A DNA stretch of 57,457 bases, from positions 1-57,457 of IMG/VR virus record IMGVR_UViG_3300032224_000443; one strand, written 5' to 3'. Both the position numbers and the translations under genes were made by a program. The notes below the pieces were generated by a model. It ran no database searches, had not been told where the DNA came from, and saw only the letters and a program-made list of their open reading frames with translations. Origin of the DNA: a virus. Shown piece after piece: positions 1 through 57,457 of the stretch (within the stretch, counting starts at the first letter, position 1; each line of letters opens with the position of its first letter).

Positions 1-339
1 CAGCAGTATCTTTACGAACATATTCTTAAAGGTGATCAGGGTGATGGTATTCCTAATATTCTTTCTGATGACGATACGTTTGTGACCGATAAACGTCAAA
101 AACCAATGACACAAAAAAAAATTGAATCATTTAAATCTGAAGGTATCTCACAAGAAATGCTTAAGCGTAATTTTGCACGCAATGAGATGCTTGTAGACTT
201 ATCAAAGGTACCTGATAACATTAGAAATGGCGTTATTAATAAATATAATGAAGAAAATGGTAAAGATAGAAGTAAATTGTTTAACTATTTTATTTCACAT
301 AATTTAAAACTTTTAATGGACAGTGTAGGTGATTTTTAA
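1..339 (+). CDS. rnh: RNase H / 5'-3' flap nuclease, C-terminal part (5' end outside window)
   Basis: The frame is open from the first base and ends at TAA 337-339, leaving 112 residues of a longer protein. The fragment begins shortly before GDQGDGIPNIL, the helix-three-turn-helix DNA-binding motif of the FEN/T4 RNase H family, followed by the family-typical DDTFV and KRQKPMT segment and a lysine-rich helical C-terminus. In T4-like phages this enzyme removes RNA primers and adjoining DNA from lagging-strand fragments behind gp32. The catalytic acidic residues lie in the missing N-terminal part. The next gene starts 1 nt after the stop. Family assignment rests on the motif and on marine T4-like homologues known to me. 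Confidence 0.82.
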   Translation, partial: QQYLYEHILKGDQGDGIPNILSDDDTFVTDKRQKPMTQKKIESFKSEGISQEMLKRNFARNEMLVDLSKVPDNIRNGVINKYNEENGKDRSKLFNYFISHNLKLLMDSVGDF

Positions 340-340
340 C

Positions 341-766
341 ATGTCAAATTTCGTTTTTAAAATGCAATCTGTATCTAAATTTTTAGAACAGGTTAATGAA
401 CTAAAGAAAAAAGAAGATAGAATTGCAGCATTACAAGCAAATGGTCATAATGCAATTAAAATTATTTTAAAATATATGTTTGATCCAAATATCAAATTTC
501 TTCTTCCGGAAGGTACTCCCCCTTTTAGAGCCAGTCAGTTTGACGAGCCAAAAGCTTTAATGCAAGAAGTTAGTAGATTTTATCTGTTTATTGAAGGTGG
601 CAATCCACATTTAAAGCCAATTCGACGAGAACAAATTTTTATTCAGATTTTAGAAAGAGTGAATGAAGATGATGCTAAATTACTTTTGGCTATGAAAGAT
701 AAAAAGAGCCCATACAAGGGTATAACCGCAGAAATTGTAAAGGCTGCATATCCGGAGTTGTTCTAA
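341..766 (+). CDS. DUF6433-type conserved T4-like phage protein
   Basis: A 141-residue protein starting at the ATG directly after the RNase H stop; an in-frame upstream ATT/ATG start would overlap RNase H and is less likely. The sequence is helical, with an early KKKEDR segment, a central GTPPFRAS stretch and a C-terminal ITAEIVKAAYPELF. This pattern matches a conserved protein of unknown function that accompanies RNase H in marine T4-like phages. The conserved end resembles a domain that could bind a replication protein, but that is only a guess. No catalytic motif or membrane segment is visible. Confidence 0.6.
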   Translation: MSNFVFKMQSVSKFLEQVNELKKKEDRIAALQANGHNAIKIILKYMFDPNIKFLLPEGTPPFRASQFDEPKALMQEVSRFYLFIEGGNPHLKPIRREQIFIQILERVNEDDAKLLLAMKDKKSPYKGITAEIVKAAYPELF

Positions 767-768
767 CA

Positions 769-957
769 ATGACTAAGACGTCTAAGTATCAAGATTTTGG
801 TATTAAAACTAAGAGCCGTAAAAAAACTTATATAGAAGAAGAAAATATATCTTTTAAAGAAGTAAAACGAGACAAATTTCAAAAACAATATCGTAATTAT
901 GACAATGCTCTTAGAGCTAAAAATTTAGATAGGTTGCTATCTTATGAGGATGATTGA
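769..957 (+). CDS. Small basic conserved hypothetical protein
   Basis: A 62-residue protein, strongly charged (many Lys, Arg, Glu), with the segment FGIKTKSRKKTY near the N-terminus and a C-terminal LDRLLSYEDD. It starts 2 nt after the preceding stop, and its own stop overlaps the next start in a TGATG junction, so it is translated as part of the operon. I do not recognise a function. Its size and charge would suit a small nucleic-acid- or replisome-binding protein; this is inference only. Confidence 0.6.
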   Translation: MTKTSKYQDFGIKTKSRKKTYIEEENISFKEVKRDKFQKQYRNYDNALRAKNLDRLLSYEDD

Positions 958-1148
958 TGGATAATTTTTTATTTGCAACAGGATATACATCAATAATTTT
1001 CTTTATATCTTATCTATATTGGGCTAGAGGAAGACAAAACGGTATCAATGAAACCGTAGCTGTTTTTAAGCGCTTTGAACCAGAAGCAATGTTTAGAATT
1101 AAACACAAATTAGAGGAACAATTAAATGTCTCAGATGTTGAGCAGTAA
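957..1148 (+). CDS. Small protein with one N-terminal membrane segment
   Basis: A 63-residue protein whose ATG overlaps the stop of the previous gene (TGATG); a TTG three bases upstream is possible but needless. Residues about 4-22 form one hydrophobic helix (FATGYTSIIFFISYLYWARG) followed by Arg/Lys, so it should lie in the inner membrane with the C-terminal part in the cytoplasm. The rest is charged and helical. Similar one-helix proteins are common between early genes of T4-like phages; function unknown. Its last bases overlap the next frame. Confidence 0.55.
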   Translation: MDNFLFATGYTSIIFFISYLYWARGRQNGINETVAVFKRFEPEAMFRIKHKLEEQLNVSDVEQ

Positions 1149-1317
1149 TAATACAGATACAGTTAATATTATTGATGAGTATTATAATCCAAGAAATATT
1201 AGTGAAAAAGCATATCTTCAAGATTTAGTTGAAGAAGAAATGCGTTCTAAAGGCCTTGATCCACTAAATACGAATGATGTCCAAAAGTATTGGGCCTCAA
1301 AAGGTGTTAAGTCTTAA
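1126..1317 (+). CDS. Small conserved hypothetical protein
   Basis: A 63-residue acidic protein whose frame overlaps the previous gene by 23 nt; an internal ATG at 1135 would shorten the overlap. It carries NIIDEYYNPRN, then a helical acidic centre, then LNTNDVQKYWASKGVKS, giving the look of a short adaptor. No known domain is evident. Its stop overlaps the next ATG (TAATG), which supports it as a translated operon member. Function unknown. Confidence 0.55.
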   Translation: MSQMLSSNNTDTVNIIDEYYNPRNISEKAYLQDLVEEEMRSKGLDPLNTNDVQKYWASKGVKS

Positions 1318-1553
1318 TGGCAACTTATACGTTCTATAATACTAAGACAGAAGAATATTCAGACATTAGCATGGCAATGTCTGAATTAGACACCTTTAAA
1401 GAAAACAATAAACATCTCAATCAAATTCCTTCTATGACTGCTATAGCAGACCCAACCAGATTAGGCCTCAGAAAGCCCGATGCTGGTTTTCGTGATGTTC
1501 TTAAACGTGTGAAAAAAGCTAGTGGGAGGGGTAATAAAATTAACACTTGGTAA
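1317..1553 (+). CDS. FmdB-like small regulatory protein of T4-like phages
   Basis: A 78-residue protein beginning MATYTFYNTKT and ending GFRDVLKRVKKASGRGNKI. The start (a short beta strand pair) and the C-terminal FRDVL-basic-INT pattern match the small proteins annotated as FmdB-like in T4-like cyanophages. True FmdB proteins carry a CxxC zinc ribbon; no cysteine is present here, so only the outer fold is kept and the regulatory role is doubtful. It overlaps the preceding stop by one base and is followed by the PhoH-like gene. Confidence 0.55.
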   Translation: MATYTFYNTKTEEYSDISMAMSELDTFKENNKHLNQIPSMTAIADPTRLGLRKPDAGFRDVLKRVKKASGRGNKINTW

Positions 1554-1569
1554 CTTAAAAAGGAAACCC

Positions 1570-2361
1570 ATGGAAAAGACATCTCGTTCAGAAAAAAGAC
1601 AAAACAGACAACAAAAAAGAAACGAGCAACAACAAGTAAAAAATAATATATTACTTAAAAATATTGGTCCTAAAACAAAAAATCAGGAGACTGTATTTCG
1701 AGACTTTTCCAACGGTAAACATTTACTAGTACACGGGCTTCCTGGAACTGGTAAATCATTTATTTCATTATACCTTGCATTAGCAGAGATAGAACAGTAT
1801 AAAGAATATAAAAACGTCACAATTATCAGATCCACAGTACCATCTAGAGATATGGGATTTCTTCCTGGATCAATTAAAGAAAAATCAAAAATATACGAAG
1901 CACCATATCAAGCAATATGCGCAGAATTATATGGCAGAGGCGATGCTTACGAATTGCTTAAATCAAAGAACATTATAGATTTTCAAACATCTTCTTTTCT
2001 AAGAGGATTGACATTGGACCATACAATTATTATAGTGGATGAATGTCAGAATATGACATACTCAGAACTATGTACTATTATCACAAGAGCAGGTAATAAT
2101 GCCAAAATTATTTTCTGTGGTGATTATAGACAAACAGATTTAAAATACGATGACGAAAAAGTTGGTATATTTCATTTTATGAATATTTTAAATAAAATGA
2201 CAAAATATTTTTCTTGTATTGAATTTGATGAACAAGATATTGTTCGTTCTGGATTAGTTAAAGATTTTATTATTAAAAGATCACAATATGAAAACCCTAA
2301 ACAAAGAATTATGCCTGTGAATGCTGCAAACTTTACTCAAGAATCGAAAATCTTTCACTAA
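1570..2361 (+). CDS. phoH: PhoH-like P-loop ATPase
   Basis: A 263-residue protein. I place the start at ATG 1570, preceded by AAAAAGGAAA; an upstream GTG at 1522 would overlap the previous gene and add an unconserved stretch. A basic N-terminal tail (about 1-35) leads into the PhoH domain, with Walker A GLPGTGKS at about 56-63, Walker B IIIVDECQN at about 153-161, and a sensor-like IIFCGDYRQTDL. PhoH ATPases are widespread in marine phages and are linked, without firm proof, to phosphate stress and RNA metabolism. The end overlaps the nuclease gene by 41 nt, so the two are probably co-translated. Confidence 0.88.
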   Translation: MEKTSRSEKRQNRQQKRNEQQQVKNNILLKNIGPKTKNQETVFRDFSNGKHLLVHGLPGTGKSFISLYLALAEIEQYKEYKNVTIIRSTVPSRDMGFLPGSIKEKSKIYEAPYQAICAELYGRGDAYELLKSKNIIDFQTSSFLRGLTLDHTIIIVDECQNMTYSELCTIITRAGNNAKIIFCGDYRQTDLKYDDEKVGIFHFMNILNKMTKYFSCIEFDEQDIVRSGLVKDFIIKRSQYENPKQRIMPVNAANFTQESKIFH

Positions 2362-3016
2362 ATTAAATTTAACTTTGGATGATACCTTAGAACAAGTTAA
2401 TACAGATTCCGGCAGGTATTATAAAACTCCTGCCGGAGCTCTTTATCCTTCTGTTACTACTGTAACAGGACTTATGGGTCTGGAAGGTATTAAAGCATGG
2501 AGAAAGAAAGTTGGAGATGAAGAAGCTAATCGAATTAGCAGCAAAGCAGCAAGCAGAGGTACTCGAATACATCAACTCTGCGAAGATTATCTTAACAATG
2601 CTGACATTGATATCTCTAAATACGATTATAACGATGCGTTGAATTTTGAAGTATTCAAACCGCTATTAGATAATAATTTAGATAACATACATCTTCAAGA
2701 AACAAGAATGTATTCTGATTATCTAAAGATGGCAGGCACTGTAGATTGTGTTGCTGAATGGAAAGGTAAACTTGCCATCGTTGATTTTAAAACTGCGCGT
2801 AAAGCTAAAAACAGAGAATATATTACAAATTATTTTTGTCAAGCATCAGCCTATGCTATTATGTACGAAGAGCTTTTTAAAATTCCAGTAAGTAGAATTG
2901 TTATTCTTATTTCTGTCGATAACGACGAACCCCAAGTATTTGAAGATAGACGAGATTATTATGTACCTGAATTGCTTAAAGTTCGTGAACAATATAGACA
3001 GCAATATGGAATATAA
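2321..3016 (+). CDS. PD-(D/E)XK nuclease (RecB/Cas4-like exonuclease)
   Basis: A 231-residue protein starting inside the end of phoH. It has the layout of the PD-(D/E)XK exonucleases found in marine T4-like phages: an N-terminal part with YPSVTTVTG, a basic helix with RGTRIHQLCEDYL, then GTVDCVAEW (Asp about 141), IVDFKTAR (motif DFK about 155-157) and the QASAYAIMYEE helix (about 174-183) with the conserved Gln and Tyr. These give the metal-binding Asp-Asp-Lys set. It probably acts in phage recombination or host DNA breakdown. No iron-sulphur cysteine cluster is visible, so it is RecB-C-terminal-like rather than Cas4 proper. Confidence 0.78.
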   Translation: MLQTLLKNRKSFTKLNLTLDDTLEQVNTDSGRYYKTPAGALYPSVTTVTGLMGLEGIKAWRKKVGDEEANRISSKAASRGTRIHQLCEDYLNNADIDISKYDYNDALNFEVFKPLLDNNLDNIHLQETRMYSDYLKMAGTVDCVAEWKGKLAIVDFKTARKAKNREYITNYFCQASAYAIMYEELFKIPVSRIVILISVDNDEPQVFEDRRDYYVPELLKVREQYRQQYGI

Positions 3017-3018
3017 TT

Positions 3019-3744
3019 TTGCAATCTAATAATGAAATAATAGCTTATTATATGAATACTGAAGCTTCTCTTATATTAGATAGGGGAAGATTTGAACGAG
3101 AATGGATGGAAGAATCTAAAGCATACAGATGCCTTCCTTTAAGTATTGCTAATCAACACGGATGGGCATTTTATTTAAAAGATGATATACAAGTATCGTG
3201 GGATGGTACAAATAATTTTGATGGTGTAAGAATACATAAAAATTATGGTAATATTGCTAAAAGTATATTTGGTAAAGGTATAATAACATTTAGCATCGAT
3301 TGTATAATCAGAACTCCTCCTAACTATAACATCTATATTACTGGAGCTCCTAATTTTGTTAAACCTGGAGCGCATCCATTATCTGGTGTGTATGAGGCAG
3401 ATTGGGCACCATATACGTTTACAATGAATTGGCAGTTAACAGATGGTTATAGAGTAATTAATTTTAATAAAAACGATCCTATATGTTTCTTTTTTCCAGT
3501 ATTAAGAAATACTGTAGAGGATATGATAATCATTAAAAAACGCATTGATACTAATCCTGAATTATTAAAACAATATAATCAATTTTCAAATAGCAGATCT
3601 AAATTTATAGAAGATAAAATAAAGACGCCCACCTCAGATTGGCAAAAACATTATTTTAAAGGACAATATCCTGATGGATCAAAATGTCCGTTTAATCATC
3701 AAACCAAATTAAATATCAAAACAATAAATGAAAATAATAGTTGA
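3019..3744 (+). CDS. DUF6065 family protein
   Basis: A protein of 241 residues if it starts at TTG 3019, or 230 residues from ATG 3052. I prefer the TTG because the residues EIIAYYM before the ATG fit the start of the DUF6065 family. Family marks are R-E-W-M-E near residue 26, CLPLSIANQHGW, the WDG motif, a central ITGAPNFVKPGAHPLSGVYE and a C-terminal WQKHYFKG. Function is unknown. Homologues are found in marine phages and bacteria and look like soluble beta-rich proteins. It ends just where the promoter before the tmRNA begins. Confidence 0.65.
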   Translation: MQSNNEIIAYYMNTEASLILDRGRFEREWMEESKAYRCLPLSIANQHGWAFYLKDDIQVSWDGTNNFDGVRIHKNYGNIAKSIFGKGIITFSIDCIIRTPPNYNIYITGAPNFVKPGAHPLSGVYEADWAPYTFTMNWQLTDGYRVINFNKNDPICFFFPVLRNTVEDMIIIKKRIDTNPELLKQYNQFSNSRSKFIEDKIKTPTSDWQKHYFKGQYPDGSKCPFNHQTKLNIKTINENNS

Positions 3745-3771
3745 CATTTATAATATAAAATGTTATAAATA
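3741..3771 (+). promoter_or_regulatory. Promoter before the tmRNA gene: sigma-70-like plus T4-late-like
   Basis: TTGACA at 3741-3746, a 17-nt spacer, then TATAAA at 3764-3769, a near-perfect sigma-70 promoter. The -10 region is also part of TATAAATA (3764-3771), the T4 late promoter consensus. The expected start, about 3777-3780, lies just before the tmRNA acceptor piece. The -35 box overlaps the stop of the preceding gene. Confidence 0.7.
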
Positions 3772-3843
3772 TAATACTGATGTTGTTGACATCTAGTAGA
3801 ATAGACATTCTGGACGCGGGGGCAGTACCCGCCGCCTCCACCA

Positions 3844-3929
3844 TGGATACATCGGATAGAACCGCTGAGTCGTTTCGAACTACTGGAGCTACTTTATGTA
3901 GGGTGTCGTAAGGACGGTGTATCTTTGAT
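3844..3929 (+). other. Intervening segment of the permuted tmRNA
   Basis: 86 nt between the encoded CCA end and the GGGGGCG start of the coding piece. In two-piece tmRNAs this segment is cut out by RNase P and other processing enzymes, leaving two RNAs joined only by base pairing. No reading frame or tRNA is visible in it. Confidence 0.75.
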
Positions 3930-3993
3930 GGGGGCGAAATAGGATCGACAGGTGTAGTAAAGACAAGATCGAGACTGAAGTAAACTCGTAAAT

Positions 3994-4038
3994 GTAAACG
4001 ACAACAATGCATATGGTGCTTACGCTCTAGCAGCTTGA
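3994..4038 (+). other. tmRNA tag-peptide reading frame
   Basis: The frame reads GTA then codons for NDNNAYGAYALAA and TGA 4036-4038. The NDN start and the ALAA end are hallmarks of ssrA degradation tags; the final LAA is recognised by ClpXP and the NDN part by SspB-like adaptors. The resume codon appears to be GTA (Val), though the exact resume position was judged by eye. The stop codon sits in a helix, as in known tmRNAs. Confidence 0.85.
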
Positions 4039-4137
4039 GTCACATGAGCTTCGGAGAGTGTGCTTGGAAACAGAAACACTCTTCACTATATTATGTAGAA
4101 TGGAATGTATAATTTATATAATTTGATAGGAGATAAC

Positions 4138-4500
4138 ATGGCTTTAATATTAAAAGGCCCTTCATCTACAGCACAAACAACTGATGAAGGTTCAGAAAAA
4201 ATTGAAACTTCTGTTCCACAACAACCAGAAGTAAAAGAAGCAAAAATAGGAATGGTCGGTAAGATTCTTGGTAGAAAAGAAGCTGTTAACCATCCTTCTC
4301 ATTATGGTGGTAAGGATAATCCTTACGAGGCAATCAAAGTTATAAGAGCATGGGAACTCAGTTTCTCATTAGGCAATACAATAAAGTATATTGCACGTGC
4401 TGGTAAGAAAGATCCTTCTAAGAGAATTGAAGATCTTCATAAAGCAATGTGGTATTTACAAGAAGAAATTAGTAACGAATACGAAAAAACTAACAAATGA
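4138..4500 (+). CDS. DUF3310 protein
   Basis: A 120-residue protein from ATG 4138, chosen because GATAGGAG lies directly before it; an earlier ATG at 4105 falls next to the tmRNA and lacks a binding site. Residues 1-48 are a low-complexity Pro/Glu-rich leader. Residues about 50-115 form the DUF3310 domain, with NHPSHYGG, ELSFSLGNTIKYIARAGKK and EDLHKAMWYLQEEI. DUF3310 is the domain seen in T7 gp1.7-like nucleotide kinases and in many phage proteins; alone it has no firm function. The stop overlaps the gp33 start (ATGA). Confidence 0.78.
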   Translation: MALILKGPSSTAQTTDEGSEKIETSVPQQPEVKEAKIGMVGKILGRKEAVNHPSHYGGKDNPYEAIKVIRAWELSFSLGNTIKYIARAGKKDPSKRIEDLHKAMWYLQEEISNEYEKTNK

Positions 4501-4730
4501 ATTTAAAAAATATCAAAACTTCATCTGATTTTGCAAAAGAGATCTCTCAATTAGTAACAGATAAAGATATAAGTTTTTTTGATGCAGTAATACATTATTG
4601 CGAAATTAATAATCTAGAAGTAGAAACGGTTGCTTCTATGATTAAACAAAGCACAATATTGAAATCTAAAATACAATATGAAGCTGAAGAACTTAATCTT
4701 ATGAGAAAGACAGCGCGACTACCAATATGA
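4497..4730 (+). CDS. gp33: gp33-like late transcription co-activator
   Basis: A 77-residue protein with DAVIHYCEINNLEVETVASMI in the centre and EAEELNLMRKTARLPI at the end, matching the short gp33 of marine T4-like phages. In T4, gp33 bridges the late sigma factor gp55, the RNA polymerase beta flap and the sliding clamp. Position supports the call: gp33, gp59 and gp32 follow each other as in T4. It overlaps its neighbours by 4 nt on both sides. The TATAAATA elements in this window are the sites such a system would use. gp55 is not in the window. Confidence 0.75.
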   Translation: MNLKNIKTSSDFAKEISQLVTDKDISFFDAVIHYCEINNLEVETVASMIKQSTILKSKIQYEAEELNLMRKTARLPI

Positions 4731-5299
4731 AACCATTTGAAGCTTATCAACTTTATTCAGCTGTAAAGAATCACTTTACAACTGACTCTTATGATTATTT
4801 TAAATATAATGGTAAAGTAAACGCATCAGAACATACGTTTGAATCTCGTAAAGACAAATATATGTTTTACAAATTATCTAAGCATGAAGATCCTCTAACT
4901 TTTTTAGTTGCTAATTTTTCTGAAGGTAAAAAAGTATGGGTTGGAGATTTATTTGGAGCGGATAAAGAAATTCTTTACAATGATTATTTGCGTAGAAAAC
5001 AATCACTAACTTATATCTTTCAGTCTGATATTGATAATCTTTTGGAAGACTTTGATGCTAATTTCAAAGTAGAAGAAGGTGACTATCCTCATCTACTTAA
5101 ACTTCTTACTCGTAAAAAAATAACCAAAGAAACTTTCATTATAATTCAAGATTGTGTTCGTTTTTTTGGTTCTTGGAATAAGAAGATTACAGATCCAGTT
5201 CTATGGCCTTCTATAGCTATGAACTGCAAGAAATTTAGGCCTTTCATGGAATATGAAAAGACTAAATACTGCGACATGTTAAGAAAGAAATTTACTTGA
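4727..5299 (+). CDS. gp59: gp59-like DNA helicase loader
   Basis: A 190-residue protein, close to the 217 residues of T4 gp59. The N-terminal FEAYQLYSAVKNHFTTDSYDYFKYNGKV is characteristic (an HMG-like fork-binding domain), followed by KDKYMFYKLSK, FLVANF and a helical C-terminal half ending with aromatic and basic residues. gp59 loads the gp41 helicase onto forks covered with gp32; gp32 is the next gene. It overlaps gp33 by 4 nt. Confidence 0.85.
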   Translation: MKPFEAYQLYSAVKNHFTTDSYDYFKYNGKVNASEHTFESRKDKYMFYKLSKHEDPLTFLVANFSEGKKVWVGDLFGADKEILYNDYLRRKQSLTYIFQSDIDNLLEDFDANFKVEEGDYPHLLKLLTRKKITKETFIIIQDCVRFFGSWNKKITDPVLWPSIAMNCKKFRPFMEYEKTKYCDMLRKKFT

Positions 5300-5324
5300 C
5301 ATGTACTAAAACATACTATACACT
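5296..5324 (+). promoter_or_regulatory. Possible sigma-70-like promoter before gp32
   Basis: TTGACA at 5296-5301 overlaps the gp59 stop. At 17 nt spacing the -10 would be TACACT (4 of 6 matches), and TATACA at 5317-5322 is better in sequence but at 15 nt. gp32 is made in large amounts, so a promoter of its own is plausible. Not proven by sequence. Confidence 0.4.
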
Positions 5325-5331
5325 TAATAAT

Positions 5332-5345
5332 ACGATATACATCGT
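5332..5345 (+). promoter_or_regulatory. Short inverted repeat in the gp32 leader
   Basis: ACGAT-ATAC-ATCGT can form a 5-bp hairpin about 16 nt before the GGAGA ribosome binding site of gp32. T4 gp32 represses its own translation by binding an upstream structure and an unstructured leader; this could be an equivalent, but the repeat is short. Confidence 0.3.
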
Positions 5346-5372
5346 CATACAATCATACAACGGAGAATATAA

Positions 5373-6284
5373 ATGACTATTAATTTTGAAGCACTCAAGC
5401 AGAATCGTAAGTCTTCTTTCGATAAGCTAACTAGCGAACTTTCTAAACTCAGCCAGAATCCCAATCAGGAAGGTGGCAACAAAGACGACGACCGTTATTG
5501 GAAGCCAGACGTAGATAAGGCCGGTAATGGTTATGCAGTTATTCGTTTTCTTCCAGCCCCTACAGGAGAAGATGTTCCTTTCGCGCGTATCTGGGACCAT
5601 GGGTTTCAGGGTGCTGGCGGCTGGTACATTGAAAAGAGCCTAACAACTCTTGGCCAAGCAGATCCAGTTTCTGAATACAACTCCAAGTTGTGGAACTCTG
5701 GTATTGAAGCCAACAAGGCTATTGTACGCGCACAGAAGCGTCGTTTATCTTATTACTCAAATATTTTTGTTGTTAAAGATCCTACTCGTCCAGAAAACGA
5801 AGGCAAGGTATTCTTGTTCAAGTATGGTAAGAAGATCTTTGATAAACTTAATGATGCTATGCATCCACCTGCACAATTTGAAGAGAAGCCAATTAACCCA
5901 TTTGATCTCTGGGATGGTGCAAACTTTAAGTTGAAGATTCGTCAGGTAGATGGTTATCGTAATTATGATAAGTCAGAGTTTGATAAACCAGGTCCATTGT
6001 TTGCAGATGATGCAGATTTAGCAAAGAATATTACTAATATTCATTCTTTACAGGAACTTATTGATCCTAAGCATTTTAAGTCATATAATGAACTTAAGGC
6101 AAAGTTGGAAAAGGCTCTTGGATCTTCTACAACTACAGCATCTTCGCCAGTACAACATGAGGAAGAAGAAGCATTTCAGATTCCTCAGAAGTCAGCTCCA
6201 ATGAAGGAAGCTCCAGTAGCAGCTGCACCATGGGATGAGGATGATGACGATCTTAGCTTCTTTAAGAAGTTAGCTTCCGAATAA
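5373..6284 (+). CDS. gp32: gp32 single-stranded DNA-binding protein
   Basis: A 303-residue protein, as long as T4 gp32 (301). The N-terminal basic LKQNRKSSFDKL is the cooperativity region. The core has PFARIWDHGFQGAGGWYIE and the SEYNSKLWNSG segment, then KKIFDKL and the NPFDLWDGANFKLKI OB-fold strands. Residues about 265-303 form the Pro/acidic tail with DEDDDD, which in T4 docks gp59, gp43 and others. The T4 zinc ligands (three Cys) are absent, as in cyanophage gp32. The start has GGAGA at a good distance. The stop is 2 nt from the end of the opposite-strand tape measure gene. Confidence 0.92.
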   Translation: MTINFEALKQNRKSSFDKLTSELSKLSQNPNQEGGNKDDDRYWKPDVDKAGNGYAVIRFLPAPTGEDVPFARIWDHGFQGAGGWYIEKSLTTLGQADPVSEYNSKLWNSGIEANKAIVRAQKRRLSYYSNIFVVKDPTRPENEGKVFLFKYGKKIFDKLNDAMHPPAQFEEKPINPFDLWDGANFKLKIRQVDGYRNYDKSEFDKPGPLFADDADLAKNITNIHSLQELIDPKHFKSYNELKAKLEKALGSSTTTASSPVQHEEEEAFQIPQKSAPMKEAPVAAAPWDEDDDDLSFFKKLASE

Positions 6285-6286
6285 CG

Positions 6287-8572
6287 TTAAGGTATTACAC
6301 CTACGTTAGGCATCAATGCACGTTCCATATGAGAAACAACAGGAGCAGTGCTAGGATTACCTCTACTAACTCTATCAGGTCCTCCTCGGAAATTCTGAGG
6401 GGGACTTTGTTGTGATTGATTTATAATAACTGGTGGTGCTCTATCAGCTCTATCAACAGCAGAGTCATTTGATTTTTGTACAAAAGCAGGAGCTGTAGCA
6501 TTTTCAGCAGGAACGATTTTAGATAAATCTATTGCTGAAGATGTTGTAGTATCTGTATATCCAGTAAAATTGCCCATTCCATCATAAGATGGTTCTTGAT
6601 TTGCGACCAATGGCATTGCAGGACCAGCGGCTGCCATAGAATTAAACGATGAAGTTGCTTTAGTTTTAGGTGCTGCGCGATTATCATCCGCTGATGTTGC
6701 ACTTGATTGGTTATTACTTTTAAATGGATTTGGTATTTGTGCAAATTCAGGTAATATTTTATTTACCGAATCAATTTTGTCACCAACCCAAGCTCCAATA
6801 GAATTAGATAAATCGCCAAATAAATTTTTAATTTTATCAATAGCTTCGCTTAATTTTTTACCAATATAACCACCAATGTCAAAACTTAAAACATCGTTAA
6901 TCTGTTTAATAAAATCGGGTCCAAAATAATTAATAATTTTTGTTTTAAAATCATCAAATGCAGTTGTTATAACGTCAGATAAAGTCCAACTATTCCACCA
7001 TTTAATAACGGGATCTAATAACTTTCCAACCTTTGTTTTAAAATCATCAAATGCAGTTGTTATAACGTCAGATAAAGTCCAACTGTTCCACCATGTTTTT
7101 AAACTATCTAACATCTTAGGAACATTATCTTTAAGCCAAATAAACGGATATTTAATAGCAGCTATTAATTGATCCACCATTTGATTGGCTATATCTTCAA
7201 AAGAAAATGAATCTAAAAATGCTGCCGCATTATTAAATCCTAATTTCTTTAATACCCAAGATGTTATATCTTTTATTAGGTCTCCAAATCCACCAATAAA
7301 TTTACCAAAAAATCCTTTCATAGCGCCAGAAATAGCACCTTCTAATCCGCCGTTTTTATAACCTTCAATAGCGCCTTCTATAGTATCCCAGACGCCTTCA
7401 ATAATCATTAATATCTCACCGAGTATTGGTATTCCTTTAAATGCTAATTTAAATCCTTTAGCAAAAACACCAAATGATTTAGAAACTAATCCTACAGTTT
7501 CACCAAAAAATCCAGTAGCTTTGAATAAATCGCCAATTACTTGTACTACTACTTTAAATGGTTTTATTATTTCTCCAATGAAAGAAGTTATCTTAGAAAA
7601 TGTATTAGCAAGATATTTACCAACGTTAACTATGGGTTTTAAAAATTCACTAACTGTTTCACTAATAGTTTCAAATACTTTACCTATTCTACCAGCTAGA
7701 CCTTCTCCGGAAAATAAAGACTTAATTCCGCTTAAGGCCTTCCCCATCAATTCACCTACAAATTTACCAAATTCAATCCATTTGCTAACATAGCCAGTTA
7801 GTATGCCAGCAATAGCACCTAAAGAAAATCCAATCGAATAAACCCATTTCAACCATTTTGTGTTTAAACCAGAATCAGGAGCTCCTTCTTTTTCACCTGC
7901 TCCTACATTAGGACCACCAACTTTTCTATTAGCTTCTCTTGCGGCTTCAATTTGATCTCTTCTTTGTCCAGTAATAGCAGCTAAAATATCCGTTAGTATT
8001 TCACCATTATCTTTTGTAGATTGTAAAATACCTTCCAATGTATCCGATCCACCACCTTCAGATTTACTATTTTTTTTAGATTTAGCGCCACCGCCACCGC
8101 CAATTAATCCCATTACTCCGCCTATTCCGGCAGCATCTAATGTAGCAGCAGCAACACCACGTAAATTCGGAATAGCTCCTACAGAAGCATTTTTAATACT
8201 TTTAGTTACAGCTCCAGCAATATTTCCTAAAGTACTATCTTTAGAACCATCAGAAATTTTCTTCATCACTTTACTTAATGAAGATTTCTTTTCTTTTTTA
8301 ACATTAGATTCTTCTACATCTTCTTTAGCTGAAGATTCTTGTTTTTTAGCTGTAGTTGCTTGTTCTTCTTTTGCGGCTTTTTTCTCTGCATCTCTTTGTG
8401 ATTTAAGTTCTTTTCTTCTCTCAGCAGCTGCAGCTTTTTTTTCAGCAGCTAATTTGGCTTCTTCAGCCAAAGCTTCTTCATACGCTTTTTTGAGCGCTGG
8501 ATTATTAGCAACTTGTTCAGGTGTGAAATCACTGGTTGAAGTCTGCCTAGGCTGTTTGGGTGTTTTAGCCAT
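6287..8572 (-). CDS. Putative tape measure / baseplate hub protein (gp29-like role)
   Basis: A 761-residue protein. Residues about 1-105 are a highly charged Ala/Lys/Glu helix, about 150-170 a Gly-rich stretch (GVMGLIGGGGG), then alternating hydrophobic segments such as SIGFSLGAIAGILTGYV (about 244-260) and GIPILGEILMIIEGVW (about 380-395), a duplicated amphipathic unit (WWNSWTLSDVITTAF twice), and a Pro/Asn/Ser-rich tail. Length, hydrophobic helices and position after the gp26 pair fit a tail tape measure. In T4, gp29 sets tail length and ends in the hub. Sequence identity to gp29 cannot be judged here. It starts inside the end of the small upstream frame (8-nt overlap). Confidence 0.6.
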   Translation of the reverse strand: MAKTPKQPRQTSTSDFTPEQVANNPALKKAYEEALAEEAKLAAEKKAAAAERRKELKSQRDAEKKAAKEEQATTAKKQESSAKEDVEESNVKKEKKSSLSKVMKKISDGSKDSTLGNIAGAVTKSIKNASVGAIPNLRGVAAATLDAAGIGGVMGLIGGGGGAKSKKNSKSEGGGSDTLEGILQSTKDNGEILTDILAAITGQRRDQIEAAREANRKVGGPNVGAGEKEGAPDSGLNTKWLKWVYSIGFSLGAIAGILTGYVSKWIEFGKFVGELMGKALSGIKSLFSGEGLAGRIGKVFETISETVSEFLKPIVNVGKYLANTFSKITSFIGEIIKPFKVVVQVIGDLFKATGFFGETVGLVSKSFGVFAKGFKLAFKGIPILGEILMIIEGVWDTIEGAIEGYKNGGLEGAISGAMKGFFGKFIGGFGDLIKDITSWVLKKLGFNNAAAFLDSFSFEDIANQMVDQLIAAIKYPFIWLKDNVPKMLDSLKTWWNSWTLSDVITTAFDDFKTKVGKLLDPVIKWWNSWTLSDVITTAFDDFKTKIINYFGPDFIKQINDVLSFDIGGYIGKKLSEAIDKIKNLFGDLSNSIGAWVGDKIDSVNKILPEFAQIPNPFKSNNQSSATSADDNRAAPKTKATSSFNSMAAAGPAMPLVANQEPSYDGMGNFTGYTDTTTSSAIDLSKIVPAENATAPAFVQKSNDSAVDRADRAPPVIINQSQQSPPQNFRGGPDRVSRGNPSTAPVVSHMERALMPNVGVIP
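6939..7094 (-). repeat. Tandem duplication (63-bp copies, 93-bp period) in the tape measure gene
   Basis: 6939-7001 and 7032-7094 are the same over 63 bp apart from one A/G difference (6992 against 7085). The period is 93 bp, exactly 31 codons, so the frame is kept and the protein repeats WWNSWTLSDVITTAF plus DDFKTK. The near-identity points to a recent duplication. Confidence 0.9.
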
Positions 8573-8738
8573 TCTTTCTTTGCTCTTCTACTTCTTTTAG
8601 ATGCTTCATTAATAGTTCAACAAAAAGATCTCTTTCATAAGGATAGAAATTATTCCAATCGTCCATACTATATTTATGGTGTTGCATCATGGAGAACATA
8701 GTATTATAATAGACCGCAATATTAGAATATCCGGTCAT
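8565..8738 (-). CDS. Small overlapping frame, candidate T-domain of a gp26 frameshift product
   Basis: A 57-residue frame beginning at the ATG that overlaps the gp26 stop (TAATG) and ending inside the tape measure start. It contains MFSMMQHHKYSMDDW and FYPYERDLFVELLMKHLKE, a helix with paired His followed by P-x-E-R, which resembles the short C-terminal extensions (GT, E') of tail assembly chaperones. There is no Shine-Dalgarno before its ATG; a slippery run lies there instead. It may be made mainly as a fusion to gp26 (about 289 residues) by -1 frameshifting, or alone by translational coupling. Confidence 0.7.
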   Translation of the reverse strand: MTGYSNIAVYYNTMFSMMQHHKYSMDDWNNFYPYERDLFVELLMKHLKEVEEQRKNG

Positions 8739-8750
8739 TACATAAAAAAA
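8712..8750 (-). promoter_or_regulatory. Probable programmed -1 frameshift signal
   Basis: On the minus strand the gp26 codons AGT TTT TTT ATG TAA contain the heptamer T-TTT-TTT in the correct phase (plus 8744-8750). After a 7-nt spacer comes a hairpin at 8712-8736: GACCG pairs with CGGTC and ATAT with ATAT around TCTA. A -1 slip reads TAT GTA ATG and enters the 57-residue frame with no stop. Slippery site, spacer length and hairpin together match the standard layout. Confidence 0.75.
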
Positions 8751-9433
8751 CTATTGAGACCTTTCAAAACAACTTCACTTGTTTTACCATTTTTGTTTTT
8801 TAATTTAACAGTATGCTCTAATGTTGGCATGGTATCAAAAAATTCTTTAATTTTATTCATGCTATCCATGGGCAAACTGTTAATGAATTCTTGTAATTCT
8901 GTTTCAGAAAAATCTGTGTATACAGTTTCATTATCATAAATTTTATCTACACATTTAAATAACATATCTAATATGCCATTTTCTTGATTATCAGATTCTT
9001 CAATAACTCTAATTTCATCAAGAGTAGGATAACGCATAGACAGTCCTACATCTTCATTAATAGTAAATTTATTTTTATGATCTGGATTTCTTTTAATTTC
9101 GATATCATCAAGATTTACTTTAAATTTGATAACTTCTTCTGTATCGGGATCTTTGTATTCTAGATCTACAACTTCTCCAATAGATTTAGAACGCAGTTTA
9201 ACAAACAAATATTCAATATCAAATGTGGCTAATTTATCTACATCTATTGCTTCGATAATACAATTTTGAATGATTTGTTTTACTGCGGCAATAACGTCTT
9301 CTGTTTTTTCAGAAGATTTTGCCATAAGAAGAATTTTTTCTTCTTGTACAGTAAATGGTTTAATGTTAATACTTTGTTGAGTAGAAGGAATTGTAACAGA
9401 GTATGTTGGGTGTTTAATTTTTGGTAATGCCAT
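8738..9433 (-). CDS. gp26: gp26-like baseplate hub / tail assembly protein
   Basis: A 231-residue protein of the T4 baseplate family that includes gp26 (T4 gp26 has 208 residues). It begins MALPKIKHPTYSVTIPSTQQ, followed by FTVQEEKILLMAKSSE, a helical region, and a C-terminal TLEHTVKLKNKNGKTSEVVL close to the end. In T4, gp26 is needed to build the hub but is hard to find in the finished tail, so an assembly-chaperone role is reasonable. A ribosome binding site AAGGA lies upstream. The last codons contain the frameshift signal, and the gene directly precedes the tape measure gene. Confidence 0.75.
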   Translation of the reverse strand: MALPKIKHPTYSVTIPSTQQSINIKPFTVQEEKILLMAKSSEKTEDVIAAVKQIIQNCIIEAIDVDKLATFDIEYLFVKLRSKSIGEVVDLEYKDPDTEEVIKFKVNLDDIEIKRNPDHKNKFTINEDVGLSMRYPTLDEIRVIEESDNQENGILDMLFKCVDKIYDNETVYTDFSETELQEFINSLPMDSMNKIKEFFDTMPTLEHTVKLKNKNGKTSEVVLKGLNSFFM

Positions 9434-9470
9434 AATAAAATATCCTTATGTTAAAAATTATATCGCGTTT

Positions 9471-10208
9471 TCAAAACTGATTACGATTGATTGGAGTTGT
9501 TGTTTGAATTCTTTCTTGCATACTATTCAATTCTCTATCAATAAAATTGCTTGTTGATTTTAAAGCATTTGCTCTTGTTATTGAATTAGTATTGACAACA
9601 CCTTGATCTAATGTTGTTGCTGTCCATGCAGTATATGTAAACATTACTGGTATTTTTAAAAGTTGATCTTGCATGTTCCAATCCACTTGAACATCGCCTA
9701 TTGCGATTGGATATGCTTCCAATAGTTTATATACAACTATTTTGTTTTCTTTTTCAGTTTCATCTAAAACAGTTATCTGTACAGTACCATAATATTCATT
9801 AGGATATTGAAAAGTATTCATAGGAAGATTTTTAACGGATCCATTCGGATTGGTAGCATCGTTAAAAGCAAATATTGATTGCATCCAAGAATGAAAATAT
9901 TTAATTACTGAGCCATCGTTATCACTATAAAATGTTAATGGTATGTCTTGAAATATTGTTCCTGTAGGTCTTTTTTCAATATTACCATATCCGGACATTT
10001 TAATTTCATCTGACTGATATGCTATACCAGGAAGAGCTGCACTTTCACAAAGAAACGTTAATTTGCTTCCTCCATTAGTTGTATCTGGAGGACCTCTGTC
10101 TGTAGGATTTGCGCTTGGTCTGAAAATTTCGACCATGAATTTAGAAGCTTTAGTTAAACCCCCTACGGAATTTATAGCAGAAAGCATCTCATTAATTTTA
10201 AACGCCAT
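9471..10208 (-). CDS. gp54: Tail-tube-family baseplate protein (gp54/gp19-like)
   Basis: A 245-residue protein with FMVEIFRPS, LTFLCESAALPGI, IFQDIPLTFYSDNDGSVIKYFHSW and VQVDWNMQDQLLKIPVMFTYTAW. These are marks of the T4 gp19 tail-tube superfamily (CESAxLPG loop and the DxxLxF strand). The tail tube initiator gp54 and cap gp48 belong to it too. gp48 is encoded at 11289, and this gene stands with baseplate genes, so gp54 is the best name. It could also be a tube protein proper. It overlaps the upstream gene by 11 nt. Confidence 0.65.
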   Translation of the reverse strand: MAFKINEMLSAINSVGGLTKASKFMVEIFRPSANPTDRGPPDTTNGGSKLTFLCESAALPGIAYQSDEIKMSGYGNIEKRPTGTIFQDIPLTFYSDNDGSVIKYFHSWMQSIFAFNDATNPNGSVKNLPMNTFQYPNEYYGTVQITVLDETEKENKIVVYKLLEAYPIAIGDVQVDWNMQDQLLKIPVMFTYTAWTATTLDQGVVNTNSITRANALKSTSNFIDRELNSMQERIQTTTPINRNQF

Positions 10209-10794
10209 TTATAATATCTTTCGATTCTTTGTAAACGTAATTCTTTGATTTTTTAGCAAATCTTTCTAATGGTAAAAACATTGCAATGTCCCATTCATTA
10301 GCAGGTATTTGTAAAAATCTACTTCTAACATGACTATGTAAATATCTTTTTACACAAGGTTTAAAATATTTATATCTAGAAGCAGAATTTAATAATGCGT
10401 AAGACGCTCTTATCTTAGTTGTTTCGTTATATTTGCTATTGTTTAATAATTCATAAAGATTATCCAATAATCTTGCTCTATATACATGAGGCAAATAATG
10501 CAAATTCATAGCAAGAAAGCTATCTCCTTGATCTTCAAAAGGAAATATAAGAGGAAATCGATCGTAGTACGGTAATTCTTCTTTATATTTTGGATCATAT
10601 TGAAACAAATACATAAACCCGGGACGAACGGAATTTTTAGTATGATCTGGATTTTTATTTACTAATGATTCTACTCTTACAGATCTAACTTCACGAGCTT
10701 TATCTCTAAACCAATCACGAACATCTGGAGATCCTGGTTTAAGTTTACCTAAATTGGCTTCACCTTGTTCAAGTATTTTTGTAAATATTGCCAT
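10198..10794 (-). CDS. Conserved T4-like morphogenesis protein of unknown function
   Basis: A 198-residue basic protein with DWFRDKAREVRS, the motif PYYDRFPLIFPF, LAMNLHYLPHVYRARLLDNLYEL and CVKRYLHSHVRSRF. I recognise it as a protein widely kept in marine T4-like phages beside gp4, but I know of no firm function. A DNA-end protector role like gp2 is possible from the neighbourhood only. It abuts gp4 directly (start one base after the gp4 stop) and overlaps the gp54-like gene. No signal peptide or membrane segment is present. Confidence 0.6.
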   Translation of the reverse strand: MAIFTKILEQGEANLGKLKPGSPDVRDWFRDKAREVRSVRVESLVNKNPDHTKNSVRPGFMYLFQYDPKYKEELPYYDRFPLIFPFEDQGDSFLAMNLHYLPHVYRARLLDNLYELLNNSKYNETTKIRASYALLNSASRYKYFKPCVKRYLHSHVRSRFLQIPANEWDIAMFLPLERFAKKSKNYVYKESKDIINGV

Positions 10795-11238
10795 TTACCT
10801 TTTGTCCAATCCTAGATCTTTTTCTGTTAGTATTTTAAATTGCCAATTTCTATCACTGCAAAATTGTTCTGCAGCTTTCCATTTAGCACTATTAACACCA
10901 TAAGTTTTAACTTCGTTAATATATCTACGAGTTATTTTTTCTTGTTTTACTGGTTCTTTACATTGAACATATGGTTTAATTTCTATTATCATAGTATTTA
11001 TCGAACTATCTTTAGTGTGTGTTTTAACCCAAAAATCAGGAAAATACCTATGGATTTTGTTATCCATAGGACTAACATAAGGTATTATTATTTCTTCAGA
11101 TGACCATTGAATTACACCAGGATGAGAATCCAAATGTCTCATAAACCTTAATTCCCATAAACTTCTGTAAATAATGTTTGTAGGATTTCCTTTGTATTTT
11201 TCAGGAAATTTTGGTTTGAATTTGCCTTTATATGCCAT
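10795..11238 (-). CDS. gp4: gp4 head completion protein (TnsA-like nuclease fold)
   Basis: A 147-residue protein, the usual length of gp4. It has KGKFKPKFPEKYKGNPTNI, the segment YRSLWELRFMRHLD, EEIIIPY, then RYFPDFWVK and MIIEIKPY. The E...PD...E-x-K layout is the PD-(D/E)XK signature seen in gp4, thought to trim packaged DNA or prepare the head for tail joining. It is the first gene of the minus-strand block, with TATAAATA on the minus strand at 11273-11266, about 28 nt upstream. Confidence 0.85.
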   Translation of the reverse strand: MAYKGKFKPKFPEKYKGNPTNIIYRSLWELRFMRHLDSHPGVIQWSSEEIIIPYVSPMDNKIHRYFPDFWVKTHTKDSSINTMIIEIKPYVQCKEPVKQEKITRRYINEVKTYGVNSAKWKAAEQFCSDRNWQFKILTEKDLGLDKR

Positions 11239-11251
11239 GTTAGATTACCAT

Positions 11252-11259
11252 TATAAATA
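11252..11259 (+). promoter_or_regulatory. T4-type late promoter for the gp48 operon
   Basis: Exact TATAAATA 30 nt before the gp48 start, in the 50-bp gap between divergent genes. No -35 box is expected for this class. The ribosome binding site AGGAG follows at 11273. Confidence 0.75.
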
Positions 11260-11265
11260 TAAAAG

Positions 11266-11273
11266 TATTTATA
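11266..11273 (-). promoter_or_regulatory. T4-type late promoter for the minus-strand gp4 block
   Basis: TATTTATA on the plus strand is TATAAATA on the minus strand, 28 nt upstream of the gp4 start. It lies only 6 bp from the plus-strand late promoter and points the other way. Confidence 0.7.
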
Positions 11274-11288
11274 GGAGTCAAAATACAA

Positions 11289-12113
11289 ATGGTAGATACC
11301 TTTACTTTTCCTTTAGAAGTGCCCGAATTCTACACTAGAATGTCGTTAAGAAAATATGAAAGACCTTCACCAAGTTCTGCGCCGTCTCCATCTATGAAAA
11401 CATATATTAGACTTCCTATTCCTACTACTTTAACAGACACGTTCAATATGACTGTTAGCGGCAATAATATGGATCTTTTAGGAGATTTGTCAAATGCTCC
11501 TGCTCAATTAATGATAGCGGGTTCGTCTATGATAGAAGATTTTTCCAAAGCAAAAGAAAGTTCCGGTGCTTCATTACTAAAAATGGTTGGTGAAGTTGCA
11601 GCTTATACACCTGGCATATCCGATTCTAATCTCGGAAAGTATTCTCAATCACAACTTGGCGTTGTTCGTAATCCTCATTTAACAACTATTTTTGAAGGTG
11701 TTGCATTAAAAACTTATGCGTTTACTTGGAAACTATCTCCTAAATCTGCTAAAGAAGCACAAATGATAAACAGAATGATAGATTATATTAAAGCATATAT
11801 GCATCCAGAAATTATTGGTGAAGGTTTTGCTTTGGATTACCCATATCTTGCTACTGTAGATTTTGTTGTTGGTTCAGATAGCAATCCTAATCTTCCTAAT
11901 GTAAGAGATTCTTTTATTACGGGATTATCCATTAATAGCATGGGTGGTGGTACTACGGCATTTTATAGAGATGGTAATCCTGTTATTACTGAAATATCTA
12001 TGTCGTTTCAAGAAATTGATATTCAAACAAGAGCTAATTTTGCTGCTGGTGCAAGTAGTGAATCGAGGAATCTTAATCCTCCTCGAGGATATAATTCTCC
12101 TAATAATCAATAA
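11289..12113 (+). CDS. gp48: gp48-like baseplate tail tube cap
   Basis: A 274-residue protein. Diagnostic parts are IRLPIPTTLTD near the N-terminus, VRNPHLTTIFEGVALKTYAF with TWKLSPKSAKEA, YIKAYMHPE, DYPYLATVDF and SMSFQEIDIQTR. The NPH..F.G...R.F.W...P pattern is that of gp48 in marine T4-like phages; T4 gp48 is longer (364). It caps the hub and starts tube growth together with gp54. The start follows AGGAG and a late promoter. The tail end (SSESRNLNPPRGYNS) is unstructured. Confidence 0.78.
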   Translation: MVDTFTFPLEVPEFYTRMSLRKYERPSPSSAPSPSMKTYIRLPIPTTLTDTFNMTVSGNNMDLLGDLSNAPAQLMIAGSSMIEDFSKAKESSGASLLKMVGEVAAYTPGISDSNLGKYSQSQLGVVRNPHLTTIFEGVALKTYAFTWKLSPKSAKEAQMINRMIDYIKAYMHPEIIGEGFALDYPYLATVDFVVGSDSNPNLPNVRDSFITGLSINSMGGGTTAFYRDGNPVITEISMSFQEIDIQTRANFAAGASSESRNLNPPRGYNSPNNQ

Positions 12114-12129
12114 TAATCAGAGAGTTTAA

Positions 12130-12693
12130 ATGTCATTAGTTAATTACTATCCTTATGTAACATATAATAATTCAAAAGCAGTTAATCTTTTAGTAGAAGC
12201 TGAATTAATAAAAACATATTTGAAAGATTATAATAAATTTTATACTCATGTCGTAAGAGATGGAGAACGTCCAGATACTCTTGCTTATGACATATATGGA
12301 GATTCTACTCTTGATTGGATAATACTTCTTGTCAATGGTATTGTAGATCCATATAAAGATTGGATTATGGATGAGAAACAATTTATTGCATACTTACAAA
12401 AAAAATATAATACAGCAGTTGAAAAATTAACAACTACAGCGATCACAAGTTCTATTGTTTATTACTATTATAAAGGACTTTCTTCAGATAGTGCAGAAAC
12501 AATAGCATCTTATAATTATACAATGACACCTGTAACATATGCTAAATTAGGTAATCCTGCAGGATGGGTTCCTAAAAGTATTTGGGATTATGAAAATGAA
12601 ATTAATGAATCTAAAAGAGAAATTTATATATTAAGAAATGAATTTATATCTGATTTTAAACAACAAGTAAAAGATATATTTAATAATGGCTAA
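12130..12693 (+). CDS. gp53: gp53 baseplate wedge protein
   Basis: A 187-residue protein, near the 196 of T4 gp53. It begins with a strand-rich part (YYPYVTYNNSKAVNL) and has the LysM-like signature RPDTLAYDIYGDSTLDWII followed by LLVNGIVDPYKDW, typical of gp53. gp53 joins wedges into the hexagonal baseplate around the hub. The C-terminal part holds WVPKSIWDYENEINESKR. It overlaps the gp27-like gene by 8 nt. Confidence 0.88.
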   Translation: MSLVNYYPYVTYNNSKAVNLLVEAELIKTYLKDYNKFYTHVVRDGERPDTLAYDIYGDSTLDWIILLVNGIVDPYKDWIMDEKQFIAYLQKKYNTAVEKLTTTAITSSIVYYYYKGLSSDSAETIASYNYTMTPVTYAKLGNPAGWVPKSIWDYENEINESKREIYILRNEFISDFKQQVKDIFNNG

Positions 12694-14104
12694 TTTAAAT
12701 CCGTTAGGTATTAAAATATCTAATATAGAAATACAAAAATTTAATGGTTCTGATAGAATGAGCATCATGCCTCAATTTATGGAACTGTCTATATATCAGT
12801 CTATGTTTGAATCTACTATTAAAGCAGAAATGTTAATTAACGATCAAATTGGCATGTTTGTTAATTATCCATTTACAGGTGAAGAATTAATAATTGTTAC
12901 TTACGATCAAATTACAAATTTAGCGTCCGGTATTGGTCCTGCAAGAACAGGTAAAGAATTAAAATTTATTATTAAAGGCGTACGAGATATAGTTCTTGGC
13001 GATAGAGCTAGATCACTCATGTACATTATTGATCTAGCTAGTCCACAATTTCTTCAAAATATGAGAAAATACGTATCACATGCTTATCATGATTTAATTG
13101 AAGATATGGCTGAAAAAATATATGATGAATATATTGCTGATGATACTACAAAAAAATATAACATATTAAGAAAACCATTCGTAAAAGAAACGTCTGTTAA
13201 AATACGTTCTATAGTTGTACCTAATATTAGACCTTTTCATTCTATTAGTTGGTTAGCAAAACATGCAGTAGCTAAAGAAAATGATAGACATTTTTTATAT
13301 CTATTCTATGAAGATTTACAACAATACAATTTTACTACTATACAAAAAATAATAGAAAATGCTATCAAAGTTAAAGAACAATTGATGCAAAAGAAATACA
13401 AATATATTTCTGACATTGAAAGTTTAAGAAAATCTTCTGCAGGTAGTGGCGATCCAAATCAAAATTTAAGAGTTATTACAAACATCGTTAATAACAAAAG
13501 ATTTTCATCTTTAGAAAAGATCTCTGGAGGTTATTATCAAAACGAATTGTTTGAAATTAATATGTTGCAAAAAGCATATGCAAGTACTGCTACTGAATTA
13601 GATAATTCAGGTAAATATGATTCTAATGTACCAACATTAGGACCATATACTTTAAATACTCCAGCATATATTAGATATGTAAAAAATGAAAAAATAGAAA
13701 AAGAATATTCAAACAGAGTACGATATATTGTTAATAATTTTCCTGATGCTGATGGTCAAGGTATGGATCAACCTACTTATAGAAGAAAATTTGGCGGTGT
13801 GACTAAATATATGTACGCATTGAATCAAATTGATTTAACTATTACAGTACCAGCTAATATGGATTTGAAAGTAGGTCAGGTAATATATTGTGATATTCCT
13901 GAACAACATGGTTTTAATATAGTTCAAACAGACAAATATATTTCAGGATTGTTTATTATATCTGAAATTAAACAAGTGCTTGCTCAAGGTAGTTTAGCTG
14001 CTACAACACTAAGAATTTATAGAGATGGTTATACTACTGGATTATTTGAAACATCTCTTTATAATCCATCTAGCACAAATGATCCTACAGGTGGTAGACG
14101 ATGA
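12686..14104 (+). CDS. gp27: gp27-like baseplate hub protein
   Basis: A 472-residue protein opening with PLGIKISNIEIQKFNG, a beta-rich first domain with DQIGMFVNYPFTGEELIIVTY, DRARSLMYIIDLASP, a helical insert and a second beta domain with IDLTITVPANMDLKVGQVIYCDIPE and LFIISEIKQVL. This is the two-barrel plan of gp27/VgrG-type hub proteins, and gp5 follows at once (4-nt overlap). T4 gp27 is 391 residues. It would form the trimeric torus holding the spike. The name rests on fold pattern and order rather than clear identity. Confidence 0.72.
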   Translation: MANLNPLGIKISNIEIQKFNGSDRMSIMPQFMELSIYQSMFESTIKAEMLINDQIGMFVNYPFTGEELIIVTYDQITNLASGIGPARTGKELKFIIKGVRDIVLGDRARSLMYIIDLASPQFLQNMRKYVSHAYHDLIEDMAEKIYDEYIADDTTKKYNILRKPFVKETSVKIRSIVVPNIRPFHSISWLAKHAVAKENDRHFLYLFYEDLQQYNFTTIQKIIENAIKVKEQLMQKKYKYISDIESLRKSSAGSGDPNQNLRVITNIVNNKRFSSLEKISGGYYQNELFEINMLQKAYASTATELDNSGKYDSNVPTLGPYTLNTPAYIRYVKNEKIEKEYSNRVRYIVNNFPDADGQGMDQPTYRRKFGGVTKYMYALNQIDLTITVPANMDLKVGQVIYCDIPEQHGFNIVQTDKYISGLFIISEIKQVLAQGSLAATTLRIYRDGYTTGLFETSLYNPSSTNDPTGGRR

Positions 14105-15036
14105 ATGATGATTTTTATGGCGATAAATTTAGATGGTTTACTGGCGTTGTAAAAGACGTTGGTAGTGATAGTCGTGTAAGAGTTAGAATATTTGGTATTC
14201 ACCACACAGAAGATACTACTAAAGTTTCTGATGGAGATCTTCCATGGGCAATGGTTATGTTTCCTACAACAGGTGGACAAACATCAGGCGGCAATGCTAA
14301 TCACGGATTAGTAAATGGTACATGGGTAGTAGGATTTTTTGCTGATAACGAAGATTCACAACAACCAATTATCATAGGTGTTATCAATGGCGGACGTGGA
14401 TCTGTAAATAGTTCTTCTGGAGGACAAACTCCTTCAAATAATAATTCAAATACTACTACACCCGTAACACCTGATACTGGTGGTACTCCTACAGATCCTA
14501 CATTAGCTCCTTCTACAACACAATTAACTGGTTCTGGTAATCCTCAAAAAATGTATAATTTCTTTTGGGAAAAAATTAAAGAATCAGGAGCAGTTGGAGA
14601 AGGCGCGTCTTTAAAATGTATTTGTGCTGCTATAGTAGGTAATGCTCAAGGAGAAGCAGGAGCCAGTATAGATCCTAATGCTTCCAATGGTAATACTATT
14701 GGTATAGCACAATGGTTAGGAGATAGAAAAAAGAAATTAGGTAATTTCTGTGGTATGACTTCAGTACCTTCTAAAGGAAATGCTCCTCCATTAGAAAAAC
14801 AATTAGATTTTCTTTGGTGGGAACTTACTCAAGGTGATGAAAAACCTCATTTTAAAAAATTATTGACATCTCAAAATATAGAAGAAGCTACAGCTAATGC
14901 TATAATGTATGAGAGAGATGAATCTACATTAAAATATAAAACATATCCTGATAGAACTCATCCTGTATATCAAAACAAATTAAAATTTGCTATGAAAGCA
15001 CTTTCAACACTTTCGTATACTGGAGGTGTTTCATGA
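14101..15036 (+). CDS. gp5: gp5-like hub protein: OB domain plus tail lysozyme
   Basis: A 311-residue protein. Residues 1-105 are the gp5 OB domain: FRWFTGVVKDVGSDSRVRVR, then LPWAMVMFPTTGG, GTWVVGFFAD and QPIIIGVINGG. A Ser/Thr/Pro linker (about 106-150) leads to a phage tail lysozyme domain (about 150-305) with GNAQGEAG, the putative catalytic Glu at 185, and NTIGIAQWLGDRKK. T4 gp5 has OB, lysozyme and beta-helix in one chain; here the beta-helix is two genes downstream. It should pierce the peptidoglycan during infection. It overlaps its neighbours at ATGA junctions on both sides. Confidence 0.85.
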   Translation: MNDDFYGDKFRWFTGVVKDVGSDSRVRVRIFGIHHTEDTTKVSDGDLPWAMVMFPTTGGQTSGGNANHGLVNGTWVVGFFADNEDSQQPIIIGVINGGRGSVNSSSGGQTPSNNNSNTTTPVTPDTGGTPTDPTLAPSTTQLTGSGNPQKMYNFFWEKIKESGAVGEGASLKCICAAIVGNAQGEAGASIDPNASNGNTIGIAQWLGDRKKKLGNFCGMTSVPSKGNAPPLEKQLDFLWWELTQGDEKPHFKKLLTSQNIEEATANAIMYERDESTLKYKTYPDRTHPVYQNKLKFAMKALSTLSYTGGVS

Positions 15037-15413
15037 AAAATGTATCTCCAGAAGCATTATCATATTGTAAAAATTTTACATTTTCTTTTTCTAAAACATT
15101 AAGAAATGAACCTGTTAATTTGAATGATTACTCATCTTATACATTTATTATAGATGTAGATGGTAGAGTATATCAAGGAGCTCCTGCTAACGAAAATCAA
15201 GCAACTGTTATTCTTATTGGCGGTACGACTGAATTTATACATACAAAAGCTAATTTTATACATTCAGATTATTATATTACACAACAACAAAAAGTTACTT
15301 TATATAAAGCAATGAAGTTACTTTCTACATTTACTCACTCTGCGCAAATACAGAGCGATAACGATCAGCTACAACGTTCTATTTCAGCTTTATATTTAAA
15401 TTTTTGCGGATAA
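15033..15413 (+). CDS. Degenerate amidase-2-like protein of the hub cluster
   Basis: A 126-residue protein. YTFIIDVDGRVYQG, VILIGG and the helix ITQQQKVTLYKAMKLL match, in order and spacing, the core of N-acetylmuramoyl-L-alanine amidases of the T7 lysozyme family (WHFVI.RDG.V..G, V.LVGG, FT..Q...L..L). The zinc-binding His before the first strand and the late His-Cys pair are not visible, so it is probably inactive and may bind peptidoglycan or hold the hub together. The match is by eye. It overlaps gp5 by 4 nt and ends 3 nt before the spike gene. Confidence 0.55.
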   Translation: MKNVSPEALSYCKNFTFSFSKTLRNEPVNLNDYSSYTFIIDVDGRVYQGAPANENQATVILIGGTTEFIHTKANFIHSDYYITQQQKVTLYKAMKLLSTFTHSAQIQSDNDQLQRSISALYLNFCG

Positions 15414-15416
15414 CAG

Positions 15417-17294
15417 ATGTCTTACGGTCCAGATTCATTTTCAACAGATCCTTTATCAGATAAAAAAATTACCAATAGAGAAGGTGATGGCATTAGCAGA
15501 TCGACTGCTCCTCAAAATATCGTTGCGAGTAATCCTGTACCTTATTATGAAGTATCCGTAAAAGATAAACCAAGTGCAGGTAGTGATCAAGTAATTACAC
15601 ATACCGGACCTGGAGCTGGTGTTTCTTCAGGTGTTGGCGATCCTAGTGACATGCAAGGATTTGTTTCTGCTACAGGAAACAAAATATTAATTGATAACAA
15701 TTTTGGATCTGATACTATTACATTACAACATCATTCTGGTGCTACTATTTTAATAGATGCTGACGGATCTATTCATATGATATCGTCTGGTAAAAAAGGC
15801 GTTGGTATGATAGCACCTAAAGGAGATGCTACTGTATATTCAAGAAACCATTTAATTCTAAAAGGCGATGGAAGAATAACTGTAGAAACAGATGGCGATT
15901 TAGATTTTAACGTTGGCGGTAATCTTGGATTTCACGTAGGTGGTGATATGATTACTTCTGTTCGTGGTTCTGCAGAAGAATCAATTGAAGGAAGTAAAGT
16001 ATTTGAAGTAGCTAAAGATATGAGCACAATGATTGCTGGCGATAATAGAATAACATCTGCTGGTAAAACACAAATACAAGCATCGCAAAGCATTAGTATA
16101 GATGCTGGTAAAGATATTACTGTAAGAACTGATACTAATTTTGAATTAGATGCACAAGGAACTATTACTAATATTTGTAAAGCAGCAATGAAACTAAGTA
16201 CACAAAATGCGTATTCGTTACTTGCTACAGGATCTGTTAGTATAGGAACTAAAGATGCGTTTACAACAATATCTACTGGTAATATGAGCTTAGAAACTAA
16301 AGCAGCGCTTACAACTAAATCAACAGGAACAACAAAAATATCAGCAACTGGAGCAGCTTCTATGCACTCTGGATCAACTGTAGATGTACTTGGTAGTGGT
16401 AAGATTCAAATTAAAGGTTCTGCAACTGATGTACAAGTTGGTGGTAGCGCTAATCCTGACTCTGCAGGAACTCCAGTTGATGCTCTCGATGCACCTTTAG
16501 CTCAATATCCTCCAGCAGATACAATTATCGATAATATCACTACAATGCGAATTGCTCCTGACTTTCCTAAAAATGCAAAGAAAATGTCTAAAGAACAATT
16601 TTCTCTTTATAAAAACGAAGGCGGAACTCCTAATCCTAAAGCTGAAGGAGCAGCATCTCCTAACTCTGGAGCAGGTATTGTTCCTGAAATAACAAGTATG
16701 GGTATGAGCTCAGATCCAGTAGCTGAAGGTTCTTATGATAAACCTGATGGTGCAGTAACTGGTACTGGTACTGGAGAAAAAAATCCAATGCCTATGCCTT
16801 CATCAATTTATAATACAAGCGAGAAAATATCCAGACACGTAACAGTTGGTATGGTATTAGGATTAAGAGATTGTCCTCCAGATCAACACAAATCAGTTCT
16901 AACAGAAGCAATGAATGTCGCTTGGAATATATTAGATCCGTTATTTGAGAAATTTGGATCTAGAGTACAAATAACAAGCTGGTATAGAACAGCTAAATCT
17001 ACATCTAAACACACAACGGGTGGTGCTGTAGACGTTAGATGTTCTAATAAAAATGATGTTACATTTACAGCAGAAATAGCAGCATATACAAGAGACAATC
17101 TTCCTTTTAGTAAGATATACTTAGAAAAGAACGAATCTCCAGGTATACATTGTCATGTTGAATCTGCACAACCAGGACAACCGGGTGGCGGCACTGTATT
17201 AACATGTGCAGATTCTGCTTGTAATAATTCACAACCAGGTATTCAGTTATCTTATGCTGTAGCTGCATTACAAGGAAGAAATTCATATGCCTAA
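15417..17294 (+). CDS. Baseplate spike: gp5 C-terminal beta-helix fused to M15 peptidase
   Basis: A 625-residue protein. Residues about 70-345 are a gp5/VgrG-type triple-stranded beta-helix, with KILIDNNFGSDTITLQHHSG, then short VEVGGN-like repeats such as DLDFNVGGNLGFHVGGD. A Pro/Gly linker (about 345-465) leads to a peptidase M15 domain (about 470-595) with SKHTTGGAVDVR (His532, Asp539) and GIHCHVE (His578/His580), the zinc ligands of VanY/VanX-type D,D-peptidases. The C-terminal end has four Cys. It supplies the spike missing from the short gp5 and probably cuts peptide cross-links. Confidence 0.82.
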   Translation: MSYGPDSFSTDPLSDKKITNREGDGISRSTAPQNIVASNPVPYYEVSVKDKPSAGSDQVITHTGPGAGVSSGVGDPSDMQGFVSATGNKILIDNNFGSDTITLQHHSGATILIDADGSIHMISSGKKGVGMIAPKGDATVYSRNHLILKGDGRITVETDGDLDFNVGGNLGFHVGGDMITSVRGSAEESIEGSKVFEVAKDMSTMIAGDNRITSAGKTQIQASQSISIDAGKDITVRTDTNFELDAQGTITNICKAAMKLSTQNAYSLLATGSVSIGTKDAFTTISTGNMSLETKAALTTKSTGTTKISATGAASMHSGSTVDVLGSGKIQIKGSATDVQVGGSANPDSAGTPVDALDAPLAQYPPADTIIDNITTMRIAPDFPKNAKKMSKEQFSLYKNEGGTPNPKAEGAASPNSGAGIVPEITSMGMSSDPVAEGSYDKPDGAVTGTGTGEKNPMPMPSSIYNTSEKISRHVTVGMVLGLRDCPPDQHKSVLTEAMNVAWNILDPLFEKFGSRVQITSWYRTAKSTSKHTTGGAVDVRCSNKNDVTFTAEIAAYTRDNLPFSKIYLEKNESPGIHCHVESAQPGQPGGGTVLTCADSACNNSQPGIQLSYAVAALQGRNSYA

Positions 17295-18759
17295 TGTTGT
17301 TTTAAATAGTGATGCAGTCTCATTTATTCAAATGGGCAATTTTCAACAACCTGGTTTCTATGGTAGCCAGGAAATGAAACCTTCTAACGATTCTTTTAAT
17401 ACAGCTATTCAAATTGGTGCACAATTATTAGGAGTTGCCGCTGCTTTAAAAACAAATCAGGCACCGGTTAATTATGTTCGTGCACCCAGAAATTATATTC
17501 TTACTGATTATGAAAAACAAGCAATATATAATAAATCTGTTGAATTATCTTCTTATGGTACAGTACCTCAGGATGTTTTAGAAAATTTCTTTTACATTTT
17601 AGCAGCAAATGAAAATCAAAGCGATTTGGAATATATTGCCGATGTTGTGGGCATTCCTAATTTAGGACAACCAAGATATATCAGAAATATAAGAGACATT
17701 CTATTGATAGACGACATCTATAAAGTGGGATATCTTTCTAATGGTGTGGCTTCTGTTACACACAGATATGCATCTCAATATAGAGGTGTTCAACAATATG
17801 GAGATTATACACAAAGTAGTTCTGGCGATGTTTTATCTGCTGCTGCTTTAGGAGTATCTTTAGGAGTTATTGGTCCATCTATTATTGAAACAGCCTCATT
17901 ATTTAATAATAATAGCGGAGTTCTTAAAAATGCACCTGCGTTGTCATTATCAGCTATCAATCAGTCAATTAATCTTTATAGTGGATTATCCAGCGGTGCT
18001 TCTCTTCCTCCTACTACTATTAGCGCCATTTTAAATCCTACTGCTACAATACAATCACAAGCAACTATGATTAGTGCGGGAGCAATTAGTAGTTTATTGG
18101 GAGCAACTCCTCTGGGTGGTGTTTTAAGTGCTTTAGGACCTTTGGGCGGTATTGCTATGGGAGCTTTATTACAACAGGTAGGTGGTAATTCAGTAGGCAG
18201 TTTCATGTCAGAAGTATTAACAGGAAAAAGAATAGCCACTTCAAGAATAGCTAACAATCCAATGCTTACTCCACCTTCAATGGCTGGCAAATCATTCTTT
18301 GGAGAAGCTCCAGTATCGCTTCCTGCTGTAGATCAGGTATTTTGTAGAAAAATAGGAGCGTTCGGAACAACTAACGGTGGAACTGGTGTGGTTAGTTTTG
18401 GTATGCAAAATTTTGCTTCTATGGGCGGTTCTCAACCTATAGCTTCCGTAGTAGCTAATTTAATAACAGGATCGTCTATTATACCACCTACAACATCGTT
18501 TTATGGACAACAAGTCGCTACTATGACAACAAATCTGTGTAGTAATATGAATGTTCCTACAACATCAATGATTGAAATGAGAAGATCAGATAATGCTATT
18601 CCACTTATGCTTGGTATGAGCGCCGTAATGGTTGGAGAAAACTTCTCACCATTTGGTTCTAAACCAATGACACAGGGTTGGGCATTGGCTGCTTCTACTG
18701 CAAACGACATTCAAAAATACAATCCGCAGTATTTAAACACTTGCAGGACATCATTATAA
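17287..18759 (+). CDS. Virion-associated protein of unknown function
   Basis: A 490-residue protein overlapping the spike gene by 8 nt. The N-terminal half is mixed, with NYILTDYEKQAIYNKSV and RYIRNIRDILLIDDIYKVGYLSN. The middle is rich in Ala, Gly and Leu with helices such as DVLSAAALGVSLGVIGPSII and GALGPLGG-like stretches, followed by a Met/Ser-rich part. Such Gly/Ala-rich helices may enter a membrane or line the tube, so a pilot or hub-associated role is possible. I do not recognise the family. Its place between spike and gp25 points to the baseplate. Confidence 0.6.
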   Translation: MPNVVLNSDAVSFIQMGNFQQPGFYGSQEMKPSNDSFNTAIQIGAQLLGVAAALKTNQAPVNYVRAPRNYILTDYEKQAIYNKSVELSSYGTVPQDVLENFFYILAANENQSDLEYIADVVGIPNLGQPRYIRNIRDILLIDDIYKVGYLSNGVASVTHRYASQYRGVQQYGDYTQSSSGDVLSAAALGVSLGVIGPSIIETASLFNNNSGVLKNAPALSLSAINQSINLYSGLSSGASLPPTTISAILNPTATIQSQATMISAGAISSLLGATPLGGVLSALGPLGGIAMGALLQQVGGNSVGSFMSEVLTGKRIATSRIANNPMLTPPSMAGKSFFGEAPVSLPAVDQVFCRKIGAFGTTNGGTGVVSFGMQNFASMGGSQPIASVVANLITGSSIIPPTTSFYGQQVATMTTNLCSNMNVPTTSMIEMRRSDNAIPLMLGMSAVMVGENFSPFGSKPMTQGWALAASTANDIQKYNPQYLNTCRTSL

Positions 18760-18762
18760 ATA
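18755..18762 (+). promoter_or_regulatory. TATAAATA at the end of the 490-residue gene (uncertain late promoter)
   Basis: Exact T4 late consensus, but it overlaps the stop of the preceding gene and lies 5 bp before the gp25 ATG, so a transcript from it would begin at or after the ATG. It may be chance, serve gp6 and later genes, or give a leaderless gp25 message. Confidence 0.35.
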
Positions 18763-18766
18763 TAGA

Positions 18767-19156
18767 ATGACAACCACAATACTATATTCAGATATTCCTA
18801 CAAATTTTGACATCCATCCTGTTAAAGAGGATCTGGTATTAATTACCAATGAAACTGCCGTAAAAAGATCTATTCGTAATTTGATTATGACTGATCCATA
18901 CGAAAGGTTTTTTAGTCCAAGAGTAGGATCCGGAATAAAACAAACATTATTTGAAAATATGAGTCAAGATACTGAATATGTGTTAAAACAACAGATTGCA
19001 GAAACAATAAACAATTTCGAACCAAGAGCTAAATTAATTAGTGTTGCCGTAAAAACAATTACTGATATGAATTCTTATAGTGTAAATATTGTTTTTTCAC
19101 TTTTTAATAATATAACTCCTATAACTCTTGATTTAGTTTTAAGAAGAGTACGATAA
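18767..19156 (+). CDS. gp25: gp25 baseplate wedge protein
   Basis: A 129-residue protein, like T4 gp25 (132), of the GPW/gp25 family. It shows AVKRSIRNLIMTDPYERFFSPRVGSGI, the conserved N.l.T..gERp..P..G.gl motif, then ETINNFEPRAKL with the (F/Y)EPR box and a short beta end. gp25 joins the wedge core to the sheath initiator and contacts gp6. The gene abuts gp6 directly. Confidence 0.9.
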   Translation: MTTTILYSDIPTNFDIHPVKEDLVLITNETAVKRSIRNLIMTDPYERFFSPRVGSGIKQTLFENMSQDTEYVLKQQIAETINNFEPRAKLISVAVKTITDMNSYSVNIVFSLFNNITPITLDLVLRRVR

Positions 19157-20986
19157 ATGGCTAATACTGGATTTTTAGATGTTTCAGAATTAAGTTTTGA
19201 TGGTATCAAAACTAATTTAAAAGCTTTTATGAAAGCTAAAACTGCTTTTAAAGATTATGATTTTGAAGGTTCAAATCTTAATTCGTTATTAGATGTATTG
19301 TCTTATAATACTTATATGAATTCATATTATCTTAATATGATAGGAAGTGAGATGTTTCTTGACTCTTCACAGATGAGAAACTCTGTAGTATCTCACGCTA
19401 AAGAATTAAATTACACTCCAAGATCAAGAACTTCGTCAAGAGCATTAGTTACTCTTGCTATTAACACGGGTGCAGATCTTCCTCTCAATGTTGTAATACC
19501 AGAAAATTATGTATTCAGAACTACTGTAGATGGTGTTAATTTAGATTTTACTACAAATGAAATTATTTCAATTAATCGTTCTAATTCTGGTTATATAAGC
19601 GATCCTGTTTATATTTACGAAGGTAGAATTGTATATGAATATTTTGTTGTTGATGGTTCTGTAAGATATACTCTCAGTTCATCAAATATCGATGCTAACA
19701 GCATTAAAGTTGTTGTAATTAAATCTGCTACTGATTCTGCTAATTCAGTATATAAAAGAGCTGATACTCTTTATGGTTTAACTGATACTTCAGAAATTTA
19801 TTTTGTTCAAGGTTATAATAACGATCAATATGAGATTGTTTTTGGTGATGGTATTTCTGGTAAAGCTGTAACTAACGGAAACATTATACAAGTAAAATAC
19901 AGATCAACTAATGGCGAATTAGGAAATAAAGCAGTTTATTTCTCACCTACAGCTAAAATTGGCGATGCTAAAACATATACTATTACAGCTACAACTAATA
20001 TATCAGCAGTAGATGGTTCTGAAAGAGAAACTATCGAATCAATCAAACTTAATGCACCAAGACATTTTGCTTCTCAAAACAGAGCAGTAACTAAAGATGA
20101 TTATACTAATTTAATTATTGAAAAATATCCACAAATTAAAACTGTTAACGTTTACGGTGGTGAGAATGCAGATCCTCCACAATATGGTAAAGTAATTGTT
20201 AGCATGATTCCTTACGGTAATTTTCCAACAGTTTCTGCGGAACTTAAATCTGATATTATTACGTTTTTAAAATCTAAAAACATCACAACAGAACCTATAA
20301 TTAAAGATCCTGAATATATGTATATTGAAGTAGTTTCTAATGTGAGTTATAATCCATCATTAACAACTAAAAGCATACAACAACTTAAATCTGATATTTT
20401 AAATCAAATATCTTTATATGAGTCTACATATCTAACTGATTTTGGTAATGATCTTAGAAAAACTAAATTGTTAACTATGATCGATGCGGCTGATACTTCT
20501 ATTGTAAGTAATGAAACTACATTAAGAGCAGTATATAAAATTACTCCTGTAAAAGGCATTCAACAAAGAATTAATTTTACATTCTCTAATCCTTTAGCAA
20601 GACCATTACGTGCTCCGTATATTATCAATGAAATAGAATGTATTAAAAGTAGTTATTTTTCATATTACAAGAATGGTGTATATTATAATACTTCTACTAA
20701 TAAACCAGTGACTCTTAGTGATGACGGTAATGGATATATTAGATTGTATTATACTGAATATGATAAATTAACTAATACTATTGTTCAACAAATATTAGAG
20801 CCAAATATCGGAACGGTTAATTATGAAACTGGCGAGTTAGCATTTGATATCAATCCTTATGATTACGATACAAATATTAACATATATGCTAAAATATTAA
20901 ATTCAGATATTGTTGTGCAAGAAAGTAAATATCTTAAATTAGACCCCGATGCTATTTCCGTAACAGTTACTACATTTAGACAATAA
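19157..20986 (+). CDS. gp6: gp6 baseplate wedge protein (baseplate J-like)
   Basis: A 609-residue protein (T4 gp6 660). The N-terminal FDGIKTNLKAFMKAKTAFKDYDFEG and SLLDVLSYNTYMNSYYLNMIGSEMFL are typical, followed by REVSLNYTPRS-like SHAKELNYTPRSRTS and a J-like beta part with QYEIVFGDGISGKA and DGSERETIESIKLNAPRHFASQNRAVTKDDY split across two strands. gp6 forms the inner baseplate ring with gp25 and gp53. Its stop overlaps the gp7 start (TAATG). Confidence 0.9.
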   Translation: MANTGFLDVSELSFDGIKTNLKAFMKAKTAFKDYDFEGSNLNSLLDVLSYNTYMNSYYLNMIGSEMFLDSSQMRNSVVSHAKELNYTPRSRTSSRALVTLAINTGADLPLNVVIPENYVFRTTVDGVNLDFTTNEIISINRSNSGYISDPVYIYEGRIVYEYFVVDGSVRYTLSSSNIDANSIKVVVIKSATDSANSVYKRADTLYGLTDTSEIYFVQGYNNDQYEIVFGDGISGKAVTNGNIIQVKYRSTNGELGNKAVYFSPTAKIGDAKTYTITATTNISAVDGSERETIESIKLNAPRHFASQNRAVTKDDYTNLIIEKYPQIKTVNVYGGENADPPQYGKVIVSMIPYGNFPTVSAELKSDIITFLKSKNITTEPIIKDPEYMYIEVVSNVSYNPSLTTKSIQQLKSDILNQISLYESTYLTDFGNDLRKTKLLTMIDAADTSIVSNETTLRAVYKITPVKGIQQRINFTFSNPLARPLRAPYIINEIECIKSSYFSYYKNGVYYNTSTNKPVTLSDDGNGYIRLYYTEYDKLTNTIVQQILEPNIGTVNYETGELAFDINPYDYDTNINIYAKILNSDIVVQESKYLKLDPDAISVTVTTFRQ

Positions 20987-23421
20987 TGATTACTGATTTA
21001 AAAAATATAGCTCCATTAGTTGAACAGCAATTTCCTGAATTCTATAAGGAAGAAGGAAGTAACTTCATTCAATTTGTTAAAGCATATTATGAATGGATGG
21101 ACAAACAAGGTCCAATAGCAAAAACACGAAATCTTTTAGAAATTTCTGATGTAGATACTGCTAATGGTTATATTGATTATTTCTTTTCAAAGTATATGGA
21201 AGGTATTCCTAAAAATATTCTTTCAAATAAAGCATTATTAGAAAAACATATTATCAGTGTATACAGATCTAAAGGCTCTATAGAAGGATTAAAACTTCTT
21301 TTTAGATTACTTTATAACATTGAAATTGATGTATACATTCCTCAAGACGACGTTATGATGTTGTCCGATGGTAAATGGTCAAGAAAGAAATATCTCGAAG
21401 TTGAACCAAGAGATCTTAACTATACTTACGATAATAAACTTATCACTGGATCTACAACTGGTGCTACTGCTTATGTATTATCAGTAGCAAAAATAAATCC
21501 ACAATATGATCCATCTCATATTTTATATATATCTGATATTACTCCAGGACCTGGTGGCGATTCTTTCAAACCAGGTGAGTATGTTTTATATGATGGTTTA
21601 GATATAAGACAAGCAACTATTATTAGAGGTTCTGTTGTTGGAGCTATTGTAGAATCTTCTGATGAAAATCATGCTACTGGAGATGTTCTTTTTACTCAAA
21701 ATACATCTGGATCAGGATTAAAATTTGAAGTAAAAGATATATTAGATCCAGAAAAAGCTCTTGGTTATATTCAATTTAAAATTATAGATGGTGGTTATGG
21801 TTATGCTTTAGATAGCGTTGTAACTGTAACTAAAAAATTTGCTTCTGAAGGATCTGGTGCATCTTTTAGAGTAGGTCAAATATCTAATACTTCATTATTT
21901 ACATACAATACGAATCTAATCGATCCAGAAGCAAATACTATTATTGCTCCAGCAAATACCAATTTTAATGGTAATTCAGCTGTTTTTGGCAATGGCGGAT
22001 CTATAACATCAATTAATTTAACATATTCTGGTAGTGGTTATGTTGCTAATGCACAAGGTAATATTACTGATAGTGGTTATCAATGGACTGGTTATGTAAG
22101 AGGAATAACTGCTAGTAATGGTGCTGTTCAATCATTAATTTTAACTCCTATTCCTGCAACATTAAGTTCAAATCCTATTCTTAGTTTTACAACTCCATCA
22201 AATACAATTTTTAATGGTAATACAGCTGTGACTGGTGGTCCTAGTACAGGATTATCTACAGATGCAAATAGTACAATAAATGTAGCAATTATTGCAGCAA
22301 ACGGATTTAATGCAGCAGCATTTACTGCAAATGATCGAATTAAATATACTGTAGTTTCTGGTAATACTGCTATTGGCGGATTATCTAACAATACGATTTA
22401 TTATGTTCAATTTGCTAATACAACAAAAATAGCTTTATCTGCTACACCTGGTGGCAGTAGAATTACTCTTACGCCATCAACTAGAGCAGGTATAGAAAGT
22501 TCTGGAAATTATCTTTCTGGATTACAAGCAACAGGTACTATAACTGTCAATATGACAGTAAACAATACAATAACCGTTGCTAATGCTAATACATTTACCA
22601 TTGGTAAAGGTGTAAAATATACTGCTTTGAATGGTAATACTGCTATTGGGGGACTTTCTAATAATACTTTATATTATATACAATTTTCTAATAATACGGT
22701 TATTGCTCTTTCAACAACTGTAGGTGGGCAAAGAATTACACTCGTGCCTTCTAGTACAGGTGGAACTCAAGCAACAGGACATTATCTTCAAGCAAATGCT
22801 CAATTTAGTGCAAATCTTAATACCGGAACTATTGATTCTGTTTTAGGAAATTGTCTTTCTGATACTACTATGGAAATCGGAAAAATTAAATCATTACGTG
22901 GTATAACATCAGGCGATCACAAATATAATGGTTCTGTATTACCAAATGTATTTGAAAAAAGAATATGGGGATATAATATAGTAGATAATAAAGGTGGATT
23001 GTGGGGTAATAATGCAGTAATAACTGGAGAACTTGCTGCTGGTAATGGCGTTATTTACGATGTTTCATTATTATCTTCAGGATATAATTTTAATACTCCT
23101 GATGAAGAATTAGAATTTATAAACGAATCGAATAATGAATGTACAGCTGTATTGACAATGATAGTTGACGGTGTTGCTACAGAAGAGGGCGAATGGTTAG
23201 ACAATAGCGGTTTTTTAAATTCAGATAAATACATAACAGATAGTGATTTTTATCAAGAATTTTCATATGAAATAAAAGTAGAAAAATCTTTAGATAAATA
23301 TATCGATGTTATTACAAAATTAACTCATCCGGTCGGAAATAAAATGTTTGGCGAACCATTAATAATAGATAAAAATAGTTTTAACCAGAGTATTTTAGTA
23401 GAAACAATAACGGTAACATAA
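20986..23421 (+). CDS. gp7: gp7 baseplate wedge protein with fibre-type inserts
   Basis: An 811-residue protein (T4 gp7 1032). The start is diagnostic for marine T4-like gp7: APLVEQQFPEFYKEEGSNFI, FVKAYYEWMD, YRSKGSIEGLKLLFRLLY and IEIDVYIPQDD. The middle has GYGYALDSVVTVT-type beta units. Residues about 415-605 hold two tandem copies of a beta module built on GNTAIGGLSNNT-(I/L)YY(V/I)QF, better known from fibre proteins. The C-terminal part has YDVSLLSSGYNFNTP and ends with SLDKYIDVITKLTHPVGNKM, again gp7-like. It links wedge parts at the baseplate rim. One-base overlap with gp8. Confidence 0.85.
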   Translation: MITDLKNIAPLVEQQFPEFYKEEGSNFIQFVKAYYEWMDKQGPIAKTRNLLEISDVDTANGYIDYFFSKYMEGIPKNILSNKALLEKHIISVYRSKGSIEGLKLLFRLLYNIEIDVYIPQDDVMMLSDGKWSRKKYLEVEPRDLNYTYDNKLITGSTTGATAYVLSVAKINPQYDPSHILYISDITPGPGGDSFKPGEYVLYDGLDIRQATIIRGSVVGAIVESSDENHATGDVLFTQNTSGSGLKFEVKDILDPEKALGYIQFKIIDGGYGYALDSVVTVTKKFASEGSGASFRVGQISNTSLFTYNTNLIDPEANTIIAPANTNFNGNSAVFGNGGSITSINLTYSGSGYVANAQGNITDSGYQWTGYVRGITASNGAVQSLILTPIPATLSSNPILSFTTPSNTIFNGNTAVTGGPSTGLSTDANSTINVAIIAANGFNAAAFTANDRIKYTVVSGNTAIGGLSNNTIYYVQFANTTKIALSATPGGSRITLTPSTRAGIESSGNYLSGLQATGTITVNMTVNNTITVANANTFTIGKGVKYTALNGNTAIGGLSNNTLYYIQFSNNTVIALSTTVGGQRITLVPSSTGGTQATGHYLQANAQFSANLNTGTIDSVLGNCLSDTTMEIGKIKSLRGITSGDHKYNGSVLPNVFEKRIWGYNIVDNKGGLWGNNAVITGELAAGNGVIYDVSLLSSGYNFNTPDEELEFINESNNECTAVLTMIVDGVATEEGEWLDNSGFLNSDKYITDSDFYQEFSYEIKVEKSLDKYIDVITKLTHPVGNKMFGEPLIIDKNSFNQSILVETITVT

Positions 23422-24923
23422 TGGCAGGCATATTTAACAAAAATATTAAAAATAAATTTATCGAAGAGATGAAAACTGATTTTGGAAGCACAAATTCCAA
23501 TTATTATATTACTTTTGGTAAATTTACAGAATGGCCAGATGATTTAAATCCGCCGTCTACTAATACTTCTATACAAGAATCATTTTATAATGTTTATTCA
23601 AATATTTTATTTGGTAAAAAAGTATCTGCTTCTGATATAGGATATATTGCTAAAACAATCACATGGACAACAGGAACAGTATACAACTATTATTCACATT
23701 TAGATCCTAATCTTTATACTAAAAAATTCTATGTAATTAATAGTAAAAATAGAGTATATAAATGTCTATTTAATAATTACGGTGCTGCTTCTACTACAGA
23801 ACCAGACACTGTTCAAACCAGTGGTGATTTTACAACTACAGCTGATGGATATATTTGGAAATATCTATTTACTATAGATTCCGCATCTAGAACGAAATTT
23901 AGTACAACTAATTATTTTCCTATTGTTCCTAATTCTACAGTTGCTAGAACTGCCATAAAAGGCGGTTTGCATGTTATGGTAGTTGACAATGCGGGAACTG
24001 GTTATATTGGTGCTAACGGAAGTATTGATCAAGTTATTAATACTAAATTTTTTAAAATAGCTAATTCTGGTGCTACCAACATTAATGGTGCTTATGGACA
24101 ATCATCTTTTTATGTGTATTCAGGTAGCGGTTCTCCTGCATTATCAGTAGTATCTGAATATGTTGTTAATACAACAGGAAAATTTGTTAAAACAGCACAA
24201 CCAATTACAGGTTTAGATAGTACATCACTTTATACTATTACACCTCAAGTTCAAATTGTTGGTGATGGTACTGGTGCTACAGCTATATCAAATATTAATT
24301 CAAATACTGGTGCATTAACATCAGTTACTGTAACAAATAAAGGCAGAAATTATTCTTACGCTAATGTTACAATAAAAGCAAATTCTAACTTTGGATCATT
24401 GGCTACTGTATATCCTATAATTTCTCCTCCTGGTGGACACGGATCTGATTCTATTTCCGAATTAGGTAGTGAAATATTAGGATTATCTATAGAAACAACT
24501 ACTGGAGATGGTTTTCCTTCTTGGGGAAAATATAGACAAATCGGTTTGATATATAATCCCACTGCATCTGCTAATGCTACAGCATATCAAAATACATCTT
24601 TTAATCAAATGTATAATTTCCAAGTTTTTAGTGGTGCTAGTATTTTAAGTACTGGAGAAAAAATTGTAGGATTAAATAGTAAAGCTACTGCACAAGTAGC
24701 ATACATGAATACATCAAGAATGTATGTTTTAAATGTTGTTGGTTCATTCCAACCTTATGAAACAGTATTGTCAAATGATACTGGCAAAACTGTTACGATC
24801 ACAGTTATAAATAGTCCTGACCTAGTACCTTATTCCGGCGAAGTGTTTTATTATAAAAACATTCAACCAATTAGTAGAACTGGTATTAAAGCAGAACAAG
24901 TTAAATTATATTTTAATTTTTAA
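23421..24923 (+). CDS. gp8: gp8 baseplate wedge protein
   Basis: A 500-residue protein (T4 gp8 334; marine homologues are longer). NSNYYITFGKFTEWPDD, YYSHLDPNLYTKKFYVINSK, RVYKCLFNNYGAASTTEP and TTADGYIWKYLFTID are the conserved gp8 parts. The middle contains a GTGATAISNINSNTGALTSV beta unit. The end reads GEVFYYKNIQPISRTGIKAE, also conserved. It acts in the wedge with gp6, gp7 and gp10. The next gene starts 9 nt downstream, preceded by AAGGGA. Confidence 0.88.
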   Translation: MAGIFNKNIKNKFIEEMKTDFGSTNSNYYITFGKFTEWPDDLNPPSTNTSIQESFYNVYSNILFGKKVSASDIGYIAKTITWTTGTVYNYYSHLDPNLYTKKFYVINSKNRVYKCLFNNYGAASTTEPDTVQTSGDFTTTADGYIWKYLFTIDSASRTKFSTTNYFPIVPNSTVARTAIKGGLHVMVVDNAGTGYIGANGSIDQVINTKFFKIANSGATNINGAYGQSSFYVYSGSGSPALSVVSEYVVNTTGKFVKTAQPITGLDSTSLYTITPQVQIVGDGTGATAISNINSNTGALTSVTVTNKGRNYSYANVTIKANSNFGSLATVYPIISPPGGHGSDSISELGSEILGLSIETTTGDGFPSWGKYRQIGLIYNPTASANATAYQNTSFNQMYNFQVFSGASILSTGEKIVGLNSKATAQVAYMNTSRMYVLNVVGSFQPYETVLSNDTGKTVTITVINSPDLVPYSGEVFYYKNIQPISRTGIKAEQVKLYFNF

Positions 24924-24932
24924 GGGAATACG

Positions 24933-27900
24933 ATGGCTGAGTTACAAACTAATTTCGATGTTGCTCCATTTTATGATGATTATGATGAAGACAAACAATA
25001 TTATAGAATGTTGTTTCGTCCAGCAACAGCTGTACAAGCAAGAGAATTAACTCAGCTTCAAACAATGATGCAGAAACAAATTTCACGATTTGGTTCTAGC
25101 ATTTATAAAGATGGTAGTGTTGTTGAAGGTTGTAATTTTACTTCATATCCTGCTATTCCTCAAGTTAAATTTACTGATGGTAATACTTCAACTATTGATT
25201 TTTCTTTAATTGTAAAAGGCAATAGTGACGTAGCAAATTCACAATCACATCTTACTAATTCTTATCTTCTTGTTTCAAATACTACAGGATTAAGAGCAGC
25301 CGTTTTTGATGCATTTGTTGGCGCTGAAGCAGTAGTAAATCAAGGTGCTGCAGATACTAATCGTGCATACGTGTTATATTTAAATTCTGGTAATAATGCA
25401 GGACAACAAATTTCTACATTTAAAACTGTAAGTGAAAGAGTGGACGTATATAATCCAAATCAAGATAAAATGGGCCCATTGGTTTCTACAAACAGAGTTG
25501 GTGTTCTTTATACTCTTTCTTCTAATAGTACAGTGAATGCTCTTGGTGTTGGTTATGGAATACACATAGGACAAGGAATAGTATATCAAAAAGGATTCTT
25601 TTTAAAGACGCTTGCTGATAATTTTATTATTAAAGAACATTCTTCAAATATTGCTGGTATCAGAGTTGGATTTAATACTGCTGAATCTATTGTAAAACCA
25701 GCCGCAGATAATACATTATATGACAATTCTATTGGAAGTCCAAATCAAAATGCTCCTGGAGCATACAGACTTAAATTGGTTCCATCTCTTGTATCATATG
25801 ATTCTGCTAACACACAAGTTACTATTCCTACAGATTTCTTACCTATTGTAGATTTTGATAATGGTATTGGCGTTCCTGTCAATTCTGTAGTTGATCCACA
25901 ATATAGTCTTATCGGTGATATGATTGCTCAAAGAACAAAAGAAGAATCTGGTGATTATATTGTTCGTCCGTTTCAAGTTAATGTTGAAGCTTCATCAAAT
26001 TCTCAAACATTTTATTATACAGTTTCTCCAGGAACAGCATATGTTGATGGATATAGAATTAATTATGATGTTGCACAAAGAATAGAAGTTAACAGAGCAA
26101 CATATACACAATCTGTTAATAATCAAATTTCTACAATGAATTTTGGTAATTATATAAAAGTTAAAGAATTAGTAGGTATTATTGATGTAGGTTCGGTTCC
26201 AGACATTGGAATATATAATACGCCACAGTCAGCAATTTCAAATAATGCTTCTATTTCTGCTCCATTAGGAACTTGGGTAGGGAATGCTAACGTAAAAGCA
26301 GTAATATTTAATTCGGGTCAAAAAGGAACTCCGACTGCAGATTATCTACTTTATCTTAGCAACATTAGAATGCAACCTGGTTATAATTTTGAAACATCTG
26401 CTAAAAGTTTTTATGTAAACGGAACTTATGGTAAAGTATGGGCAGATATAAGTTTAGCTAATGTTAATTCTAATGCAGCAATGAGTGAAGTATTAACTAA
26501 AAAATTAATTTTTGATACTGGTTTAACTGGTGTAAAAAGACTTACAAGTAATACTGGTGTTAATAATACTTCTTATATTTACAGAACAACATCTTCTTCT
26601 ACAACATTAACTAGAGGTACTGGTGGTACTCTTGGTATAGCTACAGCTAGTTTTAATTTACCTTCAGACACATATAATTATGGTGTAACATCTACCGGTG
26701 ATACAATTCAAGAAAAAATCCATGTTATGTTTGTTGGAGATTATCTATCGAATTTATATTCTTCAGGAACAACTTTATTACCAAATACAAATTGGTCAAA
26801 TGCTACTCACAGTGTACTAAGTACACCAGTACCTACAGCTGGACAAGTTACTTTTATTTCAAATTATAATGCTACTGATTATACTCAAAATCCAAAAGTG
26901 GGTGAAAATATTCAAATAGCAAATGGTACTACAGTTTCATACCATACAATAACTGCAGTCACTTCTGCTAATTCAATACAAGTTACTCCACCAATAACTT
27001 TAATTCCGGTTCCTAGCAGTGGTTTTGCAGTACGTAAATATCACAAAGCCGGTTCTTATGTTAATTTTAATGGAACAGGAAATGTTATATCTTTCAGTGG
27101 AACGCCAGTTACTACTGCGTCTATATCTTTAAGTATGGATCTGTATCCATATACCATAGCATCCGGATCAACAACAACTCAAACTTTTGCGTTGCAATCT
27201 CAAATTCCTTCTATTAGAACTACAGCAGTTCCAATATTAAAAGATGTTAAAAAAGAAACAGTAATTGGTATTAACTGTGCTTCTCATTATGCAACTACAA
27301 CAGGACCATGGTCATTAGGAATGCCTGATGTGTATAAAATCACGGGTGTTTATGTGGGAGCATCATTTGCTAACACAAATCCAAATAGAATAGATTGGTT
27401 TGAATATGATAATGGTCAAACTGATCAATTTTATGGTTTAGCACAATTAAAAATTCTTCCACAATATAAATCACAAATTACATCTGCTAGCAGAATGTTA
27501 GTTCAATTTAGTCATTTTACTCCTAATTTAACTGCTTCTCAAGCAACATTCTTCTCCAAAGATTCATATTCTATTGATGATGCTAATACTGCTAATACAA
27601 CAGCTATTCAAACAGCACAAATCCCTATATTTAAATCAACAGACGGTACTAATTATGATTTAAGAAATTATATAGATATGAGACCTGTTCTTTCAAATAC
27701 AGCAAACGTATATGTTGCTGCAGCAGGGTTAGCCGGAATGACTATTAATCCAGCTAATAATCAATCTATATATTATAGTACTGCTTCTACTAAATTAGCA
27801 ATCGAGCCAGATTCTAGTTTTACATTTAATGTTGAATATTATCTTCCAAGAGCAGATGCTTTATTAATAACTAAAGAAAAAAGAGTTGTTGTAAAATCTG

Positions 27901-28010
27901 GAGCTCCAGCTTTTAATCCTAAACCACCTATACTAAATAATTCGGGAATGAAAATTGCTGATATTGTAGTTCCTCCTTATCCATCTTTAACATTCCAAGA
28001 AGCAGAATAA
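24933..28010 (+). CDS. DUF4815-type large baseplate/fibre-base protein, first part
   Basis: A 1025-residue protein with the DUF4815 start: YDEDKQYYRMLFRPATAVQA, RELTQLQTMMQKQISRFG and YKDGSVVEGC, then a long beta-rich body (GTAYVDGYRINYDV) and a C-terminal DYDLRNY-like region with DMRPVL and VPPYPSLTFQEAE. It occupies the gp9/gp10 place in marine T4-like baseplates and probably anchors fibres. In related phages I know, this part continues into the next two frames as one chain; here it stops one base before the next ATG. Confidence 0.72.
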   Translation: MAELQTNFDVAPFYDDYDEDKQYYRMLFRPATAVQARELTQLQTMMQKQISRFGSSIYKDGSVVEGCNFTSYPAIPQVKFTDGNTSTIDFSLIVKGNSDVANSQSHLTNSYLLVSNTTGLRAAVFDAFVGAEAVVNQGAADTNRAYVLYLNSGNNAGQQISTFKTVSERVDVYNPNQDKMGPLVSTNRVGVLYTLSSNSTVNALGVGYGIHIGQGIVYQKGFFLKTLADNFIIKEHSSNIAGIRVGFNTAESIVKPAADNTLYDNSIGSPNQNAPGAYRLKLVPSLVSYDSANTQVTIPTDFLPIVDFDNGIGVPVNSVVDPQYSLIGDMIAQRTKEESGDYIVRPFQVNVEASSNSQTFYYTVSPGTAYVDGYRINYDVAQRIEVNRATYTQSVNNQISTMNFGNYIKVKELVGIIDVGSVPDIGIYNTPQSAISNNASISAPLGTWVGNANVKAVIFNSGQKGTPTADYLLYLSNIRMQPGYNFETSAKSFYVNGTYGKVWADISLANVNSNAAMSEVLTKKLIFDTGLTGVKRLTSNTGVNNTSYIYRTTSSSTTLTRGTGGTLGIATASFNLPSDTYNYGVTSTGDTIQEKIHVMFVGDYLSNLYSSGTTLLPNTNWSNATHSVLSTPVPTAGQVTFISNYNATDYTQNPKVGENIQIANGTTVSYHTITAVTSANSIQVTPPITLIPVPSSGFAVRKYHKAGSYVNFNGTGNVISFSGTPVTTASISLSMDLYPYTIASGSTTTQTFALQSQIPSIRTTAVPILKDVKKETVIGINCASHYATTTGPWSLGMPDVYKITGVYVGASFANTNPNRIDWFEYDNGQTDQFYGLAQLKILPQYKSQITSASRMLVQFSHFTPNLTASQATFFSKDSYSIDDANTANTTAIQTAQIPIFKSTDGTNYDLRNYIDMRPVLSNTANVYVAAAGLAGMTINPANNQSIYYSTASTKLAIEPDSSFTFNVEYYLPRADALLITKEKRVVVKSGAPAFNPKPPILNNSGMKIADIVVPPYPSLTFQEAE

Positions 28011-28011
28011 T

Positions 28012-29781
28012 ATGGTTTATAATAGAAAAGATTTAGCTGTACAAGTAGGCCTTACGCAAAATAAAGGCTATACTATGAAAGAAATTTCAAATTTGGAAGC
28101 AAGAATTAAAAATATTGAATATTATACTGTTTTAAATATGCTCGCTTTAGATACTAAAACAACAACGGTAAAAAACGATGCTGGATTTGAACGTTTTAAA
28201 AATGGCATTTTTGCTGATCCTTTTAATGACGATAGTATAGCAAGAACTAATGATGTTGAATTTAATATGGCTATTAGTGCTAAAAAATCTATAGCAAGAC
28301 CAAATTATAATGAAGCGTTCGTTCAATTTAATATAGATTCTAATACTACTACTGGAGTTAAAATAAAAGGCGGTTATGCTTTATTAAATTATACTAATGA
28401 AAATATTGGCGGTAATCCTAATGCTTCAATTTATAGAAATTGTGCAGAAACATTTTTTAGTTTTAAAGGTGTTGTAAGTTTATATCCTAATTTTGATAAT
28501 TCTAATCAAAATAAAAATGCAGTCCCACAAACTATTGTTGTTGATATTGCAAGTGCATTTCAAGATCAAGCAAAAACAGGCGCATTTAAAAATATCGACG
28601 CTGTTGAAACTGGAGCCAAAACATTAGTAAGTAAAATTGGTGCAACTAATTATTGGCAACAAACACAAACACAAACCGTAACTGATATTGCAGTTACATC
28701 AACACCAGCAACGCAAGATCTTGGTGATTTTGTTAAAGATGTTTCTTTACTTCCATATATGGTTTCTAGACCTATTGCTTTTGTTGGAAATGGATTAAAA
28801 CCAAATACAATAATATATCCATTTTTTGATAAAAAACTAGTTAGTCAATATTGTGCTCCAGCTACTATGGACACCACTTTTGTTTTAAATGGTCCTAATG
28901 ATCCTAGTAAAATAGCAAAACAATCTGGTAATTTAGGAGATGTATTAAAAACTAATTCTTTAGGAAATGTAGTAGGTATATTTTTCTTACCAGCAAATAC
29001 ATTTAGAGCTGGAGAAAGAGTATTTACTCTTATTGATACTCAAAATATAGATGCTGTAGATGCTATATTAACAAGTGCGGAAGGAAGATATACTTCATCA
29101 AGTCTTTCAACAACAAAACAAAATTTAAAATTTGAAGTAGATGAGCCGACATTTACTCCAACAACTGTTACAAATAAACTTCCTCCTTTAGCATGGACAA
29201 CTACAGATCCACCACCACCTCCGCCTCCATCAGATGCTACTGGAGGAACTGGTGGTTGTTGTTTTGATCCTAATGCTTTAGTATCAATGTCTGATGGTAG
29301 TTATAAGAAAATTTGTGAAATTCAAATTAATGATATTGTTATTGATGGATCTAATGGAATTAACGTCGTTACTGGAATTGAAACTCCTAAATTATTAGAT
29401 CGTTATATGGTTTCATTTAACAATAATTGGGCGTTTATATCAGAAGAACATCCTATTATGACATCAGAAGGTTGGGGTGCTTTTGAACCTGAAAGTAGAC
29501 ATGTTGATGAGATATTCGTTGGCAAATTAGTCAAAATTGATATTGGATCTAAAATTCTCAAATCAGATGGAACATATGAAACAATAGAAACAATTAACTA
29601 CAAAACTATGCCAGAAGATTATATCATATATAATTTACTACTAGATGGCGATCATATGTATCATGTTGAAGGTTATGTTGTACATAATAAAGGCAACGAT
29701 ACTGGTGGCGGAACTACTACAGGATCTATGCATCCAGATAGCTATGGAAATTATAATACACAAAGTCATGGCGGTGTATAA
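28012..29781 (+). CDS. Structural protein, second part, with C-terminal Hint (intein-like) domain
   Basis: A 589-residue protein. The start GYTMKEISNLEARIKNIEYY and DAGFERFKNGIFADPF match the middle of the large DUF4815 proteins. After a linker with seven prolines and TGGTGG comes a Hint domain, residues about 417-559: Cys416/417, LVSMSDGSYKKICEIQINDI, the ISEEHPIMTSEGW block B with its His, and YNLLLDGDHMYHVEGYVVHN. It is about 143 residues, so there is no homing endonuclease. The residue after HN is Lys, not Cys/Ser/Thr, so cleavage rather than splicing is expected. A 30-residue Gly/Thr-rich tail ends the frame. Confidence 0.82.
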   Translation: MVYNRKDLAVQVGLTQNKGYTMKEISNLEARIKNIEYYTVLNMLALDTKTTTVKNDAGFERFKNGIFADPFNDDSIARTNDVEFNMAISAKKSIARPNYNEAFVQFNIDSNTTTGVKIKGGYALLNYTNENIGGNPNASIYRNCAETFFSFKGVVSLYPNFDNSNQNKNAVPQTIVVDIASAFQDQAKTGAFKNIDAVETGAKTLVSKIGATNYWQQTQTQTVTDIAVTSTPATQDLGDFVKDVSLLPYMVSRPIAFVGNGLKPNTIIYPFFDKKLVSQYCAPATMDTTFVLNGPNDPSKIAKQSGNLGDVLKTNSLGNVVGIFFLPANTFRAGERVFTLIDTQNIDAVDAILTSAEGRYTSSSLSTTKQNLKFEVDEPTFTPTTVTNKLPPLAWTTTDPPPPPPPSDATGGTGGCCFDPNALVSMSDGSYKKICEIQINDIVIDGSNGINVVTGIETPKLLDRYMVSFNNNWAFISEEHPIMTSEGWGAFEPESRHVDEIFVGKLVKIDIGSKILKSDGTYETIETINYKTMPEDYIIYNLLLDGDHMYHVEGYVVHNKGNDTGGGTTTGSMHPDSYGNYNTQSHGGV

Positions 29782-29818
29782 TTTTACTATACAATAATAC
29801 AGAAAGAAAATTCACAAA

Positions 29819-31522
29819 ATGATGATAGATGGTAATCCAATAGCACAAAGTTTTACAGTATCGGGCACTGCTTCTGCAGGATTGCCGGGAATATTCTTAA
29901 CTCAACTTGGTGTGTTTTTTAAAAAGAAAAGTTCATCTGCTAGTATCTACTGTGCTGTTGTAGAAATGAATAATGGCGTTCCTGATCCAGGTAAAAGAAT
30001 TGGTTCAGCTGCATTGTCACCACAATATGTTACTATTAGTGAAGATGCTTCTTCAGAAACTATTTTTGAATTTGATAAACCATTAATGTTAACTGCCGAT
30101 AAAGAATATGCATTTTATTTGTATCCAGCAAGTAACAGTACTGATTATGAAATGTGGGTTTCAGAAATAGGTGGTAAAGATACATTAACTGGAAATTCAA
30201 TTACCCAACAACCATATCCTGGCGCTCTTTTTGTATCTTCAAATGGAAGTACATGGAATCCTATTTTAACTCAAGACATTAAATTTAATCTTTATAGAGC
30301 AAAATTTACATCATCTGGCGGAACATTAGCTTTAAGAAATAAACCAGACGAATATTTTTCTTTAGATTTATCTGTAGCATCTGGTGGTATTCAGAAAAAA
30401 ACAACCGGTACACAAATTCAAGTTGGCGATATTGTATATGCTGCTAATGCTACCAGTTTAACTTCTATTTTAACTACTAATAATACATTATATCCTTTAG
30501 GTTATGTTAAATCAGTAGACGAAGTTTCCGGTATTTTATTTTTAGAAAATTCTAACGGTAAATTTACAAATAACAGTTCAACTCCAAATTACAGCAATAT
30601 TAGAATTTATAGAACTCCAGATCCTGCTAATACATCATATATTACTGAAACTTATAGAATTGCTAATGCTATTATATCGACAATAGACGATTTAAAATAT
30701 AATGCTTTTGTTCCTAAATTTTCTATATCAGAACCTACTGGAACATATGTTACAACAGAATATACTGGAACTAGCAATACCACTTATACTGTACCAAATG
30801 CTAAAGATACAGTAGCTGCAATTCCTTTAAATGAAACTCTTTATGAAAATAGAGACTATGAAAGAGTTGTAAGAAGTTATTCTAATGAAGTTGCTGCTGG
30901 TACATATGGTACTACAGGAACTGCTACTTACAATATTAAAATGACAACATATAGTCCATATGTTTCTCCAATTATTAATTTAAAAGCAAGATCTTTTAAT
31001 TATATTCAAAATGTTATTAATAACGATGATTATAATGAATGGACAAGATATGGTAACGCAAAAACCAAATATATATCTAAAACAGTTGTTTTAAATACTC
31101 CTGCAGAAGATTTAATTGTATATATTACTGCTTATAAACCAGCCGGAACTAATATTAAAGCATATGCTAAATTCTTTAATGCTGATACAGATCCAGGAAC
31201 ATTCGATACAAAAGTATGGACTGAATTATCATATTTAAATAACGGAAACAATCTTTATTGTTCACCTAATAATATAAATGATTTAAAAGAATTTTCTTTT
31301 AGTCCTCCAAAATCAGCAGCTCGTCCTTCTGGTAATACAACATTATCAGCATATTCAGATACCACAAGTACTCCATATGCAAATTTATTAACATATTATG
31401 ATGAAAATAATGTTATACATAAAAAATTTAATATGTTTTCTATAAAACTTGTTATGTTGGCAACTGATGGTGCAAAATATCCAATAATGGCTGATGTTCG
31501 TGCTATAGCATTATTATTATGA
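29819..31522 (+). CDS. Structural protein, third part (fibre-base protein)
   Basis: A 567-residue protein beginning MMIDGNPIAQSFTVSG, which looks like an internal segment of the large DUF4815-type chain (DP-A-QTF in relatives) rather than a natural N-terminus. It continues with GIFLTQLGVFFKKKSSSASI, PDPGKRIGSAALSP and DYEMWVSEIGG, a carbohydrate-binding-like beta sandwich, then PYVSPIINLKARSFNYIQNVIN and DVRAIALLL at the end. 37 nt with stops in all relevant phases separate it from the Hint-bearing frame. The ribosome binding site is weak (AGAAAG). Confidence 0.68.
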   Translation: MMIDGNPIAQSFTVSGTASAGLPGIFLTQLGVFFKKKSSSASIYCAVVEMNNGVPDPGKRIGSAALSPQYVTISEDASSETIFEFDKPLMLTADKEYAFYLYPASNSTDYEMWVSEIGGKDTLTGNSITQQPYPGALFVSSNGSTWNPILTQDIKFNLYRAKFTSSGGTLALRNKPDEYFSLDLSVASGGIQKKTTGTQIQVGDIVYAANATSLTSILTTNNTLYPLGYVKSVDEVSGILFLENSNGKFTNNSSTPNYSNIRIYRTPDPANTSYITETYRIANAIISTIDDLKYNAFVPKFSISEPTGTYVTTEYTGTSNTTYTVPNAKDTVAAIPLNETLYENRDYERVVRSYSNEVAAGTYGTTGTATYNIKMTTYSPYVSPIINLKARSFNYIQNVINNDDYNEWTRYGNAKTKYISKTVVLNTPAEDLIVYITAYKPAGTNIKAYAKFFNADTDPGTFDTKVWTELSYLNNGNNLYCSPNNINDLKEFSFSPPKSAARPSGNTTLSAYSDTTSTPYANLLTYYDENNVIHKKFNMFSIKLVMLATDGAKYPIMADVRAIALLL

Positions 31523-31531
31523 GTATAATTT

Positions 31532-31768
31532 ATGAAAAATGATATATTAAAAGATGAATATGTGATACAAAAAGATAATCCTGGTGCTTTAGTAAATAAA
31601 GATGTATACGGTTTACAAGAATATGAAGAAAAAAGAAAAGCATTTTATGAAACTAAAGAAAAATTAAATGAAGTAGAATTAATAAAAAACGATGTTGATT
31701 CTATAAAAAATGATTTGAGTGAATTAAAAAATTTATTATTGAAAGTTTTAGAAAATGGTGGAAAATAA
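31532..31768 (+). CDS. Small coiled-coil protein
   Basis: A 78-residue protein; residues about 32-74 form a heptad coiled coil (KEKLNEVELIKNDVDSIKND, then LSELKNLLLKVLENG). The coil resembles the C-terminus of the following oxygenase. The N-terminal part YVIQKDNPGALVNKDVYGLQEYEEKR is found in small proteins beside T4-like fibre genes. It may form a trimer and act in fibre assembly; this is inference. It overlaps the oxygenase gene by 14 nt. Confidence 0.6.
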   Translation: MKNDILKDEYVIQKDNPGALVNKDVYGLQEYEEKRKAFYETKEKLNEVELIKNDVDSIKNDLSELKNLLLKVLENGGK

Positions 31769-32633
31769 AATAGAGGCGATTAGTCAAAATTTATTTGGTG
31801 TACCAATTTGGAAAATGCAGTTCAAACACCATGAAGTATTAAAACCTCAATGGTTAGAATATATGTCTAATAAAGAAAATTTTAGAAATCATACTATGAA
31901 TTCTAGATTATATTTTACAAGCGCAGAATTACATAAAGAACCTGTTTTTGAACCATTAAAAGATTTTTTTCAACAAAGTTTAGAATATGTAATGGATGAT
32001 TTAGGTTATTTGCCTAATATCGGAATGACGGGTATGTGGGGAACAGTCCATCCAGAAGGTGGATATCATCATAAACATACTCATCATAATTCATTTTTAG
32101 CTGGTGTATATTATCTCGATGGTAATGAAAAATCATCCGGAACTACATTTTTCGCTCACGATCATTATCAACATATAATTGCTCCTGCTATTAATAAAAA
32201 TAAAAAATTTAAAATGAGTTTAGAATATACACATTCTTTTGAAGAAGGCTCTTTAATTATATTTCCTGCATGGTTACATCATTCAACATCATCTAATAAT
32301 TTCAAACACACTAAAAAATATAGAAAAATAATATCGTTTAATTCTATGCCTATAGGAATGACTAATACAGATCCTTTTGATAGATACAATTATCAAGATG
32401 TATCAGATAAATCTCTTACTAAGAACAACTCAGAATTATACAATTATGACGAAAATAAACATGTTATGAATTTAGATAATTTTGAATATTTTAAACAAAA
32501 TAATGAATCAGAAGTTATTATTGAAAAACAAACGCCGATAAATGAAATAAATACATTGAAAGCAGAAGTTGGTTCGTTAAAAACTGAACTAACGGAATTA
32601 AAAGATCTATTAGTAAAAGCATTAGGAAAATAA
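31755..32633 (+). CDS. 2OG-Fe(II) oxygenase with C-terminal coiled coil
   Basis: A 292-residue protein. Residues about 8-205 are a 2OG-Fe(II) oxygenase of the type common in marine phages: FGVPIWKMQF at the start, GMWGTVHPEGGYHHKHTHHN with the iron-binding His (about 104-111), FLAGVYYLDG, FEEGSLIIFPAWLHHST and KYRKIISFNSMPIG with the conserved Arg for 2-oxoglutarate. Residues about 262-292 (LKAEVGSLKTELTELKDLLV) form a coiled coil not expected in the enzyme family. It probably hydroxylates a protein; fibres are the nearest candidates. Substrate unknown. Confidence 0.82.
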   Translation: MVENKIEAISQNLFGVPIWKMQFKHHEVLKPQWLEYMSNKENFRNHTMNSRLYFTSAELHKEPVFEPLKDFFQQSLEYVMDDLGYLPNIGMTGMWGTVHPEGGYHHKHTHHNSFLAGVYYLDGNEKSSGTTFFAHDHYQHIIAPAINKNKKFKMSLEYTHSFEEGSLIIFPAWLHHSTSSNNFKHTKKYRKIISFNSMPIGMTNTDPFDRYNYQDVSDKSLTKNNSELYNYDENKHVMNLDNFEYFKQNNESEVIIEKQTPINEINTLKAEVGSLKTELTELKDLLVKALGK

Positions 32634-34442
32634 ATGACCGCTTCAATCGCCAACGTAGCACAAGCAACAGATTCTTTTGGACAATGGTTAGCTAAAACTA
32701 ATCAATTGATTACTGTGATATCAAATACAGCAGTTACGACCAATTCGAACACTGCCGTTGGCAATGCAGCTATCACCGGAACATTTAGTTCTTCAGGATT
32801 AGCAGTTTCAAATGTTGGAACAATTATAGTAGGTACTGGAAATTCTAATACTATTATTGGAAACAATTTTTTACTTATTCAATCTTCTTCAACAGTAAAT
32901 GCCGTAATTACAAGCACCGGATTAATTGTTAGTTCTACAGCATATTATACTGATACAGTAATGACAATGGGTAATACTGTTGTTAGAGGAGCCAATGTTA
33001 CAGCCGATAATTTTGTATTAAAGAATGGATTGAGATTAGGTAACACATATCTTTCTACGATGCAAGCAAACACAAATAACATTTATGCCGCTAATACTCT
33101 TTGGGTAGGCGATGTAGAAGCGAATGTTTATATTGATAGAAATGGTTTGCAGATACTTAGAAATCCTACTGCTACATCTGGTTTTGCTAATGCAAAGATG
33201 ACTAATGATACACTATGGATTAAAAATATTAGCGCTAATACATTAACAGTAGGATCTATAACATATACTGCTGCTAATACAATGACATTTCCTGGAAATA
33301 CATGGTTTCAAGGACAAAACAATTACTTCACTTATGGATTGACATCTAACGCAAATATAAAAGTTATTAATGGTGATTTATCAATGCTCAGTGGTAATAT
33401 TGGCATTGGTATTGCTTCTCCTGCTAGAAGACTTGATATTGAACATTCCGGAACTGATTTTCAAATGAGAATTGGTGATGCTGGAGGATATTATTATGAT
33501 ATTGGACGTCAAGTAGCTGATGGATATTTACATTTTTATGGTAACCAATCGGGTGCAACTGGATATGTATTTGAAGGTGTAGATGGAACATTTGCTCGTA
33601 TTAATACTTTGGGTAGAATGGGCATAGGATCAACTGCTGGTCAATTGGGTACAACTACTGCAACTCTTCAGGTTAAAGCCAGAACTACCAATAGTGATGG
33701 TAGAATTGAAATTGCAAAATATATTGGAGATGCAGGATCTCCTACAGAAAGTAATGATTGGCCAACACCTGCATTAACTATTCGCGGTTATGGAGATTAT
33801 ACAAAAGAATCTATGTTATCTTTTGGTTATTCAAATGATGATTTATATAAAACAGATAACTCAGTTTGGAATTTCCGTCTTGACGGAGTAGCATCAGCTA
33901 AAACATCTACCAGTTCTACAAATCTTGAACTTATAGGTCCTGGTACATTACGTCTTGGAGCTGGCGGTTCTTCGCGTATTGATATTAATTCTTCAGGAAC
34001 CTATCTTTCCGGTTCGGCTACAATAACAGGAAGTTCTACAATACAAAGTTATTTGATGGTTGGTCCATCTATTACAGGAACACCAGCAACAGGTGAAATT
34101 TGGGCTAAAGGTAATGTTATTGCTTATCAATCATCAGATGAAAGACTCAAAGAAAATATTACCAACATTCCCGATGCTTTATCAAAAGTTATGTCACTTA
34201 ATGGTGTAACATTCGATTGGAAAAACGAAGTTATTGAGTCTCAAGGCGATGTTGATAACATGTTCATTCGTAAGAATGATGTTGGTGTTATTGCACAAGA
34301 CATTGAAAAAATATTGCCACAAATTGTTACTGAACGTGATGACGGATATAAAGCAGTCAAGTACGATAGAATTGTTGCACTTCTAATTGAAGCAATTAAA
34401 GAACTCAAAGCAGAAGTAGATAGTTTAAAAAATGGCAATTAA
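32634..34442 (+). CDS. Tail fibre with S74 intramolecular chaperone
   Basis: A 602-residue protein starting one base after the oxygenase stop. It opens MTASIANVAQATDSFGQWLAK, then Asn/Thr/Ser-rich beta repeats of a trimeric shaft, a globular part with RRLDIEHSGTDFQMRIGDAGG, and from about residue 500 the S74 chaperone: QSSDERLKENITNIPDALSK, GVTFDWKNE, DVGVIAQDIEKILPQIV and YDRIVALLIEAIKELKAEVD. Such domains fold the trimer and then cut themselves off before the Ser of S-D-x-R-L-K. It is a likely receptor-binding or side fibre. Confidence 0.88.
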   Translation: MTASIANVAQATDSFGQWLAKTNQLITVISNTAVTTNSNTAVGNAAITGTFSSSGLAVSNVGTIIVGTGNSNTIIGNNFLLIQSSSTVNAVITSTGLIVSSTAYYTDTVMTMGNTVVRGANVTADNFVLKNGLRLGNTYLSTMQANTNNIYAANTLWVGDVEANVYIDRNGLQILRNPTATSGFANAKMTNDTLWIKNISANTLTVGSITYTAANTMTFPGNTWFQGQNNYFTYGLTSNANIKVINGDLSMLSGNIGIGIASPARRLDIEHSGTDFQMRIGDAGGYYYDIGRQVADGYLHFYGNQSGATGYVFEGVDGTFARINTLGRMGIGSTAGQLGTTTATLQVKARTTNSDGRIEIAKYIGDAGSPTESNDWPTPALTIRGYGDYTKESMLSFGYSNDDLYKTDNSVWNFRLDGVASAKTSTSSTNLELIGPGTLRLGAGGSSRIDINSSGTYLSGSATITGSSTIQSYLMVGPSITGTPATGEIWAKGNVIAYQSSDERLKENITNIPDALSKVMSLNGVTFDWKNEVIESQGDVDNMFIRKNDVGVIAQDIEKILPQIVTERDDGYKAVKYDRIVALLIEAIKELKAEVDSLKNGN

Positions 34443-34758
34443 AACAAATTTAACAGTAGATCAAGGTGCTAACTTTGCCTACAATGTATATCTTGTAGAC
34501 GTTGATGGTAATGCTTTCAATCTCACAGGATACAGTGCTAACGCACAAATAAGAAAAACATATACATCAACATCTTATAATACTATGAATGTCACAATAA
34601 CTCCCAATACGGGTCTTGTTACACTAACAATGAACTCAGTGATTACTGCAAATCTTTCTTCTACAAGATATGTTTATGATCTAGAACTATATTCTGCAAA
34701 CGTTACATCAAGAATACTAGAAGGTTTTGTCACAGTTAATCTTGGAGTTACACGTTAA
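34432..34758 (+). CDS. Small structural protein, fibre-associated
   Basis: A 108-residue beta-rich protein whose ATG lies in the end of the fibre gene. It shows DQGANFAYNVYLVDVDGNAFNLTGYSANAQIRK in pieces typical of small proteins following fibre genes in T4-like and other phages, then VTLTMNSVITANLSSTRYVY and DLELYSANVTSRILEG. This is an immunoglobulin-like single domain. It may cap or decorate a fibre; exact role unknown. Confidence 0.6.
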   Translation: MAIKTNLTVDQGANFAYNVYLVDVDGNAFNLTGYSANAQIRKTYTSTSYNTMNVTITPNTGLVTLTMNSVITANLSSTRYVYDLELYSANVTSRILEGFVTVNLGVTR

Positions 34759-34961
34759 TGCGTGATAGCAAAATAACTGTAACAAAATTTAATAATATAT
34801 TAATAACAGCCGGCAGATACGCACCTTTGCAGACAACTGTTATTGTTAAATTAAACAATCAGACTATAGAGCCTATATCTCTTCTTAAACAGGAAGCAAC
34901 TGATATGTTGGGAACTTTACCCACTGTTCCTAGAGATTCTCCAACTGTTCCGTTTTACTGA
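34758..34961 (+). CDS. Small hypothetical protein
   Basis: A 67-residue protein following at a TAATG junction. It has ITVTKFNNILITAGRYAPL and a Pro/Thr-rich end (LPTVPRDSPTVPFY). No known domain. Its stop overlaps the stop of the convergent glycosyltransferase gene by 7 bp. Being in the same tight operon it is probably real and structural, but function is unknown. Confidence 0.5.
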   Translation: MRDSKITVTKFNNILITAGRYAPLQTTVIVKLNNQTIEPISLLKQEATDMLGTLPTVPRDSPTVPFY

Positions 34962-37669
34962 ACTTTAAATACATAAGATCCAGTATGATCGCAGAGTATA
35001 GAAGTATCTGCGTATAATTCAAATCCTTTTTCTTTGGCTCTTAAAGCAAAATATAAATCTTCGGAGAATGTGTTATTGTGATCTATTGCTGATTTGTAAG
35101 CAAATTGTGGATAACCAATATCCGTCATAACTTGTTTTTTAACAAGTACACAACCAAAACCACAAGCACCAACTCTTACGAGTCCTTGTCCTCTTATCTT
35201 TTCCCAATCAATATGAGAATAGCCACCACGATCATTCTCTTCAAATATTTCTAATGTTTGTCTATCAGCATTACGTTGTCTATAAATTCCAGATACAACG
35301 TCTTTATCGTGTGAAAGTAATTTGTATAAAGTGTCTGGTGCAAATGATATATCTGAGTCGACAGCAAAAAGATAATCATATCCTTTAACAACCCAATCAG
35401 CAATTAAATTGCGAACTTGATCAACTTGATATCCATAAAAGTATTGAAAATCTGCTTCATATTCGTCTGGAATAATAAGATCGTATATTGATTTAAATGT
35501 AGTTGCTTCAATGTTTTTGGCTGTCGGTATTGCTATCAGAATCTTTTTTTTTGACATTGTATTTTTTACTACCACTTCTTGTGTTGGAACTACTTCTACT
35601 TTATTATTACCAGTAATCTTATTTGCATTTTTGTTTTGTAGTTCTCCATGAACTTTATAATCGTTCAATGGATTTTTATCATTATAAAGCATAACAATGT
35701 CCTGAACAACTTTAATCTTGTTAGGATCTGCTTGTTCAATTATGTTATAGAATGTTGCATTATCACCACCTGCCTTAAACCATTCACCATTTTCATCTTT
35801 AAATACTGAATCGTCTATATTATTCAGCAATTTTCTACGGAATGTTCTTAAGTGAGGATAAGGCATTCCCCAATTAAATTTATGATTACGATAATTTTTT
35901 GCTTCTCTTACTGCCTTAGGATAAGGTTGAGCAATAAGTGGAATATTGTCTACTTCAGACCAACAGCTACCATATGAATAATCAGTTGTTCCATCTGCAT
36001 AGAGGTTATTATAGAAGTTAAAGATATTGTTATCGTTTACTAATGCATCATCACCATCAAGAAGCATCACAATAGTATTTTGGACAAATACATTGTTTCT
36101 AATCGTGTATATTTGATTATACACAGCACCTTTATTTTTTTCATTGGTAATGACAGTGATCTTGGATCTGATATTCTCCGGCAATGTCTTTAATTTATGA
36201 TTGATTGCAAACTTAGAACCGTCAGTGCTTGCATCGTTTATGATATACATCGTCCAGTTGCTATAATTTTGAGTTGCAACAGAATCGATACATCTAAGAA
36301 TATATTGTTCAGCATTATAGAATGGTGTAATTACAGCAATGTGTTGTTCTGTATTTTGTGTAATGGTATTCCATTCTTCATTATTACTAAACCTACGACC
36401 AAATACTTTATGTACTCTGTCATTGATATAAGATACTTTACGATATTCATTTGCAGGAAGATAATAATTTAATTCTTTAAAGAAATGTTGTTTCCATTGC
36501 AGAGCAACAGTATCCCAAGTAGATATATCTTTAATTATATTACAGTAATACTGTTTTTGTTGATGTAAATATGGATTAAAATAAGCATTGAGAATTAATC
36601 CAGCAAAACGTTCACACTGTTCGTCAATGTTAATATCTCTGAATAAACTATTAGGTTCAATAGCGTAGTCAATAAAATACGATGCGTTACCTATGGCAGT
36701 TTCTTCTAATGCACCAAAACGTGTTGCTACGAGCGGTGTATTATATGTGAGAGATTCTAATGTAGAAATGCCAAACGTTTCTGGAAATGCTCCAGGATAA
36801 AGAAACATAGATGCTTTAGAAAGTATTTCGGCAATTTCTTTTTGTGAAATAATACCAGTAAATTCAATATCAAGAACTTTATATCTCTCATCTTGAATTA
36901 ACTTTTGATGAGTTTCACCTTGTGCATCAAGAGGACCGTCAGAACGAAAACGATAATATCCACCAATTACTTTTAACTTTGCTTGCGGAACAGCAAGTTT
37001 AATTTTAGGCCAAATACGATCAATTAATGGAAGCATTCCTTTAGTAACAGAAGCGTTGTATACAAAAAGATTAGGATCTTTTTGTGAAATATCTACTTCA
37101 TCAAAATAACGAACAACACCATTTCTTGTTTGGAATATTTTATTTTTAAGAACTTCAAAATTACGTCTTTTACCATGATCACAATTACTAACATAAGATG
37201 TATGAAAGTCAGATAATGTAAAAATTTTATCGATATGACCGTTAACAGCAAGATCTTCTAAATTTATATCACCATTGCAGAACGTGTCGTGCATCCAAAG
37301 AACTTTATGTTTTGCTTTGTTGCGAATATTTTGAAACATAAAACAAGGATATGCAGTTGCTCTGTTATATGCTTCATAATAGTTGTTGGGAACAAAAGGA
37401 ACAACAGTTCTTGATGAAATAACTATATCAAATACATCATTATTAGTGATGCTATGCACTGGTCTGTAAGTTACACCGTCATAAATACCCGGACGACTAT
37501 CTTCATCTTCACAAGCATTAAAAACAGTAACGGGGAATCCTAATTTGGCTAATTCTTTAGAAATAAGAATAACAGCAGATTCGGATCCACCGAGTCCTCG
37601 TTTTGACAAAGTATCGCCGTCATACACTAGACCAATTAGATCTAAAATAGCAATTGATGGGTAATTCAT
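34955..37669 (-). CDS. Three-module glycosyltransferase
   Basis: A 904-residue protein from ATG 37669, chosen because GAGG stands 7 nt before it (a GTG at 37681 is possible). Module 1 (about 1-430) is GT4-like: GGSESAVILISKELAK, VLWMHDTF and FLYPGAFPETFGISTLESL with LVATRFGALEE. Module 2 (about 445-660) is GT2-like: IAVITPFYNAEQYI, YIINDASTDGS and MLLDGDDALV. Module 3 (about 710-904) is another GT-A fold: ILIAIPTAKN, VDQVRNLIADW, YLFAVDSDISF and GFGCVLVKK. It may modify virion proteins or, less likely, surface sugars or DNA. It lies antisense inside the fibre region with its own late promoter. Confidence 0.88.
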   Translation of the reverse strand: MNYPSIAILDLIGLVYDGDTLSKRGLGGSESAVILISKELAKLGFPVTVFNACEDEDSRPGIYDGVTYRPVHSITNNDVFDIVISSRTVVPFVPNNYYEAYNRATAYPCFMFQNIRNKAKHKVLWMHDTFCNGDINLEDLAVNGHIDKIFTLSDFHTSYVSNCDHGKRRNFEVLKNKIFQTRNGVVRYFDEVDISQKDPNLFVYNASVTKGMLPLIDRIWPKIKLAVPQAKLKVIGGYYRFRSDGPLDAQGETHQKLIQDERYKVLDIEFTGIISQKEIAEILSKASMFLYPGAFPETFGISTLESLTYNTPLVATRFGALEETAIGNASYFIDYAIEPNSLFRDINIDEQCERFAGLILNAYFNPYLHQQKQYYCNIIKDISTWDTVALQWKQHFFKELNYYLPANEYRKVSYINDRVHKVFGRRFSNNEEWNTITQNTEQHIAVITPFYNAEQYILRCIDSVATQNYSNWTMYIINDASTDGSKFAINHKLKTLPENIRSKITVITNEKNKGAVYNQIYTIRNNVFVQNTIVMLLDGDDALVNDNNIFNFYNNLYADGTTDYSYGSCWSEVDNIPLIAQPYPKAVREAKNYRNHKFNWGMPYPHLRTFRRKLLNNIDDSVFKDENGEWFKAGGDNATFYNIIEQADPNKIKVVQDIVMLYNDKNPLNDYKVHGELQNKNANKITGNNKVEVVPTQEVVVKNTMSKKKILIAIPTAKNIEATTFKSIYDLIIPDEYEADFQYFYGYQVDQVRNLIADWVVKGYDYLFAVDSDISFAPDTLYKLLSHDKDVVSGIYRQRNADRQTLEIFEENDRGGYSHIDWEKIRGQGLVRVGACGFGCVLVKKQVMTDIGYPQFAYKSAIDHNNTFSEDLYFALRAKEKGFELYADTSILCDHTGSYVFKVQ

Positions 37670-37686
37670 AACAAACCTCACGTAGA

Positions 37687-37694
37687 CATAAATA
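37687..37694 (+). promoter_or_regulatory. Late-promoter-like element before the first collagen-like fibre
   Basis: CATAAATA, one base off the TATAAATA consensus, 33 nt before the ATG at 37728. It faces away from the minus-strand promoter at 37710-37717, giving the same divergent layout as at 11252-11273. Confidence 0.5.
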
Positions 37695-37709
37695 TGTAGG
37701 AATTAATAT

Positions 37710-37717
37710 TATTTATA
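37710..37717 (-). promoter_or_regulatory. T4-type late promoter for the glycosyltransferase
   Basis: TATTTATA on the plus strand is an exact TATAAATA on the minus strand, about 40 nt upstream of the ATG at 37669. It suggests the enzyme is made late, together with virion proteins. Confidence 0.65.
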
Positions 37718-37727
37718 TAGGCATTAA

Positions 37728-40700
37728 ATGGCGCTGATATTTTATAGTCAAAAGAATACTGGAAATGGTTCTAATACAGAATTTACATTAACTCAATCAG
37801 TAACACAAGCTAATAATTTATTAGTTTCTGTTAATGGATTGTTACAAGTACCTGTTGCAGATTATTATATTAGCGGTAGTAAAATTTACTTTGCATCTGC
37901 TCCTTTAAATACAGCAGATATTGAAATTCGTTATATTGTTTCTGACGGTTATGATGGCTCTGTAGGATTTCAAGGATCGGCTGGTTATCTAGGATCTGTT
38001 GGTTATTATGGTTCTGCAGGAACTGTAGGATATCAAGGATCTTCTGGTTATTTTGGTTCTGTTGGTTATTCTGGTTCTAAAGGTGCTGACGGTGAACCTG
38101 GTGGTAGTACTGGTTATACAGGCTCTGTTGGTTCATTAGGTTATACTGGTTCTGCTGGTTTTTCAGGATCATCTGGCGGCATAGGTAAACCTTCTAGAAT
38201 ATCAATTTATACAGGAAATGGCAGTAATACACAATTCACATTAGCAGAAACAGTTGCTAATACTAATCATATTTTTGTTATCAATAACGGACTTATGGAA
38301 ACACCTGATATTGATTATATTGTATCAGGTACAACTATAACATTTACGACAGCTCCTGTCAATACTTCTGTTATAGAAGTTAGATATTTTGATGCTATAC
38401 AAGGTTCTCCAGGTTATTTTGGATCATTGGGTTATACCGGATCTGCAGGTTATTTTGGATCATTAGGATACAAAGGTTCTGAAGGTTACAGGGGTTCAGA
38501 AGGTTATCAGGGATCTGTGGGTTATCAAGGATCAAAAGGCGATCCTGGTGGCGCTACAGGGTATTCGGGTTCATTGGGTTATACCGGATCTAGAGGTGCT
38601 GGGTATACTGGTTCTGTTGGTGAAGTTGGCCGTCCGTATAAATTTTCAAGATACACTGCTGATGGTAATCAAACAACATTTTCTTTATTGGATCAGACTG
38701 CTAATTCTGCTCATATTTTTGTTACTGTTAATGGCATCTTAGATACACCAGATGTTGATTATTATGCAGCCGGAACAACATTAACTTTTAATTATGTACC
38801 AAAATTAAATTCAGAAATTGAAATAAGATACTTTGGTATTACTCAGGGTGATGTTGGTTATAGAGGATCTGAAGGTTACAGAGGATCTCAAGGAGCCACT
38901 GGTTTTACTGGTTCTATTGGTGATACTGGCTACAAAGGATCTCAAGGCGCAACTGGTTATACTGGATCTCTTGGAGCAACTGGATATAGAGGATCTACCG
39001 GTATTACAGGTTATGTTGGATCTCAAGGAGCCACTGGTTTTACGGGTTCAATAGGTTATACTGGTTCACAAGGTTATACCGGATCTAGAGGCGACACGGG
39101 TTATATTGGTTCAAAGGGCGATACAGGATATACTGGTTCGCAGGGTTATGTTGGTTCACAGGGTTATACTGGTTCTGTAGGATATGTGGGATCAAAAGGA
39201 GATCTAGGATACGCAGGATCGCAAGGACCCCAGGGTAATTTTGGTGGTGCAGCATTTGATTACAAATTCAATACTTCTACTGATGCTACAGATCCTGGTG
39301 CAGGTTATATAAGATTCAGTAATACTAATTTTTCTACTGCTACACATTTATATATCAGTGAAAATGATAAGTATTACACATCAGCATATGCGTTCTTACA
39401 AACTATTGATGACTCCACTTCAGCAATTAAAGGTCAATTTAAATTAACTGAATTAGCTAACGCAGATAATTTTGCGATATTTAATATAGTTGGTTATCAT
39501 ACATATACTCCTAATTTCTTTGATGTTCCTGTATCTTTTATTTCAGGTACAACTTTTTTTATTAATAATTCAAATATTGTTGCTACATTTGCTAGAACTG
39601 GTGATATCGGTGACAAAGGTTATACTGGTTCGCAAGGTTATACAGGATCATTTGGTGATACTGGTTATATTGGATCCAAAGGTGATTTAGGATACACTGG
39701 TTCTAAAGGTGATATTGGATACACTGGTTCATATGGATACACCGGATCTTTTGGATATACAGGATCTTTTGGTTATACCGGATCACAAGGTGATACTGGT
39801 TATGTGGGATCTCAGGGTGATCAAGGAATTAGGGGTGATACAGGTCCAACAGGATATGCTGGTTCTAAAGGTGATTTGGGTTATACTGGTTCTAAAGGTG
39901 ACATTGGTTATACAGGATCTTTTGGTTATACTGGATCACAAGGTGATACTGGTTATGTGGGATCTACCGGATACACTGGATCTTTTGGTTATACTGGTTC
40001 TAAAGGTGATCTCGGATACACTGGATCTACCGGATACACTGGATCTTTTGGTTATACGGGTTCTAAAGGTGACATTGGGTTTACTGGATCTTATGGTGAT
40101 CTTGGTTATACGGGTTCTATTGGATATACAGGATCTAAAGGCGATACTGGCTACGTGGGATCTTTTGGTTATACTGGATCTTTTGGATATACAGGATCTT
40201 TTGGTTATACCGGATCACAAGGTGATACTGGTTATGTGGGATCTAGAGGCGATGCGGGTTATACAGGATCGTTAGGCAATACCGGTTATGCAGGTTCACA
40301 GGGCGTACAGGGTGAACAGGGCAATATTGGTCCATTGGGATATGTGGGCTCTAAAGGTAATACAGGTTATACAGGATCATTTGGTGATACTGGTTATATT
40401 GGATCCAAAGGTGATTTAGGATACACTGGTTCTTTAGGTAACTCTGGTTATACCGGATCTTACGGAGATTTAGGATTTTCCGGATCACAAGGTCCAATTG
40501 GTTATACTGGATCTTATGGAGATCTTGGATATTCTGGATCTCAAGGTGTTATTGGTTATACTGGATCTTTAGGCAATATTGGTTATACTGGTTCATTAGG
40601 TAATATTGGTTATACTGGTTCTATCGGATACGCCGGATCTCAAGGTGTTATTGGTTATACGGGTTCTTATGGTGATTTAGGATATACAGGATCTATTGGT

Positions 40701-43355
40701 TATACTGGTTCTACAGGAGCAGGTTATACTGGATCTAGAGGTGCAGAAGGTACACCAGGTTCATTTGGTGGTACTACTTATCTATATTTCATAAGCGCTA
40801 ATACAACAAATGCTAATCCAGGTACAGGTACTTTAAGATTTAGCAATACAAGTCTAAGTAATTCATCATTTTTATACATCAATAAAAATGCACTAGATTT
40901 AACATATGTATTCAATACATTATTAATTATCGATAGTTCAACGTCCGGCATTAAAGGACACTTTAAGATATCAGCATCTGGCAATAATTTCAATTATGCC
41001 ACATTTATGATAATCGATTCAATAGTAGATAATGGTTCTTATGCTGCTGTTCCTATATCTTTCCTTTCAGGTGATGCTGGAACTGCCACGGCCATTGCTG
41101 ATAATACTCTTACTGCATTAACATTAGCAAGACAAGGTGATCAGGGTGCTGCTGGTTATGCTGGTTCTGTTGGTTCTCAAGGTCCTACTGGTAGCGGTTA
41201 TGATGGTTCTATAGGTTATACCGGATCTAGAGGTGTCACTGGATATGTCGGATCTAGAGGTGATCTTGGTTATTCTGGTTCATTGGGTTATACTGGTTCT
41301 ATAGGTTATACCGGATCACAAGGTGATACTGGTTATGCAGGATCTTTGGGTTATACAGGATCTGATGGTTACACAGGATCTACTGGTGCTGGTTATGTAG
41401 GTTCTCAAGGTAATTTGGGTTATACTGGATCTACAGGTGCAGGCTATACTGGATCGCAAGGCGACACTGGTTATGTGGGCTCTCAAGGTGATTTGGGTTA
41501 TACTGGATCTACCGGCGCAGGTTATGATGGTTCAACTGGTTATGATGGATCAAGAGGCGCTTTAGGATATACTGGTTCTAGAGGTGTTGGTTATACTGGT
41601 TCTTCTGCCACAGGTTATGCTGGATCTCAAGGCGACATTGGATATACTGGATCACAAGGTGCTGGTTACGATGGATCTTTAGGTTATACCGGATCTCAAG
41701 GAGATCTCGGATATACAGGATCTTCTGGTTATGTTGGATCACGAGGTATACAAGGTATACAAGGCGGATTTGGTGGTGCTGCGTTTGAATATTATTATAG
41801 CAATAATACTATAAATGAAGATCCTACGGCAGGTTATGTTAGAATAAGTAATACGAATTTTACTGCTGCTTCCGCTAATACAATGTATATTGCATTCTCA
41901 GATGCATTATCTGCAAACGTATATAATTTCTTACAAACAATAGATGACTCTACTTCAGCAATTAAGGGTCATTTTACTATTACTGAAAAAGCTAACACAA
42001 ATAATTTCGCATTGTTTACGATTGTTGGCAATCATAGTCATTCAGGTAATTATTTTGAAGTGCCTGTTTCTTGGATTAGTGGATCTAATTCTTTCGTTGA
42101 CAATACAGATAGTATAGTAACTTTTGCTAGAACTGGTGATGTTGGTGATAGAGGTTATACCGGATCTCGAGGTTCTGATGGTGCAGCAGGTGGCGCATCA
42201 CAAATAATGATAATATCAGCTATTGATACTGTGGTTGCAGGAGCAGCTATTGGTATATCAATAGATAATGCTAATACAACTTATCCTGGCGGTGTGTTTA
42301 CATTATCACAAACACCGGTATTTTCTTTCACTGTGGAAAACAGATATTGGTCATACAACAGCAGCACATCAAAACTTGCTTATTCAACATATTATGGTGG
42401 CCGTCCAGTTTCAGGATATACTGGTTCAGCTGGTGCAGATGCACCAATTACCAGCAATGTATACATGCAAATAAGATTATCATCTGGTGCTGTGTTTAAT
42501 ACACAAGAAGGAGATTATATTAGCATTAATGGTACTAATATTCCAACACTACCTAGTTTAACAGGTAATACAGCATCATTTACAATTAATAGTTCAAATA
42601 TTACATCATCAGCATTTACGGCTAGTAGTTTATCAATTATATTTGGATTATCATATACTAGATTAGGTACGACAACAAGAATGTCAGGTTCTAATTCTAC
42701 TACATTAAATAATACTCAACCACAACTATTCAATGTAGGAAGTATTTCAGGTTCTTATACATCACCAATTCCATATTGGAGTTTAGCAGGAACATGGTCG
42801 TGGAATTTGAGTTCTATTACTGGATCTATTGTTTCTTCTACTGCAACATATTCTTATGATGGTGGAGCTCCTACATCGTTTACTACAAGTACTAGTACAT
42901 CAGGAACTGGTCCTAGTGTTGCTGATAGAACTAAAAATATTACATTGTCATATACAGCAACAGGTACTGGTGTAAATCCTTCTACTCAAACAGATATGGG
43001 TGTAACAAGAACTGCTACAATTACTGGAGCATCAAAATATTATCCTGCATTTTATGTTATTAACTCAAGTGGAAGTGCTCCATCGTTTGATCCTACAACA
43101 TACAGTAGAATTTCTAGTTCTACATTCTATGCAGGTCAACAAGTTACAACTTCTGGTACAGCTTCTAATTACTTGTGGGTTGCAACTCCTCAATCAGTAT
43201 CATGGGGAGCTAAAAAGTGGCAATTTACTGTCAGTGGATTTACTGCAGATGCAACTCCTGCTGTAACAACAACTCAGACAATATCTGGTGTTGCATATGA
43301 TGTATTTGGTTTCACTAATTATACCTCACCAACTGTTCTAACATCGGTAGCATAA
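37728..43355 (+). CDS. Giant collagen-like tail fibre (1875 residues)
   Basis: Three copies of a beta module (about 1-72, 155-228, 302-375; marks NGSNTxFTL, VNGLLxxPxxDY, IEIRYF) alternate with collagen triplets (GYT-GSx-Gxx). Then come long triplet blocks, with three copies of a second beta module at nt 39241-39613, 40760-41135 and 41763-42140 (marks FGGAAFxY, QTIDDSTSAIKGHF, TFARTGD). About 385 residues at the C-terminus form an unrelated Thr/Ser-rich beta region with a WSYNSSTSKL segment. Collagen triplets imply a trimeric rod. Triplets have Tyr, Ser, Thr, Asp and Lys but almost no Pro. Probably a long or side tail fibre. Confidence 0.85.
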   Translation: MALIFYSQKNTGNGSNTEFTLTQSVTQANNLLVSVNGLLQVPVADYYISGSKIYFASAPLNTADIEIRYIVSDGYDGSVGFQGSAGYLGSVGYYGSAGTVGYQGSSGYFGSVGYSGSKGADGEPGGSTGYTGSVGSLGYTGSAGFSGSSGGIGKPSRISIYTGNGSNTQFTLAETVANTNHIFVINNGLMETPDIDYIVSGTTITFTTAPVNTSVIEVRYFDAIQGSPGYFGSLGYTGSAGYFGSLGYKGSEGYRGSEGYQGSVGYQGSKGDPGGATGYSGSLGYTGSRGAGYTGSVGEVGRPYKFSRYTADGNQTTFSLLDQTANSAHIFVTVNGILDTPDVDYYAAGTTLTFNYVPKLNSEIEIRYFGITQGDVGYRGSEGYRGSQGATGFTGSIGDTGYKGSQGATGYTGSLGATGYRGSTGITGYVGSQGATGFTGSIGYTGSQGYTGSRGDTGYIGSKGDTGYTGSQGYVGSQGYTGSVGYVGSKGDLGYAGSQGPQGNFGGAAFDYKFNTSTDATDPGAGYIRFSNTNFSTATHLYISENDKYYTSAYAFLQTIDDSTSAIKGQFKLTELANADNFAIFNIVGYHTYTPNFFDVPVSFISGTTFFINNSNIVATFARTGDIGDKGYTGSQGYTGSFGDTGYIGSKGDLGYTGSKGDIGYTGSYGYTGSFGYTGSFGYTGSQGDTGYVGSQGDQGIRGDTGPTGYAGSKGDLGYTGSKGDIGYTGSFGYTGSQGDTGYVGSTGYTGSFGYTGSKGDLGYTGSTGYTGSFGYTGSKGDIGFTGSYGDLGYTGSIGYTGSKGDTGYVGSFGYTGSFGYTGSFGYTGSQGDTGYVGSRGDAGYTGSLGNTGYAGSQGVQGEQGNIGPLGYVGSKGNTGYTGSFGDTGYIGSKGDLGYTGSLGNSGYTGSYGDLGFSGSQGPIGYTGSYGDLGYSGSQGVIGYTGSLGNIGYTGSLGNIGYTGSIGYAGSQGVIGYTGSYGDLGYTGSIGYTGSTGAGYTGSRGAEGTPGSFGGTTYLYFISANTTNANPGTGTLRFSNTSLSNSSFLYINKNALDLTYVFNTLLIIDSSTSGIKGHFKISASGNNFNYATFMIIDSIVDNGSYAAVPISFLSGDAGTATAIADNTLTALTLARQGDQGAAGYAGSVGSQGPTGSGYDGSIGYTGSRGVTGYVGSRGDLGYSGSLGYTGSIGYTGSQGDTGYAGSLGYTGSDGYTGSTGAGYVGSQGNLGYTGSTGAGYTGSQGDTGYVGSQGDLGYTGSTGAGYDGSTGYDGSRGALGYTGSRGVGYTGSSATGYAGSQGDIGYTGSQGAGYDGSLGYTGSQGDLGYTGSSGYVGSRGIQGIQGGFGGAAFEYYYSNNTINEDPTAGYVRISNTNFTAASANTMYIAFSDALSANVYNFLQTIDDSTSAIKGHFTITEKANTNNFALFTIVGNHSHSGNYFEVPVSWISGSNSFVDNTDSIVTFARTGDVGDRGYTGSRGSDGAAGGASQIMIISAIDTVVAGAAIGISIDNANTTYPGGVFTLSQTPVFSFTVENRYWSYNSSTSKLAYSTYYGGRPVSGYTGSAGADAPITSNVYMQIRLSSGAVFNTQEGDYISINGTNIPTLPSLTGNTASFTINSSNITSSAFTASSLSIIFGLSYTRLGTTTRMSGSNSTTLNNTQPQLFNVGSISGSYTSPIPYWSLAGTWSWNLSSITGSIVSSTATYSYDGGAPTSFTTSTSTSGTGPSVADRTKNITLSYTATGTGVNPSTQTDMGVTRTATITGASKYYPAFYVINSSGSAPSFDPTTYSRISSSTFYAGQQVTTSGTASNYLWVATPQSVSWGAKKWQFTVSGFTADATPAVTTTQTISGVAYDVFGFTNYTSPTVLTSVA

Positions 43356-43359
43356 AAAC

Positions 43360-43620
43360 ATGTCAGCAATTGTACAGTTTCCAACGCCTACAACATTTAG
43401 AAACCTTGCAACTCCTACCGATAACACTGATGGAGCAACCAAAGCGTACGTCGATGGTGCTATTAGTGGTGGTTCTGCAACAGCAAATACGATCTTTGTA
43501 GGAAGTACTGCTCCAGCAAATGCAATTGCTGGTTACTATTGGTTGGATTCAGATTATGGAATATTGAGTATTAATTGTGGAGATGTTAGTAATACCGTTT
43601 GGATATCGGTGTCATATTAA
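43360..43620 (+). CDS. Small fibre-type protein
   Basis: An 86-residue protein starting 4 nt after the giant fibre. DNTDGATKAYVDGAISGG is the A-T-K-x-Y-V-D motif of phage fibre repeats, and the rest (APANAIAGYYWLDSDYG and NTVWISVSY) is the small W-rich module found at ends of several proteins in this window. It could be a fibre tip or a cap. Confidence 0.6.
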   Translation: MSAIVQFPTPTTFRNLATPTDNTDGATKAYVDGAISGGSATANTIFVGSTAPANAIAGYYWLDSDYGILSINCGDVSNTVWISVSY

Positions 43621-43633
43621 TGAAAACCAAGTA

Positions 43634-43641
43634 TATAAATA
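43634..43641 (+). promoter_or_regulatory. T4-type late promoter
   Basis: Exact TATAAATA in the 46-bp gap, 25 nt before the ATG at 43667. Confidence 0.7.
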
Positions 43642-43666
43642 TTAAAAAAATGGTGTATATTAAGAA

Positions 43667-44044
43667 ATGGCGTTGAATTTTCCACACACTCCTTCAATTG
43701 GTGATACTACATTTACAGGGGGTAGAACCTGGATGTGGGACGGTGCTCGTTGGAATCGTCAATCTATTACAGCAAATAATTTAATAATAACTGGCGCAGT
43801 AACAGCAAATAGTTCTAATGGTGTTGCTGGTCAATTATTAACTTCTAATGGTACTTCTGTTTTTTGGGCCAACACAAGATTAGATCGTCTTGAAGAAGTT
43901 GTTGCTAAAAATTTAGACAACAACACACCCGCTAATGGGTCTGTGTTGACTTATGTGGCAGATTTAAACAAATATTATGTTGTACCTTTAACTCTGGCAG
44001 ATACTGCATTATCCAATACTTCAATGGATGGTGGCAGTTTTTAA
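43667..44044 (+). CDS. Small fibre protein with shared N-terminal anchor
   Basis: A 125-residue protein beginning MALNFPHTPSIGDTTFTGG with RTWMWDGARWNR, the same type of N-terminus as the proteins at 46610 and 54726. Then GVAGQLLTSNGTSVFWANT, a short motif repeated widely in the fibre genes here, a helical VVAKNLDNN segment, and the end SMDGGSF. The N-terminus probably fixes the protein to a common place on the virion. Confidence 0.6.
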   Translation: MALNFPHTPSIGDTTFTGGRTWMWDGARWNRQSITANNLIITGAVTANSSNGVAGQLLTSNGTSVFWANTRLDRLEEVVAKNLDNNTPANGSVLTYVADLNKYYVVPLTLADTALSNTSMDGGSF

Positions 44045-44048
44045 TTCT

Positions 44049-44056
44049 TATAAATA
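44049..44056 (+). promoter_or_regulatory. T4-type late promoter
   Basis: Exact TATAAATA, 47 nt before the ATG at 44104, which also has a strong ribosome binding site (AAAGGAGAG). Confidence 0.7.
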
Positions 44057-44103
44057 CAAATAATAATAACAATAAAAGAATAAATCTTTAAAGGAGAGAA
44101 AAT

Positions 44104-45810
44104 ATGGTTGCGACATCACCCAATTTAATTCAAATCAAACGCGCACAGAATACAGCAGCACCAGGTTCACTAGCAAACGGTGAATTAGCTTGGTCAGCTT
44201 CTTCTAATGCGTTATTCATTGGTAACTATGGTATTGTAACACAAATTGCTAGTGGACAAACTCCAGGTGTTCTTACTGCAAATCAAGCACTTGTTGCTAA
44301 CTCAACTGGTTTTATCAATTCAGTTAAAGCTGGTAACGTTACTATTACTGGAATGCTTACTGCAAACGGAAGTTCTGGTTCTGCTGGACAGATGTTGTTT
44401 TCTGATGGTACTGGTAAAGCATACTGGAACTCACTTGATACATCAATTCCTGCAACATATGTTCAGAACACAGATTCTAGAACACTTTCTGGTAACTTAA
44501 CATTCTCTGGTTCTAAAACTATATTTACTGGTGCTAACGTTAACGTTACAACTGGCGTTATTTCTGGTAATGGTATGTATATTACTGGTGTAGATGCTAA
44601 TTTATTAAATGGTTCTAGTGCTGCTACAATTCTTTCTACAGCAAGTGGATATGCAGATACTGCTTTTGCTAATGCTTCAATTAAAGCTGATAATGCTTTT
44701 GCTAATGCTATTAGCCAATCTAAAACATATGTAGATGCACAGACATTTGATCTTTCAACAAGAACATCCGGCAATTATGTTGCTACTATTACAGCAGGTA
44801 ATGGTATTGATACTCTTTCTGCATCAAGTCATGGTAGCACACCTACTATTACAGTTAAAGCAGGTACTGGTGTTACTGTTAGTGGTTCTGGTGTTAGCAT
44901 TGGTCAATCAGTTGGCACTACTGATAACGTAACATTTAATGACGTTACTATTAATGGTAATACAGCATTAGGTTCAGATTCAACTGATAGAGTACACTTT
45001 AATGGTAAAGTAGATACTACCATACTTCCATCTGCTATCAATTCATATGATTTAGGTTCTGCTAGTTTAGCATGGAATACAGTATACGCAAAAGAAGTTT
45101 CCATTGGTAACGTACATCTAACTGGTACAAATGCAATTATAACTGTAGCTGGTGGATTGACTGTTAATACTAATCTTATTGCTAACGTTGCTACAATTTA
45201 TCATGATTTATATCTTGGTGGTGATCTACATATTACTGGTAACGCAGTTTACTCAAACGTTGAATCATACTCAGTTACTGATCCATTAATCCAATTAGGT
45301 TCTAATAATACACTTACTGACCTTATTGATATTGGTTTCTTTGGTAACTATGGTACAGACGGCAATGCTGCTCATCATAAGCACACAGGTTTCTTCCGTG
45401 ATTCTTCTGATGGTGTCTACAAGATTTTTTACAATCTTGATACTAACCCAGAACTTACTAACTATATTGATACTGGCGATGCATCATATAGACAAGGTAC
45501 ATTGCAAGCATGGTTGAATTCAGGAGCATTTGTTTCTAATGCAACCGGTGTATCAATTATTGGTACAAATACTTATAAAGTAGAAATTACTGCTAATACA
45601 ATCGCATCAAATACATTAACATTGAATGTAGCATTAGCTACTGGTTCTGGTGGTACTGGATACAATACATATAGTGCTGGTGATTTACTAACAGGTACTG
45701 GCGGTGGTTCACTTACTACATTAGGTATTGGAACACAAGGTCAAGTACTTCAAGTAGCAGCTGGCGGAACTTCACTAATTTATGGTGGATTAGACGGCGG
45801 TACATTCTAA
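44104..45810 (+). CDS. Fibre-like structural protein with Mtd-type N-terminus
   Basis: A 568-residue protein. NLIQIKRAQNTAAPGSLANG with ELAWSASSNALFIGN resembles the N-terminal domain of major tropism determinant-type proteins. GSAGQMLFSDGTGKAYWNS follows, then a Ala/Asn helix (YADTAFANASIKADNAFANA), beta shaft, and a conserved globular part with DPLIQLGSNNTLTDLIDIGF and HHKHTGFFRDSSDG. It ends LIYGGLDGGTF, like other fibre proteins of marine T4-like phages. The strong binding site and own late promoter suggest high expression. Confidence 0.75.
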   Translation: MVATSPNLIQIKRAQNTAAPGSLANGELAWSASSNALFIGNYGIVTQIASGQTPGVLTANQALVANSTGFINSVKAGNVTITGMLTANGSSGSAGQMLFSDGTGKAYWNSLDTSIPATYVQNTDSRTLSGNLTFSGSKTIFTGANVNVTTGVISGNGMYITGVDANLLNGSSAATILSTASGYADTAFANASIKADNAFANAISQSKTYVDAQTFDLSTRTSGNYVATITAGNGIDTLSASSHGSTPTITVKAGTGVTVSGSGVSIGQSVGTTDNVTFNDVTINGNTALGSDSTDRVHFNGKVDTTILPSAINSYDLGSASLAWNTVYAKEVSIGNVHLTGTNAIITVAGGLTVNTNLIANVATIYHDLYLGGDLHITGNAVYSNVESYSVTDPLIQLGSNNTLTDLIDIGFFGNYGTDGNAAHHKHTGFFRDSSDGVYKIFYNLDTNPELTNYIDTGDASYRQGTLQAWLNSGAFVSNATGVSIIGTNTYKVEITANTIASNTLTLNVALATGSGGTGYNTYSAGDLLTGTGGGSLTTLGIGTQGQVLQVAAGGTSLIYGGLDGGTF

Positions 45811-45821
45811 AAAAATAATAG

Positions 45822-45850
45822 TTGATTCTATATAAGTATTTTGTTATTAT
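45822..45850 (+). promoter_or_regulatory. Possible promoter before the 91-residue gene
   Basis: TTGATT (45822-45827), 17 nt, TATTAT (45845-45850) fits sigma-70. Inside the spacer lies TATAAGTA (45831-45838), one base off the late consensus. Either or both could work. Confidence 0.45.
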
Positions 45851-45874
45851 GGTGTTTTGAAAGGAATATATATA

Positions 45875-46150
45875 ATGAGTGGAGAAATTTTTAATATCTA
45901 TGTAGAAAAACTTATAAACTCAGTAACTGAGCTGACTAAAGCAAGTATATTACAGTCAGCTCAGTTAACATTTTATGAACGTTCAAACGAAGGGCTAAAT
46001 AAAAGAATACAAGAATTAGAAAAACAATTAGAAGAAACTTTAAATAAAGAACAATCTATTGTTGAATCTAATACCGTTAATGAAAATACTGATAATTCAA
46101 ATACTTTTCTTCAACGGGTAAAGAATAAAAAAGACGATTCGCAATTTTGA
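45875..46150 (+). CDS. Small coiled-coil protein
   Basis: A 91-residue protein; the ATG at 45875 is preceded by AAAGGAA, better than a TTG at 45857. It begins MSGEIFNIYVEKLINSVTEL and has a coiled coil (NKRIQELEKQLEETLNKE, about residues 44-61) and a charged tail (RVKNKKDDSQF). Similar small coiled-coil proteins occur among fibre genes of marine T4-like phages. Possibly a fibre chaperone; not proven. Confidence 0.6.
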   Translation: MSGEIFNIYVEKLINSVTELTKASILQSAQLTFYERSNEGLNKRIQELEKQLEETLNKEQSIVESNTVNENTDNSNTFLQRVKNKKDDSQF

Positions 46151-46152
46151 TA

Positions 46153-46164
46153 CGGTATATACCG
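46153..46164. promoter_or_regulatory. 12-bp perfect palindrome in the gap before the 137-residue gene
   Basis: CGGTATATACCG lies about 19 nt before the ATG at 46183. It could bind a dimeric regulator or form a small hairpin near the ribosome binding site (AGAGGG). No further evidence. Confidence 0.3.
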
Positions 46165-46182
46165 GATTTGTAAGAGGGCCAT

Positions 46183-46596
46183 ATGGCACAGGCTAATAAT
46201 TTAATTCAAATTAAACGTACCTCTGTATCTGGACGTGCAGCCACTACGACCACCCTCCCAAATCCAGGTGAATTAGCACTCAACATGGCCGATGGAATTT
46301 TATATTCCGGTAATGGTTCATTCATATTTGAGATTGGTGCTAATAATACAAACGTTAATGTTTCCGGAAATCTCACAACAAGAGCAATTATAACTGGCGG
46401 TTCCATAGGATCAAATGGTCAACATTTGTTATCTAATGGTTCTGCTTCTATGTGGCATACAACATTTACTAATAGCGATACGCCTCCTGCAAATCCTATA
46501 TATGGTGACATCTGGTATTATGTAACAGATAATAAACCCTATATGTGGGTTACAGATGGTGGCGGTAGTTTTTGGTATGATTTTCTTCCAGCATAA
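46183..46596 (+). CDS. Small fibre-associated protein with Mtd-type N-terminus
   Basis: A 137-residue protein. NLIQIKRTSVSGRAATTTTL with PGELALNMADGILYSGNG has the same N-terminal domain as the 568-residue protein at 44104. GSNGQHLLSNGSASMWHTT is the shared G-Q-x-L motif, and TPPANPIYGDIWYYV with the Trp-rich end is the small C-terminal module seen elsewhere. It is a minimal version of a fibre: anchor, motif, tip. Confidence 0.65.
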   Translation: MAQANNLIQIKRTSVSGRAATTTTLPNPGELALNMADGILYSGNGSFIFEIGANNTNVNVSGNLTTRAIITGGSIGSNGQHLLSNGSASMWHTTFTNSDTPPANPIYGDIWYYVTDNKPYMWVTDGGGSFWYDFLPA

Positions 46597-46609
46597 TAGG
46601 TAATAAAGA

Positions 46610-49600
46610 ATGGCATTTCCTAGTAGTCCATATGATGGTCAACAATATACCCAAGCGGGGTATGTTTATCAGTATTATGCTTCTTTAAATCTTTGGAAGA
46701 AAATTTCTGCTGTTTCACAGACTACTACTTCTATTACTACTGGTACTGCTAATATTACTTCTGCTAATATTACTACATCTATCACAAGCAACACAGCAAC
46801 TGTCAATAATGCAATTATAAGTTCTGCTAATATCACCAACATTAATGTTACTGGTACTGCAAACTTTGATGCTGACATTTCTGTTGGTAATGTTTACCTT
46901 ACTGGTATAAGTGCTAATGGTAGTTTTGGAACAGCTGGTCAAATACTTACAGCAAATGGCCATGGAGTATTTTGGAATTCTGCTGCCAGTTTAACTGGTT
47001 ACACAGGATCTATTGGTTACTCTGGATCTATTGGAAACACTGGTTATTCAGGATCAAAAGGTGATATTGGATTTACAGGTTCTAGAGGAAATAATGGTAC
47101 TAATGGTGCAGATGGATATACTGGGTCATTTGGTAATACAGGTTACACCGGATCTTTTGGATCTACTGGTTATACTGGTTCATTAGGTCAAGGATTTACA
47201 TATCAGGGAACATGGACTGGAACAACACACGGATATTATTATCCCTATGATGTTGTTACGTATAATGGTTCAACTTATGTTTGCACAAATCCTGTATACG
47301 GCAATACAATTCCACCAAACGATGCTTCCTGGACATTGATTGCTCAAATGGGATCTACCGGATTTGCCGGTTCCTTTGGTAATACTGGTTATACTGGATC
47401 ATTGGGTGTAACAGGATTTACTGGATCTTTTGGTGATATTGGTTATACTGGTTCAATTGGATTTACTGGCTCATTTGGTAATACTGGATTTACAGGATCA
47501 TTTGGTAATACTGGTTACACAGGTTCTGTAGGATTTACTGGCTCATTTGGTAATACTGGATTTACAGGATCTGCAGGCACTAATGGTACAAACGGAACCA
47601 ATGGTGCTGATGGATATTTAGGATCTACAGGTTTTACCGGATCATTTGGTAATACTGGTTATACTGGATCATTTGGATCTACCGGTTTCACTGGATCATT
47701 TGGTAATGCTGGTTATACCGGTTCAGTTGGATTTACAGGGTCTGTAGGTTTCACTGGATCTTATGGTAATACTGGTTACGTTGGCTCTAAAGGCGATCAA
47801 GGTGCAACAGGTTTAAGCTCAAGTTATTTTACTTATCAAATTAGAACATCATCATATATTACATATGTTGGCGATGGAAATATTGCATATAGTAACACTA
47901 CACAAATAAATTCAAATACTCTTTTTATAAGTCATTTAACAAAAGACAATGTAGATGTTGATATTTTTCTTGGATTGCTTGCAAATACTCAAACAATAGT
48001 TATTCAAGATGCTAACGATAGTACAAATTACCAAGAGTGGTCTATAATTGGCACACCTTATAATCAATACCCAAATAATGGTAATAGTACTTGGGATATT
48101 CCTGTTTCATTAATTAAGTCCGCAGGAACAGGAACTACTAATTTTGCTAGTGCACATACAGTAATTCTTGCTCTAACATCAGGTATTACTGGTTATGTTG
48201 GATCTAAAGGGGATACAGGTTATTCAGGTTCTGTAGGATATACAGGATCTATTGGTAATGTAGGATATACAGGTTCCTTAGGTGACTCAGGTTATGTTGG
48301 TTCAAAAGGTGATCAGGGAATAACTGGTTTCACTGGATCAAAAGGTGACACTGGATCAACAGGGTTTACTGGATCTTTTGGTAATACAGGTTATACTGGA
48401 TCTTTTGGAACAACTGGATTTACCGGATCATTTGGTAACACGGGGTTCACAGGATCTTTTGGTAATACAGGTTATACTGGATCTTTTGGAACAACTGGAT
48501 TTACCGGATCATTTGGTAATACAGGTTACACCGGATCATTTGGTAATACAGGTTACACCGGATCATTTGGTAACACAGGGTTCACTGGATCATTTGGTAA
48601 CACCGGATACACAGGTTCATTTGGATCAACTGGATATACAGGATCTTTTGGACGTGATGGTATACAAGGTGCAAATGGATTTACAGGATCTGTTGGATCA
48701 ACAGGATTTACTGGTTCATTTGGAAACATTGGTTATACTGGTTCAGTAGGTCCTGTTGCAGGTTCTGATACTCAAATTGTTTACAATGCAAGTGGTGTTG
48801 CCAATGCATCGCCATACTTTACTTTTGATTATGTTAACCATGATTTAACCGTTGGTAATAATATTGCTTTAGGAAACAATATTACGTTCAGTGGTTCAAA
48901 TTCTTCTATAACACAAAACAATTTTGTAATTTATTCTAATTGGAAAAATAACACTCAAAATTTAGGTCCTTTGCTTGTATTAGGTAAAAATATAAAGGAC
49001 ATGTATAATGGTGGAGGTGGCAGTACTATATACGATCTTGAAGATAGTTTTGCCCCTGACCAAAATATTTTAATTGCAAACGGAACAGCAATTCAACTTG
49101 GTAGATATGGCAATGCATTAATTGCAAACACAACAGGTATCAATTTTACAGGAAACAAAGGTACCATTAATGGTGTAAAAATACTTTATGCTAATGGTGT
49201 TCTTGGAACAGATAGTCAAGTTCTTTCTACAAATTCAACTGGTGGAATTTATTGGTCTACTACAGTTGGATATGCAGGATCTGTTGGATTTACAGGTTCA
49301 ATTGGTGGAACTGGATATGCTGGATCATTTGGATCTACCGGTTATACTGGATCTTTTGGTAATACGGGTTATACTGGATCAAAGGGTGATCAAGGTAGCT
49401 ATGGTCCTACTGGTTTCACTGGTTCTTTTGGTAACACAGGGTTCACAGGATCCATAGGTAGTGTTGGTTTTACTGGTTCATTTGGTAACACTGGATATAC
49501 AGGTTCAATTGGATCAACAGGATATACTGGTTCATTTGGTAATACTGGATACACTGGATCTATAGGTGGAACAGGATTTACCGGATCTGCAGGAACGAAT

Positions 49601-52600
49601 GGAACCAATGGTACAAATGGTACAAATGGTACTAATGGCACAAATGGTAACGATGGATATCTTGGATCTACAGGCTTTACTGGATCGATAGGATCTACAG
49701 GCTTTACTGGATCGATAGGATCTACTGGTTATGTTGGATCTCAAGGTCCTGCTGGTACATTTGGTGGTGCTGCATTTGATTATTTGTATAGTACTAGCCT
49801 CACACATTTATCAACTGCAAATGGCTATGTGAATTTCAACAATACAAACTTCACATATGCAACTACTTTGTTTATTGATTATCTAGATAACCTAGGTTCA
49901 AATAGCTATAGTTTCTTGCAGACGATAGATGATTCAACATCTTCTATCAAGGGCCACTTCTCAATTAAAGATACGGCTAACGTACTTAACTATGCAATGT
50001 TTGCTATTACAGGTTCATTGGCTCCTGATACTGATCACTTTGATGTTCCAGTTTCATGGTTGAGTGGTGTAACATCATTTACTAATGGTACCAATACAAT
50101 TATCACTTTTGCAAGAACTGGTGATATTGGTCAGACAGGTTACACTGGTTCTGTTGGTATTGGTTATACTGGTTCTGCAGCTGCGAGCACATTCTCTAAT
50201 GGCCAATCTATATCGGTAGCAAATGTAACAATAACACAATCATTAATTGCAAATAACACCGGTGGAAATTCTGGCCAACTGTTATTTTCAAATGGAACAG
50301 GAATATATTGGGCCAATACTCCAACTACTGTTACATATGCTAACGTCAACGTAACAACTATTACAGCAAACAGTCTTGCATCTGATTATATTAATATTGG
50401 TGTTGGTTATCTTACTATAGGTAATAGTACTGTCAATACTACTATATCAAATAACTATTTTAGAGTATCAAATACCACATCCAACGTTGTATATTCACTT
50501 ACAGATTTTAGAGTTCCGGTTGGTAATACAGCACAGCGTCCTGCTAATGCTACTACTGGCTATATTAGATTCAATACTGATACAACAGATTTAGAATATG
50601 CTTCTAATAGCACTCAATGGTATTCTATCACTACTCAAGAGACTCTTACATCAAATAATATTAATATTACTAATACTATTAATATAGGTAATACTGCTAC
50701 CAATACAGTAATTACAAATGCTTCTGTAAGAACAACAACAGCAAATGTCAGTGTAATTAATGCCACTGGCAATGTAATTATATCTGGTAACAATTCAGTA
50801 TTTAAAGTTCCTGTGGGAACAACTGCTCAACGTCCTTCTCCAGCAGCAACTGGTTACATTAGATTTAATACAGACACAACTGATCTTGAATATGCAGCAA
50901 ATTCTACTCAATGGTATTCAATTACTACACAAGAAACATTAACATCTAATAATATTAATATTACAAATCAAATTAATATTGGTAATACTGCTACTAATAC
51001 AACAATTTCTTCCACAAACGTATCAACAACTTATGTTAATACAAGATATATTGTTGCTAATAATGTTATTGGTTCTAATGGTAGCATATTAACATCTAAT
51101 TCAACAGGTGGTATATATTGGTCTAATACAATTACAGCTAACAATTCTAAAGGTGCAGCTGGAAGTGTTCTTACTTCTAACGGCAACGGAATGTATTGGT
51201 CTAATGCAGTCAATACATTAACTGCTACTTCGTTGGTGGCCAATAGCATGGTCGCTGATTCTATAGACATTGGTATTGGTTGGTTGACTGTTGGTAACAG
51301 TACAGTTAATACTCAAATAACCAATACATCAATTGGTACATCTATTGCTACTATGCAAACTGTTTATTTTACTTCCGATTTAAGTACACCATTTTCAACA
51401 TGGTCTACAACATTAGATTCATCAACACCTAAATCTGTTACTATTCCAACTGTTGCTCTTAATAGTGCAACTGGAACCGGATATACTGTAGAATTTTTTG
51501 TTAAATTTACATCATTGTCAACATCTTCTACATTAGATGCATATGGTTCTACTGGTGTTAATTCATTAGGATGGAGTGCAAATACTTCAACTATATCACT
51601 TTACAATAATGGTTATAGTGGTGCAGGTAGTGTAACAGGATTAAATCTTCAAAATGATACTTGGTATCATATGGCCTATATTGGTTATAATGGTGGAACT
51701 TATTTTGCTATTAATGGAATTGTTAAAAATCTTAATACTATTGGTGGTTATAATGGATATGATGCAACAGGTACTTGGACTGGCGGATGGTCTAAATTAA
51801 CCGGTGATGCAACATATTCTAATTTTAGAATTGTAACTGGAAGAAATATTTACAGCGTAGTTGGTTTTACTGCACCACAACAAGCACTTGCTTTTATTAG
51901 TGGTACACAATTACTTGCTTTAAAAACACAACTATTTTGGTATTATAATGCTGCTAGTGGAGGTTCAAGTTATGCAGGACTTCTAACAAGATCTGGTTCG
52001 CCTTTAATGTCTGCAGATAATATTTCTTTATCAACTGGAGTATTAACGGTTGCTGGTAGTATTCAAAACGGTATTTTAGATACGCCATCCATTTATACAA
52101 AATATTTGTATGCTGGAGAATCTTTAGGAACAGATGCTCAAGTATTATCTTCAAATTCAACCGGTGGAATATATTGGTCTTCTGTTATTGGTTATGCAGG
52201 ATCAAAAGGAACTACTGGTTACACAGGATCAATTGGTTCATTAGGGTATACAGGTTCATTTGGTAATACTGGATTTACGGGGTCTGTTGGATATGCAGGT
52301 TCTGTTGGGTCATTGGGTTATACTGGTTCTGTAGGATATACAGGATCTTTTGGTAGCATAGGATATACTGGTTCACAAGGTACTGCTGGCTACACAGGCT
52401 CGTTTGGTTATACCGGATCACAAGGTGATACTGGTTATGTTGGATCTATTGGTTCAGTAGGTTATACAGGTTCTATTGGTGCAGGTTATACAGGATCATC
52501 AGGTTCAGGTTATGTTGGATCAGTAGGTTATACAGGATCATCTGGTTCTGTCGGTTATACGGGTTCATCAGGAGGTGGTGGTTCATCAGTAACTGTATCC

Positions 52601-52777
52601 GCAACAGTACCAGTTTCACCATCTGCAGGAAATCTCTGGTGGAACACTGAAACAGGTTCATTATATATATACTATGATGATGGTGATTCACAGCAATGGG
52701 TATCTGCATCACCTTCACCTGCAGCATCAGCAGTTAAAACATCATTTGGATATTCAATTATATTTGGAGGATACTAA
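46610..52777 (+). CDS. Giant collagen-like tail fibre (2055 residues)
   Basis: Begins MAFPSSPYDGQQYTQAGYVY (shared anchor). Collagen triplet blocks at nt about 46995-47190, 47355-47810, 48190-48760, 49270-49755 and 52190-52590, often with a nine-residue unit G(N/S)TG(Y/F)TGSFG. Between them: a CBM5/12-like module (about 192-247, YQGTWTG and YDVVTYNGSTYVC), two beta modules of the FGGAAF class (one divergent at 47810-48185, one at 49755-50130), two TAQRP modules (50515-50640, 50810-50935) and a LamG-like domain (about 51480-51990). It ends with a GNLWWNTETGSLYIYY module. Probably a trimeric host-recognition fibre. Confidence 0.85.
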   Translation: MAFPSSPYDGQQYTQAGYVYQYYASLNLWKKISAVSQTTTSITTGTANITSANITTSITSNTATVNNAIISSANITNINVTGTANFDADISVGNVYLTGISANGSFGTAGQILTANGHGVFWNSAASLTGYTGSIGYSGSIGNTGYSGSKGDIGFTGSRGNNGTNGADGYTGSFGNTGYTGSFGSTGYTGSLGQGFTYQGTWTGTTHGYYYPYDVVTYNGSTYVCTNPVYGNTIPPNDASWTLIAQMGSTGFAGSFGNTGYTGSLGVTGFTGSFGDIGYTGSIGFTGSFGNTGFTGSFGNTGYTGSVGFTGSFGNTGFTGSAGTNGTNGTNGADGYLGSTGFTGSFGNTGYTGSFGSTGFTGSFGNAGYTGSVGFTGSVGFTGSYGNTGYVGSKGDQGATGLSSSYFTYQIRTSSYITYVGDGNIAYSNTTQINSNTLFISHLTKDNVDVDIFLGLLANTQTIVIQDANDSTNYQEWSIIGTPYNQYPNNGNSTWDIPVSLIKSAGTGTTNFASAHTVILALTSGITGYVGSKGDTGYSGSVGYTGSIGNVGYTGSLGDSGYVGSKGDQGITGFTGSKGDTGSTGFTGSFGNTGYTGSFGTTGFTGSFGNTGFTGSFGNTGYTGSFGTTGFTGSFGNTGYTGSFGNTGYTGSFGNTGFTGSFGNTGYTGSFGSTGYTGSFGRDGIQGANGFTGSVGSTGFTGSFGNIGYTGSVGPVAGSDTQIVYNASGVANASPYFTFDYVNHDLTVGNNIALGNNITFSGSNSSITQNNFVIYSNWKNNTQNLGPLLVLGKNIKDMYNGGGGSTIYDLEDSFAPDQNILIANGTAIQLGRYGNALIANTTGINFTGNKGTINGVKILYANGVLGTDSQVLSTNSTGGIYWSTTVGYAGSVGFTGSIGGTGYAGSFGSTGYTGSFGNTGYTGSKGDQGSYGPTGFTGSFGNTGFTGSIGSVGFTGSFGNTGYTGSIGSTGYTGSFGNTGYTGSIGGTGFTGSAGTNGTNGTNGTNGTNGTNGNDGYLGSTGFTGSIGSTGFTGSIGSTGYVGSQGPAGTFGGAAFDYLYSTSLTHLSTANGYVNFNNTNFTYATTLFIDYLDNLGSNSYSFLQTIDDSTSSIKGHFSIKDTANVLNYAMFAITGSLAPDTDHFDVPVSWLSGVTSFTNGTNTIITFARTGDIGQTGYTGSVGIGYTGSAAASTFSNGQSISVANVTITQSLIANNTGGNSGQLLFSNGTGIYWANTPTTVTYANVNVTTITANSLASDYINIGVGYLTIGNSTVNTTISNNYFRVSNTTSNVVYSLTDFRVPVGNTAQRPANATTGYIRFNTDTTDLEYASNSTQWYSITTQETLTSNNINITNTINIGNTATNTVITNASVRTTTANVSVINATGNVIISGNNSVFKVPVGTTAQRPSPAATGYIRFNTDTTDLEYAANSTQWYSITTQETLTSNNINITNQINIGNTATNTTISSTNVSTTYVNTRYIVANNVIGSNGSILTSNSTGGIYWSNTITANNSKGAAGSVLTSNGNGMYWSNAVNTLTATSLVANSMVADSIDIGIGWLTVGNSTVNTQITNTSIGTSIATMQTVYFTSDLSTPFSTWSTTLDSSTPKSVTIPTVALNSATGTGYTVEFFVKFTSLSTSSTLDAYGSTGVNSLGWSANTSTISLYNNGYSGAGSVTGLNLQNDTWYHMAYIGYNGGTYFAINGIVKNLNTIGGYNGYDATGTWTGGWSKLTGDATYSNFRIVTGRNIYSVVGFTAPQQALAFISGTQLLALKTQLFWYYNAASGGSSYAGLLTRSGSPLMSADNISLSTGVLTVAGSIQNGILDTPSIYTKYLYAGESLGTDAQVLSSNSTGGIYWSSVIGYAGSKGTTGYTGSIGSLGYTGSFGNTGFTGSVGYAGSVGSLGYTGSVGYTGSFGSIGYTGSQGTAGYTGSFGYTGSQGDTGYVGSIGSVGYTGSIGAGYTGSSGSGYVGSVGYTGSSGSVGYTGSSGGGGSSVTVSATVPVSPSAGNLWWNTETGSLYIYYDDGDSQQWVSASPSPAASAVKTSFGYSIIFGGY

Positions 52778-52779
52778 TA

Positions 52780-53142
52780 ATGGCAGCTCCTAATCTGCTT
52801 TCTTTAACTACAGGTACAGGTAAGACATTACTTGCAAACGTTGTTTATTCTGCAGGATCTAATACTACACTATTAGCTGGAACTACAAACCAAGTTTATA
52901 AAATAAACACAGTGGTAGTTTCTAATATTGATGGTACTACAGGTTATGATGTAACAATGTATTATTATAATGGTTCTGTTGCATATCCAGTTGCATATCA
53001 AATTACAGTTCCTGCAAAATCAACTCTTGTATTGTTTGATAAGTCAGCACAGATTTATCTTGAAGAAACACATTCTCTTCAAGCTGGTACTTCTGCAAAC
53101 AATAAATTAACTGCATTAGTCAGCTATGAGATCTTATCGTAA
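52780..53142 (+). CDS. Small conserved virion protein (fibre neighbour)
   Basis: A 120-residue single-domain beta protein: VYKINTVVVSNIDGTTGYDV, ITVPAKSTLVLFDKSAQIYL and EETHSLQAGTSANNKLTALV with SYEILS at the end. This pattern is frequent in marine phage genomes next to fibre genes. It starts 2 nt after the giant fibre and overlaps the next ATG (TAATG). Role unknown; may decorate capsid or fibre. Confidence 0.65.
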   Translation: MAAPNLLSLTTGTGKTLLANVVYSAGSNTTLLAGTTNQVYKINTVVVSNIDGTTGYDVTMYYYNGSVAYPVAYQITVPAKSTLVLFDKSAQIYLEETHSLQAGTSANNKLTALVSYEILS

Positions 53143-54299
53143 TGTCTAGAGAAAACGGTGGAGTTGTAGGCAAATATAATCCTTCTAGTTTAAATACTAC
53201 ATCAGGGGTATATAATATTAAAACTCAGTTTGCTTACAATGCATCGTCATTGTGGCCACGAAGTGGTAGCTTGTTTGTAGGTGTAGCTCATGCATCATCT
53301 CCTTTTTTTTCTATATATTCTTTTTCTTCTTTAGGATTTGGAGCTAAACTTTCAGATCCTGCAACTTTACTTACTAGCTTAAGTAGTTCAATAGGTTTTG
53401 CTCCCAATGGTAAAATTTTAGCAGCTGCGCATTCTTCTACACCCTTCATTAGTGCTTATTCATTTAGCGGTAGCGGAATTGGTACAAAATATAGTAATCC
53501 AGTCTCGCTTCCTGCAGGTACTGGTAATAAAGTAATTTTCAATCCATCAGGCAATACAGTAGTAATGGGTCACGCAATTACACCGTTTATATCAGCTTAT
53601 CCAATTGATATTGTTAATGGTTTTGGTACTAGATACTCTGATCCAACATCATTGCCAGCAGGTACAGTAAACGGAGTGACCTTTAACAATAATGGTACTG
53701 ATTTGTTTGCAGCGCATGCTACATCTCCTTATATTACAGCCTATCAATGGAACAATGGTTTTAGTTCAAAATATAGTAATCCTGGTACACCAGTATCCAC
53801 AAGTGGTCCTACTGGTCAATCTATTGTAGTTACAGCAGCAGGTACAACAGTTATTTTAGGAACTTCTTCTTCTCAAAATGCTGAAGTTGTTTATTACAAT
53901 GCATGGGATTTTGTTTCTGGTGTGGGTTTTGGAAGTAAGCAGAGTGGCATGCCAACACAACCTGGTGGGACACCGGGTGAAGATATAACTGAAGTTTCTC
54001 TAAAACCAGATGAAACTGCTATAGCAGCATCAACTAATGGCAAATCCCCATATGTTTTTACATATGCATATAACAATGGATTTGGCACTAGATACTCAGA
54101 TCCTACAACACTTCCAGCTGGAGCTGGTCAAAGTGTTGCATTTGATCCCAATGGTCAATATTTAGCTGTAGCACATTCATCTTCACCTTATATAACTGTA
54201 TATCCATGGAGTACTAATACAGGATATGGGACAAAAATATCCAATCCAACTACTTTACCTACTGGTAACGGAAATGGAATTGCTTGGGGAAGAGTTTAA
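53142..54299 (+). CDS. Seven-bladed beta-propeller-like protein
   Basis: A 385-residue protein built of seven repeats of about 45 residues, each of the form V-x-F-x-P-x-G-x-x-L-x-V-A-H-(5)-Y-I-x-x-Y-x-W-(3)-G-F-G-T-K-Y-S-(D/N)-P; good copies are FNPSGNTVVMGH and AHSSSPYITVYPW. The last strand (NGIAWGRV) could close the ring. Seven such blades point to a WD40-like propeller. Phage propellers usually bind sugars or proteins, so a receptor-binding or accessory role is likely. Confidence 0.7.
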   Translation: MSRENGGVVGKYNPSSLNTTSGVYNIKTQFAYNASSLWPRSGSLFVGVAHASSPFFSIYSFSSLGFGAKLSDPATLLTSLSSSIGFAPNGKILAAAHSSTPFISAYSFSGSGIGTKYSNPVSLPAGTGNKVIFNPSGNTVVMGHAITPFISAYPIDIVNGFGTRYSDPTSLPAGTVNGVTFNNNGTDLFAAHATSPYITAYQWNNGFSSKYSNPGTPVSTSGPTGQSIVVTAAGTTVILGTSSSQNAEVVYYNAWDFVSGVGFGSKQSGMPTQPGGTPGEDITEVSLKPDETAIAASTNGKSPYVFTYAYNNGFGTRYSDPTTLPAGAGQSVAFDPNGQYLAVAHSSSPYITVYPWSTNTGYGTKISNPTTLPTGNGNGIAWGRV

Positions 54300-54323
54300 T
54301 TTTTTAATACAGGAGAACTACAA

Positions 54324-54692
54324 ATGACTATACAATTTTATTCAATTACAGATAACGATAAGAAACTAAATCTTGCAAGAGCATTAGTAGGACGTGAGAA
54401 TGAAATTCATTCTTATGATGTTAATATTGGTAATTATGAAGCAATTTTAATATCACTTCCTTCTGATGATTGGCCGGATCTTATTGCATCATATAAAAAC
54501 ACACCTATTGATTCTGTACCTTCTGATCTTCAACAAAATGTCACAGACTATCAATTTAGAGATAGAGTAAGAGCACTTGTTGCGACAGAAAGACTAGAAA
54601 GAAGCAAATCTGTAAAAGTATATGAAGCGATTGTTGCTCAATTACCTGAGAATGAAATTTCTACATTAGTTGCACAAGTATTAGCGTCTTAA
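54324..54692 (+). CDS. Conserved hypothetical protein, helical
   Basis: A 122-residue soluble protein with ITDNDKKLNLARALVGRENE, EAILISLPSDDWPDLIASYK and a helical end (ERSKSVKVYEAIVAQLPENE). ACAGGAG precedes the start. It lies between propeller and fibre genes in the same direction. It is not obviously structural and could be an assembly factor. I recognise similar small proteins in marine T4-like phages but no function. Confidence 0.55.
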   Translation: MTIQFYSITDNDKKLNLARALVGRENEIHSYDVNIGNYEAILISLPSDDWPDLIASYKNTPIDSVPSDLQQNVTDYQFRDRVRALVATERLERSKSVKVYEAIVAQLPENEISTLVAQVLAS

Positions 54693-54698
54693 TAAATA
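54691..54698 (+). promoter_or_regulatory. Late-promoter-like element
   Basis: AATAAATA, one base off TATAAATA, 27 nt before the ATG at 54726, the same distance as at 43634. Confidence 0.4.
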
Positions 54699-54725
54699 CT
54701 AGAGTATTCATAACAGAAAAATAAC

Positions 54726-56225
54726 ATGGCAATTAATTTTCCTAGTAATCCAACAAATAATCAGATATACTCCTATGGTAGCCAGAATTGGTTCTGGGCT
54801 AATAATTATGGGGTGTGGCAAGTTAATACTGCTGTAACTGGTTATGTTGGATCATTAGGTTATACTGGATCTACTGGTTATACAGGATCTGTTGGTTTTG
54901 TAGGTTCTAAAGGTGATATAGGATATACCGGATCACAAGGTTATACTGGTTCTGCAGGATACATCGTTAATTCTGCTGCAACTATTGATACTGAAATTAC
55001 TGCTGATGCTCCTCTTGCTTGGTGGAAGTTCAACGAAACTTCTGGTACTACAATTACCAACTATGGTTCGTTAGGATCGGGGATTAATCTAACATTGAGT
55101 GGTACCTGGACTCTAGGTTCTGCCAAGATTGTACCATCATCTAATGATTTGTTTGCATTTTGTGCTACTACATCTTCATATGCTAGTGTTGCTAATACTA
55201 TTTTTGGAGTACCACATACTGGTGATCATACGTTAGAAGCTATATTGGTATTAACCAGCGATGGTACAAATGCTAATAGAGTATTCAGTATTACGGATGT
55301 TGGTGAAACTTCCGCTACCAACATGCAAGCTGCATTATTTGCAACTACAGCTGGTGAACTTTTTGATTTTTGGGAATATAGTTCAGGTACTAACGTTGAC
55401 GTTACTTCAAACGTACAAGTTAAAAGAGGTGAACCTATCCATGTTGTTTTTGTTAAAAATAGTACAGCAAAAACAGTAACATATTATGTAAATGGTATAA
55501 AGACAAATGTCATTAGTTATACTAACGAACCTACTGGTGGTAGTACAACTTATATTAGAATTGGTAATAACGGTACTGATACTACATCACGTTTTGCTAT
55601 TGCTCATATGGCAGCATATAATACACAATTATCAGATGCTAGAATTCTACAACATGCCAAAGCTGCTGGTCTTTATTCTTACGGTTATGTTTATTCTTCT
55701 CAAATTGCAGGTTATGTGGGATCGCAAGGTAACTTAGGTTATACAGGATCTATAGGGTATACAGGCTCTATTGGTTTTACTGGATCCTTTGGATCAACTG
55801 GATATACAGGATCATTTGGAACAACTGGATTTACTGGATCAGTTGGATTTACTGGATCAGTTGGGTTTTTAGGGTCTGTTGGGTTTGTAGGTTCAAGAGG
55901 AAACACCGGTTTCACTGGATCTGCTGGTTTTACTGGATCTGTTGGTTTTACTGGATCAGTTGGATTTGTGGGTTCTGCAGGTGTTGGATATGCAGGTTCA
56001 AGCGGTTCTTCTGCTACAATCAATACAGCTGCTTCTTATGCATTTACTAACGTTACTGCATCAGGAAATGCCACAACAGGTGCTATTACAACAACCGGTG
56101 GTATTGGTGTTGCAAATAACGTTTATGTTGGAGGTCGTGTGGGATGGTCTAATACCACAAACATAAGTGTGGTGTATACATATTATAATACAACTACCAA
56201 TTCTCTCGATACGGTATTTGGTTAA
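54726..56225 (+). CDS. Collagen-like fibre with LamG-type domain
   Basis: A 499-residue protein with the shared anchor MAINFPSNPTNNQIYSYGS and NWFWANNYGVWQ. A short collagen block (about 40-78) precedes a concanavalin/LamG-like domain (about 85-320) with ADAPLAWWKFNETSGTTI, HTLEAILVLTSD and YYVNGIKTNVISY. A second collagen block (about 325-430) has GFTGSVGFTGSVG repeats. The C-terminal part, ITTTGGIGVANNVYVGGRVG, is a common fibre tip or chaperone-less end. It probably binds a surface sugar. The stop overlaps the next ATG (TAATG). Confidence 0.8.
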   Translation: MAINFPSNPTNNQIYSYGSQNWFWANNYGVWQVNTAVTGYVGSLGYTGSTGYTGSVGFVGSKGDIGYTGSQGYTGSAGYIVNSAATIDTEITADAPLAWWKFNETSGTTITNYGSLGSGINLTLSGTWTLGSAKIVPSSNDLFAFCATTSSYASVANTIFGVPHTGDHTLEAILVLTSDGTNANRVFSITDVGETSATNMQAALFATTAGELFDFWEYSSGTNVDVTSNVQVKRGEPIHVVFVKNSTAKTVTYYVNGIKTNVISYTNEPTGGSTTYIRIGNNGTDTTSRFAIAHMAAYNTQLSDARILQHAKAAGLYSYGYVYSSQIAGYVGSQGNLGYTGSIGYTGSIGFTGSFGSTGYTGSFGTTGFTGSVGFTGSVGFLGSVGFVGSRGNTGFTGSAGFTGSVGFTGSVGFVGSAGVGYAGSSGSSATINTAASYAFTNVTASGNATTGAITTTGGIGVANNVYVGGRVGWSNTTNISVVYTYYNTTTNSLDTVFG

Positions 56226-57457
56226 TGGCAACAAAAGTTGTTTTTCTTACTAGCGGTTCAACTTGGACTGTTCCGTTAGATTTTAATTTTTCAAACAATA
56301 CTATAGAAGCTATCGGTGGCGGTGGTGGTAGTGGCTCTGCTTGGCCATCTGGTGGTGCAGGTGGTGGCGGTGGCGCATATACTAAATTAAGTAATTTTTA
56401 TCTAACTCCAGGACAAGTAGTTAATATCAATATTGGTACGGGTGCTGCAACTCCTACCTCTAATGGTGGTGATACTTGGTTAAACACAGCCGCAGCTTCT
56501 GCACCAACATCTTCTGCAACTGGATTATTAGCAAAAGGTGGTTCCTATAGTTCTACCACAACAGGTGGTTTAGGTGGCCAAGCATCTGCATGTATTCCTT
56601 CAGCTTCTGCATTTAGTGGTGGTGATGGAGGCACTGGCGGTGTTAATGGAGGCGGTGGTGGCGGTGGTGGAGCAGCAGGTCCAAATGGAGCTGGTGGTAC
56701 TGGTGGTCCATCAAATAATGGTACTGGTGGTGGTGGCGGTGGCGCCAATGGTGGTACAAATGGTACTGCTAGTGTAGGTGGTACGGGAGGTGGATCACCA
56801 ACTGGTGCTGCTGGTAGCGGCGTTCAATCGCCTGGAGGTACAGGAGCTGGAGGCGGCGGTGGTGGCGGTGGTGCAGGAGGAAGCAACTATCGAGGCGGAG
56901 AAGGTGGCGTAGGTGTTTACTGGACTGCAACCAGCACCACATCTCAAACAACCACTATTAGTATTGCCAATCCAGGTGTATTTACCGTTACAACTGCTCC
57001 ACAATCTGGAACACAAGTTGTATTTTCTACTACTGGTGCACTTCCCACAGGTATTACAGCAGGTACAACTTATTATGTTGTTGCTATTTTTTCTGGCGGC
57101 GTTACTTCTACTACCACGTTTAGTATAGCCGCTACTCTTAACGGAACAGCTATTACGACAACTGGCACACAATCTGGTACTCATACTGCAACATTTACTG
57201 CGGTTGCAGGTCCGGGTGGTGGTTCTGGTGCTGGTACTAGTACCAGTGGTCCTCCTACAACAACTGGTTCTGGTGGTCTTTATGGTGGTGGACAAGGAAA
57301 TCAAAATGGTGATACAAGTGGTAGTGCTAGACAAGGTATTATTGTTGTAACATATACGACACCTATATATGCAAAAAGATTGACTTCTTCTGGTAATTTA
57401 TATATTAATGGTTCATTTGATGAAGTAACTGGTTTAACGGGTGTAGCTACTAGAACA
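56225..57457 (+). CDS. Glycine-rich adhesin-like protein (3' end outside window)
   Basis: Open from ATG 56225 to the window end (411 codons, no stop). It starts MATKVVFLTSGSTWTVPLDF and has a glycine-rich domain with IEAIGGGGGSGSAWPSGGAG, LTPGQVVNINIGTG and several GGGGGG runs (to about residue 225), as in phage glycine-rich tip proteins and gp38-like adhesins with polyglycine helices. A beta module with LPTGITAGTTYYVVAIFSGG follows (about 255-320), then another Gly-rich part ending ARQGIIVVTY. Probably a receptor-binding tip. Confidence 0.75.
   Translation, partial: MATKVVFLTSGSTWTVPLDFNFSNNTIEAIGGGGGSGSAWPSGGAGGGGGAYTKLSNFYLTPGQVVNINIGTGAATPTSNGGDTWLNTAAASAPTSSATGLLAKGGSYSSTTTGGLGGQASACIPSASAFSGGDGGTGGVNGGGGGGGGAAGPNGAGGTGGPSNNGTGGGGGGANGGTNGTASVGGTGGGSPTGAAGSGVQSPGGTGAGGGGGGGGAGGSNYRGGEGGVGVYWTATSTTSQTTTISIANPGVFTVTTAPQSGTQVVFSTTGALPTGITAGTTYYVVAIFSGGVTSTTTFSIAATLNGTAITTTGTQSGTHTATFTAVAGPGGGSGAGTSTSGPPTTTGSGGLYGGGQGNQNGDTSGSARQGIIVVTYTTPIYAKRLTSSGNLYINGSFDEVTGLTGVATRT

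Follow-up and report, generated by a model that had tools for sequence, protein, structure and literature searches.

Stuck ribosomes are freed by tmRNA. A two-piece ssrA gene has been described in the T4-like Methylophilales (OM43) phage Melnitz (MZ577095-MZ577098), published in 2022 in a study that also counted, in 18,146 genomes of phages, 53 tmRNA structures of the two-piece kind (PMC9004378), and a tmRNA database lists 79 unique phage sequences, the permuted share not being given there (PMC11915505). Here we describe a locus from an IMG/VR virus record that is itself a fragment; "the window" denotes the whole 57-kb stretch of DNA that was analysed. Positions 3781-4090 of its plus strand hold an intact alpha-type circularly permuted (two-piece) tmRNA gene (Table 1). 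As in Melnitz, the gene is an alpha-type two-piece tmRNA of a T4-like phage that adjoins a late-transcription coactivator and gp32, and the gene order is the same in outline. A preliminary description of this DNA had considered such a gene unusual in a T4-like phage, a view that does not survive the Melnitz publication (PMC9004378) and the presence of the alpha-type tmRNA signature in at least 120 IMG/VR stretches. The anatomy of the gene, its base pairing with covariation, its synteny and a promoter-like sequence make it highly probable that we are dealing with an intact, functional-looking alpha-type two-piece tmRNA of a T4-like phage, with a dual promoter, that would tag proteins with the help of the host's SmpB and AlaRS.

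The covariance search with the Rfam alphaproteobacterial tmRNA model, which the preliminary description had suggested as a check, gave a clear answer. As reported by cmscan, RF01849 matches the gene at 3781-4090 with 127.5 bits (E 1.8e-34; gathering score 50), and RF04321 matches the same gene with 106.6 bits (E 7.6e-20; gathering score 47). Both scores are far above the gathering scores and far beyond chance; the ends 3781 and 4090 are approximate. Direct reading bears out the layout described earlier, with the acceptor part and its encoded CCA first, followed by an 86-nt intervening segment (IVS), GGGGGCG and a tag frame ending in ALAA. The pairing of the two ends over 7 bp with a G3-U70 pair is equally sound, as GGGGGCG and CGCCTCC pair at 7/7 positions, G3-U70 included, and both this acceptor stem with its G3-U70 and the T stem are conserved across 78 distinct viral sequences. 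A helix that joins the pieces, another point that had been named for checking, is present as well: in H2 of the window, CAG 3949-3951 pairs with CTG 3810-3812, and the first three pairs of H2 are all canonical in 86/97 viral sequences with their own partner versus 38% with swapped partners. The pair types alternate between CAG/CTG and CTG/CAG, with CGG/CCG, CAC/GTG and CTA/TAG less frequent in the viral genes, and H2 is backed by covariation across phages. Duplex energies of the two pieces, computed without constraint, gave no clear distinction between own and swapped partners, unlike this register-specific comparison, and RNAalifold recovers the acceptor and T stems and misses H2 because the MAFFT alignment is poor at that helix.

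Table 1. Features of the tmRNA locus and its neighbours in the window.
Feature	Position	Strand	Evidence
PhoH	1522-2361		profile matches
PD-(D/E)XK exonuclease	2321-3016		profile matches
DUF6065 protein, directly 5' of tmRNA	about 3034-3744		PF19541, 240 bits
Composite promoter: TTGACA 3741-3746, 17 nt, TATAAATA 3764-3771	3741-3771	+	direct reading
Acceptor piece: joint-helix 5' half, T arm, 3' acceptor strand, ACCA	3781-3843	+	RF01849, RF04321, direct reading
T arm GCGGG-GGCAGTA-CCCGC	3816-3832	+	direct reading
Acceptor-stem 3' strand CGCCTCC	3833-3839	+	direct reading
Discriminator A (3840) and encoded CCA (3841-3843)	3840-3843	+	direct reading
IVS, 86 nt, presumably removed	3844-3929	+	direct reading
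Coding piece: 5' acceptor strand, H2 strand, tag frame, 3' terminal stem	3930-4090	+	Rfam, direct reading
5' acceptor strand GGGGGCG	3930-3936	+	direct reading
Tag frame V-NDNNAYGAYALAA: resume codon GTA at 3994, stop TGA 4036-4038	3994-4038	+	direct reading
3' terminal stem of coding piece	about 4053-4085	+	
DUF3310 protein, first gene 3' of tmRNA	4138-4500	+	PF11753, 53.3 bits
gp33-type late-transcription coactivator	4497-4730	+	PF16805, 66.6 bits; phrog_254 late promoter transcriptional regulator
gp59-type helicase loader	4727-5299	+	PF08993; phrog_269
gp32 single-strand DNA-binding protein	5373-6284	+	PF08804, 147.6 bits; phrog_224

Two observations speak against a functional two-piece tmRNA. 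One is that ARAGORN, also proposed earlier as a check, calls no tmRNA gene in the window; the program likewise misses the permuted tmRNAs of four relatives (L057, L128, L010 and L137) and calls that of the close relative L127, which has a GCA resume codon, so the miss reflects the sensitivity of the tool. The other is the resume codon, which is GTA where relatives have GCA, the usual tmRNA resume codon. Two relatives (L127 and L057) encode the window's tag with GCA, and the GTA may be a substitution private to the window or a sequencing artefact. The tag itself has a degron-like end, ALAA, as do 78/112 of the viral tags read; a further 15/112 end in RLAA (together 93/112). Some tags end in AMKIAA or AMKVAA instead (e.g. 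ARTASNDNVPYSAMKIAA; L128-L132, L048, L087/L200 and L059), and the phages that encode them are close to phages with ordinary tags. A search of bacterial genomes for DNA encoding the window's tag (NDNNAYGAYA) gave no match and hence pointed to no host.

The neighbouring genes (PF16805, PF08993, PF08804 and PhoH) agree with the earlier assignment to a T4-like phage, and the order PhoH / exonuclease / tmRNA / gp33 / gp59 / gp32 is, by sequence comparison, conserved and T4-like. Relatives of the tmRNA-neighbour genes of the window or Melnitz, sought with 17 query proteins (matches to the DUF3310 query, which was out of frame, were disregarded), are encoded by 70 of the 112 alpha-type loci analysed, and many IMG/VR loci have the tmRNA together with gp33, gp59 and gp32 relatives. 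When 12 gp32 loci were scanned with Rfam, seven had a permuted tmRNA; of these, L152 matches the beta type too, and L139 is truncated by the end of its contig. Among the remaining five, four carry tRNA genes 5' of gp32. In these four (L146, L147, L149 and L156) there is no permuted tmRNA at that place, the tRNA of L146 and of L149 being about 1.7 kb 5' of gp32. A full two-piece tmRNA thus appears to be a regular part of the replication/late-transcription block in many aquatic T4-like phages. None of 50,697 phage records matches, at E 1e-3, the DUF6065 protein of the window. Three phage loci (L127, L128 and L135) have DUF6065 neighbours 78-86% identical to it, yet their IVS and tags differ, and another (L405) has the IVS family of the window's relatives (family C, below) but a different acceptor piece; such differences among close relatives suggest that parts of the tmRNA gene recombine. 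In L048 (4238 region) and L405 the acceptor piece has a classical TTCGAAA T-loop although the coding piece is of the alpha type, and one acceptor-stem pair of L048 is mismatched (6/7 pairs). These mixed tmRNAs may be recombination chimaeras or misassemblies.

Two promoter readings are superimposed upstream of the tmRNA: TTGACA-N17-TATAAA fits sigma70, and TATAAATA fits the T4 late type. The latter motif is the T4 late promoter motif, and 17 nt is the spacing used by sigma70. At spacer 17, TTGAC accompanies 51/89 tmRNA-linked TATAAATA motifs, compared with 3/170 elsewhere in the same viral loci. The composite is found in 0/97 upstream regions of bacterial ssrA genes, and TATAAATA anywhere in a wider upstream stretch in 1/97; the AT content is lower in the bacterial set (50% vs about 66%), which accounts for part of the motif difference and leaves the exact spacing unexplained. 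Within the window ATAAATA is depleted (18 observed vs 48 expected), 7/9 TATAAATA sites directly precede a gene or the tmRNA, and among ten upstream sites inspected only that of the tmRNA has TTGACA at sigma70 spacing. Sites of TATAAATA or xATAAATA just 5' of genes lie at 11252/11273, 18755, 37687/37717, 43634, 44049 and 54691, and two pairs of these motifs are divergent. The strong promoter claimed in the preliminary description stands as a sequence (TTGACA-N17-TATAAATA). We infer that it can be used early and late, by the sigma70 polymerase of the host as well as by the late machinery of the phage, which in the T4 type is gp55/gp33/gp45 and of which the window encodes a gp33-type member, and it seems built for expression all through infection. 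Since T4 late promoters work without a -35 element, the promoter might instead be late only, or else early only, with the other half of the composite a coincidence. TTGAC at spacer 17 is indeed missing from 38/89 tmRNA-linked TATAAATA motifs, and in Melnitz an early promoter only was assigned, by BPROM (PMC9004378). We nevertheless regard a single-type promoter as rather unlikely, because TTGAC sits exactly at the sigma70 spacing in more than half of the tmRNA-linked motifs, and TATAAATA is kept as well. No terminator-like site was found 3' of the tmRNA in the window, so gp33, gp59 and gp32 may share the tmRNA promoter. We found no earlier description of what looks like an early/late composite promoter at viral tmRNA loci.

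That the gene is a captured host gene or an attachment-site remnant without a role is very improbable, even though host ssrA is a common integration site (PMC9004378, PMC11915505). The Rfam scores, the covariation of H2 and the conserved locus all agree with the earlier judgement that it is intact and not a remnant: it occupies the same position beside gp33/gp59/gp32 in many distinct phages and has a phage-type promoter upstream. A different possibility is that the tmRNA, charged and bound by SmpB, acts as a decoy or regulator that redirects host rescue, for example by means of a degron of the phage's choosing that alters the set of proteins broken down. The tags of close relatives do differ (ANDNNAYGAYALAA, ARTASNDNVPYSAMKIAA, ANDNFVSQDYALAA), as if under changing selection, and the phage tmRNA of DS6A, which has no CDS, inhibits the host tmRNA (PMC11915505). 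The coding piece in the window is complete, however, and most phage tags end like ordinary degrons, in ALAA or RLAA, which makes a decoy improbable, if less so than a remnant.

The IVS is presumably removed, and its two ends can pair. In the window GGATACATCG at one end pairs with CGGTGTATCT at the other, and pairing of the ends over at least 7 bp is found in 90/92 viral IVS 50 nt or longer (on average 10.6 bp with their own partner vs 5.8 bp with swapped partners); a weaker form is seen in 10/18 bacterial IVS of at least 50 nt. ACCA lies opposite TGAT in 104 viral loci, so that in the precursor the acceptor stem can continue across CCA into the IVS as one almost uninterrupted hairpin. The 86-nt IVS of the window is no more stable overall than shuffled versions (82/500 equally good), and within it only the closing stem is supported, via the cross-phage comparison. 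Most of the 96 bacterial IVS sampled are about 25-70 nt long, and the viral ones are widely spread, up to 266 nt. We found no earlier description of this near-universal end pairing, or of the one-long-hairpin precursor it predicts; RNase P and tRNase Z have been suggested as the enzymes that process a precursor of this kind (PMC3985003). Transcription from both promoter types, processing, charging and tagging could then proceed as follows. The tmRNA would be transcribed from a promoter open to the sigma70 polymerase of the host and to the phage's late machinery, and the precursor would fold as one long hairpin (acceptor stem, ACCA, IVS stem), from which the IVS would be freed by an RNase P cut 5' of G3930 and 3'-end processing at CCA. 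The two pieces would be held together by the acceptor stem and H2, host AlaRS would charge the RNA with alanine via G3-U70, and the charged RNA would, with host SmpB, append the ALAA-terminated tag to nascent chains that have stalled. No SmpB was found in the 57-kb window, as expected if that of the host is used; the window being a fragment, this absence says little. The purpose may be to maintain ribosome recycling while host and phage mRNAs degrade during infection. As the preliminary description had proposed, the phage might govern ribosome rescue in a host among the alphaproteobacteria. The reason why lytic phages carry ribosome rescue becomes directly testable with a tmRNA that regularly belongs to this gene block and has such a promoter.

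The window's IVS contains no ORF of at least 25 aa. The 47 non-redundant viral IVS of 100 nt or more include 32 with an ORF that starts with ATG and spans at least 70% of the IVS, compared with an average of 2.9 and a maximum of 7 in dinucleotide shuffles, and several protein families recur. Family A is a 35-aa protein (MDEVLLWQFRQRCVEYICINNYSIYHARLFMMGAK) present in 72 viral loci, in 48 of them inside a tmRNA IVS (permuted tmRNAs of L022, L092, L096, L097, L099, L118 and L332-L375), the remaining copies being without a detectable tmRNA. Most of the nested copies end with a TAG stop codon situated within the mature coding piece (GGGGGCGAAATAG). Family B (38-44 aa, with a hydrophobic stretch: MKNPLVKKISV..WSICADIILIAG..; also MKNPLVKKISV..WSICAD..) ends on TGA at the last IVS bases (L032, L051, L058, L068, L079, L108 and L119), and several of its loci have a further short, overlapping ORF (MxEMxGDSDEEPSSKKNIGGNV type) in a different frame. 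The 54-aa family C (MIYVRDEG..; MIYVRDEGQKIKNGINFYPLSSNHVGFVIRLYNN..) occupies the IVS of the window's close relatives (L128, L130, L131, L132, L135, L048 and L404-L419), and homologues 49-56% identical occur in two contigs (L421 and L422) with no tmRNA in the flanks read. None of the IVS ORF families has a match in phage isolates, Pfam or PHROGs. With dN/dS about 0.11 for both family A and family B, the nested genes appear to be under purifying selection, and the IVS ORFs look like protein genes nested inside a tmRNA gene, an arrangement for which a search of open-access text found no paper. It is possible, rather than probable, that the permuted tmRNA of aquatic T4-like phages is a composite device with an early-plus-late promoter and an IVS that serves as an exchangeable compartment, a plain hairpin in the window and a nested small-protein gene in many relatives, in which maturation is coupled to small-protein expression. 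Ribosomes translating the nested gene would reach the RNase P site, and in family A maturation would strip off the stop codon, leaving the IVS as a nonstop message and hence a tmRNA substrate. If translated, the ORFs of these relatives would be genes hidden in an RNA gene and easily missed by annotation; they are the most surprising lead of this analysis, albeit one absent from the window itself.

How, then, does the locus compare with known systems? Melnitz has the same kind of promoter (TTGAC-N17-TATAAATA), unremarked in the original description (PMC9004378), and differs in its 142-nt IVS and its tag (ANDNYVPVDYALAA, vs an 86-nt IVS and VNDNNAYGAYALAA in the window). It also has a glutamine riboswitch (RF01739) 3' of the tmRNA, whereas none was found at window positions 3700-4200 even at E up to 1 with the same library that finds that of Melnitz; this riboswitch is not a defining feature of the Melnitz-type group (PMC9004378). 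The chromosomal ssrA of alphaproteobacteria (RF01849, Caulobacter type) resembles the window gene in gene order, G3-U70 acceptor stem, H2, T-loop type and an ND-rich tag ending in xLAA; bacterial alpha-type genes are unlike it in their promoter, none of the 97 having the composite, and in their mostly shorter IVS. Two-piece tmRNAs are also present in four alphaproteobacterial phages (Mesorhizobium phage Cp1R7A-A1, DSS3_MAL1, Erythrobacter phage vB_EliS-L02 and Rhodobacter phage RcSimone-Hastad), which have no matches to the neighbour proteins of the window or Melnitz and no TATAAATA upstream. The window gene is therefore an addition to an already published class, two-piece phage tmRNA itself not being new, and what the group appears to have in common, in a form for which we found no description, is its composite promoter and its IVS architecture.
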